A stretch of 64,000 nt of DNA from Adhaeribacter pallidiroseus. Its GTDB lineage: Bacteria; Bacteroidota; Bacteroidia; Cytophagales; Hymenobacteraceae. Position numbers and translations under genes: made by a program. The first letter of the stretch is position 1, and every line of letters begins with the position of its first letter. The notes beneath the pieces are model-generated. The model did no database searches and had not been told where the DNA came from. It saw only the letters and a list, made by a program, of their open reading frames with translations. The DNA is taken from contig NZ_QASA01000001.1 of the NCBI RefSeq assembly GCF_003340495.1, forward strand, positions 62,001 through 126,000. Direction: 5' to 3'. This document shows positions 1-64,000 of the stretch, piece after piece.

Positions 1-88
1 CGCATAGCTACGGCTGATGCTTTGTTTTCGGAGTGCAGTTGTTTCATTGCTTAGGTTCTGTTCTTTTTGTCTTGATACAAAAAGAACC
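1..88 (+). repeat. Dispersed repeat, family D copy 1
   Basis: This copy shares its ends and core with the reverse complement of 12559-12623. Both begin CGCATA(G/A)CTACGG and both contain CTTAGGT followed by TGTTCTTTTTGTCTTGA. The copy ends in an inverted repeat, GTTCTTTTTGT at 60-70 against ACAAAAAGAAC at 77-87. The two copies differ by a gap of about 23 bases. No coding potential is seen. The element may start before the window. Confidence 0.5.
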
Positions 89-456
89 AAAAAATCAAGA
101 CGCTAAAAACTCGCTGAACAACAGAACAGTTTAGCGTCAACTCTTGCACTTCGCTAAAGCCGATTGTTGCATAGTTAGATGGCAAAATTTAAAATACTTG
201 AAAATCAAAATACATCCACTTTGTCATTCAGGAGGAACCTATTTAGCTACGCAGCAGAACCGATTCAGGTAATAGAAATCTTTTTATGACGTACAAAGTA
301 ATAGATCCCTTAACAGATTCTAAATAACCGTTAGAGATTTAAAAAAGCAAAAAAGCCTTTTCTGAAAAGAGAAGGCTTTTTTATGTCAAGCTAAGTAAAA
401 CGCATTTGAGAATTCTATTACTAGCCAACTTCTAAATCATTTAGCTACTAGCAAAG
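89..456. other. Non-coding stretch at window start
   Basis: No convincing gene is seen here. An inverted repeat, GACGCTAAA near 99 against TTTAGCGTC near 132-140, directly follows repeat D. The phrase TCAGGAGGA near 229 recurs in the gaps near 12672 and 17550. A terminator-like hairpin lies at 349-382. The next gene to the right ends at 665 on the minus strand. Confidence 0.5.
349..382. terminator. Bidirectional hairpin terminator
   Basis: An A-rich left arm with AAAAGCCTTTTCT pairs with AGAAGGCTTTTTT across a short loop, with T-rich tails on both strands. It could end a gene lying left of the window, or the GMC operon on the minus strand, although that operon's stop codon is about 280 bases away. 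Confidence 0.6.
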
Positions 457-575
457 ATACCAGTTTGGCTATGGAGGGCCTTCTAAGGTTCCGGTGCGTA
501 GCATTCCGAGGTACGAGGAAAACAAGCTTAGACTGCCCGAGAGAGGCAAACGAGGCCCGCCAGCCAGGAGGCAAA
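457..575 (+). repeat. Dispersed GC-rich repeat, family A copy 1
   Basis: About 120 bases starting ATACCAGTTTGGCT and containing GGCCTTCTAAGGTTCCGGTG match 40758-40888 closely, with small indels. The stretch is much richer in GC than the gaps around it. A 63-codon reading frame crosses it, but the second copy does not keep that frame, so it is treated as a repeat and not a gene. Confidence 0.65.
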
Positions 576-664
576 CTCACCCCGTTCAAACACGATGGAA
601 CCGCCGCCTGGAGGCTGGAACAGACTCCAAAGAAAAACTTTCGCGTTTGTAATTAAATTAAATT

Positions 665-2380
665 TTAAATATTCCCCTTCTTCATTTCCTTCACCGCATA
701 ATCAGCAGACCGAGCCGTAAAAGCCATGTACGTCAGCGAAGGATTCTGCGTAGCCGTAGACGTCATGCAAGCCCCATCGGTCACAAACACATTTTTACAA
801 GCGTGCATCTGGTTCCATTTATTCAGGATAGAGGTTCTCGGGTCTTTGCCCATGCGCACACCGCCCATTTCGTGGATATCGGAGCCCGGAGCACTTTTGG
901 AATCGACGGGTTTAATGTTGGTGAAACCGGCTTTAGTGAACATTTCGGTGAATTGCTCCAGGTAATCCTGAATCATTTTTTCGTCATTATCGTCGAAGGC
1001 TACCGAGAAGCGCATTTGCGGAATGCCATAAGGGTCTTTTAATGTTTTATCCAACGTTACAAAATTGCTTTCCTTCGGAATGGTTTCGCCCATCATCCAG
1101 GAGCTAACGTTCCAGGGACCTAGAACCGGGTTCAATAATTGCTCTTTCAGGGTAGCACCAATCCCTTCTTTATTCTGAATCATGCCCCGACCGCCGCCAA
1201 ATCCGGCCGCATAACCCCGCAGAAAATCTGTTTCTTGCTTGTGTACGTTCCGGAAACGGGGAATGTAGGAGTGATTCGGGGTTTTGCCATCGGTGGTTTT
1301 ATCCATTAAACCTTCGAACTGCGCCGAGATGCGGGCCCGGTAATTATGGAAAGCTACGTATTTGCCCAACACGCCACTGTCGTTACCCAAACCATTTTCA
1401 AAACGCGACGAAGTAGAGTTTAGTAAAATTAAATTGGTATTCAAGGCCGAAGCATTCACGAAAATAATTTTGGCGTAGTACTCCAGCATTTCTTTGGTAT
1501 TGGCATCTACTACGCGTACGCCTGTAGCCTGGCCTTTTTTATCGTCGTAAATAATAGAATGCACCACCGAATGCGGCCGTAAGGTCATCTTGCCGGTTTT
1601 AGCAGCCCAGGGCAGGGTAGAAGCGTTGCTGCTGAAATAACCGCCAAAGGGGCAGCCCCGCACGCACAACGCCCGGTGCTGGCACTTGGCCCGGCCTTGC
1701 TGGTAATGCACTTCTTTCGGCTGAGTCAGGTGGGCACAACGACCCTGAATCATTTGCCGGTCTTGGTAATTTTTAGCAATTTGGTCCTTAAAATAAGCAT
1801 CTACGCAGCTCATTTCGGTAGCGGGTAAAAACTCACCATCGGGTAGGTGGGGCAAACCATCTTTATTGCCCGAGATACCGGCAAACTTTTCGACGTAGCT
1901 GTACCAAGATGCCAGATCTTTGTAGCGGATGGGCCAGTCTACGGCAAAGCCGTCGCGGGCCGGGCCTTCAAAGTCGAAATCGCTCCAGCGTTGGGTTTGG
2001 CGCGCCCACAACAACGATTTGCCGCCCACGTGGTAGCCGCGCGTCCAGTTAAACGGTTTATCTTCAATGTAAGGCTGTTCCCCGTCCTTCACCACAAAAT
2101 GCATGGTGGCTTCGTTAAACAAACCTCGTTTCTGGCTTTCTATCGGGTTTTGCTTCTTTATTTCCAAAGGAACCTGGCCCCGATGTTCAAATTCCCATGG
2201 GTTTAAGTTGGCCGTGGGGTAATCAATTACGTGTTTTACATCCCGACCGCGTTCCAGTACCAAGGTTTTCAAGCCTTTACCGGTTAATTCTTTGGCGGCC
2301 CAACCGCCGCTAATGCCCGAGCCAATAACGATGGCGTCGAAGGTCATTTCTTTTACTGCGTCTATTGATAAATTTGCCAT
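665..2380 (-). CDS. GMC family FAD-dependent oxidoreductase
   Basis: A 571-residue flavoprotein of the GMC (glucose-methanol-choline) family that oxidises an alcohol or sugar hydroxyl. The N-terminal FAD site is visible as G20-S-G-I-S-G25 followed by E43 of the LERG motif. The C-terminal part has the family pattern HEMGGVRMG and the substrate-side segment TATQNPSLTYMA. A cysteine-containing GCPFGGYFSSNAS segment is typical of the branch that pairs with gluconate 2-dehydrogenase subunit 3 proteins. Its start codon overlaps the stop of that subunit gene (TAATG at 2378-2382), so the two are co-translated. The large subunit has no signal peptide of its own, so it probably rides the Tat signal of its partner to the periplasm. 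No cytochrome c subunit is encoded nearby. The substrate is unknown; glycoside 3-oxidation is one possibility for this branch. Confidence 0.9.
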   Translation of the reverse strand: MANLSIDAVKEMTFDAIVIGSGISGGWAAKELTGKGLKTLVLERGRDVKHVIDYPTANLNPWEFEHRGQVPLEIKKQNPIESQKRGLFNEATMHFVVKDGEQPYIEDKPFNWTRGYHVGGKSLLWARQTQRWSDFDFEGPARDGFAVDWPIRYKDLASWYSYVEKFAGISGNKDGLPHLPDGEFLPATEMSCVDAYFKDQIAKNYQDRQMIQGRCAHLTQPKEVHYQQGRAKCQHRALCVRGCPFGGYFSSNASTLPWAAKTGKMTLRPHSVVHSIIYDDKKGQATGVRVVDANTKEMLEYYAKIIFVNASALNTNLILLNSTSSRFENGLGNDSGVLGKYVAFHNYRARISAQFEGLMDKTTDGKTPNHSYIPRFRNVHKQETDFLRGYAAGFGGGRGMIQNKEGIGATLKEQLLNPVLGPWNVSSWMMGETIPKESNFVTLDKTLKDPYGIPQMRFSVAFDDNDEKMIQDYLEQFTEMFTKAGFTNIKPVDSKSAPGSDIHEMGGVRMGKDPRTSILNKWNQMHACKNVFVTDGACMTSTATQNPSLTYMAFTARSADYAVKEMKKGNI

Positions 2381-2922
2381 TATTTCTGTAACTGAGCTTG
2401 GGGAGTAGGCGCCGGAACACAGCCGTAAAAATGTCCCGGAATCATCTTGTAATTGGTGTGATTGGTTAAGTAATATTCGGAAGTAAGGTAGCCTTGCAAG
2501 GTTAAGTCTTTCACCAGCTTGTAAAACGAAGCCCAGTTCGGGTCGATGGAAATTTCCATGGTGGTTAAAATTTCTTCGCGTTGCTTGGTGTCGCAGGTAG
2601 CAAACGTTTTGGCGTAGGTTTGTTTCGCTAATTGCTCCGCCGTGGCTAAACCTTTTACTACGTTTTCCTGTACCTCGGGCTCATAGCAATCCGCAATCAT
2701 TTTGTGCACGAACGTATAAATTTTTAAATCTTTAGCTCCGGGCGTATTGGTAGCTGGCAGAATGGTTTCGGTAATTTCGGCCAGCAAAGCTTCCTGCTCC
2801 GACGATAAGTAAGACTTTAGAGATTGGATAGAAGTGGCGCTCCAGCTATCGGCCCAGGCTGGCAGTGCCAGCAAACTCCCGAATGCTAAAGCCATGTTTT
2901 TAAGAGCTACTCGTCTTTTCAT
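2380..2922 (-). CDS. Gluconate 2-dehydrogenase subunit 3-like, Tat signal
   Basis: A 180-residue small subunit of a periplasmic GMC dehydrogenase. The N-terminus MKRRVALKNMALAFGSLLAL is a twin-arginine signal (RRVALK, then a hydrophobic stretch and an Ala-Trp-Ala cleavage region). The mature part is the helical gluconate 2-dehydrogenase subunit 3 domain, with the typical EITETILPATNTPGAKD segment near residues 50-65. It is the first gene of a two-gene operon with the GMC oxidoreductase, and the cistrons overlap by one base. In this family the small subunit escorts the folded flavoprotein through the Tat pore and stabilises it. There is no catalytic motif of its own. Confidence 0.88.
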   Translation of the reverse strand: MKRRVALKNMALAFGSLLALPAWADSWSATSIQSLKSYLSSEQEALLAEITETILPATNTPGAKDLKIYTFVHKMIADCYEPEVQENVVKGLATAEQLAKQTYAKTFATCDTKQREEILTTMEISIDPNWASFYKLVKDLTLQGYLTSEYYLTNHTNYKMIPGHFYGCVPAPTPQAQLQK

Positions 2923-3107
2923 TTTTAAAATTTCAGCTAATTATTGTATACTCAGGCATTGTTTGTTAATGGTTGTTCGAAGAAATAAAGGCTGTAGTTC
3001 AATAAGGTATTATATTTTATTCGTATTCGCTAAATTAACCGGTATAAAGGGCCGCCCAAAATTCTGAAATCAACCGGCATTTTTTAAATTTTCGATGCCT
3101 TGTGGGC

Positions 3108-4688
3108 TTACTTTGCTTTTTCTGCAATTGGGGTAGCCGCTTTTTCAGAGTTACTCACAAAAGAAATAAATTTACTATCCGGCGACCACGAATTAACATT
3201 GATCGTTCCTTGTCCGCCGTACAGGTAAGCCATTACCCGGGGCGCACCGCCGGTAGTGGGTAACAGCCGCAAGGTTACCCGCTGGTAACTAGGGTGAGCA
3301 TTCGGGTCGATGTCCGTGGGGAACGAAATATAAGCAATCCATTTGCCATCCGGCGAAATATGCGGGAACCAGTTGTGGTTTTCGTCGAAGGTGATTTGTT
3401 CTTTACCCGAACCATCCGGCTTCATCCGCCAGATTTGCATAGTACCGGTAGGGTTGGCGTTATAATAAATATACTTGCCATCCGGCGAGTATTCCGGGCC
3501 GTCTACGTGACCGGCAGTATTTTTGGTGAGCGCTTCTTCTTTGCCGTTGTTTATATTTGCCCGGTAAATGTTATAAATTTTGCTGCCATTGCGTTGGCCT
3601 ACAAAAACTACATCCTTGTTATTGGTGGCCCAACCGTGCCAATAAGATGGCGATTCCTGGGTTATTAATTTCGGGGTGCCGCCAGTTAAAGGCAAAACGT
3701 ACACGTACGAACCGCCGGTTGCACCTTCTTTACCGCCGCTAATGGCTAGTTGCTTGCCGTCGAAAGAAATGCCGTGGTCGTTATTAATGCGGGAAACGGT
3801 GCCGGTATTTAGTTTTTCCGGAGTGCCGCCGGTAACCGGAATGGTGAATAAGGCCCCGCCTTCGTTATAGAGCAATTTTTTACCGTCTGGCATCCAGTTT
3901 GGCGCTTCAAATTTGCCGCTAGATTCCTGAATCACTTTACGTTTACCATCCGCAATGGTCATGATTTCCAGACGGCAACCCAGTACATCCTGCGTTTTAG
4001 GTAAAAGTTTTTGAATTTGTGGGTTCGGGTGATAAATACTAGCCACTGGTTTATCGATGCGGACATTCCAAACTTTGGCTTCCTGTACATCGTCGGGGTT
4101 GTGCGACGAAATAAACAAACCCGCTAGCACCGCATCGGGCAGATCGGGCATCTCGTGCGAACCTACTTCTTGCAAAGGTTCGCCCCAGTTGGCTACGCGC
4201 ATTATCATTTTCTTGCCGCTACGCTCCAGTTGAATTACCTGAAAAACGGTTTTCTTAGAGTAAAAAATTTCGTCTTGGGGGTCGCGCATGAAAGCGCCAC
4301 GCAAAGGCCGCCACTGTAAAACGGTTAAACCGTCGCCGTGCACTACCGCGTTCATACTGGCCGCCGCTTCGTCCGCCGATTCCCGCACCATCCAACCGAT
4401 TTTGCGGTGCGGATCGCCTTTCTGGCCCATAAATTCAAAATGGGCGGTTAAGATAAAATCCCCCTGAATGTGATTATAAAGGTAGTGAAATTCATCGCGG
4501 TTAAACCAGATATTACTGCCGCCGCCTCTTATAGTATAGGTTTGTGTATTAGAGTCGTAAGTAGCACTCCCGGTCATTTTAGGTTTTCCAACATCGGCGT
4601 TGTTTTGAAAAATACCCACTGGGTTTGTTTGAGCGAATGCACTCGAACCAATTAAAAAAAGCAGGGCAATTGATAAAAGTTTAGCCAT
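3108..4688 (-). CDS. Secreted TolB-like beta-propeller protein
   Basis: A 526-residue exported protein. Residues 1-19 form a signal peptide ending SSAFA|Q. Residues about 25-220 look like a concanavalin-like sandwich (DUF1349-type, with a WMVRESADEAAASMNAVVHG segment). Residues about 230-515 carry at least five PD40/TolB repeats of the type SPDGKYIYY, SFDGKQLAIS and SPDGKWIAYIS, which fold into a propeller. Such proteins are usually periplasmic or surface-bound and of unknown ligand; no peptidase triad follows the propeller. It stands alone between the GMC pair and the AraC gene, on the same strand as both. Confidence 0.8.
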   Translation of the reverse strand: MAKLLSIALLFLIGSSAFAQTNPVGIFQNNADVGKPKMTGSATYDSNTQTYTIRGGGSNIWFNRDEFHYLYNHIQGDFILTAHFEFMGQKGDPHRKIGWMVRESADEAAASMNAVVHGDGLTVLQWRPLRGAFMRDPQDEIFYSKKTVFQVIQLERSGKKMIMRVANWGEPLQEVGSHEMPDLPDAVLAGLFISSHNPDDVQEAKVWNVRIDKPVASIYHPNPQIQKLLPKTQDVLGCRLEIMTIADGKRKVIQESSGKFEAPNWMPDGKKLLYNEGGALFTIPVTGGTPEKLNTGTVSRINNDHGISFDGKQLAISGGKEGATGGSYVYVLPLTGGTPKLITQESPSYWHGWATNNKDVVFVGQRNGSKIYNIYRANINNGKEEALTKNTAGHVDGPEYSPDGKYIYYNANPTGTMQIWRMKPDGSGKEQITFDENHNWFPHISPDGKWIAYISFPTDIDPNAHPSYQRVTLRLLPTTGGAPRVMAYLYGGQGTINVNSWSPDSKFISFVSNSEKAATPIAEKAK

Positions 4689-4787
4689 CAGTACAATAAA
4701 GAGTTGAATAAGTGAAAATGCGTATAAGTTAAGCAGTTACGCGTTAGAAATTTTAAATTTTTTTAAATTTTTCGTTGCAGCAATGTA

Positions 4788-5660
4788 TTAAATGTAAACG
4801 CGGCTACCAGAATAATTTTGGCGAAATTCTTTAGGCGTACACCCGTTTTTTTTGCGAAATATCCGGTTAAAATAAGATAGATTGTTAAAGCCGCAGTTAT
4901 ACGAAATTTCGGCAATGGTTTGGGTAGTGTCAATTAACATTCGCGAGGCGTGGCCCAACCGGATTTGGTTTAAACTTTCGATGAAGGTTTTGCCAGTCCG
5001 TTTCTTAATAAACCTACTAAACGATACTTCCGGCATATTTACCACGGCGGCTACATCGGCTAAGGAAATTTCTTTATTATAATTGGCCTGCATAAATTCA
5101 AACGCTTTTTCGATACGCCGGCTGTGGTAGTTAAATTGTTCCGAGGTAAAAGACGAGTTAGACAAAGAACGCATATTCGACGACACGGATAAATCGTGCA
5201 GAATAGAAATTAATTCCAGAACCGAGTCGAAACCAGTTTTTTGCGTCAGCTTTTCTAAACGGGGCCGGAACTTTTCGGTGGTTTCGGGCGGGAAAGCAAT
5301 GCCTTTGCTGGACCGTTCGAGTAAGTTGCGAATAAAACTTAGCTGATTGCGCTGCAAAAACTTTTCGTCGAACAAATCCGAGTGAAACTGCAGGGTAATT
5401 TCAAAAATTTCCTTGCTTTTGCACTGGTGCGTAAACCAGCCGTGCGGCAAATTACTGCCTACCAAAACCAACTCTAAATCATCAATTACCTCTACGTGGT
5501 CGCCTACTACCCGTTTGGTGCCGGCGGCATTGGCAATAAAGTTCAACTCAAACTCGTCGTGGTAATGCAGCGGGAAATTAAATTCCTCTTTAATCCGGTG
5601 AAAAACGGTAAAACAATCATTTTGAGTAAGCGGCGTAATTTCGCGGTAAATGGTATTCAT
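4788..5660 (-). CDS. AraC family transcriptional regulator
   Basis: A 290-residue regulator. The N-terminal cupin-like sensor domain (about 1-160) has the HYHDEFELNFI pattern. The C-terminal AraC/XylS domain (about 185-285) has two helix-turn-helix units and the signature AEISYNCGFNNLSYFNRIFR followed by G-C-T-P-K-E-F-R. It is transcribed away from the mannan-degradation genes and separated from them by 395 bases, the standard layout for a local sugar-responsive activator. A near-palindromic motif (TGATA-N6-TATCA) lies 56-72 bases before its own start, and related 16-mers lie before both GH26 genes, so it may regulate itself and both mannanases. The inducer is inferred to be a mannan oligosaccharide. 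Confidence 0.9.
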   Translation of the reverse strand: MNTIYREITPLTQNDCFTVFHRIKEEFNFPLHYHDEFELNFIANAAGTKRVVGDHVEVIDDLELVLVGSNLPHGWFTHQCKSKEIFEITLQFHSDLFDEKFLQRNQLSFIRNLLERSSKGIAFPPETTEKFRPRLEKLTQKTGFDSVLELISILHDLSVSSNMRSLSNSSFTSEQFNYHSRRIEKAFEFMQANYNKEISLADVAAVVNMPEVSFSRFIKKRTGKTFIESLNQIRLGHASRMLIDTTQTIAEISYNCGFNNLSYFNRIFRKKNGCTPKEFRQNYSGSRVYI

Positions 5661-5715
5661 TAAAACCTTATTCTTATTGAATTCTATTTAATTAATACGT
5701 AAATATTTTGGTAAA

Positions 5716-5732
5716 TTGATAAAATAATATCA
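5716..5732. promoter_or_regulatory. Candidate AraC operator, palindromic form
   Basis: TTGATAAAATAATATCA contains the inverted pair TGATA / TATCA spaced by six bases. It shares its first eleven bases with the 16-mers before the two GH26 genes. It lies 56-72 bases upstream of the AraC start on the minus strand, so it would suit autoregulation. This is an inference from shared sequence only. Confidence 0.45.
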
Positions 5733-5967
5733 CTATTTTTCGCATACATTTATTAAAGTTTTAGACATTTAACCATTATTGGCCTCATGTATATAAAGTA
5801 CTAATAACGTCTAATTTAGTTGGGTATACTATATAAATAATTGAAAATTAGCTTAATCATTCTGTTTTTTTACTGCTTGTTAAGATTGCAGTTTAGTTGG
5901 TATAACTTATCCAAAAATTAAAAATTTATTTTTACAAAGAAAAATAATTGGCGTTTTGGGCAAATAA

Positions 5968-6014
5968 TTGATAAAATAGTATTACAATTCTGAAGTTAAT
6001 TAAATATAAATTTG
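5968..6014 (+). promoter_or_regulatory. Promoter of mannan operon with activator-like box
   Basis: TTGATAAAATAGTATT (5968-5983) is followed after 23 bases by TAAATTTG (6007-6014), a consensus Bacteroidota -7 element. No TTG -33 element sits at the usual distance, which suits a promoter that needs an activator. The same 16-mer and the same -7 octamer recur with a 22-base spacer at 14410-14455, before the second GH26 gene. Confidence 0.6.
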
Positions 6015-6055
6015 TTTTTCTGATGTATGCTGATTTGTAGTTAAGAAGGAATAAT

Positions 6056-7234
6056 ATGGCGTTTACCTACCAGCGGTTTTATGAAAAGCTAATTTGTTTT
6101 ACTACCCACCGAAAGCCACTTATTGTATTACTGGCTTTTGGACTTTACTATTCTTCCGTTTCAGCTTTAGCGCAATCCTTACCCATTAACCCTAAAGCTA
6201 CTACCGAAACTAAAAACCTGTTTGCGAATTTACAGCGGCTAGCTGGTAAAGGTGTGCTATTTGGCCACCACGATGATTTAGCTTACGGTATCGGGTGGAA
6301 AGACCAACCCGGCCGCTCCGATGTGCAGGCGGTAGCGGGCGAATACCCGGCGGTTTTTGGTTGGGAAATCGGGAAGCTGGAGTTTAACCATTCCATTAGT
6401 ATTGATAGCGTGCCGTTTGCAAAAATGCGGGCGTATATCCAACAGGTATATGCCCAGGGAGGGGTAAACACTATTAGCTGGCATTTAAATAATCCGGTGC
6501 AACCCGCTAAAACCAGCTGGGACAAAGCGGATTCTACAGTTATTAAATTGTTTGCCGATAACAAGGCACTGAAACGCTACGAAGGCTGGTTAGATCATGT
6601 GGCCGATTTTATGAAAAGCCTGAAAAGCGCAGAAGGCGAAGCGATACCCATTATATTCCGGCCGTACCACGAGCATACCGGCAGTTGGTTCTGGTGGGGC
6701 CGCGGCCACGTAGCGCCTCCGTATTACGTGAAACTCTGGCGTTTTACCGTGGATTATTTGCGCAAAAAGAAAGTAAATAACTTATTGTACGCTTACTCTA
6801 CCGATAGATTTACATCGCGCGAAGATTACCTGCAAAACTGGCCCGGTGATGATTATGTAGATATTATAGGATTTGATTTATACCACCGCCCGGAATCGGA
6901 TCCTTATAACACCTTTGTAGCCGATGCCCGCCGCATGGTCGAAACCGTAAGGCAAATTGGCCAGGAAAAACGCAAGGTGTGGGCCTTTACCGAAACGGGC
7001 CAGGAAAGGGTGCCTTTTGCTAACTGGTGGACCGGATTTTTACTGCCCATTATTCAGGATGCTGGTTTATCGTACGTAATGGTGTGGCGCAACGCCCGCT
7101 TAAATCACTTCTACGCGCCGTACCCGGAGCACGTGAGTGCCAGAAATTTTAAATTATTTGCTACTAATCCCAAGGTTCTGTTGCAAACCAAAACGGCCGC
7201 CGAAAACTTGTATGCTCCCGTGCCGGCTCATTAA
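6056..7234 (+). CDS. GH26 beta-mannanase
   Basis: A 392-residue glycoside hydrolase family 26 enzyme, predicted to cut beta-1,4-mannan to mannobiose. The acid/base glutamate is E206 in RPYHEHTGSWFWWG and the nucleophile is E313 in FTETGQ; both are intact. An uncleaved-looking 20-residue N-region precedes a hydrophobic stretch that ends in SALAQS near residue 42, so it is probably exported to the periplasm or anchored. The start is set by a strong ribosome site (AGAAGGA) six bases before the ATG. It leads the operon with the symporter, mannosylglucose phosphorylase and epimerase, as in the known Bacteroides fragilis mannan pathway, where the GH26 partner releases mannobiose. Exact product size is inferred. 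Confidence 0.92.
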   Translation: MAFTYQRFYEKLICFTTHRKPLIVLLAFGLYYSSVSALAQSLPINPKATTETKNLFANLQRLAGKGVLFGHHDDLAYGIGWKDQPGRSDVQAVAGEYPAVFGWEIGKLEFNHSISIDSVPFAKMRAYIQQVYAQGGVNTISWHLNNPVQPAKTSWDKADSTVIKLFADNKALKRYEGWLDHVADFMKSLKSAEGEAIPIIFRPYHEHTGSWFWWGRGHVAPPYYVKLWRFTVDYLRKKKVNNLLYAYSTDRFTSREDYLQNWPGDDYVDIIGFDLYHRPESDPYNTFVADARRMVETVRQIGQEKRKVWAFTETGQERVPFANWWTGFLLPIIQDAGLSYVMVWRNARLNHFYAPYPEHVSARNFKLFATNPKVLLQTKTAAENLYAPVPAH

Positions 7235-7277
7235 AAATTATCTCACCTTATACTTACCCTATAAAATTAATACCTGA

Positions 7278-9152
7278 ATGAAATTAACCACCGGTGATAT
7301 TTGCATTATTCTGGTTTACCTGGTAGCTGTTATTGTGCTGGGGTTGGTGCTGAAGAAAAGAGCTTCGAAGGATAAAGAAGCCTACATGCTGGGCGGTAAA
7401 ACCTTGCCGTGGTACATGCTGGGCTTATCCAATGCTTCGGATATGTTTGATATTTCGGGCACCATGTGGATGGTAACATTGGCGTTTGTGTACGGCATGA
7501 AAAGCCTCTGGATTCCGTGGTTGTGGCCGGTTTTCAACCAAATTTTTATGATGATGTATTTATCAGTCTGGTTGCGGCGGTCGAACGTAACTACCGGCGC
7601 CGAATGGATAAATACGCGTTTTGGCTATGGCAAAGGGGTATTGGCTTCGCATACCATTGTGGTGGTTTTTGCCATTCTGAGCTGTTTGGGTTTTCTGGCC
7701 TATGGTTTTGTGGGCTTAGGTAAGTTTGTGGAGATATTTATTCCGTTTAGCAGCGTTTCGCCTTATTTGCCATTCTCGGTACCGGCCGAATACGTAGCCC
7801 ACTTTTACGGCATTGTTTTTACGGCTTTTGCGGTATTCTACGCCATCTTGGGCGGCATGACCAGTATTGTAATTGGGGATGTGCTCAAGTACGTGATTAT
7901 GACCATTGCGGCCGTAGTAATTGCTTACATCGCGATGCAGAACCTGGCGGTAAAGAGTTTGAATGTGCCGGAAGGATGGTTTACACCGTTCTTTGGCTCC
8001 ACCTTGAACGATTTAAACTGGACCGGTATTATAAACGAAGTAAACGATAAAATACGGGAAGATAAGTACACCTTATTCGGGGTTTTCTTCATGATGATGA
8101 CCTTTAAAGGTATTTTGGCTAGTTTGGCCGGTCCGGCCCCGAACTACGATATGCAGAAAGTGCTTTCCACGAAATCGCCGCAGGATGCGGCTAAAATGAG
8201 TGGTTTTGTATCTATTTTTTTGCTGCCGGTACGTTACGCCATGATTATGGGATTTACCGTGTTGGCTTTGCTGCACTACGACCAGCTTAATCTGCAATCA
8301 GCCACCGGTATTGACTTTGAAAGAATATTACCCGCGGCTATTCTGCAATTTGTACCAGCCGGTTTAATGGGGTTGCTTTTGGCTGGTTTACTCGCCGCTT
8401 TCATGGGTACTTTTGCGGGTACACTTAACGCTGCCCAAGCCTACATCGTTAATGATATTTACCTCAAATACGTGAATCCGAATGCCTCCAACAAACGCAT
8501 CAGCAATATGAATTATATTACTGGTTTAGGGGTAGCCATAGTGGGCGTATTAATGGGCTTGTTTGCAAAAGACGTAAACAGCATTCTGCAATGGATTGTA
8601 TCGGCACTGTACGGTGGTTATGTAGCGGCTAATGTTTTAAAATGGCATTGGTGGCGCTTTAACGCTACGGGCTTCTTCTGGGGTATGCTGGCGGGTATTG
8701 TGCCGGCTTTAATATTACCCCTGGTTTTTAAAGAAACATTAGAATTGTATTATTTTCCGGTATTATTCCTGTTGTCTTTGGCTGGCTGTATTATTGGCTC
8801 CTTATCAACTCCTGCTACCGAAGAAGCTACTCTAAAGTCTTTTTACAAAACCATTCGGCCCTGGGGATTTTGGAAACCAATTGATGCTTTAGTTAAAAAA
8901 GAAGATCCTGCGTTCGAGGAAAACAAGAATTTTAAATTAGACGCCTTTAACGTGGTCATCGGGGTAATCGCGCAATGCTGCTTAACCTTGTTGCCCATGT
9001 ACTTAATTACCCGCATGAACAGCCAGTTATTCGTAACCATTGCTATTTTGGCGGTATGTCTGGTTATTTTAAAGAAAACCTGGTGGAACCGGTTACCCCA
9101 AGATAACCCTACGTTCGAGAATAAACCCAAAAAGGCTTTTGCCGGGCATTAG
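7278..9152 (+). CDS. SSS family sodium:solute symporter, putative mannobiose uptake
   Basis: A 624-residue polytopic inner-membrane protein of the sodium:solute symporter family, with about 14-15 hydrophobic segments. The N-terminal part has the family pattern AYMLGGKTLPWYMLGLSNAS, and G-x-A-P-N-Y-D-M-Q-K-V-L-S is seen near residue 290. It begins 43 bases after the GH26 stop and precedes the phosphorylase, so it most likely imports the mannobiose made by the mannanase; substrate assignment rests on context. It is longer than SSS transporters of about 500 residues owing to an extended C-terminal tail with extra helices. Confidence 0.88.
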   Translation: MKLTTGDICIILVYLVAVIVLGLVLKKRASKDKEAYMLGGKTLPWYMLGLSNASDMFDISGTMWMVTLAFVYGMKSLWIPWLWPVFNQIFMMMYLSVWLRRSNVTTGAEWINTRFGYGKGVLASHTIVVVFAILSCLGFLAYGFVGLGKFVEIFIPFSSVSPYLPFSVPAEYVAHFYGIVFTAFAVFYAILGGMTSIVIGDVLKYVIMTIAAVVIAYIAMQNLAVKSLNVPEGWFTPFFGSTLNDLNWTGIINEVNDKIREDKYTLFGVFFMMMTFKGILASLAGPAPNYDMQKVLSTKSPQDAAKMSGFVSIFLLPVRYAMIMGFTVLALLHYDQLNLQSATGIDFERILPAAILQFVPAGLMGLLLAGLLAAFMGTFAGTLNAAQAYIVNDIYLKYVNPNASNKRISNMNYITGLGVAIVGVLMGLFAKDVNSILQWIVSALYGGYVAANVLKWHWWRFNATGFFWGMLAGIVPALILPLVFKETLELYYFPVLFLLSLAGCIIGSLSTPATEEATLKSFYKTIRPWGFWKPIDALVKKEDPAFEENKNFKLDAFNVVIGVIAQCCLTLLPMYLITRMNSQLFVTIAILAVCLVILKKTWWNRLPQDNPTFENKPKKAFAGH

Positions 9153-9308
9153 ATTCACCTTGTTATCTGTAAATAATTTAAAAAAACAGAGGGCCGGAAC
9201 TGCCAAATGGCGGTATTTGCTTAACGACAGAATTTCTGGATTTAAGAATTTAACTTTTAATCTGCCTAACTGAAATTGCCCCATCCGTTATCAAAACAAT
9301 TAACAAAC

Positions 9309-10523
9309 ATGAACTTTAAAGAACGATTAAACCAACTGGAAAAAGCATATACCAAACTAATTACCCGCCAAAACGAAAAGCAGGAGTTAGGCAATGGCAT
9401 ATACTACCGTTATAAATACCCCGTATTAACCGCGCAACACGCTCCAATTTTCTGGCGCTACGATTTAAACCCGGAAACCAATCCTTACTTAATGGAGCGT
9501 TTCGGGATAAATGCGGCCTTTAATGCCGGTGCTATTAAGCTGGGCGGTAAGTATTTGCTGGTGGTGCGGGTAGAAGGCCTGGACCGGAAATCGTTTTTTG
9601 CCGTTGCCGAAAGCCCGAACGGCACGGATAATTTTAAATTTTGGGACCACCCCGTTACCATGCCCGAAACCGAAGACCCGGATATTAACGTGTACGATAT
9701 GCGCGTGGTGCAGCACGAAGATGGCTGGATTTACGGGTTATTCTGTACCGAACGCAAAGACCCCGATGCCAAACCCGGCGATGAGTCGTCGGCGTACGCG
9801 CAGTGCGGCATTGCCCGTACCCACGATTTAGTTACCTGGGAACGTTTACCCGACTTAAAAACCAATTCGCCGCAGCAACGCAACGTAGTTTTGCATCCTG
9901 CGTTTTACCACGGAAAGTATGCCCTCTATACCCGGCCGCAAGATTCTTTTATTGAAGCGGGTACCCGCGGCGGCATTGGTTTTGGCCTGACGGATTCCAT
10001 GGAAAATGCCGTGGTAGACGAAGAAGTTATTATCGATGAAAAACGATACCACACCGTGTACGAAGTGAAAAACGGCCAGGGCCCGGCTCCCCTTAAAACG
10101 CAAAAAGGTTGGTTGCATTTAGCGCACGGCGTGCGAAATACCGCGGCCGGTTTGCGTTATGTGTTGTATTTATTCTTAACCGACTTACAGGATATTACCA
10201 AAGTGACGCACAAGCCGGCGGGTTATTTTATCGCTCCGGAAGGCAAAGAAAGGGTAGGAGATGTATCGAACGTAACGTTTGCCAACGGCTGGATTCTGGA
10301 CGACGATGGCACCGTTTTTATTTACTACGCTTCCTCCGATACCCGCATGCACGTAGCCACCTCTACCCTGGACCAGCTGCTGGATTACGTAGTAAATACG
10401 CCGGAAGATGGTTTCCGGTCAGCCGCTTCGGTGCAGCAACTAAACGCCCTCATCGACCGCAACCTGGCGTATAGCGCCATACCGGGTAAAAATTTTATTT
10501 TAAAAACCAGTAAAGTTAGTTAA
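9309..10523 (+). CDS. GH130 4-O-beta-D-mannosyl-D-glucose phosphorylase
   Basis: A 404-residue cytoplasmic five-bladed propeller enzyme of GH130 that splits Man-beta-1,4-Glc with phosphate to mannose 1-phosphate and glucose. The catalytic aspartate is D130 in DINVYDMRV, the position expected for subfamily 1 mannosylglucose phosphorylases. No signal peptide is present. An in-frame TTG at 9276 would add eleven residues, but the ATG at 9309 starts the conserved [14 protein letters not shown] segment and is preferred. The stop codon overlaps the start of the epimerase gene (TAATG), which couples the two steps. Specificity for mannosylglucose rather than longer mannosides is inferred from this pairing and from sequence resemblance to the characterised Bacteroides fragilis enzyme. 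Confidence 0.9.
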
Positions 10524-11749
10524 TGGTAACTTCCCGGATAAATCATCCAGTAGCTGATAAACTGCACCAGTACCAAACCGAAGCCGAAGCCGAAATCCGG
10601 CGAATTTTAAATTTTTGGGTAGAACAGGCCCAGGACGAGCGCGGCGGATTTATTGGGCAAATGAATAGCCAAGGCCAGGTAAACCCCAGCGCCCCCAAAG
10701 GCAGCGTTTTAAATGCGCGCATTTTATGGTCTTTTTCGGCGGCTTACCGGCATACGCAAAGCGAGCAGTACCGGCAAATGGCCGACCGGGCTTTTAATTA
10801 CCTGCTCACTTATTTCATCGATCAGGAGTTTGGCGGTACGTACTGGCAAGTTAGTGCAGCCGGCAAACCCCAAAATACCCGCAAACAAATTTACGGACTA
10901 GCCTTTACCATCTACGGTTTAAGTGAATATTACCTGGCCACTCAGAATAACCAAGCTTTAAAAGTGTGTCAGGAACTCTTCCAGTGGATAGAAAAACACA
11001 GCTACGATCAAGTCCAGGGTGGGTATTTAGAAGCATTTAGTCGGGAAGGTGAATTATTGGAAGATTTGCGACTCAGCGAGAAAGACCGCAATGACCCGAA
11101 AACCATGAATACGCACCTGCATATTCTGGAGGCTTACGCCAATTTATACCGCATCTGGCCGGATAAATTTTTAAAAAATCAACTCGAAAAGTTAATTTGG
11201 GTTTTCCTTAACCATATTATCGACCGCGAAACCGGCCATTTAAAACTGTTTTTATCCACTAATTGGGCTTCTACCGCCAACCTGGTTTCTTACGGGCACG
11301 ATATTGAAGCTTCGTGGCTTTTAGAAGAAGCTGCCGAGGTATTAGGCAATCCAGAATTACTCGTGGCAGTAAAAGCGGTGGCGGTGCAAATGGCCCGGGC
11401 TACCATCGAAGGCATTCAACCGGATGGCAGCTTGTACCACGAATGGAATAAAGACACCACCCATTACGACACCCATCGCGAATGGTGGGTAAGCGCCGAA
11501 GCCATGGTGGGATTTCTAAATGCTTATGGGATAACCGGCGAAGAAGCTTTCCTGGAAAAATCTTTACATTCCTGGCAGTTTATTCAGAAGTATATTCTGG
11601 ATAAACACTATGGCGAATGGCTTTGGGGCGTATTCGATGATTATACCCCAATGATGGCCGAAGATAAAATTGGCTTTTGGAAGTGCCCGTACCACAATAC
11701 GCGGGCTTGTTTAGAAGTAGTTAACCGGTGTAAAACTTTATTAAAGTAA
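10523..11749 (+). CDS. AGE family mannobiose/cellobiose 2-epimerase
   Basis: A 408-residue (alpha/alpha)6-barrel of the N-acylglucosamine 2-epimerase superfamily. The catalytic histidine segments are visible as NTHLHILEAYANLYRIWPD near 190-210 and SYGHDIEASWLLEEA near 250. The E-W-W-V-S-A-E-A segment (about 315) is also typical of cellobiose/mannobiose 2-epimerases. It would turn mannobiose (Man-Man) into mannosylglucose (Man-Glc), the substrate of the phosphorylase encoded just upstream. Translation is coupled by a one-base overlap. It is cytoplasmic, with no signal peptide. The paired order phosphorylase-epimerase is the strongest support for mannobiose over cellobiose as substrate. Confidence 0.9.
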   Translation: MVTSRINHPVADKLHQYQTEAEAEIRRILNFWVEQAQDERGGFIGQMNSQGQVNPSAPKGSVLNARILWSFSAAYRHTQSEQYRQMADRAFNYLLTYFIDQEFGGTYWQVSAAGKPQNTRKQIYGLAFTIYGLSEYYLATQNNQALKVCQELFQWIEKHSYDQVQGGYLEAFSREGELLEDLRLSEKDRNDPKTMNTHLHILEAYANLYRIWPDKFLKNQLEKLIWVFLNHIIDRETGHLKLFLSTNWASTANLVSYGHDIEASWLLEEAAEVLGNPELLVAVKAVAVQMARATIEGIQPDGSLYHEWNKDTTHYDTHREWWVSAEAMVGFLNAYGITGEEAFLEKSLHSWQFIQKYILDKHYGEWLWGVFDDYTPMMAEDKIGFWKCPYHNTRACLEVVNRCKTLLK

Positions 11750-11826
11750 ATTATTCAGAGATAGTCCAGCAGCAGTTCTTATTTTTAAACCCGATAGAAT
11801 ACAAGAATATAATAGAATTATAAGGC

Positions 11827-12327
11827 ATGTCAGAAAAAAGTAAGGAAGTTATTTTTAAGGAAATTGAACAGCAATTAACGGAGCAACAATTTACCATTGA
11901 TAAACAAGATCAAACTCGACCCTGGGGCGGTTTTTTTGTGATTAAAGAAAACCAGGCGCAACAATTTGCCGACTTGTATTTTGACGGGATGCCCATCGAA
12001 GATTTAAAAATCTCGGGTAAACTAAGCCCTAAAATCTTGGTAGTGGCCCCAGAGATGCGTCTGTCGTGGCAGTATCATCACCGCCGCGCCGAAATCTGGA
12101 AAGTGATCCAAGGCAAGGTAGGCGTAATTACCAGTCCCACCGACGACGAAGGGGAACTAAAAACCTACGCAGTAGGCGGCCTGATTACCCTGGAACAAGG
12201 CGAACGCCACCGCTTGGTTGGCCTAAATGACTGGGGCGTTTTGGCCGAAATCTGGCAACATACCGACGCCAGCAATCCTTCCGACGAAGAAGACATTATC
12301 CGGGTGCAAGATGATTTCGGCCGGTAA
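11827..12327 (+). CDS. Cupin, mannose-6-phosphate isomerase type II-like
   Basis: A 166-residue single-domain cupin. Residues about 70-150 hold the barrel, with metal-site histidines in SWQYHHRRAEIWKVIQGKVG and a second motif near GERHRLVGLNDWGVLAEIW. This pattern matches the stand-alone C-terminal domain of type II mannose-6-phosphate isomerases / GDP-mannose pyrophosphorylases. It follows the epimerase by 77 bases on the same strand, so it probably belongs to the mannan operon. There it could isomerise mannose 6-phosphate to fructose 6-phosphate, although the phosphomutase needed to make that substrate from mannose 1-phosphate is not in the window. The activity is inferred. Confidence 0.7.
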   Translation: MSEKSKEVIFKEIEQQLTEQQFTIDKQDQTRPWGGFFVIKENQAQQFADLYFDGMPIEDLKISGKLSPKILVVAPEMRLSWQYHHRRAEIWKVIQGKVGVITSPTDDEGELKTYAVGGLITLEQGERHRLVGLNDWGVLAEIWQHTDASNPSDEEDIIRVQDDFGR

Positions 12328-12757
12328 ATTTTTTAATTTTTGGAGCATCAAGGCGCATAAGCTAAGCTCATAGACCAATGTTATTCATCAAAATTTAAAA
12401 AAATCACAGCAGAAATGTAAAAGACGGCAATAGCTAGGTGCAAGAATTATCGCTAACCTGTTCCGTTGCCCAGGGCGTTTCAGCGAAGTTGATTTTCGCT
12501 GATTCCCCAGAGAACATCCTCTCCTTCCCTGTTTTTAGGGAAGGTCCCGCAGGCGGAAGGGTTCTTGTGTCAAGACAAAAAGAACAAGACCTAAGTAATT
12601 CAAGTGAAAACCGTAGTTATGCGAACGTATTAATAAGTTTGAACGGCAAAATCAACCGCCCCTAACCCCTCCTTATCTCAGGAGGAGAACTTTAATAAAT
12701 TATAGTTTAAAAAATAAATTATTTGAATTTTCCTTTGTAACACCAGTCTAATTTTTA
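12328..12757. other. Intergenic region with repeat D and hairpins
   Basis: No gene is supported. A reading frame at 12438-12665 lies inside repeats and resembles nothing. The stretch holds a hairpin around CCTTCCCTGTTTTTAGGGAAGG near 12523-12544, repeat D copy 2, and a CTCCT...AGGAG palindrome near 12668-12684. The region separates the cupin from the GH27 gene. Confidence 0.5.
12559..12623 (-). repeat. Dispersed repeat, family D copy 2
   Basis: Read on the minus strand it begins CGCATAACTACGG and contains CTTAGGTCTTGTTCTTTTTG, then CTTGACACAAGAACC. It matches the element at 1-88 apart from a deletion of about 23 bases in the middle. Confidence 0.5.
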
Positions 12758-12861
12758 ATGAAAAGAATCTTTTTTTAGTAACCAGTTTCCTAGTAACCTG
12801 CTCCGCTTTCAGCCAAGGTAACAACTATGCCCAAAACTATAAAAAGTTTGACGGATTAGCC

Positions 12862-13986
12862 ATGACGCCACCCATGGGCTGGAACAGCTGGAACAAATTC
12901 GCCTGCAACGTCGACGAAAACTTAATTAAACAAGTGGCGGATGCGATAGTAGCTACCGGGATGAAAGACGCGGGTTATACTTACATTAACATTGATGATT
13001 GCTGGCACGGCGAACGCGACAGTTTAGGTTTTATTCATCCGGATCCGAAGCGTTTTCCTTCCGGCATGAAAGCCTTAGCGGATTACATTCACTCGAAAGG
13101 TTTAAAAATGGGCGTTTATTCCGATGCGGGTTCCCAAACCTGCGGCGGCCGACCGGGTAGCCGGGGCTATGAATTTCAGGATGCTCAAATGTACGCTAAG
13201 TGGGGAGTAGATTATTTAAAGTACGACTGGTGTAATACCGAAGGCTTAAAAGCCGAAGGCGCTTACAAAACCATTACCGCTGCTTTACGCAAGGCAGGCC
13301 GACCGATGGTACTGAGTATCTGCGAATGGGGCAACGACAAACCCTGGATTTGGGGACCAACCGTGGGGCACTTATGGCGGACTACCGGCGATATCTATAA
13401 TTGTTTTGATTGCATCAACGATCACGGTTCCTGGAAATCATGGGGTGTTATGCAGATATTGGATAAACAAGAAGGATTGCGCCAGTATGCCGGACCGGGT
13501 CATTGGAACGATCCGGATATGTTGGAGGTAGGTAACGGCATGCCCGAGCACCAGGACCGCGCGCACTTTACCATGTGGAGCATGATTGCCGCGCCGCTGA
13601 TTGCCGGAAATGATCTCCGCAAGATGAGCAAAGAAACAATGGGCATTCTTACGAACAAGGAAGTTATTGCAATTAATCAGGATAAATTAGGCATTCAGGG
13701 TTTTAAATATGCCGCTAAAGATAGTGTTGAAACTTGGTTAAAGCCTTTAGATAATGATCAATGGGCAGTTGTGTTCCTGAACCGGAGCAAAACAGCTAAA
13801 CCAGTGGAATTTGATTGGCAAAAAACTCCCATCACCGACGATTTTGCTAAAAGAGAACTAAATGCGGCTAAAACTACTTACAAGCTCCGTAACTTATGGA
13901 CGAAGAAGGACGTGGGTACTACGAAAAAAGCATTTAAAGCTGCCATTCCCAAGCAAGATGTAGTGATGCTGTTGCTTTCGCAGTAA
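12862..13986 (+). CDS. GH27 alpha-galactosidase (signal peptide frameshifted)
   Basis: A 374-residue GH27 enzyme that removes alpha-1,6-galactose side chains, as on galactomannan. It opens with the family start MTPPMGWNSWNKFAC. The nucleophile D122 (YLKYDWCN) and the acid/base D177 (WRTTGDIYN) are present, as is the C-terminal beta-sandwich. Upstream, an ATG at 12758 begins MKRIFF, and the frame that joins the enzyme reads LVTSFLVTCSAFSQGNNYA, a clear signal peptide. The two halves are out of frame by one base at the T7 run 12770-12776. As written, only the shortened form from 12862 can be made and it would stay in the cytoplasm. An eighth T would restore an exported protein. A strong terminator follows. 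Confidence 0.88.
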   Translation: MTPPMGWNSWNKFACNVDENLIKQVADAIVATGMKDAGYTYINIDDCWHGERDSLGFIHPDPKRFPSGMKALADYIHSKGLKMGVYSDAGSQTCGGRPGSRGYEFQDAQMYAKWGVDYLKYDWCNTEGLKAEGAYKTITAALRKAGRPMVLSICEWGNDKPWIWGPTVGHLWRTTGDIYNCFDCINDHGSWKSWGVMQILDKQEGLRQYAGPGHWNDPDMLEVGNGMPEHQDRAHFTMWSMIAAPLIAGNDLRKMSKETMGILTNKEVIAINQDKLGIQGFKYAAKDSVETWLKPLDNDQWAVVFLNRSKTAKPVEFDWQKTPITDDFAKRELNAAKTTYKLRNLWTKKDVGTTKKAFKAAIPKQDVVMLLLSQ

Positions 13987-14023
13987 AAATTTAAAAAAAT
14001 AGTTTTAATACCAGTTATACTAC

Positions 14024-14058
14024 AAAGAAAGGCCCCGGTTTTCCGGGGCCTTTCTTTT
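14024..14058 (+). terminator. Rho-independent terminator after GH27 gene
   Basis: A perfect GC-rich stem, AAAGAAAGGCCCCGG paired with CCGGGGCCTTTCTTT, encloses a TTTT loop and runs into T-rich sequence. It begins 38 bases after the GH27 stop. Confidence 0.9.
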
Positions 14059-14409
14059 AATAAAAAAAATCATTTAAATATTCTTTTTTAACAGAGTAGT
14101 AAGTGTAGGCGTCAGAATATTTTTAATCAACGTGCCGATGTAGGATTTTATAAATGAGTACTATAACTACAATTCATTTTTTTTAGCTATTAATACTTTT
14201 GGATTTATACTGATTGTTCCAGTATAACTTTCATAATCCGGCACCTATGGCTATCCTTCATTAAGTAATATTTCAAAAAAAGTAAATTTAAAAGTAAAAA
14301 CAGAAAGGTCTCCTACAAAAACTACTAAAAGCATTTATACGGCCTGAAAATTTTAAAATTTTTAAAAATAAGATGAATGCACGCCTAGTTGTCTGGTTAA
14401 TGTTAGATT

Positions 14410-14455
14410 TTGATAAAATAGTATTTAACCAAGGATATTAGAATAAGTAAATTTG
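14410..14455 (+). promoter_or_regulatory. Promoter of secreted GH26, shared activator-like box
   Basis: TTGATAAAATAGTATT (14410-14425) followed after 22 bases by TAAATTTG (14448-14455) repeats the arrangement seen at 5968-6014 almost exactly. No -33 TTG lies between the two. It suggests that both GH26 genes answer to the same activator, most simply the AraC protein at 4788-5660. Confidence 0.6.
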
Positions 14456-14614
14456 AAATCAACTTGTTTAAACAAAATAACCTGTTGGTACGGCTATTTT
14501 TACTTCTTCTCACTTTAAACCTTAAAGCTTTTTATTTCAGAATGTGCCAGCCTAGTACAATAGATTAATCTATCCCGCAGCATTTTATTTTCTCACTTTT
14601 TAAAACCATTATTT

Positions 14615-17452
14615 ATGCAACAAATTTATCTTTGGATAAAAAAAAGCAGCTACTATTTTTCCGGGATGGCTGCTCTTACCTTAAGTGTATTTTTAAATGT
14701 ATCCGCCTTTGCGCAAGCTCCCGAAATTAAATTAGAAGCCGAAAATGCTACCTTAAACGGGGTGAGTATTGCGAATTCACCGGAGGGCTTTTCCGGTACT
14801 GGTTTTGCCTGGAATTTTGATAACAGCGCCGATAATATAACTTTTGACTTTAATGCAACCGCTGGCGAGTACGACCTTTCTATTATCTACTATTCGCCCT
14901 ACGGCGAAAAAGGCTATGGTCTGGATGTAAATGGCGTTTCTGCTGACAAAATGTTTTCCGGTACCGGAAGTGGTTTTGGTTCTGTTTCGGCCGGTAAGTT
15001 TACCTTAAAAAACGGATCAAATACTATTAAAATAACAAACGGCTGGGGGTATTACGGTATTGATTATATTAAACTGGTACCCGCCGGCGAAAAACCAAAA
15101 ACCATTGTGCCTCTGGTAGATGGCAAAGCCGAGGCCGAATTGGCTGACCGGAACGGAACGGATGTATCTGCCGATCCAAAGGGTTATTCCGGAACGGGTT
15201 ACGTTACCAGTTTTGATGCAGCTACCGACCAGGTAAGTATTAGTTTTAAAGCGCCGGCTGGTTTATACGACCTGCAAATTGGTTATACGTCTCCGTACGG
15301 CGAAAAAGGTTTTGATTTTGTAGTAAACACCGAGAGCGGCAGCGGTATGTTTACGCCGGAAACCGGCTTTAAGGCCGTAGGCGTGGGTAAATTCCTGCTG
15401 AACGAAGGCGTAAATACCGTTACCATTACCCGGGGCTGGGGGTATTTTGGCATTGATTATATTAAAATAACGCCTTCTGTTCCGCCCGTGCCGCTTAAAC
15501 CATCGAAGCAATTAACCAATGCTAACGCTACGCAGTCTACCCGTGCCTTGTTCTCGTACATGACGGATTTATACGGTAGCAAAACATTATCGGGGCAGTA
15601 CGACGATGTTGATTACGTTTTAGAAAAAACCGGTAAAGAATCAGCTATTGGTGGCTTCGATTTAATAGAATATTCTCCTTCGCGGGTAGAAAATGGCTCC
15701 CGGCCAGCCGGAACTTCCGAAAGATATATTAACTGGGCCAAGAAAGGCGAGGGGAAAGGCATTTTATCGCTGGCCTGGCACTGGAACGCCCCCACCGATT
15801 TAATTAACCAGGCACCGGATAAGTTATGGTGGTCGGGGTTTTATACCAATGCTACTACGTTTGATATAGCGGCCGCTTTAGCTGATAAAAACAGCGAACG
15901 GTATAAATTATTAATCCGCGATATGGATGTAATTGCTGCGGAGCTCAAGAAGTTTCAGGATGCGGATGTGCCAGTATTGTGGCGGCCCTTGCACGAGGCC
16001 GCTGGTGGCTGGTTTTGGTGGGGCGCCAAAGGGCCCGAACCTTTAAAAGAACTGTGGCGCATTATGTACAATCGTTTCACCAATCACCATCATCTCAATA
16101 ATTTAATTTGGGTGTACACTTTTACTGGTTCCGCGGATATGAATTGGTACCCTGGCGATGCTTACGTGGATATGGCGGGCATTGATATTTACTCCAACGA
16201 CCCGTACGCGAGTTTAAGCGGCGATTGGGAAAATTTATTAAACAAGTTTAACGGCAAGAAACTAATATCTTTATCTGAATCGGGTACGTTGCCGGTAATG
16301 AACAAAGTACGGGCTTACGGTACCTGGTGGTCTTGGTTTGCGATCTGGAACGGGGATTATATTAAGAAACAACCCGTAGATGTGCTGCGGGCCGTTTACC
16401 ACGACGAAGATGTAATAACCCGCGACGAACTGCCGAACTGGAGAATGTACGGCCGGCCAACTGTATCGGTAACGGCTCCGGCGAATAACGCGCAATTCCT
16501 GGTTTGCGAAACGCCGGTTCTTACTGCGCAAGCTGCCGATAAAGAAGGAAAAGTAGAACAAGTAGCTTTCTGGGCCAACGGTAATTTATTAGGCACCGAT
16601 ACTACTCCTGGTGATGGCTGGAAGCTGGATTGGAAAAATGCACCGGTAGGTACGTACCAGATTATAGCCGAAGCTACCGATAACGAAGGCAATTCTACTC
16701 CATCGGCCCCGGTAACTATTACCATTAAGCCCGATGTGGTCGCTCCGGTTATTACTTTAAAGGCTCCCAAAACAATTATCCCGGCCGAAGATCATTTACT
16801 CAAAACCATTAGCCTGAGCAGCTTTATAGCTTCGGTTACCGATAACTGCGGTCCAGCACCAATTGTCCGGATTCAATCGGTAAGCAGCGACGAAGCTGTA
16901 ACTGGTGGAGGAAGTGGCAATACCAAGACCGATATTATTATTAGCCCGGATGGCCAATCGGTGCAGGTAAGAGCCGAACGGGCGGGTACTGGCGATGGCC
17001 GGGTATACGTGATTACCGTGGAAGCGATAGACCAGGCTGGTAATATAGGGCTGGCTACCTACCAGGTACAAGTACCAAAAAGTGCCAGTAAGGCTGCCAT
17101 CGCGGGCGCTCCGGTATACACGGTTAAAGGTAATTATGCGAAGACCATTGCTTCCCGCAAAGAAACTGCGGCATCTTTGCCAGTTACAGTAACTCCGGCG
17201 GTAAAAGTTTACCCGAACCCCGCTAAAGGAAATTACTTAACCGTGGAGTTGTTTGCTCCCGAAAAACAGGAAGTGAACTTAACTTTACGTAACGCCAATT
17301 CCCAAAGCGCCGTAAACTCCCGCCATCAGGTACAAGCTGGCGTTAACCAAATTCAATTGCCGCTCACCCATGTGTCAGCTGGATTGTATATTCTGCAAAT
17401 TCAAAATGGCCAAGAAGTTATATCCAGAAAAGTAGTGGTTTCTAAACAATAG
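14615..17452 (+). CDS. Type IX-secreted GH26 mannanase with two CBMs
   Basis: A 945-residue exported enzyme. Signal peptide: 1-34, ending SAFAQ. Two tandem CBM35/CBM6-like modules follow at about 38-155 and 168-292; they resemble each other (SPYGEKGYGLDV and SPYGEKGFDFVV; GWGYYGIDYIK and GWGYFGIDYIK). The GH26 barrel spans about 300-605, with acid/base E461 (WRPLHEAAGGWFWWG) and nucleophile E555 (LSESGT). Ig-like modules fill about 615-825. The last 80 residues form a type A type IX sorting domain (KVYPNPAKGNY near the start, ISRKVVVSK at the end), so the enzyme is predicted to be displayed on the cell surface or released. It would start mannan attack outside the cell and feed the periplasmic GH26. 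Its own promoter carries the shared activator-like box. Confidence 0.92.
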   Translation: MQQIYLWIKKSSYYFSGMAALTLSVFLNVSAFAQAPEIKLEAENATLNGVSIANSPEGFSGTGFAWNFDNSADNITFDFNATAGEYDLSIIYYSPYGEKGYGLDVNGVSADKMFSGTGSGFGSVSAGKFTLKNGSNTIKITNGWGYYGIDYIKLVPAGEKPKTIVPLVDGKAEAELADRNGTDVSADPKGYSGTGYVTSFDAATDQVSISFKAPAGLYDLQIGYTSPYGEKGFDFVVNTESGSGMFTPETGFKAVGVGKFLLNEGVNTVTITRGWGYFGIDYIKITPSVPPVPLKPSKQLTNANATQSTRALFSYMTDLYGSKTLSGQYDDVDYVLEKTGKESAIGGFDLIEYSPSRVENGSRPAGTSERYINWAKKGEGKGILSLAWHWNAPTDLINQAPDKLWWSGFYTNATTFDIAAALADKNSERYKLLIRDMDVIAAELKKFQDADVPVLWRPLHEAAGGWFWWGAKGPEPLKELWRIMYNRFTNHHHLNNLIWVYTFTGSADMNWYPGDAYVDMAGIDIYSNDPYASLSGDWENLLNKFNGKKLISLSESGTLPVMNKVRAYGTWWSWFAIWNGDYIKKQPVDVLRAVYHDEDVITRDELPNWRMYGRPTVSVTAPANNAQFLVCETPVLTAQAADKEGKVEQVAFWANGNLLGTDTTPGDGWKLDWKNAPVGTYQIIAEATDNEGNSTPSAPVTITIKPDVVAPVITLKAPKTIIPAEDHLLKTISLSSFIASVTDNCGPAPIVRIQSVSSDEAVTGGGSGNTKTDIIISPDGQSVQVRAERAGTGDGRVYVITVEAIDQAGNIGLATYQVQVPKSASKAAIAGAPVYTVKGNYAKTIASRKETAASLPVTVTPAVKVYPNPAKGNYLTVELFAPEKQEVNLTLRNANSQSAVNSRHQVQAGVNQIQLPLTHVSAGLYILQIQNGQEVISRKVVVSKQ

Positions 17453-17752
17453 CATCTTTTTTCTCCCGGAAGCAGCATCAAGTTTCTTGATGCTGCTTTT
17501 ATTTTGCGCCTTACCTTGGTTGAGATTAATTTTTTTAAATTTTTGCTTATCTCAGGAGGATAAATAATCTAAAATTTAAAAAATACGTCTAATTCCTAGT
17601 CGGTATGGTACATGTACTTCTATTTAAGTAGTTGGTCGTTTTTAGTTGTTCGTTGTTAGATTGTTAATAAATTAATAATCAATTACTTAAACTCAGGTTT
17701 TTATCAACTTAATTTTGTCCTGTTACTTATAAATTATTAAATCAAAAATTTT
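17453..17752. other. Intergenic region before aldo/keto reductase
   Basis: The gap holds the GH26 terminator, then AT-rich sequence with the phrase TCAGGAGGATAAAT near 17549. No gene is seen. A promoter for the reductase is expected here, but no clear -33/-7 pair was found. Confidence 0.4.
17470..17505 (+). terminator. Rho-independent terminator after GH26
   Basis: Stem AAGCAGCATCAAG pairs with CTTGATGCTGCTT across a TTT loop, then TTATTTT. It begins 18 bases after the GH26 stop codon. Confidence 0.88.
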
Positions 17753-18742
17753 ATGGCTTATACTCCTGATTCAAATCGCTACGTAGCTATGCCTTATCGG
17801 CGTTGTGGTAAAAGCGGCTTAAAATTACCGGCCTTATCGCTCGGCTTGTGGCACAATTTCGGCCACGTAGATGTGCTCGAAAATTCCCGCAAAATTATTC
17901 ATACGGCTTTTGATAAAGGCGTTACCCATTTTGATTTAGCCAATAACTACGGTCCGCCGCCCGGCTCCGCCGAAGAAAACTTCGGAAAAATTTTAAAGCA
18001 GGATTTAGCCCCTTACCGCGACGAATTAATCATTTCTTCTAAAGCGGGTTATACCATGTGGGATGGGCCTTACGGCGATTGGGGTTCTAAAAAATACCTG
18101 GTATCCAGTTTAGATCAAAGTTTGCAGCGCATGGGCTTAGAGTACGTGGATATATTTTACCACCACCGTCCCGACCCGGAAACCCCGCTGGAGGAAACCA
18201 TGGGTACCTTGGATTTAATCGTACGGCAAGGAAAAGCCCTGTACGCGGGTATCTCTAATTACCGGCCCGAAGAAGCCGCCCAGGCCATTAGTATTTTAAA
18301 AAAACTAGGTACGCCGTGTCTGATTCATCAGCCCAAATATTCGATGTTCGAACGGTGGGTAGAAGAGGGGTTACTGGATTTACTGGAACAAGAAGGCGTC
18401 GGGTGTATTCCATTTTCGCCTTTAGCGCAAGGCTTACTCACGAATAAATACCTGGGCGGCATTCCCGCTGATTCTCGGGTGGCGAAAGAAACCGGGGCCT
18501 TACAAGAAAATCAGATCACCGAAGATAAGCTCTCGCAAATTAAAAGATTAAACGCCCTGGCCGAGCAACGCGGTCAGACTTTAGCGCAAATGGCTTTGGC
18601 CTGGCTGTTAAAAGATCCGCGTATTACTTCGGTATTAATTGGCGCCAGCAAACCCGAACAACTGCTCGATTCTTTAAAATGCCTGGAGAGCCCGGATTTT
18701 AGCTCCGATGAATTAAACGCTATAGAAGAAATTTTAAAATAA
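17753..18742 (+). CDS. Aldo/keto reductase, YghZ-like
   Basis: A 329-residue (alpha/beta)8 NADPH-dependent reductase of the AKR superfamily, close to the YghZ / L-glyceraldehyde 3-phosphate reductase branch. The N-terminal RRCGKSGLKLPALSLGLW segment is typical of that branch. The catalytic tetrad appears as D and Y in DLANNYGPPPGSAEENFG, K in SSKAGYTMWDG, and H in FYHHRPDPETP. The NADP-binding end LIGASKPEQLLDSL is near residue 300. It is cytoplasmic. It lies downstream of the mannan genes but has a terminator before and after it, so it is probably its own transcription unit; a role in mannan use is not shown. Confidence 0.88.
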   Translation: MAYTPDSNRYVAMPYRRCGKSGLKLPALSLGLWHNFGHVDVLENSRKIIHTAFDKGVTHFDLANNYGPPPGSAEENFGKILKQDLAPYRDELIISSKAGYTMWDGPYGDWGSKKYLVSSLDQSLQRMGLEYVDIFYHHRPDPETPLEETMGTLDLIVRQGKALYAGISNYRPEEAAQAISILKKLGTPCLIHQPKYSMFERWVEEGLLDLLEQEGVGCIPFSPLAQGLLTNKYLGGIPADSRVAKETGALQENQITEDKLSQIKRLNALAEQRGQTLAQMALAWLLKDPRITSVLIGASKPEQLLDSLKCLESPDFSSDELNAIEEILK

Positions 18743-18750
18743 TTCAGTTA

Positions 18751-18790
18751 TTAGAATAAGATCAGCGGCACGCTGGCCTTATTCTAATTT
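18751..18790 (+). terminator. Terminator hairpin after aldo/keto reductase
   Basis: Outer arms TTAGAATAAG / CTTATTCTAA and inner arms CAGCG / CGCTG form a long stem-loop eight bases after the stop codon, followed by TTT. Confidence 0.75.
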
Positions 18791-19133
18791 ACCCACCAGA
18801 ATCTCGAAAAAAATACGAACGGGCAGGAACCGCCTAATTAAAAGCAAGTTAAAACTATATTAAAAGGCGCCATGGTAGAAGCAGAAACTGGCAGGCCCAT
18901 AAGGGTAAATTTTTGAAAATAGCGGTTGAATAAGTTATCCGTAATGTGCTTTTTTAAAATTTTACCCTTAAGCTGCCCCGTACCAACATGGCTGTTGGTT
19001 GAGTAAATTTTAGTCGGGTTAAATTTGCTGTATCGGGTATAATTTTTTAATGTTTAAAGTTAAAATTACCAGGCTTGTTTTTGCGGAACAATACTACAAA
19101 TAATGTATATTTCCAGGGTTTAACCCGCCTGCT
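18791..19133. other. Intergenic region before TPR kinase
   Basis: No gene is seen. A TAAATTTG octamer at 19020-19027 matches the Bacteroidota -7 consensus about 107 bases before the kinase start. It lacks the 16-mer found before the mannanases. Confidence 0.35.
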
Positions 19134-19619
19134 TTGAACCGACAGCATTATTTTATTTATCTAATAGCTTCGTTGCTGACGAGTGTTGGCTGTGTATGGG
19201 CTTGTAAGCAAACAACCCAAGAAAAACCAACGGTAAATTCCGCCGTATCCCCGGCTCAAGAAATTAAATCGCTGTACGACTTGGGCTACCAGAACCTAAC
19301 CGATATGGATACAGTAGGAGCGGTAGCGGAAATATTGCTGCAAATAGCACAAAAGGAACCCGATGCTTTATTAAAAGGAAAAATTTTAAAAGCTAAATAT
19401 TTTTGGCTGACTGGTAGTTACCAAAATGCCATGCGGGATGGGGTGCAGGCTTTAGCTTTGGCCCAGCGCACCGAATTAAACCCCGAATTACCGGTTATCT
19501 ACTCCATGTTGGGTAACCTGTATAAAGAGAAAAAAAACTACCCCAAAGCTCTGGAATGCGCGGAGAAAGGGCTGCAAGCAGCCCAAGCGCTAAAAGATAC
19601 CACCAATATTATTTTTTAA
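19134..19619 (+). CDS. TPR sensor kinase, N-terminal part (frameshifted)
   Basis: A 161-residue piece with an N-terminal export signal (MNRQHYFIYLIASLLTSVGC, C20 resembling a lipobox cysteine) and tetratricopeptide helices such as PVIYSMLGNLYKEKKNYPKALECAEKGL. It starts at a TTG; the nearest upstream ATG runs into a stop. The frame ends NIIF-stop at a run of six Ts (19612-19617). One more T would continue it as NIIFLIRLKAMFTRSYG straight into the histidine kinase that follows. The original gene therefore very probably spans 19134-20962. As written, the TPR sensor is cut from the kinase. Confidence 0.7.
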   Translation: MNRQHYFIYLIASLLTSVGCVWACKQTTQEKPTVNSAVSPAQEIKSLYDLGYQNLTDMDTVGAVAEILLQIAQKEPDALLKGKILKAKYFWLTGSYQNAMRDGVQALALAQRTELNPELPVIYSMLGNLYKEKKNYPKALECAEKGLQAAQALKDTTNIIF

Positions 19620-20962
19620 TACGGTTAAAAGCCATGTTTACGCGGAGTTACGGCACCGAAATAAAAGATACTGCTTTAATCACAAAATCCTTACCCATCC
19701 ATTTAGCCGGCCTGCAATTAGCCGAAAGCTCCGATAAGTTTGAAAAGGACCGTACGCCTTATTATAATAATATTGCTCAGTATTACCTCTACGATCAGCA
19801 AGACTACCCGAAGGCTATTTATTACGGCAATAAGGCTTTAGCTATTGGTACCAAAAATAAGCAACTGGCTTCCTTGCATTATACCTATAATTGGTTGGGC
19901 GAAGCTTACTTTGCGCTCGGCGAAAGAACAAAAGGACTAAATTTTTTAAAAAAAGCTTTACAAACTGCCCAAAAGGTAAACAGGCCTTACCGGGTTATGG
20001 AGTTATACCAAGTACTTGCCCGTTACCACCAACAAACCGGCGATTACCAAAAAGCTTTACATTTATTTACCAAATACGATTTGCTACGCGACTCGCTGGC
20101 CTTGCTGGATAATTTACGCCAGATGAACGAACTGGAAGTACAATACCAGGCCGGTAAAAAAGATCAGGAAATTAATGTGCTGAAACAAATTCAGAAAACG
20201 AGGTCGCTGCAAATTTCCTGGACTTTAGGCGTTATTGGTATTTTAGTAGTATCGGGCGTTGTTTTTGGTCTCCAATTCCGCACCATCCAACAAAAAAACC
20301 GTTTGCTGCATACCCAAAACGGGCAAATTAACGAACAAGCCGAACAGTTAAAACTGCTGATGAAAGAGCTGCACCACCGGGTAAAAAATAATCTACAGAT
20401 TGTATCGAGCTTGTTGCGTTTGCAATCGAACCGGCTGGTAGACGAAGACGCCCGGAAAGCCGTGAAAGTCGGGCGGCAACGCATTGAGGCCATGTCGTTA
20501 ATTCACCGGAGCTTATACCAGCAAAACAACCCGAACCTGGTAAATATGCGCGAGTACATCACCGATTTGCTCGAAAGTTTAATGGAAAGTTTTGGGGTAG
20601 ACAAAGCGCAGTTAAATTTAAAATTATGCATATCCGTGGCCGAACTGGACGTAGACAAAGCGTTACCGCTGGGTTTAATTATTAACGAATGGGTGACCAA
20701 CGCTTTTAAATACGCCTACCAGCAAGTGCCCGAACCGCAGTTACAGGTTGAACTCCATAATACCAATGGCCTGCAATTACTTATCCGGGATAACGGGCCG
20801 GGTTTACCGGCTACTGTCTGGGAAAAACCGCAAACTTCGTTTGGTTTAAAATTAGTGAAAGTACTCAGCAAGCAATTAAACGGTACCTGCGCCGTAGAAA
20901 ATCAGGGGGGAACTACTTTTAAGTTGCACATTCCGGAAGTAATTTTAAAAAAAGCAAGCTGA
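19556..20962 (+). CDS. TPR histidine kinase, C-terminal part (HisKA_2)
   Basis: The reading frame 19556-20962 holds the rest of a sensor kinase; the first ~25 codons are out-of-frame sequence, and real homology begins near LIRLKAMFTRS (about 19622). It carries TPR units (TYNWLGEAYFALGERTKGLNFLKKAL), a transmembrane helix near 222-242, a short coiled coil, then a HisKA_2 domain with phospho-acceptor H273 or H274 in KELHHRVKNNLQIVSSLL. The HATPase domain has INEWVTNAFKYAY and DNGPGLP. Its stop overlaps the start of the LytTR regulator gene, so the two form a two-component pair. The restored protein would be a periplasmic TPR sensor with a cytoplasmic kinase. Confidence 0.82.
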   Translation: MRGERAASSPSAKRYHQYYFLIRLKAMFTRSYGTEIKDTALITKSLPIHLAGLQLAESSDKFEKDRTPYYNNIAQYYLYDQQDYPKAIYYGNKALAIGTKNKQLASLHYTYNWLGEAYFALGERTKGLNFLKKALQTAQKVNRPYRVMELYQVLARYHQQTGDYQKALHLFTKYDLLRDSLALLDNLRQMNELEVQYQAGKKDQEINVLKQIQKTRSLQISWTLGVIGILVVSGVVFGLQFRTIQQKNRLLHTQNGQINEQAEQLKLLMKELHHRVKNNLQIVSSLLRLQSNRLVDEDARKAVKVGRQRIEAMSLIHRSLYQQNNPNLVNMREYITDLLESLMESFGVDKAQLNLKLCISVAELDVDKALPLGLIINEWVTNAFKYAYQQVPEPQLQVELHNTNGLQLLIRDNGPGLPATVWEKPQTSFGLKLVKVLSKQLNGTCAVENQGGTTFKLHIPEVILKKAS

Positions 20963-21753
20963 TGAACCATCCAGACGGCCGGGTGCACATCTTAATCGTA
21001 GAAGACGAAGGTATATTGGCCTTAGGCCTGGAAGACACCTTGCTGCAGGACGGTTACCAGGTGGCCGGGATTGCCGATAACGGGCCGGAAGCCATGGCTT
21101 TGTTAAAAGAAAATCCCGTAGATCTGGTTTTACTCGATATTCATATTAAAGGCGACTGGGACGGCATTGAAACGGCCCGGCAAATTCGCGCCATTAAAGA
21201 TATTCCGTTTATTTACCTCACCGCCTTTGCCGACGAAGCCACCGTGAACCGCGCGAAAGATACGTTTCCGGCCGCTTACCTTACCAAACCCTACCAGCCG
21301 GCCAACCTGCGCATTGCCATCGAAATGGCCCTGCACCAATTCGCTTTCCGGAAATCCACCACCGAAGCCAAAGTAATTCCGTTGAACAAACCCGTCGAAA
21401 AAGACAAAACCAACCCTTCCGCTGAAACCATTCTGGCTATTAACGATGCTATTTTTGTAAAGCAAAACTACCGCTTCCTCAAGATTGTTCTGACCGATAT
21501 TTTGCTGCTGGAGGCCGACAGTAATTTTACCTACATCTACACCCGCGAGAATAAATTTATTTTGCGTTGCGCCCTGCAACACGTCCTCGAAAAAATAAAC
21601 TTACCCCAGTTAATCCGGGTGCACCGGTCCTTTGCCGTTAATCTGCAGCACCTCGAAACCTTTAACGATAGCTTTATCGTGATTGGTAAGCACGAAGTGC
21701 CGCTGGGCCGCAACTACAAAGAAGAATTTTTTAAAAATTTTAATTTTTTGTAG
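20962..21753 (+). CDS. LytTR family response regulator
   Basis: A 263-residue response regulator. The receiver domain (about 9-125) has acidic pocket residues in IVEDE, phospho-acceptor D59 in LVLLDIHIKG, the conserved T in YLTAFAD and K in YLTKPYQP. The LytTR DNA-binding domain covers about 160-260 (LLLEADSNFTYIYTRENKFI ... IRVHRSFAVNLQHLE). The gene begins on the last base of the kinase stop and ends 229 bases before a 9.3-kb secreted-protein gene. LytTR proteins of this type bind direct repeats about 21 bases apart, and exactly such an array lies at 21761-21813, so the giant gene is the probable target. Confidence 0.92.
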   Translation: MNHPDGRVHILIVEDEGILALGLEDTLLQDGYQVAGIADNGPEAMALLKENPVDLVLLDIHIKGDWDGIETARQIRAIKDIPFIYLTAFADEATVNRAKDTFPAAYLTKPYQPANLRIAIEMALHQFAFRKSTTEAKVIPLNKPVEKDKTNPSAETILAINDAIFVKQNYRFLKIVLTDILLLEADSNFTYIYTRENKFILRCALQHVLEKINLPQLIRVHRSFAVNLQHLETFNDSFIVIGKHEVPLGRNYKEEFFKNFNFL

Positions 21754-21760
21754 TTCTTCG

Positions 21761-21813
21761 TTCGCATACAACCTTTCTTTTTTCGCATACAAACCAGTGC
21801 TGTTAGCATACAA
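21761..21813 (+). promoter_or_regulatory. Candidate LytTR binding array, 3 repeats at 21 bp
   Basis: TTCGCATACAA occurs at 21761-21771 and 21782-21792, and TTAGCATACAA at 21803-21813. The start-to-start distance is exactly 21 bases each time, two helical turns. Characterised LytTR regulators such as YpdB and BtsR (YehT) bind direct repeats with the same period. The array starts eight bases after the LytTR gene and about 170 bases before the giant gene. Confidence 0.7.
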
Positions 21814-21982
21814 TTCTAACTTCTGGCTTTTGCCATTGCTTACCTTCCGGCTACTATAAAAAACAAACCGGCTAAGATGCGCCCTCACGGCTCTTAGTAC
21901 TATTTGTTCCGGAACCCGCGCCTGGAAAGCGGGGAGACTTTCTGTTCCAGTCATAATCTATTAAATTTTTAAATTTCTGATC

Positions 21983-24900
21983 ATGAAACATTATTATCTC
22001 CGTTTTTTAGGATTCTTCCTGTTTTTTCTGGGGCTAGGCCGCACCCCGGTTTTCGCCCACAATTTTTACTACGACATTAATTATGAGCAAGGCAATGGGC
22101 GCGTTAAAGTTACCGTTTCGGTAAACGAAGACGATTGCGGGTCCTGCAACGACAACAAGCTAGAAGATTTAGATATTACCTACCGCTCACCGGTAGATGG
22201 GCGGTACTATGTTTTACTGAGCAATGCTACTTATTACAACCGGAATGGCGATAACAAAAGCTATTGGCTCGAAAACGGCGGTTCTGGTTGGGATGGGGTG
22301 TACGATAAGCAAGTGTATTACATCAACATTCGCCCGGAATGGATGGGCCAAACCATCAACATTAAAACGCACTATTATTGGGGCGATAACGACGATCGGA
22401 GTAACGATAAATACAACGATTTTTATTTTCCGAACCTGGCCTCGCCTACCATTACCTCGGCTTCTAACGGCGAGCAAACCGAAGTACGCTTAACCTGGGA
22501 CAAGCCGGCTACCAATGGCTATCCTTCAAATAAAGTAACGTACCAGGTATATCAAAACAGCCGCTTAATAGGGTACCTGGATTACAGTACCACTTCTTTT
22601 ACCGATGTTACTACCCAAAACGGCATAAAATACGAGTATCAGGTAAAAACCAATGTCGAATATTTGAATGGCCGTTCGTATACGTCGGCGAGCAGCCCGG
22701 CCAGTACCCGCACCGCCTGGAAAAATGCCCAACTGGTACTAACCCCTACCTACGTACCCTGCGCTACCGGTATTACGCTTAGCTGGCCCAAACCCAACCT
22801 GGAAGGAACTTATTCCTACAAAATACTGCGGAGTACCCGTTCCGACTTTAGCAGCATCGCCAATACATTTGAAGTAAACGGCGGATTAAACACCCTTACT
22901 TATTTCGATGATACCAACTTGCAACATCAGAAACCGCATTATTACAAAGTGCAGGTAATCCGGCCGGATAAACAGGTAGCTTCGGAACTTACGTCGGAGG
23001 CCAGCAGCATTACGCCTGATTTAAGTCCGGCTGCGCCCCAAATTTCTTTAATTGAGAGCGGGGTAAATTTTAAAATTTCCTGGAATGGTTACACGTGCCA
23101 AAGCCTTACCAATTTTAAACTCATCCGGAAGGTTAGTCAAGCGGGTAATGTGGTGGCCAATACGACCATTACCATTAACGGTAACCCGGGTTCGTGGGTA
23201 GATGAAAAGTTGCAAGCTTGTAATACCTACGAGTACCAGTTAGTAGCCGTAAACCAATATGCCGAAGTAGCCGGCAACATCGTGAGCAAAGCCGTACCGG
23301 ACCAGATTGCCGATGCCTTGGAATGGGGCAACGAGGTAGCCGAACAGAATAACCCGCAAAATTTATTTTACAACCACGATTATAAGTTTAAAGCTTCTAA
23401 AGGATTTTTTACCAGTTATGTGCAGTTGCAATGGGACGCTAAATACAAAAGCCGCATCGAGAATTATGAGATTTACCGGAAAATTGCCGGTACTACTGAT
23501 ACCCGGGAATTGGTGCACGTAGCCGAAGGCGGCAGTTCCACGCTCTGGCTCGATGAGTTTGCCGAAGCCAATACCATTTATGAGTATACCATAGAAGGCG
23601 TAGCGGCTTGTAACGGGCAACAAATTAAAACCCGCGCGGCCAAAGCTTTGGGCTTCCGGGCTCCGTTTGGCACCGTAAGCGGCCGGATTTATTTTGAAGG
23701 CGGCCAGGTAGTAGAAAAGGTGCAGGTGCGGGCCCGCAATACCGATGAGGCCGCCGGTAAAGCCCTCCAATTTAACGATAACACCGCCGGATTTGACATT
23801 AAAGCTTCCCGGATTTTCTGGCCCAGCCAGGAAGGCTGGACGCTGGAAACTTGGTTACGGCCCAGTAATGCGGAAAATAACTTCGTACTCTACGATCATT
23901 ACCAGAATGGCCAGGGTTTACAGGTAAGTTACGCCGACAAGCGCTACATTCTTACGGCGGGCGCCGAACAAGTAAGCATCGACCCCGGCCTTTTTTTAAA
24001 AAATAACGAATTTCATCACGTTTCGGTTAGCCTAAATACGGTTTCGCGGCAGGTGCAATGGGTAATAAACGATTCGGTTTTTGCGCCGCAGCAACTAACC
24101 AATGCTTTTCAACCTAACGCTAACCCCGATCTGCTTTTGGTATTTGGCAACAACCGCACCTATAACCAAGGTTTTCAGGGCGTGCTGGATGAAGTACGGA
24201 TTTGGAATAAACCCCGCACCGCCGGCCAACTGGTACAGGATTACAGCCGGTTTTTAGACGGCAGCGAACCCGGTTTAATTGCTTACTGGAAATTAAACGA
24301 AGGTTTCAGCGATTTTGCATTCGACGGCTCGCGCGTAGACCGGAAATACAACGAAAACCACGCAAAATTGAAAGGTAGCTACGCCTGGACCACCACCATT
24401 CCCTCCGAAGACCAACTGGCCAACGTGGCTTATACCGATAGCAAAGGAAATTACCGACTCACTAATATTCAATTCCGGGGTTCCGGCGAAAGCTTCGAGA
24501 TTACGCCGTTACTGGGCGTGCATACCTTTGATCCGAATGCGCTTTTGTTGTTTATCGGCGAAGGCGCTTTGAGTCATAACGGGAAAGATTTTAAAGATAT
24601 TTCTTCTTTTCTGGCCAAAGGGAGCGTGCGCTACCAGGGCACTTCATTTCCGGTGCAGGGCGTGCAAATGCTCGTGGATGGCAAGACGTTGCTCAATGCT
24701 AGTAACGTACCCGTTATGTCGGATGCTAAAGGCGAGTTTGAAGCCCGGGTGCCCATTGGTCAGCACGTTTTATCTTTTGTGAAAAACGGCCACGTTTTCC
24801 AGAATGCCTATTGGCCCGCCCAAAACCAACCCCACGATTTTCAGGAACACCTGCGCGGCCAACTCGAAATACTGGATACCACCAAAGTAAAACTTATCGG

Positions 24901-27900
24901 CCGGGTAGCCGGGGGCCAGGTGCAGGGCGATAAACCTTTGGGGATGGGTCTTTCTAAAAATAACCTGGGTACCGCCAAAATAACCTTAGAGCCCGAAAAA
25001 GGCGGCGACCTGGACGAATCGCCCCTAAATTTTAAAAAAACCATCGATGTAACTACTGATCCGCAAACCGGCGAATACCTGACCTGGATTATCCCGGAAC
25101 GGTTTATGGTGAAAGACGTGAAAACCAACAATGCCCTTACCGATGGTTCGCGCTATACTTTCGGGGAGCAGCCTATTCTGGATTTAAGTTTACCCGTGCA
25201 GGATTTACGGTGGGAGTACCAGCTAGATGATAAAGGAAAAAAAGTAGATTCGGCCAGTTACCATTTCAGCAAAAAGTTTGTGCTGCACAATCAAACCAAA
25301 TGGTCCGTTAATAACAACGAGCTTATTGGGGAGAAAAAGGTAAAGCTCAGCGAAAATGGACCCGAAATCGATTTAGCGGGTAAACCATTCGGTGCCCCGG
25401 TGTTTAACATGAATGCCCAGTACGCGTTTCCTTTACAGTTCTTCGAAGAATACGAAAATGCCGACGACCACGAGAAAGAACTAGTACCGGTAACCAATGC
25501 TAAAATTAAAATTGTTAATAACTGGAAGCAGGGTAGCCCCGAAGAAGAATTAATTTTAAATAATCTACAAGGAATTTATAATTATAAATTCCGGGCCGGC
25601 AGCCCTAACTTAAGCGGTACCTACACCTATAACTTTTCGGCCGCCATTAAAATCGGCGACCAGTCTTACGCCGATTTAGGCACTTTGCCCGGTTACATTT
25701 TGGGGCAGGTTACCTCGGGTAGCGGCTTTGTTACCAAAGGCCCCGATGTAGTGGAATTTATTTTACGCGACCCGCCGGGTACCAATAGTTACGCTTACCT
25801 GAGCAAAGGTTCTACCACCACCAAATCCATGTCTATTACAAACGTTGGAGGGAGTACGCAAACCATTAATCCTACTTTTTATCTGGGGGCCAATATTAAA
25901 ACGGCCGCTGGTTTTGGGGTAGCTTTAATCACCGAAACGGATATTGAACATGTACTCTCCAACGAAGATGTTATTACCGAACAACGGATCGAAAACGGCC
26001 AGCTCGTAGAAAGTTTACAGGTTACGGAAAGCTGGAAAACCAGCGACGATCCGGAGTTAGTGGGCAGCGATGCTGATTTATTTGTAGGGCGAGCCATGAA
26101 TTTTATTCTGGGTAAAACCGAAACCCTGGAATTATTAGAACTAAAACCTCCCTTCGATCAGCTCCCGCATTCGGCTCCGTTTACTTATCAAGGCAAAACC
26201 TACGCTTTGGTGCGCCGCCAAGGAATTGCCGCGGCGCAGGATAACTACGGTACCCGGTTTATGTACACCCAGCAGCACATTCAAAATACTTTAATTCCTA
26301 CGCTTAAGAATTTCCGGAATAGCTTGTTGCTCCGCGGCGACAACGTGTACGTCTCTAAAATCACCAAAGGAGATTCCCGGTTCGGCGCCGATAACTACGA
26401 TAAAAATGTGTTTGCCAATGCGGCTTTGTCTAAACCCGCCGAAGGAGTAGCTACGCGGGGCGCTTATTCGGGACCCAGTTATAGTTTTAACCCGGCAAAA
26501 CAAAGCGATCCGGATTCGGTGTACTTGCTCAATCAGCAAATAATTTTGTGGGAAGAAGCATTGCGAAGCAACGAAGCGAATAAAGTAGATGCTAAAACCA
26601 AAGGCACCGCCGAAGGCATTAGCAACGTTTCTTTTGATGGCGGCGTTACCCAAACCTGGGAGAAAAACTTAAATTCGCTGTGGGGTACCAATACTACCGT
26701 AGAAGTAACCGCCGACGCTTCCTTGGAATTTATGACTGGGGGTAAGTTTAATGGTTTTGGCGCTACCATCCGGGTAAAAGCCAACTTTTTTAATAATTTC
26801 AGCGGCTCGGCGGGTGAGTCTAATACCGAAAATCTAACCTTCGGCTACGTGTTGTCTGATGGCGATAAAGGCGATTTTTACAGCGTAGATGTGATCGATC
26901 CTTCGGCGATTAAATTACTAAACGATAAAGGCGACCACGTGGTGTGGGCCGATTATTATAAGGTGAAAGAAGACTTTGCCGACCGGAAAGAAGAGTACAA
27001 CAATGGTTTCTTTTCGCCGATGTTCTACACCCGTGGTGGACAAACCTCGTGTCCCTACGAGGACGACGAAAAAACCCGCTATTACCAGCCCGGTAAAATT
27101 TTAAATGCGGCCACTTTGCGCCGCGAAAAACCCGAAATTAACGTTGAAAACAACGTCGTTACTGGTGTACCCGAAACCAACGCCGCGGTTTTTAAAATTT
27201 TACTGCAAAACAACGGCGATTCCGAAGAAGATATCTGGTACGGGGTACAGGTCGACGAAAACTCCAACCCCAACGGAGCCATTATTACCATCGATGGCTC
27301 TACCCCCAACCGGGCTTTCCGGGTACCGCCCGGCGAAGTAGTAGAAAAAGTATTAACCGTAAAAAAAGGTCCGGGGGCGGTATTTAATTACGAAAACCTG
27401 GGCATAGTACTGCACTCGCTTTGCGAAGCCGGTACGGTTGCGGATACGGTAAAAATCTCCGCCTTTTTCGCCCCGGCCTGTACGCCCGTTACCCTGCTTG
27501 CCCCGCTGGATAACTGGCTCGTAAATGTAGATGCTCAAGGCAAAGTTCCGGTGCAGCTATCGGGTTACGACGTAAACCTGCGTTCGTTTAAAAGCATTGA
27601 GTTGCAATACAAATCCACGGCTTCCAACACTTGGGCCACCATCCATACTTTTTATAATAAAGAAGCGGATTACAATGCCGCTATTGCCCAAAACAAAGAT
27701 GCGGCGGTTTCTAAAATTGCCGGTAAAACCACCATTAACTTTAGTTGGGATATTACCGATTTGCCCGACCGCAATTACGAACTCCGGGCTAAATCGCTCT
27801 GCACGGATGGCTCGGTCAGTTACACCGAAGTGAAAAAAGGCTTGAAAGACGTGGTGCCGCCTCTGGTATTTGGCGCGCCGCAACCCGCCGATGGTATTCT

Positions 27901-30900
27901 GTCGCCGAACGATGAAATTATGATCCAGTTTGCCGACCCGGTAGAAGCCGGTTTAATTAACAAGAGCAATATTACGGTACGGGGAGTTCTGAATGGCTCC
28001 AACCTGGCGCACGGGGCATTTCTCCATTTTGATGGTCAACAAGGCCATGTGCGCATTCCGGAAGGTTTGCAATTGAATAACCGTTCGTTTACCGTGGAGT
28101 TCTGGGCGCGGGTAAATTCTAATTCGGCGAATGAAGACCGGATCCTCTTTACCCAAGGCACCGGAACAGAAGCCGTAACCATTGGTTTTGATAAGGCCGG
28201 TAAACTGTTCGCGGGTTGGGGATCCACGCCCCGCGTATTAGCCGATAAAACATCGCCAGCCACAATTTGGCAACACTATGCCGTTTCCTACGACGCAACC
28301 GCTGGTAAAGTAAGCCTCTATGGCAATGATCAGTTATTAGCCGAAAAAAACCAGGTGGAAGTAGTTACCACGCAAGGCGTAGTTTACGTGGGTTATTCGC
28401 CGGTTAACGGCAATGCCTTTCAGGGTGATGTACACGCCCTCCGCGTTTGGGATCAGTTTAAAACCCGCGACGAAGTATACGCCGGACAATCTATCCAGTC
28501 GAATGGGGGAGAACGCGGGTTAATCGGTTACTGGCCGTTCAACGATTTAAAAGGAACTGCCGCCAAAGATCTGGCCCGGGCTTTACACGCCGAAGTAGCC
28601 GCCCAGTGGGTAACCGAACCTGCTTCCAAAGCCATTTCGCTGAACGGCAACGGCTACGTTCAAGTAAATAGCGGCCATACTCCTGTTACCCAGGAAGGTG
28701 ATTTTACGCTCGAATTCTGGTATAAAGGCGGGGCTAATGCCGCCAAAACGGCCTTATTCTCGGCCGCTTTACTCAACACCGATGTAAAATGGGCACTGGA
28801 ATTCGACGAGCAAGGCGCTATTTTCCTGAAACAAAATGATCAGTTGTTTAACGCCGTGGATAATAATACCTTGGATGGAAAATGGCACCACCTGGCGATG
28901 GTTGTAGACCGCCGAGGCAATTTATCGTTCTTGCTGGATGGGGCGCTTACCAATTACCGTAAGGCCGATGTATTGGCGAAATTAACCGTTCCGGCTTTGT
29001 ACTTCGGGGTGCGTTTCGACCAAACTTCCACGGCCGGCGGTACGCCTAAAGAGTCTTTTACTAATTATTTTAAAGGCCAGCTCGATGAAATTCGCTTTTG
29101 GAACTCGGCCCGGACCACCGAACAAATCAATCGCTCCCTCACTACGAAACTGCCCACCGACTTGGCCGACTTACAGATTTACTATCCGTTCGAAGCCTAC
29201 CAGGATAACAGCGGCGTGATGCTTTCAATCGAATCTAATCGGGAGCAAAGCGGCAAAACAAACGATCAGGCTACTTTCGTGAATGCCACTTACACCAACG
29301 AATCCCCGAAGATAGACCGGCCGCAACCCGAGCAAAAAGTAGATTTTAACTACGTCATCAACAACGATAAATTGCTGATTACCCTAAACGAGCCGCAGGA
29401 ATTAGTGGAGAAAACCATTCTGGATATAACGGTGCAAGGCGTTATGGATAAAAACAGCAACGTAATGCCCGGCGCTAAAACCTGGTCGGTGTTCGTGGAT
29501 AAAAATCAAGTAAAATGGGTGGATTCTAACCGGAATTTTGAAAAAGAAGTAAACAAACCTTTACAATTCGAAGTGGAGATTACAAACATGGGCGGCAACC
29601 AGGAAAGTTTTCAAATTAATGGTTTGCCGGGTTGGTTAACGGTTAGTCCGGCCAGTGGTTCCATTGAGCCCAACAGTCGTAAAACCTTGGTGTTTACCGT
29701 AATCGAAAGCTTAAACATGGGCCGGTATACCGAAGATATTTTGCTGAGAACCAACTTTGGTTACGACGAGAAACTGGCCTTGCACCTGAAAGTGTTTACC
29801 CCGGCTCCCGAATGGACCGTAAATCCGCGCAATTTCAGTAAATCCATGAGCATTATCGGCCAGGTAAAAATCAACGATCAATTTTCGATTAATCCGGACG
29901 ATAAAGTAGCGGCCTTTGTAAACGGGCAATGCCGGGGAGTAGCGCGCCTGGAGTACGTACCGGCCTACGACCGTTACCTGTTCTTTATGCAAGTATACGG
30001 CCAGGGGGTTGCCAACGAAAAAATAAGCTTTCAGATCTGGAATGCCAATGTAGGAGTCACGCATACCGAGGTGATTCCTGCTACCCTGGCTTTTGAAGAT
30101 GGGATGGTGCATGGCTCCACCGCTAACCCCTACATATTAACTGCTAACAACATTATTTACCAGGAACTGGACTTAAAAGCTGGCTGGAACTGGATTTCCT
30201 TTAACGTGGATGTGAAAAACAAAGATCTCGCTTCGGTATTGGACCCCACTGCCATTGATCGTAGTTCCGTATTTATGTCGCAGGATTGGGTAGCCGATTA
30301 TTCGGCTGGCGTCTGGTCTCCACCCGGCAAACAGGTTACCAATGTGGCCGGCTATTTACTAAAAGTAGCCGCCGCCAAGCAGCTGAAGGTAAAAGGTGCC
30401 ATGTTAAATCCGGCTAACGAGATTATTACGCTCAAAAAAGGCTGGAACTGGATTGGTTACACGCCGCAGGTAAATATGCCGGTGCCCGATGCTTTAGCCG
30501 GCGTAAATTTAGCCGACGGGGATATTATTAAAAGCCAAACCGATTTTGCCGTGTACGATCAGAATAAAGGCTGGGTAGGAAGTTTAAAAACCCTTAAAAC
30601 CGGGCAAGGCTACCGTATTCAGTCCTCCCAAAATACCGATCTTAAATTTACTTATCCGAAAACGTCCATTAACTCGGGTAATCGTTTGGCCAACGAAGAG
30701 TCGCCGTTAGCGAAGTTGGTGAATCCGGGAGTATTCCGGTACAATATGAACCTGGTGGCCGAAGTTGTCTCGGACCAAATAACCGAAGAAACCGGCATTC
30801 TGGTACACAATGCAGCTAACGGCGAAAAAGTAGGTTGGGGTACTGGTTACGAGATAGAGGGCAAAATCCTATTCTTTATTACCATGTTTGCAAACCTGGA

Positions 30901-31324
30901 AAACCAAGGATTGCGTTTCACTTACCACGATAAAGCCGGCAACTTACTGGTAAACCTGAAAGAAACCATGAATTTCCAGAGTGAGCAAATTATGGGCAGT
31001 ATTTTGAAACCCTTCCAATTTACTATCAACGGCACCTGGGAAAAACCAGCAACAGCTACCATAAAAGCCGCCCGGGTGTTCCCCAATCCGTTTGCCGAAA
31101 CTTTTACGATAGAGTGGCAAAATAACCCCAACGAAACGGTTATGCTGGACTTGTACGACGTAGCGGGCAGGCAAGTAAAACGACTGTGGAGCGGCCAAGT
31201 AGCTACAGATTTAGGTTCCTATACGTGCCCAGCGCAACAGCAAGCATCTTTAAGAGCCGGCGTTTATTTCCTGCGGATTACCCAAGGGGCAAAACAGGAA
31301 ATGGTTAGAGTAATTAAAAACTAG
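21983..31324 (+). CDS. Giant type IX-secreted LamG/FN3-like surface protein
   Basis: A 3113-residue exported protein of unknown function. Signal peptide: about 1-26 (ends PVFAH). Residues about 27-150 form an aromatic- and Asp-rich domain with a CGSC pair that I do not recognise. Fibronectin III-like repeats cover about 150-560. Concanavalin/LamG-like domains lie at about 590-780, 2005-2200 and 2215-2415; each ends in a pattern like FQGVLDEVRIWNKPRT or FKGQLDEIRFWNSART. A BACON/Ig-like segment is near 2530-2610, and the repeated phrase K-x-GWNWI (about 2733 and 2816) marks two similar modules. The last ~85 residues are a type A type IX sorting domain (ARVFPNPFAETFTIEW). It follows the LytTR pair and its array, and has its own terminator. 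A surface adhesin or matrix component is likely; no catalytic domain is seen. Confidence 0.88.
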   Translation: MKHYYLRFLGFFLFFLGLGRTPVFAHNFYYDINYEQGNGRVKVTVSVNEDDCGSCNDNKLEDLDITYRSPVDGRYYVLLSNATYYNRNGDNKSYWLENGGSGWDGVYDKQVYYINIRPEWMGQTINIKTHYYWGDNDDRSNDKYNDFYFPNLASPTITSASNGEQTEVRLTWDKPATNGYPSNKVTYQVYQNSRLIGYLDYSTTSFTDVTTQNGIKYEYQVKTNVEYLNGRSYTSASSPASTRTAWKNAQLVLTPTYVPCATGITLSWPKPNLEGTYSYKILRSTRSDFSSIANTFEVNGGLNTLTYFDDTNLQHQKPHYYKVQVIRPDKQVASELTSEASSITPDLSPAAPQISLIESGVNFKISWNGYTCQSLTNFKLIRKVSQAGNVVANTTITINGNPGSWVDEKLQACNTYEYQLVAVNQYAEVAGNIVSKAVPDQIADALEWGNEVAEQNNPQNLFYNHDYKFKASKGFFTSYVQLQWDAKYKSRIENYEIYRKIAGTTDTRELVHVAEGGSSTLWLDEFAEANTIYEYTIEGVAACNGQQIKTRAAKALGFRAPFGTVSGRIYFEGGQVVEKVQVRARNTDEAAGKALQFNDNTAGFDIKASRIFWPSQEGWTLETWLRPSNAENNFVLYDHYQNGQGLQVSYADKRYILTAGAEQVSIDPGLFLKNNEFHHVSVSLNTVSRQVQWVINDSVFAPQQLTNAFQPNANPDLLLVFGNNRTYNQGFQGVLDEVRIWNKPRTAGQLVQDYSRFLDGSEPGLIAYWKLNEGFSDFAFDGSRVDRKYNENHAKLKGSYAWTTTIPSEDQLANVAYTDSKGNYRLTNIQFRGSGESFEITPLLGVHTFDPNALLLFIGEGALSHNGKDFKDISSFLAKGSVRYQGTSFPVQGVQMLVDGKTLLNASNVPVMSDAKGEFEARVPIGQHVLSFVKNGHVFQNAYWPAQNQPHDFQEHLRGQLEILDTTKVKLIGRVAGGQVQGDKPLGMGLSKNNLGTAKITLEPEKGGDLDESPLNFKKTIDVTTDPQTGEYLTWIIPERFMVKDVKTNNALTDGSRYTFGEQPILDLSLPVQDLRWEYQLDDKGKKVDSASYHFSKKFVLHNQTKWSVNNNELIGEKKVKLSENGPEIDLAGKPFGAPVFNMNAQYAFPLQFFEEYENADDHEKELVPVTNAKIKIVNNWKQGSPEEELILNNLQGIYNYKFRAGSPNLSGTYTYNFSAAIKIGDQSYADLGTLPGYILGQVTSGSGFVTKGPDVVEFILRDPPGTNSYAYLSKGSTTTKSMSITNVGGSTQTINPTFYLGANIKTAAGFGVALITETDIEHVLSNEDVITEQRIENGQLVESLQVTESWKTSDDPELVGSDADLFVGRAMNFILGKTETLELLELKPPFDQLPHSAPFTYQGKTYALVRRQGIAAAQDNYGTRFMYTQQHIQNTLIPTLKNFRNSLLLRGDNVYVSKITKGDSRFGADNYDKNVFANAALSKPAEGVATRGAYSGPSYSFNPAKQSDPDSVYLLNQQIILWEEALRSNEANKVDAKTKGTAEGISNVSFDGGVTQTWEKNLNSLWGTNTTVEVTADASLEFMTGGKFNGFGATIRVKANFFNNFSGSAGESNTENLTFGYVLSDGDKGDFYSVDVIDPSAIKLLNDKGDHVVWADYYKVKEDFADRKEEYNNGFFSPMFYTRGGQTSCPYEDDEKTRYYQPGKILNAATLRREKPEINVENNVVTGVPETNAAVFKILLQNNGDSEEDIWYGVQVDENSNPNGAIITIDGSTPNRAFRVPPGEVVEKVLTVKKGPGAVFNYENLGIVLHSLCEAGTVADTVKISAFFAPACTPVTLLAPLDNWLVNVDAQGKVPVQLSGYDVNLRSFKSIELQYKSTASNTWATIHTFYNKEADYNAAIAQNKDAAVSKIAGKTTINFSWDITDLPDRNYELRAKSLCTDGSVSYTEVKKGLKDVVPPLVFGAPQPADGILSPNDEIMIQFADPVEAGLINKSNITVRGVLNGSNLAHGAFLHFDGQQGHVRIPEGLQLNNRSFTVEFWARVNSNSANEDRILFTQGTGTEAVTIGFDKAGKLFAGWGSTPRVLADKTSPATIWQHYAVSYDATAGKVSLYGNDQLLAEKNQVEVVTTQGVVYVGYSPVNGNAFQGDVHALRVWDQFKTRDEVYAGQSIQSNGGERGLIGYWPFNDLKGTAAKDLARALHAEVAAQWVTEPASKAISLNGNGYVQVNSGHTPVTQEGDFTLEFWYKGGANAAKTALFSAALLNTDVKWALEFDEQGAIFLKQNDQLFNAVDNNTLDGKWHHLAMVVDRRGNLSFLLDGALTNYRKADVLAKLTVPALYFGVRFDQTSTAGGTPKESFTNYFKGQLDEIRFWNSARTTEQINRSLTTKLPTDLADLQIYYPFEAYQDNSGVMLSIESNREQSGKTNDQATFVNATYTNESPKIDRPQPEQKVDFNYVINNDKLLITLNEPQELVEKTILDITVQGVMDKNSNVMPGAKTWSVFVDKNQVKWVDSNRNFEKEVNKPLQFEVEITNMGGNQESFQINGLPGWLTVSPASGSIEPNSRKTLVFTVIESLNMGRYTEDILLRTNFGYDEKLALHLKVFTPAPEWTVNPRNFSKSMSIIGQVKINDQFSINPDDKVAAFVNGQCRGVARLEYVPAYDRYLFFMQVYGQGVANEKISFQIWNANVGVTHTEVIPATLAFEDGMVHGSTANPYILTANNIIYQELDLKAGWNWISFNVDVKNKDLASVLDPTAIDRSSVFMSQDWVADYSAGVWSPPGKQVTNVAGYLLKVAAAKQLKVKGAMLNPANEIITLKKGWNWIGYTPQVNMPVPDALAGVNLADGDIIKSQTDFAVYDQNKGWVGSLKTLKTGQGYRIQSSQNTDLKFTYPKTSINSGNRLANEESPLAKLVNPGVFRYNMNLVAEVVSDQITEETGILVHNAANGEKVGWGTGYEIEGKILFFITMFANLENQGLRFTYHDKAGNLLVNLKETMNFQSEQIMGSILKPFQFTINGTWEKPATATIKAARVFPNPFAETFTIEWQNNPNETVMLDLYDVAGRQVKRLWSGQVATDLGSYTCPAQQQASLRAGVYFLRITQGAKQEMVRVIKN

Positions 31325-31326
31325 TC

Positions 31327-31370
31327 TTTAAGCTTACCCGGTTGGATTAACGGGGTAAGCTTAAATTTTT
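31327..31370 (+). terminator. Terminator after giant gene
   Basis: Perfect arms TTTAAGCTTACCC (31327-31339) and GGGTAAGCTTAAA (31353-31365) are followed by TTTTT. The hairpin begins three bases after the stop codon. Confidence 0.88.
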
Positions 31371-31431
31371 AAATTTTAAATAATTTACAACCGAAAAGCA
31401 GAAGCAAAGCCAGTACATAATACCAGCCAAA

Positions 31432-31499
31432 ACCGGTATCAACACCAACCAACCTAAAGCTTTAGCCAGGCTAAACACCTGGTTAAAGCTGATACCGGT
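31432..31499. repeat. Long two-part inverted repeat
   Basis: The outer arms ACCGGTATCA (31432-31441) and TGATACCGGT (31490-31499) are perfect. Inner arms GCTTTAGCCAGG (31459-31470) and CCTGGTTAAAGC (31478-31489) have one mismatch and a seven-base loop. It lies between two convergent genes and has no T-run, so it may be a second terminator-like structure or a mobile palindrome. Confidence 0.55.
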
Positions 31500-31584
31500 G
31501 AAAATTTAAAATTTAAAAAAACTTAGCCTCGGCTACGTGCCCTAAAAGAAAATCCGGGCAACTTGTTTCGCAGGCTTTTAAAAA

Positions 31585-32235
31585 CTACACCAGTTTTTCA
31601 TCCAGCGCTTTCCGAACCAGTTCCACGGCATTTTTTACCTTTAGCCGTTTCATCATGCTGGCGCGGTGGTTATCGACGGTGCGCACGCTTAAGTTTAATT
31701 TTTCGGCAATTTCGCGGCTATTCGAACCTTCTACAATAAATTTTAGGACGGCTTTTTCCTGTTTAGATAGTTTCTTTTTCGGGGCAGATGAGGTTTCTGG
31801 TTCTTTAAGTTTTTGCAGGTAAGATGCTACAATCACATTCGAAACTGAAGGGCCGAAGTACTTTTCGCCGACGGCCACACTTCTAATAGCCTGCAACATT
31901 TCTTCGCGGGTATTATCTTTTAATAAATAACCGTAAGCGCCCGCTTCTACCGATTTTAAAATGTAATCTTCGTCGTGGTGCATGGAGAGTACCAGGCAGC
32001 GGGTTTCCGGGTACAGTTTACTGATTTGGGCGGTGGCTTCAATGCCGGTCATGACGGGCATGGCAATATCAATGAGCAACACATCCGGAGCTAGTTCTTT
32101 TACTTTCGTTAAGGCTTCGGCGCCGTTTTGCGCTTCTCCCACAATTTCTAAATCAGCGGAGTTCTCCAGTAGGGAGCGAATGCCGTTCCGGACTAGGGTA
32201 TGATCATCGGCAAGTAATACTTTTATTTTAGTCAT
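31585..32235 (-). CDS. NarL/FixJ family response regulator
   Basis: A 216-residue regulator with a receiver domain (about 4-120; acidic residues D10 and D11, phospho-acceptor D56 in LLIDIAMP, K in YLLKDNT) and a LuxR-type helix-turn-helix at about 150-210 (LSKQEKAVLKFIVEGSNSRE, then KLNLSVRTVDNHRASMMKRL). It overlaps its kinase gene by eight bases, so they form one operon. Given the nitrate-type sensor of the partner kinase and the divergent nitrite reductase genes, it is probably the activator of nitrate assimilation. That role is inferred. Confidence 0.9.
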   Translation of the reverse strand: MTKIKVLLADDHTLVRNGIRSLLENSADLEIVGEAQNGAEALTKVKELAPDVLLIDIAMPVMTGIEATAQISKLYPETRCLVLSMHHDEDYILKSVEAGAYGYLLKDNTREEMLQAIRSVAVGEKYFGPSVSNVIVASYLQKLKEPETSSAPKKKLSKQEKAVLKFIVEGSNSREIAEKLNLSVRTVDNHRASMMKRLKVKNAVELVRKALDEKLV

Positions 32236-33706
32236 GGTCGAGGGCCAGGTAAGGTACTTTTACGTGTATTTGAGTGCCTTCTCCTGGTTTAGAATTAATA
32301 TTTATAAGGCCGTTTAGTAGAAATACGCGTTCTTTCATGTTGCTGATACCGTGCGCCAAACCGGTTTGTTCCGAAGTCAAAGAAAAGTTATCGGGGGAAA
32401 AGCCTTGCCCGTTATCCGAAATGCGCAAGTGAATATATCTTTTTTTAACCTGAAGTTCAACGTTTATGTGCTTGGCTTGCGCGTATTTTACGGCATTGTG
32501 TAAGGCTTCCTGGCTTACCCGGTAAAGGCCAATTTCGGTATTTTTTGCTAGCCTTTTGCCAATCCAGTTGGTGGTAAACGAAACGTTTAGACTGGACCCG
32601 GAGGCAAGCTGATTGGTTAATAATTTTAAAGCCGAAGCTAAACCAAAATCACTTAACACGGCAGGCATTAAATTAAAAGAAATAGTGCGGGCTTCCGTTA
32701 TGGTTTGGCTTACTAACTGGCGCAACTCATTTAAATGCTGTTGGGTAGTTTCCGTATGCGGTACGGCATCGCTGGTTTTCTCAATGCCATATTTTAGGGC
32801 CGTCAGCATCTGGCCCAGGCCATCGTGAATTTCCCGGGCTACCCGTTTTCGTTCTTCTTCCTGACCTTCTATGAGGTAAGTCGAGCGGAGTTTCTGCTCA
32901 TTTATTTCCTGCTGGTATTTCTGATTGGTAGCTTGCAACAAAGCTTCTTTGGTTTCGGCCAACGATTTATTGGCTTGAAGTAATTCGTTGTTGACTTTTT
33001 GGGTTTGCTCCTGGGCTTGAATAAGCTGGTTAATGGTGCTTTTAATTTGCGTAACGGCCGGCCGAAACACTAATAAAGCCTCCAGTAACAAAATACCTAA
33101 GGTAAAGAACAAGACAATGTTCTCCATTCGTTGCGAATTATTTACCCGTTCGCTGGCTTCAGCATCATATTGAAACACAATCTGGTCCATAGCTTGTAAA
33201 TAGGCTGGCTCATTTTTTAGAAGCTTATTCATTCGGGTAAGTAGTTCTGGAGCAGGTGCCTTTGTAGTAGGATGCAAATGATAGTACTGGTTGATAGCTT
33301 GGGCGTTCTCGAATAAAGCTTTAAAAAGTGGGTCCAGGCGGGAAAACTTTTGCCGAATAGCGGCGCTGTTATTTACCGGAATATCTAAATAAATTAGGTA
33401 ACCATTTTTTAACCCGTCATGACTTTTCCCCCACAGCCTTAAGGCCTCTTGCAAATCGGTTATATATATAGGAGTAGCTGCTAAGTTTTCGTGGTGGTAA
33501 AGCAGTACTATAGTTTTGCAAATTTTCTGACTTAACATCCGTTGCCGACCAGCAATATTAATTATTCGGGAGTCGGTAAGCTGGCGTTGTAAAGAACGCT
33601 GCACTAATAATTGCCCCACCAATAAAAGCAAAGCTATCGCCGTAAGCGCCAATAAATAAAGGCGGGTAATTTTTTTGGAAATGTTTGCATCACTAGTAGA
33701 ACTCAT
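32228..33706 (-). CDS. NarX-like sensor histidine kinase with PilJ-type domain
   Basis: A 492-residue membrane kinase. A transmembrane helix at about 14-34 is followed by a periplasmic four-helix domain of the PilJ/NarX N-terminal type, whose ligand-helix signature reads IINIAGRQRMLSQKICKT. A second helix at about 196-215 leads to a coiled-coil linker, a HisKA_3 dimerisation domain (H about 294 in AREIHDGLGQMLTALKYGIE) and a HATPase domain (DNGQGFSPDNF, GISNMKERV). In NarX/NasR-type proteins the AGRQRMLSQ helix forms the nitrate/nitrite site, which fits the position next to nirB. Ligand identity is an inference. It is transcribed divergently from nirB. Confidence 0.9.
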   Translation of the reverse strand: MSSTSDANISKKITRLYLLALTAIALLLLVGQLLVQRSLQRQLTDSRIINIAGRQRMLSQKICKTIVLLYHHENLAATPIYITDLQEALRLWGKSHDGLKNGYLIYLDIPVNNSAAIRQKFSRLDPLFKALFENAQAINQYYHLHPTTKAPAPELLTRMNKLLKNEPAYLQAMDQIVFQYDAEASERVNNSQRMENIVLFFTLGILLLEALLVFRPAVTQIKSTINQLIQAQEQTQKVNNELLQANKSLAETKEALLQATNQKYQQEINEQKLRSTYLIEGQEEERKRVAREIHDGLGQMLTALKYGIEKTSDAVPHTETTQQHLNELRQLVSQTITEARTISFNLMPAVLSDFGLASALKLLTNQLASGSSLNVSFTTNWIGKRLAKNTEIGLYRVSQEALHNAVKYAQAKHINVELQVKKRYIHLRISDNGQGFSPDNFSLTSEQTGLAHGISNMKERVFLLNGLININSKPGEGTQIHVKVPYLALDHD

Positions 33707-34507
33707 ATTTATATACTGTATTAAACAGCTTAGTCCTTAAATACTCTATTTATAAATCTTTAAATACCTTATTAATAAAAGAGAGCCGTTCGGAGATTTT
33801 GGAGGAATTGGTTATGTAGTTAATACTTTGTAAACAGAACTTGGAAGGTGTCTTTAAATAAGTCTTTAAAGCTGTATATGCTATTGAGTAATTCTACTCA
33901 ATTTATTACTTAGGTATTGTTCTCCCGAAAATGAGTGCCTTGATGCCAGGTTATACTTATAATTCTTCTACTAAAATCCGAAAGTCATATAAAAGCTATA
34001 AATAACTAAGTGATTTTCTCTCAAATAAATCAAATTACCTCTCCATTATACCTATTTCTGATAAATTCTCTCTTCAAAATAGCGTTTTAGCCTTAAAATT
34101 TTAGCTGCTTATTGAATATTTTAGGCTTTCATCCTCTTTTTAGCTCTAAATTGATTAGTATTTATTTAAAAAAGAAGCCATGTTTTCAAATAAATTATTA
34201 ATTGGTTAAACAATCCGAAATTCCTCCTTAAAATTTAAAGCGTATTTTGTTAAAAAACTAAATTTTACCAGGAATACATTAAAAAATAACCAACTATTAA
34301 AAATTAAGTACTTTTACTCAAGATTAGGTAAAAATTATAGGTGCTTTAGTTTAAAAGGGTATACTTTTATTAAAATGGCTTTAAATTTAAGTTTAGCATT
34401 TGAAAAAAGCAGTAATATTTAAAAAGATGCTTCGAAAATTAGAGTAAGTTTTGAAAAAGCTTCCGAACCAAAGAGTAAAAAGTAGTAATCACGAAAATAG
34501 AAGACGT
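33707..34507. other. Divergent AT-rich region, NarX-like kinase / nirB
   Basis: About 800 very AT-rich bases without a supported gene. It must hold the promoters of both the two-component operon and the nirB operon. Heptamers fitting the E. coli NarL pattern TACYYMT occur at 34036-34042 and 34049-34055, 13 bases apart, but the match is weak evidence in such sequence. No clear -33/-7 pair or hairpin was found. Confidence 0.4.
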
Positions 34508-37018
34508 ATGAGCCGTTTAGTAGCACAGCCGCAACGGATAGTAGTAATCGGAAATGGCATGGTAGGTTATAAGTTTTGCGAAAAACTAGTAGCTAAAGCC
34601 CAGCCGGGTACTATCCAAATTACCGTTTTCGGGGAGGAGCCTCGTCCCGCTTACGATCGGGTACACTTAAGCGCTTATTTTTCGGGTACTACTGCCGAAG
34701 AATTAACCATGGCACCCGTAGAGTGGTATGCGGAAAACAACATCAATCTGCATTTAGGTGAATTGGTTACCAGCGTGGATGCAGCTACCCAAACGATTAC
34801 CACCCATAAAGGTGAATCTATTAGCTACGATAAATTAATTCTGGCTACGGGTTCCAGCGCTTTTGTGCCGCCCATTAATGGGGTAGAAAAAGAAGGCGTT
34901 TTCGTGTACCGCACCATTGAAGATTTAGATGCCATGTTGGAATACGCGCCTAAAGCCAGAACAGCCGCCGTTATTGGCGGTGGTTTATTAGGCCTGGAAG
35001 CCGCCAAAGCCGCCGTGGATATGGGCCTGACTACCCACGTAATAGAGTTTGCTTCCCGGTTAATGCCGCGGCAACTCGACGAAGCCGGCTCCGACATGCT
35101 AAAAAGAAAGCTCGAAAGTTTAGGCATCAGCATCTATTTAAATAAGAGTACTACCGCCATTTTGGGGGAACCAGGCGTGCAGAAAATGCTTTTCGCCGAT
35201 GGCAGTGAATTGGAGGTAGATATGATCATTGTGTCGGCGGGCATAAAGCCGCGCGATGAATTAGCCATCAAAGCCGGTTTAGCCGTGGGGCCACGCGGTG
35301 GCATTCTAGTGAATAATACTTTGCAAACGTCGGACGCTGCTATTTATGCTATAGGCGAAAGTGCTTTGCACGGCGGCATGATTTACGGCCTGGTAGCGCC
35401 GGGTTATGATATGGCCGATACCGTTGTTACTAATTTGTTGGGCGGAGAAAAAACCTTTAAAGGTTTCGACATGTCGACGAAGTTGAAATTAATTGGTGTA
35501 GATGTAGCCAGCTTCGGCGATGCCTTTGCCAACCCGGCCACGAGCCGCTCCATTGTTTTTGAGGATAAAGCCAAAGGAATTTATAAGCGCATTAATATTT
35601 CGGAAGACGGCAAATATTTAGTGGGTGGTATTTTGGTCGGCGACGCCGGTAACTACAACATGCTGCTGCAAACGGTACAGAACAAAATTATCCTGCCCCA
35701 AGATCCGGAGGATTTAATCTTAGGTTCCCGGGGTGGTGCCTCGGAATCAGCCGGAGCGGGGGTAATGAGTTTGCCCGACGAAGCTTTAATTTGCTCCTGC
35801 GAAAACGTAAGTAAAGGTGATATTTGTTCGTCGGTAACCGATGGAACTTGTACCGATGTAGCTGGCATAAAAAAATGCACCAAAGCCGGAACGGGTTGCG
35901 GGGGTTGCGTGCCCATGGTGAATGATTTACTCCATGCTACTTTAAAGCAATTGGGCAAAGAAGTGAAAAAAGTATTGTGCGAACACTTCGACTACTCCCG
36001 CCAGGAATTACTGGATATTGTAAAAGTGAACAACATCCGCAGCTACGACGAGTTATTGCATAACCACGGCCGCGGCGATGGTTGCGAAGTTTGCAAACCA
36101 GCGGTTGCGTCTATTATGGCCAGCACCTGGAACGAGCTGATTTTAAAACAAGCCACCATCCAGGATACCAACGACCGTTATCTGGCCAATATCCAAAAAG
36201 GCGGCACATATTCCGTGGTGCCCCGCATTGCTGGTGGCGAAATTACTCCGGAAAAACTAATTGTGATCGGGCAAGTAGCCGCCAAATACGGCTTGTACAC
36301 CAAAATTACCGGCGGCCAACGGATTGATATGTTCGGGGCTCGCGTCGATCAGTTGCCGGATATCTGGGAAGAATTAATTAATGCCGGTTTTGAAAGCGGC
36401 CATGCCTACGGCAAAAGCTTACGGACCGTAAAAAGCTGCGTGGGTTCTACGTGGTGCCGCTACGGCTTACACGATTCGGTAGGTTTTGCTATTCGGGTAG
36501 AAGAGCGTTACCGGGGATTGCGTTCCCCGCATAAACTAAAAGGCGGCGTATCGGGTTGCGTACGCGAATGCGCCGAAGCCCAATCCAAAGACTTTGGCAT
36601 TATTGCTACCGAAAAAGGCTGGAATTTGTACATCTGCGGCAACGGCGGCGCTAAACCGCAGCACGCCCAACTTTTCGCCACCGACCTCGATACCGAAACC
36701 TGCATTAAATACCTCGACCGGTTCCTGATGTTCTACATAAAAACCGCCGAACCGCTTAACCGCACCGCTACCTGGTTAAATAAAATGGAAGGTGGCCTGG
36801 AATACTTACGCCAGGTAATTGTGGAAGATTCTTTAGGCATCTGCGCCGATCTGGATCGCGAAATGCAGTTTATGGTAGATACGTACGCCTGCGAATGGAA
36901 AGAAGTAGTGAACAATCCGGAACTGCGCCAACGCTTCCAGCATTTCATTAACACGCCCGAGCCGGATCCTTCAATCCGCTTTAAACCCGAACGCGGTCAA
37001 AAAGTACCGATTGTTTAA
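34508..37018 (+). CDS. nirB: NADH-dependent nitrite reductase large subunit NirB
   Basis: An 836-residue cytoplasmic siroheme enzyme that reduces nitrite to ammonium with NADH. Order of domains: FAD site VIGNGMVGYKF near 11-22, NAD(P) site VIGGGLLGLEAAKAA near 155-170, BFD-like [2Fe-2S] domain near 428-470 (CSCENVSKGD, then C-G-G-C), a second Cys-rich BFD-like region (GDGCEVCKPAV), the ferredoxin-like nitrite/sulfite half-domain, and the siroheme/4Fe-4S ligands C-x5-C (CVGSTWC, about 643 and 649) and C-x3-C (CVREC, about 683 and 687). All ligands are intact. An in-frame TTG at 34451 would add 19 basic residues; the ATG at 34508 is preferred. It is followed after 101 bases by nirD. Confidence 0.96.
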   Translation: MSRLVAQPQRIVVIGNGMVGYKFCEKLVAKAQPGTIQITVFGEEPRPAYDRVHLSAYFSGTTAEELTMAPVEWYAENNINLHLGELVTSVDAATQTITTHKGESISYDKLILATGSSAFVPPINGVEKEGVFVYRTIEDLDAMLEYAPKARTAAVIGGGLLGLEAAKAAVDMGLTTHVIEFASRLMPRQLDEAGSDMLKRKLESLGISIYLNKSTTAILGEPGVQKMLFADGSELEVDMIIVSAGIKPRDELAIKAGLAVGPRGGILVNNTLQTSDAAIYAIGESALHGGMIYGLVAPGYDMADTVVTNLLGGEKTFKGFDMSTKLKLIGVDVASFGDAFANPATSRSIVFEDKAKGIYKRINISEDGKYLVGGILVGDAGNYNMLLQTVQNKIILPQDPEDLILGSRGGASESAGAGVMSLPDEALICSCENVSKGDICSSVTDGTCTDVAGIKKCTKAGTGCGGCVPMVNDLLHATLKQLGKEVKKVLCEHFDYSRQELLDIVKVNNIRSYDELLHNHGRGDGCEVCKPAVASIMASTWNELILKQATIQDTNDRYLANIQKGGTYSVVPRIAGGEITPEKLIVIGQVAAKYGLYTKITGGQRIDMFGARVDQLPDIWEELINAGFESGHAYGKSLRTVKSCVGSTWCRYGLHDSVGFAIRVEERYRGLRSPHKLKGGVSGCVRECAEAQSKDFGIIATEKGWNLYICGNGGAKPQHAQLFATDLDTETCIKYLDRFLMFYIKTAEPLNRTATWLNKMEGGLEYLRQVIVEDSLGICADLDREMQFMVDTYACEWKEVVNNPELRQRFQHFINTPEPDPSIRFKPERGQKVPIV

Positions 37019-37119
37019 GGTTTAATAATCAATGATTTACTGAAAATTAAAAGATAGATTTTGGGCTATCCGGCCAGCGGCTTGCCTGATTTTTTAAAAA
37101 AATATAAAAATTAACGATC

Positions 37120-37491
37120 ATGATACAAACGCCTCCTTCTGCTGATCGCCGCACTGAAATTTCTTTTTGGTTTAAAGCCGCTGAAGTAAGCGCCTTTCCG
37201 GAAAACGGTGGAGCCTGCGTGAAATACCAGGACCAACAAATAGCGGTATATCACTTTGCCAAACGCAACGAATGGTACGCCAGCCAGAACTTATGCCCGC
37301 ACAAGCAGCAAATGATTTTAGCGCGCGGCCTGATCGGCGACCAGTGCGGCGAACCAAAGGTGGCCTGCCCGTTTCATAAAAAAACCTTCTCGTTGCTAAC
37401 CGGCGAAAACCTGAACGGCGAATGCTACCACATAGAAACCTACCCGGTAAAGATTGAAGATGGTTACGTGTACATCGGTATCCGGGAGTAA
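37120..37491 (+). CDS. nirD: Nitrite reductase small subunit NirD, Rieske type
   Basis: A 123-residue Rieske-fold small subunit. Unlike the E. coli NirD, which lost its cluster ligands, this one keeps a full set: C59 and H61 (CPH) plus C83 and H86 (CPFH), so it probably carries a [2Fe-2S] cluster. It directly follows nirB in the same direction and should form the NADH-nitrite reductase with it. A REPIN-like element follows the gene. Confidence 0.92.
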   Translation: MIQTPPSADRRTEISFWFKAAEVSAFPENGGACVKYQDQQIAVYHFAKRNEWYASQNLCPHKQQMILARGLIGDQCGEPKVACPFHKKTFSLLTGENLNGECYHIETYPVKIEDGYVYIGIRE

Positions 37492-37522
37492 GGTAAAACT
37501 TATAAAAATTTAAAAAATCGTT

Positions 37523-37671
37523 GCTGGCGCGAGCGTCCACGCTCGTGTCTAACCATCTGGTAGGCCTCCGGCCGGGCGAACGGATACAATTTTTTAAAAT
37601 CAAATCAGCAACAAGTTCCTACCGGCCAGAGGCCGGACAATAAGCATCACGAGCGAGGACGCTCGCGATAG
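37523..37671. repeat. REPIN-like element, copy 1
   Basis: About 149 bases. Each end is itself a hairpin: GCGAGCGTCCACGCTCG at the left and CGAGCGAGGACGCTCG at the right, and the two ends are inverted copies of each other. A second inner pair reads GGTAGGCCTCCGGCCGGGC and CCTACCGGCCAGAGGCCGGA. The middle is AT-rich. The same structure and length occur at 44575-44722. No transposase is encoded. Confidence 0.75.
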
Positions 37672-37742
37672 TAATTTTTAAAAATTTCACTGCCATCCAT
37701 TTAAACAGCAAATCAATCCACCAGTGTAAGCGCTTAAAACCT

Positions 37743-39200
37743 ATGAAGAAAATTTACCTTATCCTGTTCCTTGCCTTGTTTGCCTATAAAGCGCAAGCGC
37801 AATTCACGCTATCGGGGCAATTGCGTACCCGCACCGAGTTGCGCGATGGATTTGGCAATTTGCCGAACAAAGGCGCGTCACCAGCATTTTTTACTTCGCA
37901 GCGTGCCCGCCTCAATGTGGGCTACAGCTTAGATAAAATTAAATTTTTTACCACTATCCAGGACGTACGCATCTGGGGACAAGATGCCTCTACAATAAGC
38001 AACGCCGACGGCAATAAATTAATGCTGCACGAAATGTGGGCCGAAATTGCGCTCGCTAATGCTGCGGATTCAACAGCGGCTTTTAAAGGCCTGGATTATT
38101 TAGGATTAAAAATTGGCCGTCAGGAAATTAGTTACGACGACCAGCGCTTACTCGGCAACCTTGACTGGTTGCAGCAAGCCCGCCGGCACGATGCCGCCAT
38201 TTTAAAATTAATGCACAAAGGCATACAGCTGGATGTGGGCGTGGCTTATAACCAAAATGCCGAAACCAAAGAAGGTAGAATCTACGTGCCGAGCAATGTG
38301 CACGCCGGAACTTCTACCGGGCAGATTCCGATAACTGGTCCTGTAAACCCAGCGGGTACCAACGGCATCGGGCAAATGTATAAATCGTTTCAGTACGTTT
38401 ACCTGAGCAAGAAAGTCGGGGCATTTAAGTTATCCGGCTTATTCTTTAAAGACGATTTTCAAAAATCTACCGTAACCCCAACGGGCCGGGTATTTACAAA
38501 AGGTCTGAACAGTCGCTTGACTACCGGATTTAACGCGGCTTTGCTGCCTAGCCCGACGAATAAATTAATGCTGAATATTTCGGCTTATCAGCAAGGCCAC
38601 CAAGACAAAGAAGGTAATCCTTTAGATGCTTATTTTGCCAGCATTTACAGCATCTATTCTTTTGGCGCCTTTTCGGCTGGTCCGGGTTTTGATTTTTACT
38701 CCGGTAACAACGGCGAGCAAACTACCCGGGTTAATCATCGTTTCGACCCGCTTTACGGTACGCCGCACAAATTTAGCGGTTTAATGGATTATTTCTACGC
38801 CGCCGATGGCCACGGTCCGGCCGGTTTGAAAGATTTTTATGTAAAAAGCCGCTACATCAAAGGCAATTTCTCCACGAACGTAGACCTGCACCAATTTTTA
38901 TCCGGCAACCAGATTGCCTACCGCGAAAATAACGCGGATGTTTTAACCCGTTACCAATCTAATCTGGGTACCGAAGTAGATGTTATTTCTACTTTTACTT
39001 ACGGCAAATACATCACTTTCGAAGCCGGTTACGCGCACCTGTTTGGCACCAACTCGCTCAACCGCATTAAAACTTCCGGGTTTCCGGCTGCTAACAACAC
39101 TTTCCTGCCCAAGCAGCGCCAGGCTAACTGGGCTTACCTCATGATCAACATCAAACCTGAATTTCTGGCTACTAAAGCTACTCCACAACCTAAATCCTAA
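37743..39200 (+). CDS. Alginate-export-like outer membrane porin
   Basis: A 485-residue protein with a signal peptide (MKKIYLILFLALFAYKAQAQ, cut after AQA) and an alginate_exp-type beta-barrel pattern: SGQLRTRTELRDGF at the start, alternating strands throughout, and the LKIGRQEISYDDQRLLGNLDW segment near 130. It sits between nirD and narK in the nitrate cluster on the same strand, so it is a candidate outer-membrane channel for nitrate or nitrite. Nothing suggests that alginate is handled here. The substrate is inferred from context only. Confidence 0.82.
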   Translation: MKKIYLILFLALFAYKAQAQFTLSGQLRTRTELRDGFGNLPNKGASPAFFTSQRARLNVGYSLDKIKFFTTIQDVRIWGQDASTISNADGNKLMLHEMWAEIALANAADSTAAFKGLDYLGLKIGRQEISYDDQRLLGNLDWLQQARRHDAAILKLMHKGIQLDVGVAYNQNAETKEGRIYVPSNVHAGTSTGQIPITGPVNPAGTNGIGQMYKSFQYVYLSKKVGAFKLSGLFFKDDFQKSTVTPTGRVFTKGLNSRLTTGFNAALLPSPTNKLMLNISAYQQGHQDKEGNPLDAYFASIYSIYSFGAFSAGPGFDFYSGNNGEQTTRVNHRFDPLYGTPHKFSGLMDYFYAADGHGPAGLKDFYVKSRYIKGNFSTNVDLHQFLSGNQIAYRENNADVLTRYQSNLGTEVDVISTFTYGKYITFEAGYAHLFGTNSLNRIKTSGFPAANNTFLPKQRQANWAYLMINIKPEFLATKATPQPKS

Positions 39201-39239
39201 AAAAATTAAAAATAATTTACTAACCATAACCCATCAGTC

Positions 39240-40613
39240 ATGACGCTACTATCCAGCCTTAAAGTCGGTAAAGCCACCAAAATTAAGATTTTTAGTTTTG
39301 CCGGCCCGCACATGCGTACGTTTCATATTACATGGTTTGCCTTTTTTCTTTGCTTTGTTGCCTGGTTTGGCGTGGCCCCGCTGATGCCGGTAATCCGCGA
39401 AGAGTTTCATTTAACCAAAGCCCAAATTGGGAATATCATCATCTCCTCGGTGGGTATTACCATTTTTGCTCGTTTGTTTATCGGCTGGCTCTGCGATAAG
39501 ATTGGCCCCCGGATTACCTACAGCATTATTTTGATATTGGGTTCGCTGCCGGTTATGTTTATTGGCTTAAGCAATAGCTACGAATCCTTTTTGCTGTTCC
39601 GGTTAGCCATTGGGGTAATCGGGGCTTCGTTCGTAGTAACCCAGTTTCATACATCGTTGATGTTTGCGCCCAACGTGGTGGGTACGGCCAATGCCACCAC
39701 CGCTGGTTGGGGTAACATGGGCGGCGGCGCTACCCAAATTATTATGCCTTTAATCTTTGCCGGTTTTATTAGTTTAGGCTACGTGGATACTGCCGCCTGG
39801 CGCTATGCCATGGTGGTACCGGGCGTATTGTTATTCCTGATGGGAATTGCTTATTATAAGTTTACCCAGGATACTCCCGAAGGCAACATGGCCGATTTAA
39901 AAAAGAACGACCCAGCTTACCGGATGAAAGCGGCCGAGAGCAAAGGCGCTTTCTGGAAAGCCTGTAAAGATATTCGGGTTTGGATGCTGTTCTTAATTTA
40001 CGGGGCCTGCTTCGGTATTGAGATTACCATCGACAACATTGCCGCTATTTACTACTTTGATAAATTTAAGCTGAACCTGGAAACCGCCGGGTTAATTGCC
40101 GGTCTGTTCGGGATGATGAATATTTTTGCCCGTACCCTGGGCGGTTATTTCGGTGATAAAGCCGGTATCCGTTACGGTTTAAAAGGTCGGGTAATATTTC
40201 TGGCGTTTGCCTTATTTATGGAAGGCGTGGCCCTGATTCTTTTCTCTCAAATGACTGTTTTGCCGATAGCCATTGCCGCCATGTTGTTCTTTAGCTTGTT
40301 TGTGAAAATGTCGGAAGGAGCCACCTTTTCGGTAGTGCCATTCATCAATAAAAAAGCCATTGGTTCCGTATCAGGTATAGTAGGTGCCGGTGGAAACGTA
40401 GGCGCCGTATTAGCCGGTTTCCTGCTCAAGGATGAATCGTTAACCTACAGCGATGCGCTGTTTATCATTGGTTGCGTTGTAACGGTCGTATCGTTCGCCT
40501 CTTTCCTGGTACGTTTCACCAAAGCCCACGAAGCCGAAGCCCAGCAAGAAATGAACGAATCGTTATGCAATGTTTCTGCCGGTTCAGAAACCTCTGTTCC
40601 AGCACTTGTCTGA
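39240..40613 (+). CDS. narK: NarK-type nitrate/nitrite MFS transporter
   Basis: A 457-residue inner-membrane major facilitator with 12 hydrophobic segments. The two nitrate-signature motifs are visible: GWGNMGGGATQIIMPL near 156-171 and GAGGNVGAVLAGFL near 385-398. It would import nitrate (and possibly export nitrite) for the nitrate reductase encoded next. It begins 39 bases after the porin stop, so they are probably co-transcribed. Confidence 0.94.
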   Translation: MTLLSSLKVGKATKIKIFSFAGPHMRTFHITWFAFFLCFVAWFGVAPLMPVIREEFHLTKAQIGNIIISSVGITIFARLFIGWLCDKIGPRITYSIILILGSLPVMFIGLSNSYESFLLFRLAIGVIGASFVVTQFHTSLMFAPNVVGTANATTAGWGNMGGGATQIIMPLIFAGFISLGYVDTAAWRYAMVVPGVLLFLMGIAYYKFTQDTPEGNMADLKKNDPAYRMKAAESKGAFWKACKDIRVWMLFLIYGACFGIEITIDNIAAIYYFDKFKLNLETAGLIAGLFGMMNIFARTLGGYFGDKAGIRYGLKGRVIFLAFALFMEGVALILFSQMTVLPIAIAAMLFFSLFVKMSEGATFSVVPFINKKAIGSVSGIVGAGGNVGAVLAGFLLKDESLTYSDALFIIGCVVTVVSFASFLVRFTKAHEAEAQQEMNESLCNVSAGSETSVPALV

Positions 40614-40757
40614 ACCTGGATTCATCGGATTTAAGGATTACCAAGATGAAGCCCGAATAGCGAATTTACGCAGATTTCCTGGATTACGTAGGTTCGAGAA
40701 TTAGCAAAATTTTAAAATAATCTTGAATTCTAAGACAAGCAGGAGTTAAAAGCAACA

Positions 40758-40888
40758 ATACCAGTTTGGCTCTTGAGGGCCTTCTAAGGTTCCGGTGCTG
40801 CATAGCAGCATTCCGCAGACGAAGTCGAGGAAAGGAAGCTTAGACCGCCCGAAAGAGCCAAACGAGGCCAGCCGGCCATGAGGAAAAC
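40758..40888 (+). repeat. Dispersed GC-rich repeat, family A copy 2
   Basis: Starts ATACCAGTTTGGC, shares GAGGGCCTTCTAAGGTTCCG and several later blocks with 457-575, and has small insertions (GCATAGCAGCATTCC region). It carries no gene. Confidence 0.65.
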
Positions 40889-40924
40889 AGGGTACTGGTC
40901 AAATAAGATAGCACCGCAGCCATC

Positions 40925-41003
40925 GGGGATTGCAAATCCCCAGCCAGTATGCTTCCGGATTACAAATCCGAAAGAGCAAGCAAACCTCCGAATTGCAAAT
41001 CCG
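40925..41003. repeat. Cluster of three GGATTxCAAATCC palindromes
   Basis: GGGGATTGCAAATCCCC (40925-40941), CGGATTACAAATCCG (40956-40970) and CCGAATTGCAAATCCGG (40988-41003) share one palindromic core. Two of them are followed by AAGAGCAA. They end 25 bases before the nitrate reductase ATG. Confidence 0.6.
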
Positions 41004-41028
41004 GAAGAGCAAATTAAAAAAGAAGCAA

Positions 41029-44000
41029 ATGAAAAAGAATAAGAGCCATCGTTTTAAAACTACCTGTTCGTACTGCGGCGTAGGCTGCGGCATTGTGGTG
41101 GAACAAGACGCCAAAGGTAAAATTCGGGTAGAAGGCGATGCGGAGCATCCGGTAAACAGAGGCATGCTTTGCTCCAAAGGATTGAATTTACATTACGTGG
41201 TTTCGGACCATTCCGACCGCTTATTGTACCCCGAAATGCGCTGGGCCAAAAACCAGCCGCGCCAACGGGTAAGCTGGGATACGGCTTTAGACCGGGCCGC
41301 CGCCGTTTTCAAAACCATTATCGACAAGTACGGACCCGATTCGGTAGGTTTTTACGCCTCCGGGCAATGCCTCACCGAAGAGTATTACATCGTAAACAAG
41401 CTGGTAAAAGGCTATTTAGGAACAAATAACCTCGATACCAATTCTAGGTTGTGCATGAGTTCGGCGGTAGTGGGTTATAAAATGGCGCTCGGGGAAGATG
41501 CTGTTCCGGCCAGTTACGACGATATAGAACTAGCCGATTGTTTTTTAATTGCCGGGGCCAATCCGGCCTGGTGCCACCCCATTATTTACCGGCGCTTAGA
41601 GCAGCATAAAGAACAGCATCCCGAAATAAAAGTAATCGTCGTGGACCCGCGCCGCACGCAAACCTGCGCTTTAGCCGACCTGCATTTGCAAATAAATCCG
41701 GGTACCGATATTATCTTGTACCACGCCATTGCCCGTTACCTCATCGAAGAAAATTTAATCGATGCGGCTTTCGTGCAAAACCATACCGATGGGTTCGAAA
41801 ATTTTAAAAAATTTGTATTTCAGACCAGTCTCGAAGAAGCGGCCTTTACCTGCGATGTGCCGGTTTCGGATATCAAGCTAGCGGCTACTTATATTGGCAA
41901 TGCCAACGGTTTTATTTCCATGTGGGCCATGGGCTTGAACCAGAGTGTTATCGGGGTAGATAAAAATTTAGCTTTATTGAACTTGTCGTTGGTAACCGGG
42001 CAGATTGGGAAGCCAGGTTCCGGACCTTTGTCCTTAACCGGACAACCAAACGCCATGGGTGGCCGCGAAGTAGGAGGGATGGCCAATTTGCTATCGGCGC
42101 ACCGCGATTTAGCAAACCCGGTACACCGGCAGGAAGTGGCTAATTACTGGGGGGTACCCAGTGTACCCGCTCAGCCGGGTCTTACCGCCACCGAAATGTT
42201 TCAGGCTTTGCGCGACGATAAATTAAAAGCCGTCTGGATTATTTGCACCAACCCCTTGGTAAGTTTACCGGATGCCGGCTTAATGGAAGAAGCTTTGAAA
42301 AAAGCCCGTTTTGTGGTGGTACAGGATATTTCGAACAAAGCCGATACCTTACAGTACGCCGATTTGGTATTGCCTGCCGCCGGTTGGCTTGAAAAATCCG
42401 GCACCATGACCAACTCGGAGCGCCGCATTAGCTACTTAAACAAAGTTGTATCCCCACCCGGAGAAGCTTTACCGGATGTAGAGATTCTTTGCCGCTTCGC
42501 CAAGAAAATGAATTTTTCAGGATTTGATTACAAACGAACTGATGAAATTTACGAAGAACACGCTCGCCTGACCAAAGGGACTAACATTGATATTAGCGGC
42601 TTAAACTACGAAGCCTTACAGGAAAAGCGTAGCATTCAATGGCCGGTTCCCGCCTTGGGCCACGAGGGTACACCGCGCTTGTTTACCGACCATCAGTTTT
42701 ATACGCCCAATAAACGCGCGAAAATTTTAACTCCGGCTACTATTTACAACCAGTCGGAACAGGTGAGTCCGGAGTTCCCGCTTATTTTAACGACCGGCCG
42801 GGTCCGCGACCAATGGCACACCATGACGCGCACCGGCAAAGTGAATAAACTGAAGCAGCACTTAGGTAAACCGTTCCTGGAAATTAACCCGCTGGATGCC
42901 GCTCTGCGCGATATCAATGACGGCGATACCGTGGAGATTTTCAGCCAGCGCGGCAAAGTTCGGGTAAACGCCGTAGTTACTACCGATATTAAAACGGGGG
43001 TGATATTCCTGCCCATGCACTGGGGTAAAATATTAAACCGCGATTTTGGCCGTACCAATAACCTGACGAATACTTTGGTCGACCCGAAATCAAAAGAGCC
43101 GGATTTTAAATTTTCGGCGGTACAGGTACAAAAATACCAAAAACCATTTGAGAAAATAGTAATCATCGGGGCCGGGGCAGCCGCCTACCGGTTTATTAAT
43201 ACTTACCGCGAGAAAAATCTTACCGATGATATTCACGTGTTTTCGCAGGAAGCTCATCCGTTTTATAACCGCGTGTTATTACCCGAATACCTGAACGGCC
43301 ACCTGAACTGGGAGCAACTCGAAAAATTTAAAAATGGCGAACTGGCTAAGTTAGACGTGTACCTGCACGAGTCAACCGGAATCCGTTGCATCAACCGCAT
43401 AGCCAAAACCGTTACCGATACTCACGGCAAAGTACATGCTTACGATAAGCTGATTATTGCCACCGGGAGCCGGGCTTTTGTGCCGAAAGATGTGCCGATG
43501 GAACTTCCGGGTATTTTTACCATGCGTAACCGCGGCGATGCCGACCGTTTAAAAACCTTCCTGAACCACCAGGGCCACGTGGTAATTGTGGGTGGTGGTT
43601 TACTGGGCTTAGAATTGGCTGCTTCCTTACGCGAAATTGATATACAAGTATCCATTGTGCAACTAAGCTCGCGGCTCATGGAGCGGCAACTCGACTTAAT
43701 TTCCGGCGATTTGCTGCGCGAGCACATCGACGAGATGGACGTTAAAGTTTATTTCAACGACCAAGTGCAAACTATTTTCCTGAATAAAAACGAACCGGGA
43801 CTAGTAGTAAATTTAAAAAGTGGCAAAGCCTTGCCTTGTAACGCGGTAGTTTACGCTATAGGCACACGACCAAATGTAGAACTAGCGCTGGAGGCCGAAA
43901 TAGCTTGCGGCCGGGGAATTCAGGTAAACGATTATTTGCAAACTACCACCGACCCGGAAATCTTTGCCATGGGTGAAGTAGCCGAATTTAAAGGCGTGGT

Positions 44001-44556
44001 AAACGGTATTACCGCCGCCGCCGAGCAACAAGCCGATGTAGCCGCCAGATTCTTGGCTGGTGATTTCAGTAGCTATTATTCCGGCTCTATTTTCATGAAT
44101 ATCTTAAAATTAGCCGATCTGGATTTGTGTTCCTTGGGACTGGTGGAGGTGCCGGATAATAGCCCGGATTACGAAGAGGTAATCTTCACGGACAAAGCCA
44201 AACGCTATTATAAGAAATGCATTATTCATCAGGATAAGCTGGTTGGGGCTATTCTGATGGGCGATAAAAGTGAATTTGCCGAATTCAAAACGCTCATCGA
44301 AAATAAGATAGAACTCTCAGAAAAACGCATGGAGCTACTCCGGTCCGGTAAACCAATTGCTCCGGTACTGGGTAAGCTGGTGTGCTCCTGCAACAACGTC
44401 GGCGAAGGAAATTTAACCGCCATGGTAAAGGGTGGCTGCACCGATTTCCGGCAACTATGTCAGCAATCCGGTGCCGGTCTAGGCTGCGGTTCCTGCAAAC
44501 CCGAAGTTAAAGCTATTCTGGAACGAGCTCTACCATCCGAACCAGTTTCAGTTTAG
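41029..44556 (+). CDS. nasA: Assimilatory nitrate reductase fused to NADH/FAD reductase
   Basis: A 1175-residue fusion. Residues 1-700 are a bis-MGD molybdoenzyme of the Nas/Nap type: [4Fe-4S] ligands C13, C16, C20 and C48, Mo-ligand C142 in SRLCMSSAV, and a C-terminal dinucleotide-binding domain. Residues about 705-1010 are an FAD/NADH oxidoreductase like NasC (VIIGAGAAAYRF; VIVGGGLLGLELAASL). A BFD-type [2Fe-2S] domain ends the protein (LVCSCNNVGEGN, then CGSCKPEV). Electrons could thus pass from NADH to nitrate within one chain, replacing the separate NasA and NasC of enterobacteria. The ATG at 41029 (after AGAAG) is preferred; a longer frame from 40930 reads through palindromic repeats. 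No export signal is present. Confidence 0.93.
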   Translation: MKKNKSHRFKTTCSYCGVGCGIVVEQDAKGKIRVEGDAEHPVNRGMLCSKGLNLHYVVSDHSDRLLYPEMRWAKNQPRQRVSWDTALDRAAAVFKTIIDKYGPDSVGFYASGQCLTEEYYIVNKLVKGYLGTNNLDTNSRLCMSSAVVGYKMALGEDAVPASYDDIELADCFLIAGANPAWCHPIIYRRLEQHKEQHPEIKVIVVDPRRTQTCALADLHLQINPGTDIILYHAIARYLIEENLIDAAFVQNHTDGFENFKKFVFQTSLEEAAFTCDVPVSDIKLAATYIGNANGFISMWAMGLNQSVIGVDKNLALLNLSLVTGQIGKPGSGPLSLTGQPNAMGGREVGGMANLLSAHRDLANPVHRQEVANYWGVPSVPAQPGLTATEMFQALRDDKLKAVWIICTNPLVSLPDAGLMEEALKKARFVVVQDISNKADTLQYADLVLPAAGWLEKSGTMTNSERRISYLNKVVSPPGEALPDVEILCRFAKKMNFSGFDYKRTDEIYEEHARLTKGTNIDISGLNYEALQEKRSIQWPVPALGHEGTPRLFTDHQFYTPNKRAKILTPATIYNQSEQVSPEFPLILTTGRVRDQWHTMTRTGKVNKLKQHLGKPFLEINPLDAALRDINDGDTVEIFSQRGKVRVNAVVTTDIKTGVIFLPMHWGKILNRDFGRTNNLTNTLVDPKSKEPDFKFSAVQVQKYQKPFEKIVIIGAGAAAYRFINTYREKNLTDDIHVFSQEAHPFYNRVLLPEYLNGHLNWEQLEKFKNGELAKLDVYLHESTGIRCINRIAKTVTDTHGKVHAYDKLIIATGSRAFVPKDVPMELPGIFTMRNRGDADRLKTFLNHQGHVVIVGGGLLGLELAASLREIDIQVSIVQLSSRLMERQLDLISGDLLREHIDEMDVKVYFNDQVQTIFLNKNEPGLVVNLKSGKALPCNAVVYAIGTRPNVELALEAEIACGRGIQVNDYLQTTTDPEIFAMGEVAEFKGVVNGITAAAEQQADVAARFLAGDFSSYYSGSIFMNILKLADLDLCSLGLVEVPDNSPDYEEVIFTDKAKRYYKKCIIHQDKLVGAILMGDKSEFAEFKTLIENKIELSEKRMELLRSGKPIAPVLGKLVCSCNNVGEGNLTAMVKGGCTDFRQLCQQSGAGLGCGSCKPEVKAILERALPSEPVSV

Positions 44557-44574
44557 TTAATTTTTTAAAATTAT

Positions 44575-44722
44575 GCTGGCGCGAGCGTCTTCGCTCGTGT
44601 CTATTATCAGGTAGGCCTCTGGCCGGGCGAACGGTTAAACTTAAATTAGAAGTAAATAATATAAGGTTACTACCGGCCAGAGGCCGAACGATGAACATCA
44701 CGAGCGAGGACGCTCGCGATAG
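44575..44722. repeat. REPIN-like element, copy 2
   Basis: About 148 bases with the same architecture as 37523-37671: GCGAGCGTCTTCGCTCG at the left, GGTAGGCCTCTGGCCGGGC inside it, ACCGGCCAGAGGCCG on the right and CGAGCGAGGACGCTCGC at the right end. The ends agree nearly base for base with copy 1, while the AT-rich centre differs. Confidence 0.75.
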
Positions 44723-44762
44723 GAAAGATGGGAAAGTATTAGCAGGAAAATAGAAAGATTTA

Positions 44763-44820
44763 GAGCATTCAACCTTCCAACCTTAAAACCAAAACAACTT
44801 GTAACCTGCAACTTGCAACC
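44763..44820. repeat. Heptanucleotide-type repeat tract
   Basis: Degenerate seven-base units of the type AACCTTC / AACCTGC / AACTTGC run up to the ATG of the rubredoxin gene. Similar tracts lie at 50694-50757 and 52987-53030. Confidence 0.5.
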
Positions 44821-44824
44821 AAAA

Positions 44825-46282
44825 ATGGAAAAAAGAGATTTAGTCCGGGTATTTGCCCGTGGGGGAGTAGTTTCGCCGGGAGATTTAAAGCAAATTCTGG
44901 CTACCGCCAGCGAGTTTGGGAACGAGGTTATTCATTTCGGGTCGCGGCAGGATATTTTGTTTCCGGTAAGTATTCGCAGCAAAACTATTCTGGATAGTAC
45001 GTTTCAGGCCATTCGCACGGATTATGATTTTGGCGGCAAGCATTACGAGAACATCGTTAGTTCGTACGTAGCTGCCGATATACTACCGGCTACCAGTTGG
45101 CTCCATTCTGATACCTACTTGTATATTCTGGATGATTTTGATAAGTATCGGCCTCAACTGAAAGTAAATATTGCTGATCCCCGGCAAACTTTGGTACCGC
45201 TGTTTACCGGAAATTTGAATTTTGTGGCTTCCAAACAGGAAAATTATTGGTATTTGTACTTGAGTTTACCTGAATTTGGTAAAAAGTTGGTTTGCTGGCC
45301 GGCTTTGGTTTATACCTTTGATGTGGTGCGCACGGTAAAAGCCCTGGAAGCCGTTTACCAGGATCAACCTAATTTACCGGTTACCGGGCTTTTCGACCAG
45401 GCCAATACCCGCATGAAAGCCAACAACCGACCACTACCAGGCGAGTTAGATTTATCTACCGTACCTTTCCCGACTTACGAAGGCATGAACAAAATGGCTG
45501 GCGATAAATACTGGCTGGGGTTGTACTGGCGCAATAATCAATATACCATTAACTTTTTGCAGGCACTCTGCGATTTATGTGTGCAAACCAATATCGGTAA
45601 AATCAGCATTACGCCTTGGAAATCATTTATTATTAAAGGAATTGCCGAACGGGATAAAATAAAATTTGAAAAACTGCTGGGTAAATTCGGGATAAACATG
45701 CGGCATTCGTCGCTGGAACTCAACTGGCACTTGCCGGTACTCGACGAAGAAGCTTTGCAATTAAAACGGTACCTGGTACGCACCTTCGACCAGAACGACA
45801 TTAGCACCGAAGGCTTAACGTTCGCGATTAAAACGGTACCGATGATGCTATTTACTTCCATCGTGATCGAGAAAAATCCGGCTTCGAAGTATTCGGATAA
45901 ATACGAACTGCTGCCCACTTACAATGTGCTGTACTGCCGCGATTTTAACCCGAACAAACGCGATTACCAGACTTACGCCAAAGATGTACTACAGGAAGAT
46001 CTGGCACCTTTGCTCATGGAGTTAAGCCGCTTGTACTACGAGCAATTAGATTACGAACCCGAAGTAAAAGTTACTAAACCGGCCGTGGAGCAAAAATCGT
46101 TACACCCGGTTTACCAATGTTCGCATTGCTTAACGGTTTACGATCAAACTTTCGGTGATGAAACTGCGGGGGTTTCGGCTGGAGTCACTTTTGAAGAATT
46201 GCCGCAATCTTACGTTTGTTCGCTGTGCGAAGCGCCTAAAAAAGAGTTTGTAAAGCTGCATTTAGAGAAGGCGGCGCATTAA
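44825..46282 (+). CDS. Sulfite-reductase-like fold fused to rubredoxin
   Basis: A 485-residue cytoplasmic protein. Residues about 5-60 (RVFARGGVVSPGDLKQI) and about 255-320 (KISITPWKSFIIKGI) resemble the two ferredoxin-like half-domains of nitrite/sulfite reductases. The C-x5-C / C-x3-C siroheme-4Fe-4S ligands are absent. The C-terminus (about 428-480) is a rubredoxin with C432-x2-C435 and C465-x2-C468. The gene follows the nitrate reductase fusion on the same strand. It is probably an electron carrier or partner in nitrate or nitrite reduction; no function has been shown. A TTG at 44813 is also in frame, but the ATG at 44825 is better placed. Confidence 0.82.
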   Translation: MEKRDLVRVFARGGVVSPGDLKQILATASEFGNEVIHFGSRQDILFPVSIRSKTILDSTFQAIRTDYDFGGKHYENIVSSYVAADILPATSWLHSDTYLYILDDFDKYRPQLKVNIADPRQTLVPLFTGNLNFVASKQENYWYLYLSLPEFGKKLVCWPALVYTFDVVRTVKALEAVYQDQPNLPVTGLFDQANTRMKANNRPLPGELDLSTVPFPTYEGMNKMAGDKYWLGLYWRNNQYTINFLQALCDLCVQTNIGKISITPWKSFIIKGIAERDKIKFEKLLGKFGINMRHSSLELNWHLPVLDEEALQLKRYLVRTFDQNDISTEGLTFAIKTVPMMLFTSIVIEKNPASKYSDKYELLPTYNVLYCRDFNPNKRDYQTYAKDVLQEDLAPLLMELSRLYYEQLDYEPEVKVTKPAVEQKSLHPVYQCSHCLTVYDQTFGDETAGVSAGVTFEELPQSYVCSLCEAPKKEFVKLHLEKAAH

Positions 46283-46298
46283 AAATTTAAAAATTTCT

Positions 46299-47177
46299 TC
46301 ATTTTATTTCCAGGTAACCACCTTGCTCTAAAATATGATACCGGTCTTGCAGAGGTTTCGAAAGTCTTATTTTTACTTCGGCTGGGTAGCCTTTGGCCCA
46401 GAACCGATCTCGTTCATCGTAAGTCATGGTGCTGTGGTGCTGGGGTAAAATATAGCTTGGCGAAAGCCGGTTTATCAGCATTACGGAGTTATCGATGTAT
46501 GTATTATGTTCGGTAGGGGAGAAAAAGAGTACATCAATTTTTTCCTGAAAAAGCTGATCTTCCAGTAAAACCGAATCGCCGGGTTGGAGAAAGCGTTTGC
46601 CGCCAATGGTTATTACGTAACCACAATCCTGTAAATTAGCTTCGAAATACACCGCGAAATTAGCGTTGCCATGAATGGCCCGGATGGGTTCTATTTTGGC
46701 ACCGAGTAGTTCAAAAGGCTCTCTTGGTTTCGCTACCCGAATCCGTTCCTGCGGTATTCCTAATTCCTGAGCAGTTTTCAAACAACTCTCTGGCAGCACA
46801 AAAATGCATTTCGAATTTTTTATAAATATTTTGGCGGTTTTGGGATCAAAATGGTCGCTGTGCGCGTGAGTAACCAAATAAATATCCAGTTCCGGAGCAA
46901 TCTCCAGCGCAGAAACCGGAGTTGGTGCACTTCTGCCACCATATTCCAAAGCTAAATCGGTACTAATCAATAAATCTCCTGATTTAATTAACCAGCCATT
47001 GTGCCCGGTCCACCAAATAGCCGTTCCGGTGGTATGTTTTTTAATTTGCTCCAAGATAGATTTGGATGGACTAGGACCAGCAGTTTTAGAAGGCTTTCCG
47101 GTTTGACCGTAGCCAGTTGTTCTAAAACCACATAGTAGTAGCAGCAACACGAAACCAAGTGTAAAAAAATCTTTCAT
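46299..47177 (-). CDS. Exported MBL-fold hydrolase, UlaG-like
   Basis: A 292-residue metallo-beta-lactamase-fold protein with an N-terminal signal peptide (FFTLGFVLLLLLCGF). The metal motif THAHSDHFDPKTA is present near residue 102, with further ligands in IRAIHGNANF, QPGDSVL and ILPQHHST. It matches the UlaG/L-ascorbate-lactonase-like branch, but the export signal differs from cytoplasmic UlaG. It converges on the rubredoxin gene (16 bases between stops) and is probably unrelated to nitrate use. Substrate unknown. Confidence 0.82.
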   Translation of the reverse strand: MKDFFTLGFVLLLLLCGFRTTGYGQTGKPSKTAGPSPSKSILEQIKKHTTGTAIWWTGHNGWLIKSGDLLISTDLALEYGGRSAPTPVSALEIAPELDIYLVTHAHSDHFDPKTAKIFIKNSKCIFVLPESCLKTAQELGIPQERIRVAKPREPFELLGAKIEPIRAIHGNANFAVYFEANLQDCGYVITIGGKRFLQPGDSVLLEDQLFQEKIDVLFFSPTEHNTYIDNSVMLINRLSPSYILPQHHSTMTYDERDRFWAKGYPAEVKIRLSKPLQDRYHILEQGGYLEIK

Positions 47178-47397
47178 AAAATCCGGATTAAAATGTAGCT
47201 ATTAAGGTGTAGCAGGTGAGGGGCATTTACATTTTCTAAAATTAATATTACCAGGGAGATTTAAAAATAAGACAGGTCACTGTTAAATGAACAAAGCAGT
47301 GCTTATTTTAAATCAGACCTAACTATAAGTAAAGCTCCGGTTTCAAACTTTCTCAATTCACCAAAATTTGTTTAAGTTAGAGCCTTTTTTAAGGTTT

Positions 47398-48609
47398 ATG
47401 ATAACAGTCGACGAAGCTTTTGCCCGAATAATTGCCCAAAAAATAGAGCTGCCCGTTACCGAGCTGAGCCTGGAAGAAGCTGTTGGAAAAGTACTGGGTG
47501 AACCTATCTACGCGGACCGGGATTTTCCACCGTACCACCGCGTAACCATGGATGGCATTGCCATTCGGTATGAGGCTTACCAGGCCGGCGAAGATACGTT
47601 TCGGGTGGAAGGCCTGCAACTAGCGGGCGCGCCTGCCCAAACCTTAACCAGCAAAGATGAGTGCCTGGAAGTAATGACCGGCGCCATTTTACCCAAAAAC
47701 ACGGATACGGTAATCCGCTACGAAGATGTAAGTATAACCGAACGCCGGGGAAAACGTTACGCGCATATTTTAGCCGCGCCCAAAATGCGGCTCCAGAATG
47801 TACACCAGCAAGGTTCCGACCGGCGCGCCACCGATTTACTGATTCCGGAAGGCACTATTTTATCTCCCGCCGAAATAGCCGTGGCCGCTTCGGTTGGTAA
47901 ATCGAGTTTAAAAGTTGCCGAAGCGCCTCGGGTAGCCATTATCTCTACCGGCGATGAGTTGGTGGAAGTTACCCAAACGCCTTTACCGCACCAAATTCGT
48001 AAATCGAACAGCTATATGTTGCAGGCTGCCCTGCGCGAACAAGGCGTAACCGCCGATGTGTTTCATTTAGCCGATGATAAAGCTTTATTATTAAATGAAC
48101 TGTCGGAAAAATTAAAAAAATATGCGGTGCTGGTGTTGAGCGGCGGCGTCAGTAAAGGCAAAGCCGATTATATACCGGAGATATTGCAGGAGTTAGGCGT
48201 AGAACAACTGTTTCACGAGGTAGCGCAACGGCCCGGGAAGCCGTTTTGGTTCGGGAAACACGCAGCAGGGCCGGTGGTTTTTGCCTTGCCGGGTAATCCG
48301 GTTTCTACGTTTGTTTGTTATTATAAATACATCCAGCCCTGGTTGCGGACTGTTCTGGGAGCCGCGCCCGCCTGGAACTTGCAAGCGCATTTAACTACCG
48401 AAGTCACTTTTAATCCCAAGCTGACTTATTTTTTACCAGTAAAAATTTTTATTACCGCCAACGGCATCTGGCGGGCGCAACCCATTACGATTGGCGGTTC
48501 CGGCGATTTTGCCGGTTTGCTGGCAGCCGATGGATTTCTGGAACTTCCCCCCGACCAAATGAAATTTTCGGCGGGTGAATCCTTTCCGTTGATTTGTTTT
48601 AGAGGGTAA
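47398..48609 (+). CDS. moeA: Molybdopterin molybdotransferase MoeA
   Basis: A 403-residue enzyme that inserts molybdate into adenylated molybdopterin. Family motifs seen: DRDFPPYHRVTMDGIAI near 43, MTGAILPKNTDTVIRYE near 98, ISTGDELVEV near 186, LSGGVSKGKADYI near 248, RPGKPFWFG near 280 and ALPGNPVSTFVCYY near 298. A TTG at 47368 is also in frame, but the ATG at 47398 is preceded by AAGG and starts the typical MITVDEAFARI. It supplies the cofactor for the nitrate reductase encoded upstream. No MogA/MoaB is in the window. Confidence 0.94.
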   Translation: MITVDEAFARIIAQKIELPVTELSLEEAVGKVLGEPIYADRDFPPYHRVTMDGIAIRYEAYQAGEDTFRVEGLQLAGAPAQTLTSKDECLEVMTGAILPKNTDTVIRYEDVSITERRGKRYAHILAAPKMRLQNVHQQGSDRRATDLLIPEGTILSPAEIAVAASVGKSSLKVAEAPRVAIISTGDELVEVTQTPLPHQIRKSNSYMLQAALREQGVTADVFHLADDKALLLNELSEKLKKYAVLVLSGGVSKGKADYIPEILQELGVEQLFHEVAQRPGKPFWFGKHAAGPVVFALPGNPVSTFVCYYKYIQPWLRTVLGAAPAWNLQAHLTTEVTFNPKLTYFLPVKIFITANGIWRAQPITIGGSGDFAGLLAADGFLELPPDQMKFSAGESFPLICFRG

Positions 48610-48926
48610 GTAATAGACACAAGTATCAAGACGCTAGTATCAAGACTAAATACACCTATTTACGTGTAAATTAAATAGGTTAGTGATCTACTTTGAAAAT
48701 ACGCGTGTATCTTTCATTTCGTCCTTTTACTTAGATCTCAAATTTTTAAATGATTTTCTTTCCCGCTGGTAAAAATTAAAGCTGGTTCTTAAATGAAGAT
48801 AACTGATCTGCTATGCTGTTGAACTTATCGGAAATTTTAAAAATGGGCGCAAGGGATGCCTTTAAATCCAGAATTTATTAGTTAAAATGCAGTATTGTTT
48901 TACGCTTCTAATCTATTCCGAAAAAG
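48610..48926. other. Intergenic region after moeA
   Basis: No gene is seen. It holds a direct repeat of AGTATCAAGAC (about 48632-48658) and a perfect inverted pair ACCTATTTA (48654-48662) / TAAATAGGT (48672-48680). Confidence 0.4.
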
Positions 48927-49865
48927 ATGACCTTACCCAAAAATAATTCTAACTTTTTAACCAGTATCACCGATAGAAGGGCCTTTCTATCTTCCTTAAC
49001 CAAAGCCGTGGGAGCTTCGGTATTACTAACCAGCCCGTTCGTTTCTCAGGCCGAAATTTTAAATTCTCCGCCGCAATCGTATACGGTAAAGCAAATTATT
49101 GATTTATTCTTAAAGGAAATACCGGAAGCGCCTTTCGAGAAAACCGTAGATACGCTAAAATCGGGCAGTATGGATATTAAAGTTACCGGCATTGTCACGA
49201 CGATGTTCGCTACCGTGGAAGTAATCCGGAAGGCCATCGACTTAAAAGCTAACTTCATTATTGCGCACGAGCCCACTTTTTATAGCCACCAGGATGATAC
49301 TGATTGGCTGCAAAAAGACGAGGTATACCAGTACAAAGCTGATTTGCTAAAGCAGCACAACATCGCCGTTTGGCGTAACCACGATTACCTGCATACCCAT
49401 AAACCCGACGGCGTCATGGCCGGACTTGTAGCGGCTTTAAGCTGGCAAAAATACGTTCAACCCGAATCTTCGGCCCGTTTTGTATTACCGGCTACTTTTT
49501 TTAAAGATGTAGTGGCTCACGTAAAATCTAAGTTAAATATCCAGATGGTACGCTACCTGGGAGAGCCTACGCAATCCTGCCGGAAAGTATTGCTTTTGCC
49601 CGGAGCCTCTGGCGCCAAAAGACATATCGCGGAAATAGAAAAGGAGAAGCCCGATGTCGTGTTGGTGGGCGAAGCGCAGGAATGGGAAACCGTAGAATAC
49701 GTGCGCGATGCCCGGGCCAAAGGCGATAAAATTTCGCTGGTATTACTGGGGCACGCCGTGAGCGAAGAGCCCGGCGCCGAATGGATGGCTACATGGCTTA
49801 AATCGAAGGTGCCTGGTCTTAAAGTAATGCACGTGGTATCCAAGAATCCGCTGTCTTTTATGTAG
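48927..49865 (+). CDS. Nif3-like dinuclear metal protein with Tat-type signal
   Basis: A 312-residue Nif3 / NGG1p-interacting-factor-3 family protein. Metal-site patterns are visible as IIAHEPTFYSH (about 110-120), WRNHDYLHTHKPDGVMAGL (about 150-168) and LGHAVSEEPGAEW near the end. The N-terminus has DRRAFLSSLTKAVGASVLLT, a twin-arginine signal; most Nif3 proteins are cytoplasmic, so an exported form is unusual. Family members are often annotated as hydrolases or GTP cyclohydrolase-like without firm proof. It stands alone between moeA and the minus-strand small gene. Confidence 0.83.
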   Translation: MTLPKNNSNFLTSITDRRAFLSSLTKAVGASVLLTSPFVSQAEILNSPPQSYTVKQIIDLFLKEIPEAPFEKTVDTLKSGSMDIKVTGIVTTMFATVEVIRKAIDLKANFIIAHEPTFYSHQDDTDWLQKDEVYQYKADLLKQHNIAVWRNHDYLHTHKPDGVMAGLVAALSWQKYVQPESSARFVLPATFFKDVVAHVKSKLNIQMVRYLGEPTQSCRKVLLLPGASGAKRHIAEIEKEKPDVVLVGEAQEWETVEYVRDARAKGDKISLVLLGHAVSEEPGAEWMATWLKSKVPGLKVMHVVSKNPLSFM

Positions 49866-50179
49866 GTTTTTTAAATTTTAGCTGAGTTGATGGCTATTAT
49901 ACCTGCTTGAATTTAATGCCGGCAGTCTAAATCTTTTTCTACTACATTTCTGGCGCAAGTCTTAGCGGAGCGAGACTTGTGCCGAACAGACACCGGTCAG
50001 TCTCTAGACTGACGTATGGTTTTATTATTTTGCCAGTCGGGATACTGGCTTTTGTTTCTTAAGCACAAGTGACGCTTCGCTGAACACTTGCGCCAGCTTG
50101 AGTTGAATATGTTAAAATAATTAGAATATCGTCAATATTTTACAAATCGAATAACGAACAACTCATAACGACCAACTAC
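49866..50179. other. Intergenic region with REPIN-like copy 3
   Basis: Nothing but the inverted-repeat element at 49950-50096 and AT-rich flanks was found between the two convergent genes. Confidence 0.5.
49950..50096. repeat. REPIN-like element, diverged copy 3
   Basis: About 147 bases. The outer ends CTGGCGCAAGT and ACTTGCGCCAG are perfect inverted copies. Inner hairpins are CAGTCTCTAGACTG and CCAGTCGGGATACTGG. Length and layout match copies 1 and 2, and all begin CTGGCGC, but the sequence has diverged. Confidence 0.6.
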
Positions 50180-50503
50180 TTAGTGCCGGCATTCTAAATC
50201 TTTTTCCACGACAATTCTCAGCTGTTTCTCATTGCCTAAATCAATCAGGTCATCAAACCCGATTAAATCGGTGTCGGTCCATTTCTGGGCCATTAATTCC
50301 GGAATAGAAATCGTAATAACATTGTCGGAAAAACGTACGCTAACTTCTTTGCCGGAAGTTTGTTGTAAAATATAGCGCAAGGCATTGGTTTCATCGGGGC
50401 TGAACAAGATGGTTTCTGCTACCTGACCCGTGTCTGCAAATTGAATTACCTCTGCTTCGGAAAGGCGCAAACGCAAACTGTTTCCCTGAATTCTTAGTTT
50501 CAT
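50180..50503 (-). CDS. Conserved small protein of unknown function
   Basis: A 107-residue soluble protein. It begins MKLRIQGNSLRLRLSEAEV and contains a beta-rich segment with FSPDETNALRYIL and VRFSDNVITISIPELMAQKW. No known catalytic motif or cysteine pair is seen (one Cys, near the C-terminus). It sits just before moaC on the opposite strand. I recall similar proteins near molybdenum cofactor genes in this phylum, but the role is unknown. Confidence 0.7.
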   Translation of the reverse strand: MKLRIQGNSLRLRLSEAEVIQFADTGQVAETILFSPDETNALRYILQQTSGKEVSVRFSDNVITISIPELMAQKWTDTDLIGFDDLIDLGNEKQLRIVVEKDLECRH

Positions 50504-50693
50504 AGTGTATTAGGCAATGGTCCATAGTTCACAGACCATAGATTTATGATTAAATTTGTTTTAGTTTAGAGCCTACCATCCGGTAGATAATAGGGCAAAT
50601 TTATTATTCAACTTTTAGATTAGTAAGTAAGATATTTACGACTTGCTTTAGCAAACGTACAATGTATTAGGGAAAACATACAACCAAGATAAT

Positions 50694-50757
50694 CTTTTAA
50701 CTTTACAACTTTCCAATTTTTCAACCAACTTGCAACCTGTAACCTGCAATTTTCAAC
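50694..50757. repeat. Heptanucleotide-type repeat tract before moaC
   Basis: Units such as AACTTTCC, AACTTGC, AACCTGT and AACCTGC follow each other up to the moaC ATG. The tract resembles 44763-44820 closely. Confidence 0.5.
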
Positions 50758-50761
50758 CAAA

Positions 50762-51247
50762 ATGGAACCAGAGAAAACTTTTTCGCACCTGGATGCGGCC
50801 GGTAATCCGGCCATGGTAGATGTGAGCGCGAAAAGCGAAACCAAAAGAACCGCTGTGGCCCAAAGCATTGTCGTGTTGGGCGACGAAATTATGCAGCATC
50901 TTACTAACGGCGAAATTCAAACGAAGAAAGGTCCGGTATTTCAAACGGCGATTATTGCCGGTACCATGGGTGCCAAAAAAACTTCGGACTTGATTCCCTT
51001 GTGTCACCCCTTGGGTTTGGAAAGTTGTAAATTCCAGATTCAGGTAAACGAAGCCAACGAAGTAGTAATTCAATGTATAGCCAGCTTAACCGGTAAAACC
51101 GGGGTAGAAATGGAAGCGTTGACCGGGGCCAGTGTAGCGGCCTTAACGATTTACGATATGTGCAAAGCTTTTTCGCACGACATTGTTATTAAAGAAACCC
51201 GATTAATCAGTAAAACCGGAGGTAAAAGTGACTACACTGGCAAATAA
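50762..51247 (+). CDS. moaC: Cyclic pyranopterin monophosphate synthase MoaC
   Basis: A 161-residue enzyme of molybdopterin synthesis that makes cyclic pyranopterin monophosphate from the MoaA product. The family motifs MVDVSAKSETKRTAVA (about 18-33), LIPLCHPLGLESCKFQ (about 78-93) and GVEMEALTGASVAALTIYDM (about 118-137) are present, including the conserved D-M-C-K-A segment. It overlaps the mobA-like gene by 20 bases. Confidence 0.95.
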   Translation: MEPEKTFSHLDAAGNPAMVDVSAKSETKRTAVAQSIVVLGDEIMQHLTNGEIQTKKGPVFQTAIIAGTMGAKKTSDLIPLCHPLGLESCKFQIQVNEANEVVIQCIASLTGKTGVEMEALTGASVAALTIYDMCKAFSHDIVIKETRLISKTGGKSDYTGK

Positions 51248-52406
51248 ACCCGCGCATCAAAAACATGTAGCCTTAAGCCGACCCGCTTTGGGGCATTTCG
51301 GCAGAACCGAATTGGCTATTTTGGGTACACCCTGCGGCAATATTAAAAAATTAGCTTTCGCGCTCACCGAAAAACTAGCCAAAAATTTAAAAATTGCCTA
51401 CGTCGATGCTGACCACAAAAGTGCGGATGCCGCCGCGAGCAACGGTCCGGATATAAATACCGCTTTAGCCTACGGCAGCTTTCTGGAGTATACCGATAAA
51501 ATTACCTTTCAACGGCTGGATTACCGGACTAACTGGAACGAATACCAGCAAAAAGCTTTTTTTCAAGCTACGGATTTAATTCTGGTTAACGGCAATCATT
51601 TTCCGGCTCAGGCGCAGATTATAGTAATTGATCCGGCAAAACCCCTGGATAAAAAACTGGATAAACTCACCAACGTGCAATTGATATTGCTGCAAACCGG
51701 GGTAACGGAAGTTCCTGAATTTATTCAAACGCATTTAGCAAGTGCGGCTTCCGTTCCGGTTTACGCCATTTCTGAAACAGAAAAAATTACAGATTTTGTT
51801 GTTAGTTTTTACCAGCAGCACGTTCCTCCTTTAAATGGATTGGTATTAGCGGGTGGTAAAAGTACCCGGATGCAAAGCGATAAAGGCTTATTGCAGTATT
51901 ATGATCAAGACCAGCGCACGCACGTACACCAACTGCTAAGTGCTGTTTGCGTAGAAGCTTTTGTATCGTGTAATGCAACGCAGGCTGCAGATTTAGAAGG
52001 AAAACTGCCGTACCTGGAAGACCGATTTTTAAATTTTGGGCCAAAAGGCGGCATTTTAACGGCGTTGCAGCACAATCCGAACGCGGCTTGGCTGGCGGTA
52101 GCTTGCGATTTACCTTTCCTGAGTAAAGAAACCCTCGCTTATTTAATACAGCACCGCGACCCAACTAAAATGGCCACCGCCTTTTACGATTCGGATGATA
52201 CATTTCCGGAGCCGTTATTGACGATTTGGGAGCCAAGAGCCTTTGCGGTTTTGTTACAGTTTTTGAGTTTAGGCTACTCCTGTCCGCGCAAAGCGCTCAT
52301 TAATTCCGATGTAAAACTGCTAACCATTCCGGACGCCGGCGAACTGCGCAATGTAAACGACCCACAAGCGTATAAAGAAGCTATCACGGAGTTACAACAA
52401 AATTAG
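51228..52406 (+). CDS. MobA-like guanylyltransferase with MobB-like N-domain
   Basis: A 392-residue two-domain protein starting at a GTG that overlaps moaC by 20 bases. Residues about 20-195 resemble MobB in layout, but the Walker A loop is lost (GTPCGNIKK where GxxxxGKT is expected). Residues about 203-390 are a MobA-type nucleotidyltransferase: LNGLVLAGGKSTRMQSDKG, then the acidic ACDLPFLS and FPEPLLTIWEP. It would attach GMP to molybdopterin for the bis-MGD nitrate reductase. The N-terminal domain is probably structural. Confidence 0.85.
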   Translation: MTTLANKPAHQKHVALSRPALGHFGRTELAILGTPCGNIKKLAFALTEKLAKNLKIAYVDADHKSADAAASNGPDINTALAYGSFLEYTDKITFQRLDYRTNWNEYQQKAFFQATDLILVNGNHFPAQAQIIVIDPAKPLDKKLDKLTNVQLILLQTGVTEVPEFIQTHLASAASVPVYAISETEKITDFVVSFYQQHVPPLNGLVLAGGKSTRMQSDKGLLQYYDQDQRTHVHQLLSAVCVEAFVSCNATQAADLEGKLPYLEDRFLNFGPKGGILTALQHNPNAAWLAVACDLPFLSKETLAYLIQHRDPTKMATAFYDSDDTFPEPLLTIWEPRAFAVLLQFLSLGYSCPRKALINSDVKLLTIPDAGELRNVNDPQAYKEAITELQQN

Positions 52407-52416
52407 AAGTAATAAT

Positions 52417-52608
52417 ATGGAAAAGAGAAAGATTGAATTCTATACGATAACCGAAGAAAATACAAATTATGCTTACTGGATGTCGAAATCGCCGCAAGAA
52501 CGTATTGCTGCTTTAGAACATCTTCGTAATCAGTATTTAACCGATAAAAATGGAATTAGACAACGACTTCAAAGAGTTCTTACAATTACTAAACCAATAC
52601 AAAGTTGA
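52417..52608 (+). CDS. Small partner protein of nucleotidyltransferase
   Basis: A 63-residue protein with the pattern YAYWMSKSPQERIAALEHLR and the ending RQRLQRVLTITK. This resembles a family of small proteins often encoded right before stand-alone nucleotidyltransferases. It starts ten bases after the mobA-like gene and overlaps the nucleotidyltransferase gene by 59 bases. The pair may act as a toxin-antitoxin-like or similar two-gene unit; this is an inference. Confidence 0.65.
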   Translation: MEKRKIEFYTITEENTNYAYWMSKSPQERIAALEHLRNQYLTDKNGIRQRLQRVLTITKPIQS

Positions 52609-52990
52609 ATTCTTGATAGTGGGAGGCTATGCGGTGGCTTTTCATGGTTACCCTAGATACACGGGGGACTTTGATATTTGGATAAATGCATCCGGGGAGA
52701 ATGCTGATAATCTTATTAGAGCTGTTGATGCTTTTGGTTTTGAGACAGAAGGCTTGCAAAATTTAAATTTTGAAACCGAAACAATAGCTTTTCATTTAGG
52801 TACACCTCCTATCAGAATTGACATAATGAATCAAATCTCCGGTGTAAAATTTAATGAATGTTTTTCCAGAAGAATAGTAACTGAAGTGAACGGTGTTACA
52901 AGTAATTATATCGGACTGCCGGATTTACTAAAAAATAAAAAAGCGAGTGGCAGATTAAAGGATTTAAATGATATTGAGAATCTACAATAA
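52550..52990 (+). CDS. Nucleotidyltransferase-fold protein
   Basis: A 146-residue minimal nucleotidyltransferase of the AbiEii/DUF6036-like kind. The core motif IVGGYAVAFHGYPRYTGDFDIWI supplies G-G and the D-x-D pair (split here so as to keep it short: GG near 23-24, DFDIW near 40-44). A third acidic position is in IRIDIMNQ. Its start lies within the small upstream gene. It is out of place among cofactor genes and has slightly different, more AT-rich codon use. Substrate unknown. Confidence 0.75.
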   Translation: MELDNDFKEFLQLLNQYKVEFLIVGGYAVAFHGYPRYTGDFDIWINASGENADNLIRAVDAFGFETEGLQNLNFETETIAFHLGTPPIRIDIMNQISGVKFNECFSRRIVTEVNGVTSNYIGLPDLLKNKKASGRLKDLNDIENLQ

Positions 52991-53030
52991 AGCTGCAACT
53001 TGTAACCTGTAACCTGCAACCTGTAACCAT
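52987..53030. repeat. Heptanucleotide-type repeat tract
   Basis: AACTTGT, AACCTGT, AACCTGC and AACCTGT follow one another in a seven-base period between the nucleotidyltransferase gene and the convergent moaE. Confidence 0.6.
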
Positions 53031-53441
53031 TTACGGGTGAGCGGCTACCCAAACTTCGCCATCTTCAAAAATTTCTTTTTTCCAGATGGGTACAATTTCT
53101 TTTAAGGTATCAATAATAAATTCGCAGGCTTCGAAAGATGCTTTACGGTGCGGGGTAGAAACCGCAATGACTACCGCTGCTTCGCCAATCGGCAACACGC
53201 CGGTCCGGTGCACAATTGCTACTTTTTGCACGGGCCAACGAGCCGAGGCCTGATCGGCTAGTTCCTGCATTTTTTTTAAAGCCATCGATTCATAGGCCTC
53301 AAACTCTAAGCGAACTACGGCTTTTGTCTGCGTCTTATTTCTTACAGTGCCAATAAATACATTAATCGCGCCGGCTCCATTTGCTTGTACTGCGGCAATT
53401 ACTTCGTCTGTATTTATTGGTTGGTCCGTTAAGGCAATCAT
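53031..53441 (-). CDS. moaE: Molybdopterin synthase catalytic subunit MoaE
   Basis: A 136-residue large subunit that transfers sulfur from MoaD to the pterin precursor. Typical segments: FIGTVRNKTQTKAVVRLEFE near 31-50, AIVHRTGVLPIGEAAVVIAV near 75-95, and PIWKKEIFEDGEVWV with the catalytic lysine near 120. It is transcribed with moaD upstream of it, 137 bases away. Confidence 0.93.
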   Translation of the reverse strand: MIALTDQPINTDEVIAAVQANGAGAINVFIGTVRNKTQTKAVVRLEFEAYESMALKKMQELADQASARWPVQKVAIVHRTGVLPIGEAAVVIAVSTPHRKASFEACEFIIDTLKEIVPIWKKEIFEDGEVWVAAHP

Positions 53442-53578
53442 AATGGTATCAGGTATTAGGTATCAAGTATCAGGACTCTGAATGAAAGATTATATTTTCA
53501 AGTTATAAGTAGGTTAAATAGATGAAAGTAAAGTAGAAAAGTTAAATCTTACTACCTGATACTTACTACTTGATACTA
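53442..53578. repeat. Short repeats between moaD and moaE
   Basis: The gap holds GTATCAGGTATTAGGTATCAAG-like units near 53450-53475 (shown only in part) and their inverse, CTACCTGATACTTACTACTTG, near 53553-53573. They could fold back on each other in the moaD-moaE transcript. Confidence 0.45.
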
Positions 53579-53821
53579 TTATCCGCCACTTACCGGTGGA
53601 ATCAAGGCAATTTCATCGTTGGCGTTTAACTCAAATTCTGGCTTAGCATATTCATCGTTTACGGCCACTAAAACCGAGTGCAGTTTTGTAAGCCCCGGAT
53701 AGGTAGTTTTTAAATTATAAAGTAAATCCTGGACCTTAGAAGTTTTGGGAACATCCAACGATATCCAGGTTTGGCCAATAATATCTTTGGTAATACCGTA
53801 TAAGCGAATTTTTAACTGCAT
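53579..53821 (-). CDS. moaD: Molybdopterin synthase sulfur carrier MoaD
   Basis: An 80-residue ubiquitin-like protein ending in PPVSGG. The terminal Gly-Gly is the site that is adenylated and thiocarboxylated. VNDEYAKPEFELNANDEIAL is the usual segment before it. It partners with MoaE encoded downstream. A MoeB-type activating enzyme is not seen in the window. Confidence 0.93.
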   Translation of the reverse strand: MQLKIRLYGITKDIIGQTWISLDVPKTSKVQDLLYNLKTTYPGLTKLHSVLVAVNDEYAKPEFELNANDEIALIPPVSGG

Positions 53822-53928
53822 AAGTTTAGATAATAAATCCTCATTAAAGTTAACTAATTTATAATAGAATTGGTTTTCTATTTACATTCTCAAAATTTTA
53901 ACTTACTTTCGATAGTAAGCATCTGATT

Positions 53929-54936
53929 ATGACAAAACAACGCACCCCGATTATCGATAACCACGGCCGGCCGCTGACTTACGTCCGCCTGGCGGTTACC
54001 GACCGGTGTAATCTGCGCTGTTTTTATTGCATGCCCGCTGAGGGCATTGATTACCTGCCTAAAAAGCAACTGCTTACTTACGAAGAAATGGAGCGCATGC
54101 TGCAGGTTCTGGCCAGTTTAGGAATTAGCAAAGTAAGAATTACCGGGGGCGAACCTTTTCTGCGGAAAGATCTAATTTATTTTCTGCAACAGGTAAAAGC
54201 CATTCCGGGCATCGAAGAAATCCATATTACCACCAATGGCGTTTTAACGGAGCCGTATATCGAAGATCTGGTTAAATTAGGTATTAAATCCGTGAACCTG
54301 AGTCTGGATACCTTAGACCGGGAGCGTTTTTTTAAAATTACCCGCCGCGACGAATTTGAAAAAGTAATGCAAACGTATTATGCTTTGCTGGATAGTCAGA
54401 TTCCCGTCAAAATTAACGCGGTGGTAATGGAAAATCAGAACATTGCGGATATTGTACCATTGGCGGCGCTCACCAAAGACTATCCGGTTTCGGTAAGGTT
54501 TATCGAAGAAATGCCTTTTAACGGGGAGGGCCAACATTACCCGGTATTAACCTGGAATTACCGCAAGATCATTCAAGAGTTACAAACTGCTTTTCCGGAT
54601 TTATATAAAGTTTCGGACGATCTGCATTCTACAGCTAACCATTACGCTATTCCGGGTTACAAAGGCAATATTGGGGTAATTGCGGCATTCTCCCGTACGT
54701 TTTGTGGCACTTGTAACCGCATTCGGGTAACTGCCCAAGGTGGGTTAAAAACCTGTTTATACGGCAATGATGTGCTGAATGTAAAAGATATTCTGCGAAG
54801 CGGTACCTCTAATGCTACTTTGATCGAAGAATTATTAAGAACCTTTAATAGCCGGGCTAAAAATGGTTATGAAGCAGAGGCGCAACGACCTTCTTTATTA
54901 TCCATTTTTGAATCTATGTCGTCTATAGGTGGCTAA
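53929..54936 (+). CDS. moaA: GTP 3',8-cyclase MoaA
   Basis: A 335-residue radical SAM enzyme that begins molybdopterin synthesis from GTP. The N-terminal cluster motif is C-x3-C-x2-C in RCNLRCFYCMPAEG. The second cluster ligands are in FCGTCNRIRVTAQGGLKTCL. The conserved C-terminal Gly-Gly is present (SSIGG). It is divergent from moaD and ends before a strong bidirectional terminator. Confidence 0.96.
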   Translation: MTKQRTPIIDNHGRPLTYVRLAVTDRCNLRCFYCMPAEGIDYLPKKQLLTYEEMERMLQVLASLGISKVRITGGEPFLRKDLIYFLQQVKAIPGIEEIHITTNGVLTEPYIEDLVKLGIKSVNLSLDTLDRERFFKITRRDEFEKVMQTYYALLDSQIPVKINAVVMENQNIADIVPLAALTKDYPVSVRFIEEMPFNGEGQHYPVLTWNYRKIIQELQTAFPDLYKVSDDLHSTANHYAIPGYKGNIGVIAAFSRTFCGTCNRIRVTAQGGLKTCLYGNDVLNVKDILRSGTSNATLIEELLRTFNSRAKNGYEAEAQRPSLLSIFESMSSIGG

Positions 54937-54986
54937 TTTTTAAATTTTTGTTACGACACAACAGTTTTAAGTTAAAATACAATATT

Positions 54987-55028
54987 CAACAAAAAAGCAG
55001 CTTTAGAAATAAAGCTGCTTTTTTGTTG
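54987..55028. terminator. Bidirectional terminator between moaA and nuoN
   Basis: A perfect 19-base stem: CAACAAAAAAGCAGCTTTA pairs with TAAAGCTGCTTTTTTGTTG across a GAAA tetraloop. The A/T blocks give a U-run on both strands, fitting the convergent genes. Confidence 0.93.
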
Positions 55029-55049
55029 TGAGATAAATAACTTACCTAG

Positions 55050-56432
55050 TTATAAAACATCGCTAAATATTCCCGGGAAAATACCTAAAACCATAGTAAG
55101 TATGGCAATAAAAATAAGCGTGAAGGTAGTAAAAGTATCTACTTTCACCCGCTCACCGGATGGCTCGCGCATATACATGGCAATTACTACCCGGAAGTAG
55201 TAGTAAATACCAACCATCGACATAATAATGGCCACTATAATTAACCACAATATATTTTGCTCTAAAGCGGCGCTAAAGATAAATAACTTTCCAAAAAAGC
55301 CGCCGGTTAAAGGAATCCCCGCCAACGAACACATCGAAATAGTCATAACGGCTGCTAACAATGGATTGGTTCTGCCTAAACCATTAAAGGCGTTATAAGA
55401 AACATCTTCGCGTTGGTCCGATACAATTTTTAAAATACCGAATGCCGCAATAGTAGTTATGGAATAGGCCAATGAATAGAAGAAAATGGCATTCTCGGAA
55501 CGGTCGTTAAAAGATAGCAAAGCAATCATTAAATAACCAGCGTGCGAAATACTCGAATAAGCCATCATACGCTTAAAGCTATTCTGGGTAGCGGCCCCAA
55601 TGTTCCCGATAACTAAAGTAATTACCGTCATGGCTACTAAAGTCGGAAACCAGATATTATAAGCTCCAGCAAAAGAAACTGACATTAATTTGTAAAAACC
55701 GGCAAACCCGGCTGTTTTTACTACAGTGCTCATAAAAGCCGTGAACAGGGTAGGCGTTCCTTCGTATACATCCGGCGTCCAGAAATGAAAAGGAGCGGCA
55801 GATACTTTAAAAGAAATTCCAATGAGCGTGAACAATAAACCCATGGCCAATAAAGGCGAAGTTAAAGCATCTGTTGAGCCTGTGGTAGCTACCGAACTTA
55901 TTTCGGTTATGGTAAATGTGCCCGTCGCGCCATAAATTAAAACAATCCCGAACAGTAAAATACCGGTAGCAAAAGAACCCATTAAAAAGTATTTCAATCC
56001 GGCTTCGTTCGATTTTAAATTTTTCTTATCGCTGCCGGCCAAAACGTACATACTGATAGATAGTATCTCGATACCAACAAAAAGCATGATCAAGTTTTCG
56101 TAGGACACCATCATAATAGCCCCTACTAACGCAAACAACAGAATAGAAAAGAATTCGGCTAAGCTTTCATTTTGCTCGTCGGCGTACCTCTTGCCAAAAG
56201 GAACTACCAAAATAGTTGTTAAAACCACCACGGCGGTAAAGGCTACCGCAAAGTTGTCGATGGTTAACATTTGCTCAAAATACGTTTGCGTATTGTTCCA
56301 GTCGTAGAAATTAGCCAGCAACACAATAAGCAAAAACAAGAACACCAATGGTAAAATCAGCTTGTTTGATTTTCGGAACCCAACAAACAGGTTCAAAATT
56401 CCAAAGGTTGTTAGCAGTATAATGGAATTCAT
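55050..56432 (-). CDS. nuoN: NADH-quinone oxidoreductase subunit N
   Basis: A 460-residue antiporter-like membrane subunit of complex I with about 13-14 helices. Segments seen: the proton-channel region with ENLIMLFVGIEILSISMYVL (glutamates near 112 and 120), KVSAAPFHFWTPDVYEGTPT with a conserved lysine near 211, and KRMMAYSSISHAGYLM near 287. Last gene of the minus-strand nuo operon, followed by a strong terminator. Confidence 0.96.
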   Translation of the reverse strand: MNSIILLTTFGILNLFVGFRKSNKLILPLVFLFLLIVLLANFYDWNNTQTYFEQMLTIDNFAVAFTAVVVLTTILVVPFGKRYADEQNESLAEFFSILLFALVGAIMMVSYENLIMLFVGIEILSISMYVLAGSDKKNLKSNEAGLKYFLMGSFATGILLFGIVLIYGATGTFTITEISSVATTGSTDALTSPLLAMGLLFTLIGISFKVSAAPFHFWTPDVYEGTPTLFTAFMSTVVKTAGFAGFYKLMSVSFAGAYNIWFPTLVAMTVITLVIGNIGAATQNSFKRMMAYSSISHAGYLMIALLSFNDRSENAIFFYSLAYSITTIAAFGILKIVSDQREDVSYNAFNGLGRTNPLLAAVMTISMCSLAGIPLTGGFFGKLFIFSAALEQNILWLIIVAIIMSMVGIYYYFRVVIAMYMREPSGERVKVDTFTTFTLIFIAILTMVLGIFPGIFSDVL

Positions 56433-56511
56433 TTCTTATAAGATTTTAGATATTCGATGTTCGATAGTTCGGGTTAAAATATAATCGAATAATCGAACAT
56501 CAAGATTCGCA

Positions 56512-57966
56512 TTATCTATTTATGATGCCTAGTAAATGACCCACGGTCGGTTCCGTTAAACTCATGAACGTATTGGGGTGCAAGCCAATCCAGAATACCA
56601 TTACTACTAATGGAATCAGAACTGCTTTCTCCAAACCGGTTAAGTCGCGGAAAGTGGCGGTAATACTGTTTTGTTCCCCGAACATTACCTTCTGGAACAT
56701 CCGCAGCATATAAACAGCACCCAGAATAATGGTTAAGCCAGCAATAGCGCCCATCCAGCTGTTAAATTGATATACCCCTGAAAGCAATAAGAATTCGCCT
56801 ACAAACCCATTAGTTAAGGGTAGCGCTACGGTACCTAAAACTAAAATTAAAAAGAAGATAGATAAAGCGGGAGTAGTTTGGGTAATGCCCCCCAAATTGG
56901 CTATGTCGCGGGTTTGGGTACGACGGAAAATAATATCAATAATAAAGAAAAGACCAACTACATTCACACCGTGGCTTAACATCTGAATGATACCACCCTG
57001 CATGCCGTGTTCTGTTAGCGTAAAAATACCCGCGGCAATTAAACCCACGTGCGAAATAGAGGAAAAAGCAATGAGTCGTTTTAAGTCGCTTTGGCGAATA
57101 GCAATAATAGCCCCGTATACAATCCCAATGATAGCTAAAACGATTACCAAAGTATCCCACTGGCTAACGCCCTTGGGTACCACTGGTAAAAGCCAGCGAA
57201 TAACCCCGTAAATACCCATTTTTAACATAATACCCGATAAGAGCATGGTAGCTTGGGTAGGCGATTCGGTGTAGGTATCGGGTTGCCAGGTATGAAAAGG
57301 AAAAACCGGCATTTTAATAGCAAAAGCAATAAACAAAAACCAGAAAATCCAGCTTTGGTCCGTTGCGCTTAAGTTTAATTGGTAAAAAGCGTTGATATCG
57401 GAAGTATGGGTACCGGGGGTTTGAAAGTATAAGTACACGAAACCCACGAGCATAAACAAAGAGCCAATGATGGTGTACAGGAAAAATTTAAAAGTAACCG
57501 CAATCCGACGGTCTCCCCCCCAAATACCCGCGATAAAATAAATCGGAATTAAAGCTACTTCCCAGAAAAAATAAAACAGAAAAGCATCAAACGAGGTGAA
57601 TACGCCAATTAACCCGGTTTGCATAAACAGGATTAAAGCATAAAATACATTTGGGTTTTTATAAGAATGCGGAAAAGAAGAAAGAATAATTAACGGTACC
57701 AGAAAGGTGGTTAAAAAAACTAGTAATAAACTAATCCCATCCATACCGATGGAAAAATTAATACCAAAATTCTGAATCCAGGTATGGTCGAAAGTAAATT
57801 GGCGGTAAGCATTAGGCTCATACTGCACCATGGCCAGTATTGCCAAAAAGAATTCAACAAGGGCGGCTCCAAAAGCTGCTCGTTTCGCACTCTGATCTTT
57901 TAACATTAAAATCAGGATGCCAGCTAAGCTAGGCCAAAGGAGTAAATACAAGGTAAGGTTAGACAT
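56512..57966 (-). CDS. nuoM: NADH-quinone oxidoreductase subunit M
   Basis: A 484-residue antiporter-like subunit with about 14 helices. It contains FYFFWEVALIPIYFIAGIWG (key glutamate), KMPVFPFHTWQPDTYTESPT (lysine on the channel helix) and KRLIAFSSISHVGLIAAGIF. It lies between nuoL and nuoN; the 79-base gap to nuoN holds the inverted pair GATGTTCGAT / ATCGAACATC. Confidence 0.96.
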   Translation of the reverse strand: MSNLTLYLLLWPSLAGILILMLKDQSAKRAAFGAALVEFFLAILAMVQYEPNAYRQFTFDHTWIQNFGINFSIGMDGISLLLVFLTTFLVPLIILSSFPHSYKNPNVFYALILFMQTGLIGVFTSFDAFLFYFFWEVALIPIYFIAGIWGGDRRIAVTFKFFLYTIIGSLFMLVGFVYLYFQTPGTHTSDINAFYQLNLSATDQSWIFWFLFIAFAIKMPVFPFHTWQPDTYTESPTQATMLLSGIMLKMGIYGVIRWLLPVVPKGVSQWDTLVIVLAIIGIVYGAIIAIRQSDLKRLIAFSSISHVGLIAAGIFTLTEHGMQGGIIQMLSHGVNVVGLFFIIDIIFRRTQTRDIANLGGITQTTPALSIFFLILVLGTVALPLTNGFVGEFLLLSGVYQFNSWMGAIAGLTIILGAVYMLRMFQKVMFGEQNSITATFRDLTGLEKAVLIPLVVMVFWIGLHPNTFMSLTEPTVGHLLGIINR

Positions 57967-57980
57967 ATTTCAGGAGTAAC

Positions 57981-59930
57981 TTATCTGATAACAAAGTTCA
58001 GGAGTAGAATCAAGGCAATGCTAATAACCATAGCGAATATGTAGAAGCCAATAGCACCGGTTTGTAAAAAACGCAAATTGCGGCCCCCAGCTAAAGTAAC
58101 TTTACCAAAGCCATTCACAATAGGGTCGATGAAGCCTTTTTCCACGAAACGGTATAAACCCGTAGACAGCCACATCACCGGGCGAACAATTATGGCATTG
58201 TAAATTTCGTCAATGTAATACTTGTTGTAAATTAAATTATGTAAACCAAAAGTACCTTCTTTTTCGTCGGCCGGAACGGTTCTCTTGCTTACGTAGGTAA
58301 TATAAGCTGCAATTATAGCAACTACTGCTACTGCCACCGATATAGCCATCAGCATGTATTCGGTAGCATGATCTAAATGCGCTTTTTCAAAAGCGCTTGG
58401 TACCGCCGCACGGGAGAATCCTAAAACCGGTTCTAAGAACTTAGATAAGATGTGATTTTCGCTGAAAACAGCCGGTAAACCCATAAATCCGCCAATAGTA
58501 GATAAAATGGCCAGAATAATTAATGGGAAGGTCATGCTGGCTGGCGATTCGTGTAAGTGATGTCGTTGCTCATCGGTGCCGCGGAAGGTGCCAAAAAAGG
58601 TCAGGAACAATAACCGGAACATGTAAAAAGCCGTCATGAAGGAAGTGAGTAAACCAAAAGCCCACATGATTTTGCTATGCTCGTAAACCTGCGCTAATAA
58701 TTCGTCTTTCGAGAAAAAACCAGCAAACGGCGGAATACCCGAAATAGCTAAGGTGCCAATCAGAAAGGTGATGAAAGTAATAGGCAACTTCTTGCGTAAA
58801 CCACCCATGCTCCGGATGTCTTGTTCCCCACTCATAGCATGAATTACGCTACCAGCTCCCAGGAACAATAAAGCTTTAAAGAAAGCATGAGTTAACACGT
58901 GAAACATAGAAGAAGTGTAAGCCATTACGCCCAGAGCCAGGAACATATAACCCAACTGACTCACCGTAGAGTACGCCAAAACTTTTTTAATATCATTCTG
59001 AGCTAAACCAATGGTAGCGGCAAAAACAGCCGTGGCTAAACCAATAATGGCGATGAATTCTAAAGTACCCGGAGCCAAAGTGTATAATACGTTGGAGCGG
59101 ATAACCATGTAAATACCGGCCGTTACCATGGTAGCGGCATGGATCAGAGCCGAAACTGGAGTAGGGCCAGCCATCGCATCGGGTAACCAGGTGTAAAGGG
59201 GTAACTGCGCGCTTTTACCCATGGCACCAACAAATAATAATAAAGTAATAGTAACAATTACCGGCTGATTTACTTCATGGATTTGGGATGCCTGTTGAAA
59301 AACATCGCCGTACGAAACACTACCAAAAGTGATAAAAATTAAAAAAATACCTAATAAAAAGCCTAAGTCGCCGATACGGTTGATGATAAAAGCTTTTTTA
59401 GCGGCATTGTTGTACGGAGTAACTTTGTTCCAGAAGCCAATGAGCAAGTAAGAACACAAACCAACCCCTTCCCAGCCCACAAACATCATCACGTAGTTAG
59501 AGCCTAATACCAGCAGGAGCATCGAGAAGATAAAAAGATTCAGAAAGGCAAAGAACTTTCCAAAATTTTCGTCGTGGCTCATGTAGCCCGCAGAATACAC
59601 ATGTATAACGAAACCTACGCCAGTTACTAATAACAACATAACCAGGGATAACTGGTCAATGAGAAAAGAAAAGGGAATCCGCAGGTTGCCGACGTTTATC
59701 CAGTCAAATAAATCAACGGCGTACGATTGACCATTAAAATCGAAAAACAAGTAAAGGGAAATTAAAAAAGAAGCCAGCACACTGCCGCACCCAATTAAAG
59801 TTTGTAAACTTTTGGGCAAAGAACGGTTGCCAAGTCCGTTAATAATAAATCCGATAAAAGGAAGAAGGGGAATAAGTAAGCAGAACAAGGCCATGCTGGA
59901 ATTGGTGGCAGGTAGTAAGTTTGTTTGCAT
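57981..59930 (-). CDS. nuoL: NADH-quinone oxidoreductase subunit L
   Basis: A 649-residue distal antiporter-like subunit. It has GWEGVGLCSYLLIGFWN (key glutamate), KSAQLPLYTWLPDAMAGPTP and KKVLAYSTVSQLGYMFLALG, and a long amphipathic C-terminal arm ending in a last helix (about 560-649). The gap to nuoM is 14 bases. Confidence 0.96.
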   Translation of the reverse strand: MQTNLLPATNSSMALFCLLIPLLPFIGFIINGLGNRSLPKSLQTLIGCGSVLASFLISLYLFFDFNGQSYAVDLFDWINVGNLRIPFSFLIDQLSLVMLLLVTGVGFVIHVYSAGYMSHDENFGKFFAFLNLFIFSMLLLVLGSNYVMMFVGWEGVGLCSYLLIGFWNKVTPYNNAAKKAFIINRIGDLGFLLGIFLIFITFGSVSYGDVFQQASQIHEVNQPVIVTITLLLFVGAMGKSAQLPLYTWLPDAMAGPTPVSALIHAATMVTAGIYMVIRSNVLYTLAPGTLEFIAIIGLATAVFAATIGLAQNDIKKVLAYSTVSQLGYMFLALGVMAYTSSMFHVLTHAFFKALLFLGAGSVIHAMSGEQDIRSMGGLRKKLPITFITFLIGTLAISGIPPFAGFFSKDELLAQVYEHSKIMWAFGLLTSFMTAFYMFRLLFLTFFGTFRGTDEQRHHLHESPASMTFPLIILAILSTIGGFMGLPAVFSENHILSKFLEPVLGFSRAAVPSAFEKAHLDHATEYMLMAISVAVAVVAIIAAYITYVSKRTVPADEKEGTFGLHNLIYNKYYIDEIYNAIIVRPVMWLSTGLYRFVEKGFIDPIVNGFGKVTLAGGRNLRFLQTGAIGFYIFAMVISIALILLLNFVIR

Positions 59931-60012
59931 CCTCTGGTTTTTTGTTCGTTGTTCGTTAGTGTCGAACAGAAATATTTAAAAAATGAAGTTTTTGGTAATA
60001 ATGTTTATACAA

Positions 60013-60342
60013 CTACCACTTCAGGTTACTCAGAATATTAATATCCGTTGACCGTAAGTTGCGGTAGATCATTACAATGATAGCTAAGCCAACACAAACT
60101 TCAGCAGCGGCCACCGCCATAATAAAAAACACGAAAACCTGACCGTTGGCATCGGAGCGATAAGCCGAAAAAGCTGTTAACAATAGATTAACTGCATTTA
60201 GCATCAGTTCAATGCACATGAAAATAACAATAGCATTACGCCGGGTGAGAACCCCGATAATACCAATAACAAATAAAGTGCTGCTGAAGAACAGGTAATA
60301 ATGTAAGGGAATGGTTCTGATTACTTCAGGGATTTCGTTCAT
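60013..60342 (-). CDS. nuoK: NADH-quinone oxidoreductase subunit K
   Basis: A 109-residue membrane subunit with three helices. The conserved glutamates are in [15 protein letters not shown] and [14 protein letters not shown]. An upstream in-frame TTG at 60390 would add 16 residues, but the ATG at 60342 ([17 protein letters not shown]) fits the family. It lies 82 bases before nuoL. Confidence 0.94.
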
Positions 60343-60453
60343 TGTTTTGTAAGCTTCGTTAGCTTTTAATGTAAAATATTGCTTTCGCAATTAGCGGCGC
60401 AAGTTACCGCCATTTTACTATTTACCCAACTATTTATTAGTTTATGCAAATAC

Positions 60454-60480
60454 AAATGGCGACAGGGTATGTCGCCATTT
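60454..60480. repeat. Hairpin between nuoJ and nuoK
   Basis: AAATGGCGACA pairs perfectly with TGTCGCCATTT across a five-base loop inside the nuo operon. There is no clear U-run on the minus strand, so it may be an mRNA processing or stability structure, or a leaky terminator. Confidence 0.6.
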
Positions 60481-60493
60481 ATAATTAAGTACT

Positions 60494-61012
60494 TTAAAAG
60501 TGCCGCTGCTGCGATTCTTTTTTCCCTAACATCACTGCCCCAACCATAGCCGATAAAAACAGAACCGAAACTAACTCAAAGGGTAATAAATATTTCGTGA
60601 ATAATAACTGACCCAGATTTTCTACTAAACCAATTTGGGAATTAAAATTTTCGGTATCTACGGTGCCAAGTTCCGCGTCTTTTAACACGGCAATCATAAT
60701 CACTAGTAACAATCCTCCTGAAATTACCCCAGCTACCTTCATCAGCGTTGATTTATGTTGCGTTTGCTCGGTATCCTCGTTTAAGTTTAAAAACATAATC
60801 ACGAACAGAAACAAAACCATAATAGCGCCTGCGTAAACTATTATATTTACCGCGGCTACAAACTGAGCATTTAACAAAATATAATGGCCCGATAAGCTGA
60901 AGAAGGTTAAGATCAAGCAAAGTACGCTATACACCGGGTTTTTCGAGAAAACCACACCCAGCGCAGCAAATAAGGTTATAAAAGTCAGGAAGTAAAACAG
61001 GTTACCAGTCAT
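60494..61012 (-). CDS. nuoJ: NADH-quinone oxidoreductase subunit J
   Basis: A 172-residue subunit with five predicted helices. NPVYSVLCLILTFFSLSGHY and NIIVYAGAIMVLFLFVIMFL are typical of NuoJ, including the pi-bulge helix region. It lies between nuoI and nuoK. Confidence 0.95.
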   Translation of the reverse strand: MTGNLFYFLTFITLFAALGVVFSKNPVYSVLCLILTFFSLSGHYILLNAQFVAAVNIIVYAGAIMVLFLFVIMFLNLNEDTEQTQHKSTLMKVAGVISGGLLLVIMIAVLKDAELGTVDTENFNSQIGLVENLGQLLFTKYLLPFELVSVLFLSAMVGAVMLGKKESQQRHF

Positions 61013-61088
61013 TTTTGATAGTTAATAGTTGATAGTTGCTAGTCCATAATTTTAAATTTTCTACGGGCTATCAACTATCGACTGTGGA

Positions 61089-61619
61089 CTAATATCTATA
61101 TTTAATGTTTTCTTTTGAATTAGCGCGATCCAGAGGTTCAACCAGCCGGTCTTTGCCGTAGATAAACTCATCACGCTCAAAACGAGGTGGCGCCGTTTTA
61201 TCATTTTGCAAAAATACTGCTTCCTTCGGACAAGCTTCTTCGCACAAACCACAGAATATACACCGTAGCATATTTATTTCGTAAGTTACAGCGTACTTCT
61301 CTTCCCGGTACAAATGCTCTTCGCCTTTTTTGCGCTCACCTGCCACCATCGTAATGGCTTCGGCCGGGCAAGCTACGGCGCATAATCCGCAAGCCGTACA
61401 CCGTTCCCGACCTTGTTCGTCGCGGCGTAATACGTGTAAGCCCCGGAATTCCCGACCAAATTCTCGCGTTTGTTCCGGGTATTGAATAGTGGGCTTCTTT
61501 TTAAAAAAGTGCCGCATGGTTATAGACAAACCTTGGAAAATAGCCGGAAGATACATCTTCTCGGTCATCGTCATGGGTTTCTGTTCTAATACTTTCTTTC
61601 TATTTGATAAAGATTCCAT
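61089..61619 (-). CDS. nuoI: NADH-quinone oxidoreductase subunit I
   Basis: A 176-residue peripheral-arm subunit carrying two [4Fe-4S] clusters, with ligands in CTACGLCAVACP (about 77-88) and CIFCGLCEEACP (about 117-128). It has the usual N-terminal amphipathic segment. The gap to nuoJ holds the inverted pair GATAGTTGATAG / CTATCAACTATC. Confidence 0.95.
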   Translation of the reverse strand: MESLSNRKKVLEQKPMTMTEKMYLPAIFQGLSITMRHFFKKKPTIQYPEQTREFGREFRGLHVLRRDEQGRERCTACGLCAVACPAEAITMVAGERKKGEEHLYREEKYAVTYEINMLRCIFCGLCEEACPKEAVFLQNDKTAPPRFERDEFIYGKDRLVEPLDRANSKENIKYRY

Positions 61620-61654
61620 TTTAATTTTTATATCTATTTCTCGTACAGCTTTTA

Positions 61655-61957
61655 TTAAGAAGCTTTATGGAGAACAATATTTTCAATAATTTTTAATCTG
61701 CGATCTAAATCCAATACTCGTTCAATTTCTTGGGCCAGATGCATATTAGATAATCTTAGTTCCGAGTTTGATAATTGAAGTTTAATTATTCCTTCTGTAT
61801 TTTTATCTACTGCTTTTTCCAGGTTTTCAAACCGGTTATTTGTTTCTGTTCGTAGACCTTTTATTTCAGTTTTTATGTCTTTTACCTCACTTTTCAAGTC
61901 TTTGATCTCAATTAGAACATCAGACATACTCTCGATTAATCTTTCATTACCGTCCAT
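61655..61957 (-). CDS. Small coiled-coil protein in nuo operon
   Basis: A 100-residue acidic/basic helical protein with a long heptad run, for example LIEIKDLKSEVKDIKTEIKG and NRFENLEKAVDKNTEGIIKL. There are no cysteines, no transmembrane segment and no signal. It lies between nuoH and nuoI in the same direction, where most complex I operons have nothing. It resembles coiled-coil proteins found elsewhere in this phylum, so it is probably a later insertion rather than a complex I subunit. Function unknown. Confidence 0.65.
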   Translation of the reverse strand: MDGNERLIESMSDVLIEIKDLKSEVKDIKTEIKGLRTETNNRFENLEKAVDKNTEGIIKLQLSNSELRLSNMHLAQEIERVLDLDRRLKIIENIVLHKAS

Positions 61958-62013
61958 TCTGTTGAGTTAAAAGATTAAACATTTACAAAGTCTCGAATAA
62001 AATTAGTTAGCAA

Positions 62014-63099
62014 TTAACCTCTGAAATATTCGTAAGTTAAAATAATAGCTCCGGTCAAAACGATATTGATAATGGATAAAGGAATCAATCCTTTCCAACC
62101 TAAATTTAAAAGCTGATCGTAGCGGAAACGAGGTAAGGTCCAGCGCACCCACATGAAGAAGAATATAAAACCGAATATTTTTAAAAATAATACCCCCGTT
62201 CCAATGATGGTTACCGCATTATGCGCTACCACCGGATCGCTGGAAATTAATCGGCCAACCTGGTCTTGAAAAGGAAAATTAAAACCGCCAAAGTACAGCG
62301 TACTCATTACCGCCGATGCCACAATGATATTCACGTACTCCGCAAACAAGTACAAGCCTAACTTCATGGAACCATACTCCGTGTGGTAACCACCTACTAA
62401 TTCCGCTTCCGACTCTGGTAAATCAAACGGTGTACGGTTGGTTTCGGCAAACGAGCAGGTTAAGAAAATAATAAAACCTAAAGGCTGGTAAAAAATATTC
62501 CAATTAAAGCCCGATATGCCGAACAACGGTTCGGATTGTTGTAATGCAATTTCGCGCAACGATAAAGTTCCCGTCATCATGAGCATTGCAATAATGGAAA
62601 GTCCCATGGCAATTTCGTAGCTAATGTTCTGCGAAGCTGCCCGGATAGCGCCTAATAAAGAGAATTTATTATTAGAGGCCCAGCCACCAATCATAATGCC
62701 GTATACTCCCAGCGACACTACTCCAAAAATATAGAGCATCCCAATGTTTACTTCAATCCCTTGAATCCGAGTGGTGCCAAAAGTATCGGATAAAATAGTA
62801 TTTCCGAAAGGAACCACAGCGCTGCTCATTAAAGCCGTTAACATAGCTAAAGAGGGGCCAGCTATAAACAGCCATTTATTGGCAGTAGCCGGAATAAATT
62901 CTTCTTTAAAAAATAACTTTACCGCGTCGGCTAAAGGCTGGCCTAATCCCCATGGACCTACCCGGTTTGGTCCGGGACGGTCTTGCAGGTAACCGGCAAT
63001 TCTTCGCTCCGCCCAGGTACAATAGGTTGCAATTAAAAGGGTAATACCAAAAATAGCTAATATGATAAGGGCCTGTATGGCCAATGCTGGGATCTCCAT
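62014..63099 (-). CDS. nuoH: NADH-quinone oxidoreductase subunit H
   Basis: A 361-residue membrane subunit that forms the quinone-site heel, with eight helices. It has AGYLQDRPGPNRVGPWGLGQ near 34-53, the E-rich loop FAETNRTPFDLPESEAELVG near 218-237 and GYHTEYGSMKLGLYLFAEY. It begins six bases after the nuoG stop. Confidence 0.96.
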   Translation of the reverse strand: MEIPALAIQALIILAIFGITLLIATYCTWAERRIAGYLQDRPGPNRVGPWGLGQPLADAVKLFFKEEFIPATANKWLFIAGPSLAMLTALMSSAVVPFGNTILSDTFGTTRIQGIEVNIGMLYIFGVVSLGVYGIMIGGWASNNKFSLLGAIRAASQNISYEIAMGLSIIAMLMMTGTLSLREIALQQSEPLFGISGFNWNIFYQPLGFIIFLTCSFAETNRTPFDLPESEAELVGGYHTEYGSMKLGLYLFAEYVNIIVASAVMSTLYFGGFNFPFQDQVGRLISSDPVVAHNAVTIIGTGVLFLKIFGFIFFFMWVRWTLPRFRYDQLLNLGWKGLIPLSIINIVLTGAIILTYEYFRG

Positions 63100-63105
63100 G
63101 CTGGG

Positions 63106-64000
63106 TTAATATGGTCTCGGAATAAGATTTAATTCTTTAGTTGTACTTTCGGGTAAATCGGCAATAATTTGCGGATTTATTACCGGCAACTCGTAATGGT
63201 TAGCCGAAATAACAGAAGCACGGGCAATATGACGCGGGCCTTCGATAGTCCAATCCGCTACTTCTTTTTTCTCGAAACGACATTCGTTACAGATAAAATC
63301 TACTACTTCGCCATACTCATTTTTGCGAGCCGTTACCCGAAGCACATCATTTCCCCGGGTCCAGAGTACAACTTTACCCGTACATTTTGGGCAGTCGCGG
63401 TGTGCATCAACGGGTTTGGTAAACCACACCCGATTTTTAAACCGGAATGTTTTATCGGTTAAGGCTCCAACCGGGCACACATCTATTACATTACCAGAAA
63501 AATCATTATCAATTACGTTCTCTATGTAAGTGCCTATTTCCGAGGCGTCTCCACGGCCTAAAACCCCGTGTACCCGCTTGTCGGTAATCTGGTCGGCAGT
63601 ATACACGCAGCGGTAGCACAGAATACACCGGTTCATGTGCAATTGAATCAGCGGACCAATGTCCTGCCGCTCAAAAGTACGCCGCTCTTCTTCGAAACGA
63701 GTAGCCGAGGTGCCGTGGTCGTAAGAAAAGTTCTGTAAATCGCACTCGCCTGCCTGGTCACAAACCGGGCAGTCTAACGGGTGGTTTATCAATAACATCT
63801 CTACCACCCCTTTGCGCGCTTCCAATACTTGCGGCGATAAGGTGTTTTCTACCACCATGCCATCTTGCACCGGCGTTACACACGATGCTACCAGTTTCGG
63901 CATGGGACGGGGATCTTTTGCGGAGCCAGCGGTTACTTTTACCAGACAGGCACGACATTTACCGCCGCTGCCTTTTAAAGGCGTATAGTAACACATGGCG
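63106..64000 (-). CDS. nuoG: NADH-quinone oxidoreductase subunit G, 5' end cut off
   Basis: The visible 298 codons are the bulk of a short-form NuoG; the N-terminus lies beyond the window end. The first visible residues (AMCYYTPLKGSGGKCRACLV) are inside the N-terminal [2Fe-2S] domain, so the internal Met at 63996 is not the true start. Further clusters: CPVCDQAGECDLQNFSYDHG and RCILCYRCVYTADQ with CPVGALTD. A late C-P-K-C / C-N-E-C pair is also present. The long molybdopterin-like C-terminal domain of proteobacterial NuoG is missing, as is common in this phylum. Confidence 0.93.
   Translation of the reverse strand, partial: AMCYYTPLKGSGGKCRACLVKVTAGSAKDPRPMPKLVASCVTPVQDGMVVENTLSPQVLEARKGVVEMLLINHPLDCPVCDQAGECDLQNFSYDHGTSATRFEEERRTFERQDIGPLIQLHMNRCILCYRCVYTADQITDKRVHGVLGRGDASEIGTYIENVIDNDFSGNVIDVCPVGALTDKTFRFKNRVWFTKPVDAHRDCPKCTGKVVLWTRGNDVLRVTARKNEYGEVVDFICNECRFEKKEVADWTIEGPRHIARASVISANHYELPVINPQIIADLPESTTKELNLIPRPY

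Follow-up and report, generated by a model that had tools for sequence, protein, structure and literature searches.

Three 11-bp direct repeats at an exact 21-bp period, which lie between the gene for a LytTR response regulator and the gene for a giant surface protein in Adhaeribacter pallidiroseus, very probably serve that regulator as its operator, within the promoter of the gene for the giant type IX-secreted protein. This reading comes from comparison of sequences and is preferred because the repeat word, the spacing and the promoter geometry recur beside relatives of the regulator in distant bacteria. Giant surface proteins are costly to make, and to our knowledge the means by which this phylum turns on their genes are little understood; among the literature matches listed, no title concerned a LytTR operator there. 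Here regulator, operator, half-site and target are named together by sequence, with a promoter geometry open to direct test. Moreover, the half-site TTNRCATACA, the 21-bp period and the 38 to 39 nt to a -7-like box together can serve as a key when other species are searched for this LytTR clade, and the motif also leads to a small RNA that may be under such control. Throughout, the window is the whole 64,000-nucleotide stretch analyzed (NZ_QASA01000001.1, positions 62,001 to 126,000), and coordinates given without a locus label are positions within it.

Structure and rarity of the array

All three repeats were confirmed as originally described, at starts 21761, 21782 and 21803 of the plus strand; copies 1 and 2 are identical and copy 3 differs by 1 base (Table 1). 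Read as 11-nt half-sites with 10-nt spacers (or as 9 plus 12), they fit in repeat length and spacing the definition of a LytTR operator given in the available portions of two papers, namely direct repeats of about 9 to 11 nt lying about 10 to 13 nt apart (PMC4847170, PMC11347149). The array stands at the start of the 229-bp gap between the LytTR gene (20962-21753) and the giant open reading frame (ORF; 21983-31324). The adjacency to the LytTR gene that had been claimed stands, except that its stop codon ends at 21753 and leaves 7 bases before the first repeat, the "eight" of the earlier count being an offset; between the last repeat and the start of the giant ORF at 21983 there are 169 bases, in agreement with the figure of about 170.

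Such an array is not expected by chance. A triple of 11-mers with at most 1 mismatch, at any period from 12 to 40, appeared in 0/1500 dinucleotide shuffles of the 229-bp gap, and an exact 11-mer pair in 1/1500. Taken singly and with up to 2 mismatches allowed, the 11-mer is no commoner in the window than expected (18 observed vs a mean of 23.16), and thus the signal is the 21-bp array and not the word by itself. When the 6.4-Mb genome was searched for the 11-mer at 21-bp spacing, as the original prediction had proposed, the array locus was the sole match to the pair at up to 3 mismatches (2 overlapping matches), with 0 matches to the reversed control. A looser pair, at up to 2 mismatches, gave no sign of a wider regulon in the 8 genus genomes, its matches never rising above each genome's reversed control (9+2 vs 13+7 in the A. 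pallidiroseus genome), and in the four genomes that carry the cassette only the focal site matches perfectly. Some 2-mismatch matches of this looser pair resemble each other across the cassette-bearing genomes. No site suggestive of autoregulation was found upstream of the kinase gene (best 11/18 positions), and Rfam returned on 21700-22050 two weak matches only, both under gathering scores.

Table 1. Positions of the predicted and candidate features, in the window unless a locus label is given
Feature	Location	Strand	Remarks
Predicted LytTR half-site 1	21761..21771	+	TTCGCATACAA; TTTACATACAA in three congeners
Predicted LytTR half-site 2	21782..21792	+	TTCGCATACAA; identical in window and three congeners
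Predicted LytTR half-site 3, promoter-proximal	21803..21813	+	TTAGCATACAA
Putative -7 box, TACCTTCC	21841..21848	+	38 nt past start of half-site 3; weak, 4/6 to TAnnTTTR, tied with two offsets
Conserved stretch TTCCGG-ACCCGC-...GGG, predicted 5' leader of giant gene	21907..21935 (approximate limits)	+	Kept in window and three congeners
TPR / HisKA_2 / HATPase_c histidine kinase	19134..20962	+	Two frames: 19134-19619, 19556-20962
Response regulator, 263 aa, receiver and LytTR domain	20962..21753	+	Predicted binder of half-sites
Giant surface protein, 3113 aa, predicted target	21983..31324	+	Three LamG stretches; C-terminal Por_Secre_tail (type IX sorting domain)
Candidate small RNA behind predicted LytTR operator	L263 3712-3904	+	
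Candidate small RNA behind predicted LytTR operator	L265 14771-14973	-	
Candidate small RNA behind predicted LytTR operator	L267 3826-3999	+	
Candidate small RNA behind predicted LytTR operator	L264 15450-15575	-	
Candidate small RNA behind predicted LytTR operator	L266 3880-4009	+	
Candidate small RNA behind predicted LytTR operator	L268 3882-4012	+	
Candidate small RNA behind predicted LytTR operator	L274 14963-15088	-	
Stretch without sizeable ORF	L262 15205-15350	-	Different hairpin, no RNA-model match
Stretch without sizeable ORF	L269 3650-3782	+	Different hairpin, no RNA-model match
Stretch without sizeable ORF	L270 15193-15316	-	Different hairpin, no RNA-model match

The neighboring genes

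The product of 20962-21753 matches PF04397 (LytTR) over residues 171-259 at E 1e-13, its receiver being PF00072, and its LytTR domain has LIRVHRS at the position of FhRhHRS, the motif reported to lie near the DNA (PMC4227749, available text). The kinase is a single ORF in two congeners, G004 (555 aa) and G006 (552 aa), and is split in the window and in the congener G003; the frame split in the window falls at a T-rich stretch, 19556-19619. This split may be a real break, in which case the two-component system may be impaired in those two genomes, or an assembly error.

With its LamG stretches and its Por_Secre_tail, the giant protein is fairly predicted to be a type IX-secreted surface protein. 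Seven giants were compared (from the window, G004, G006, G1337, Hufsiella, G220 and G1182), the one of G003 being excluded because its ORF is split, near residue 318-322 (L082 about 6582-8219). All seven have homologous parts in common, in which the proteins from outside the genus show about 22-50% identity; the C-terminal sorting domain is Por_Secre_tail in the giants of the window, G220, G1182 and G1337, and CHU_C in that of Hufsiella. Between the LytTR gene and the giant gene no terminator-like site was found, and thus read-through transcription is possible. The conserved stretch in the predicted 5' leader could possibly form a small hairpin.

Conservation within the genus

A LytTR orthologue is present in 3/7 congeners (G003, G004 and G006; 86-89% identity; E at most 1e-30), and the same three carry the N-terminal part of the giant (E at most 1e-10), in two ORFs in G003. 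The other 4/7 (G001, G002, G005 and G007, the last a 78% complete genome) are without either at the thresholds used. Comparison of the gap in related species, which the original prediction had also proposed, came out in its favor: in 3/3 congeners with the LytTR gene three half-sites at a 21-bp step open the gap, so that repeats, period and place are all kept. Across the four species the core columns (TT..CATAC) are invariant at 21/21, vs 35/62 of the other columns of the region, a difference for which the Fisher p of 8e-5 is indicative, because the core columns were picked from the motif itself; the spacers vary while the cores stay the same. A further giant relative, 46% identical in the N-terminal part, is found in G048 on contig C6, the LytTR match of that genome being on contig C4; in the 17 kb around this giant relative there are no repeats and no LytTR relative.

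Recurrence in distant relatives

In Hufsiella arboris a regulator 68% identical to that of the window is followed by TTTGCATACAT and TTTACATACAT, 21 bp apart, and then by a gene for a 2321-aa giant; allowing up to 1 mismatch, this pair is the only one in the 4.8-Mb genome. A paired-pattern scan was extended to 395 genomes of the phylum. At least 131/395 have a pair with up to 1 mismatch, and since the reversed control also matches many genomes, a pair match alone means little. Among the matches listed, however, G220 has a perfect pair that follows a LytTR orthologue (46%) at 1.4 kb and precedes a gene for a 2167-aa giant. Other perfect matches among those listed were set aside as lying inside ORFs (G211, G167, G377 and G342) or before aldo/keto reductase genes (G109, G399 and G174), and none of the loci fetched for these other matches has a LytTR relative.

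Within the family of G220, 294 genomes were searched, yielding 28 places orthologous to the LytTR locus. In all, 107 loci with LytTR relatives were scanned (676,745 bases), 14 of them wider copies, so that they represent at most 93 distinct genes, among which Dyadobacter/G1105 and Spirosoma/G1071 are two further pairs that seem identical in the tree. The pair matches at 17-18/18 positions in 17 of the 107 loci, 12 of these within the 28 orthologous places. G1182, in which three perfect copies lie further downstream of the LytTR gene and before a gene for a 1951-aa giant, brings the family total to 13/28, and 15/28 are without a clear site; G1197 has a degenerate version. The site is thus conserved with the regulator in the window, in 3/3 congeners that have the gene, in Hufsiella and in 13/28 places, and it is found in 0/30 loci of family f11 (about 1.5-10 kb around each gene, further f11 matches lying outside these loci). 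In the tree, the named Spirosoma and Dyadobacter records fall among the f11 sequences. The scanned relatives from the window's family outside its genus have no site. Behind 17 LytTR relatives that have other neighbors, a look for different 21-bp repeats gave nothing strong (best 10/12, L174).

This recurrence beside LytTR orthologues in the congeners, in Hufsiella and in the family of G220 supports the claim that the sequence predicts both the binding site and the target of the two-component system. Three copies as a rule must be rejected, since Hufsiella and most relatives have two. The cooperative binding at three sites that had been suggested is something we can only infer, because relatives carry either 2 or 3 copies.

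Promoter geometry and a proposed mechanism

The sigma-A -7 consensus of Bacteroidota is TAnnTTTG, placed at -12 to -5 (PMC9723704, available text); it was scored here as TAnnTTTR, the final A being allowed by our own choice, over offsets 20-59. In 18 promoters, which are related by descent and thus not independent, the best match is found 38 nt past the last repeat's first base 11 times and 39 nt past it 3 times. Of the 4/18 exceptions, the window is tied, G220 and G1337 have their best match at 59, a full period beyond, and one of two sites in G1387 has none. Read separately, G1182 has a perfect -7-like match at 38 and the degenerate site of G1197 has one at 37. At the distance of the weak box in the window, the three congeners have TACATTCA, which agrees at 5/6 positions with TAnnTTTR. 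Taken with the consensus position, the box would place the start site near 21853 and the last repeat at about -50 to -40; the 27 nt between this repeat and the box would place the repeat just upstream of the -33 region.

From these features a mechanism may be proposed. The domains suggest that the TPR-type HisKA_2 kinase would sense a signal and phosphorylate the regulator, molecules of which would bind the TTNRCATACA half-sites side by side, two helical turns apart and along the same face of the helix. The molecule nearest the promoter would then sit just upstream of the -33 region, and with a -7-like box 38 nt past the start of its half-site RNA polymerase would most likely be recruited, that is, the giant gene would be activated. 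The site would be the single strong local target of the regulator in its own genome.

Comparison with known LytTR operators

The BtsR (YehT)-btsT system of Escherichia coli is reportedly another with a 21-bp LytTR operator. The available portion of PMC5552118 gives no repeat spacing for BtsR. For the other system named in the original prediction, YpdA/YpdB-yhjX of E. coli, the claimed geometry is borne out: in the part of PMC4847170 at hand, YpdB has GGCATTTCAT twice, at a 21-bp period counted in the printed oligonucleotide, and one direct target. Like YpdB, the regulator of the window is a LytTR response regulator with a 21-bp direct repeat and a single predicted direct target gene. Unlike YpdB, it has three sites in place of two, a different half-site sequence and a TPR-HisKA_2 kinase, whereas the YpdB target is a transporter and its kinase is of the LytS type.

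Three sites are already known for LytTR domains, since CoxC of Afipia carboxidovorans and RcoM1 of Paraburkholderia xenovorans place a LytTR domain on three direct repeats two helical turns apart (PMC11347149, available portion). The spacing for CoxC is 18-21 bp, and the half-sites of both begin with TT (TTNNNGCN and TTCNNGCA), as do the three repeats of the window, also at two helical turns. In contrast, CoxC and RcoM1 are described in that source as gas-sensing regulators, not two-component ones, with other targets. AgrA of Staphylococcus aureus is similar in its FhRhHRS-type motif and in having direct repeats upstream of its target promoters, but its promoter-proximal repeats are centered near -60 (PMC4227749, available text), whereas the last repeat of the window would lie at about -50 to -40.

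Alternative readings

The most serious alternative accepts a LytTR operator and reverses its sign, so that the array would repress the giant gene. CoxC, whose operator is the closest published one with three LytTR repeats that we found, is indeed a repressor, but its repeats overlap the -35 box (PMC11347149, in the part available), whereas the last repeat of the window would fall just upstream of the -33 region, and according to the same source most LytTR regulators are activators that bind upstream of -35. Repression is on these grounds unlikely.

A different regulator altogether is very improbable, although it has a concrete form, for proteins of the AraC family also use direct half-sites two helical turns apart and one encoded elsewhere could read the repeats. 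In G005, G174 and G004 an aldo/keto reductase gene is preceded by a pair of the type TTTGCATACAA-N10-TTTGCATACAA, and an AraC-type gene follows (so typed by a domain scan of the G005 protein, of which G174 and G004 have relatives), similar pairs stand before such genes in G109, G399 and G422, and the A. pallidiroseus genome itself has 8 matches to the G005 AraC protein, the best 54% identical. Hence neither the half-site word nor the 21-bp period proves LytTR. The promoters do differ: the look-alikes have their -7-like box at 30 nt (best in 3/3, best or tied best in 4/4 more), against the 38-39 nt of the LytTR sites, and G220, which has the giant-type site, has a best match to the AraC protein of only 28% identity. 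An AraC operator at the focal site was rejected on these two counts, and the giant-type site moreover recurs beside a LytTR gene in distant families. Curiously, regulators of two unrelated types seem to recognize nearly identical half-sites. The aldo/keto promoters with TTTGCATACAA-like half-sites, several of them AraC-linked, are at L165 about 5596, L166 about 5342, L167 about 5343, L182 3161, L183 3261 and L190 3399.

That the repeats are a functionless tandem array born of chance or mutation, as three short copies of a word that is not enriched in the window might suggest, can be dismissed given the 0/1500 shuffles, the invariant cores among varying spacers in four species and the recurrence beside LytTR orthologues.

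A possible cassette with exchangeable outputs

For the LytTR operator reading, the loci taken together incline us to see a cassette spread across several families of the phylum, made up of a TPR-HisKA_2 kinase, a LytTR regulator, the half-site TTNRCATACA in two or three copies at a 21-bp step and a -7-like box 38-39 nt on, with an exchangeable output. That output would be a giant type IX-secreted protein (in the window's genus, Hufsiella, G220, G1182 and G1337), a divergent pair of small surface-protein-like genes (G1387), or a small RNA (in nine genomes of a single family, or ten if the degenerate site is counted).

The nine (G1284, G1361, G1272, G1317, G1401, G1396, G1322, G1334 and G1213) have the site and the -7-like box with no sizeable gene next to them, there being no ATG-started ORF of at least 120 aa on that strand before a gene comes in from the opposite side. 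With G1197 included, 8/10 of the stretches hold short ORFs, two are without an ORF of at least 12 aa, and no peptide is common to all. A terminator-like hairpin with a T-rich tail ends the stretch in 7/10 (G1361, G1317, G1396, G1272, G1401, G1322 and G1197) and is not evident in the other three, and the last ~97 nt of these seven have a consensus fold in which 3/18 pairs are changed on both sides. A transcript would span about 125-200 nt between the -7 box and the final hairpin. Rfam gave no match up to E 1 at the nine loci with an RNA-like stretch. An RNA model built from the seven sequences matches strongly only those seven; it finds nothing in the window, and among the other giant-gene loci its top match (L084, E 0.17) falls outside the leader. 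Nor does it match the stretches at L262, L269 and L270, which also lie behind the predicted operator and have a different hairpin. These stretches are, then, a candidate small RNA under a predicted LytTR promoter, not a proven one.

G1387 presents another arrangement (L271 about 4755-5145), in which two operator-like pairs, about 1.2-1.3 kb past the LytTR gene, are oriented divergently, with a small collagen-like gene on one side and on the other a 551-aa gene whose start resembles that of a lipoprotein.
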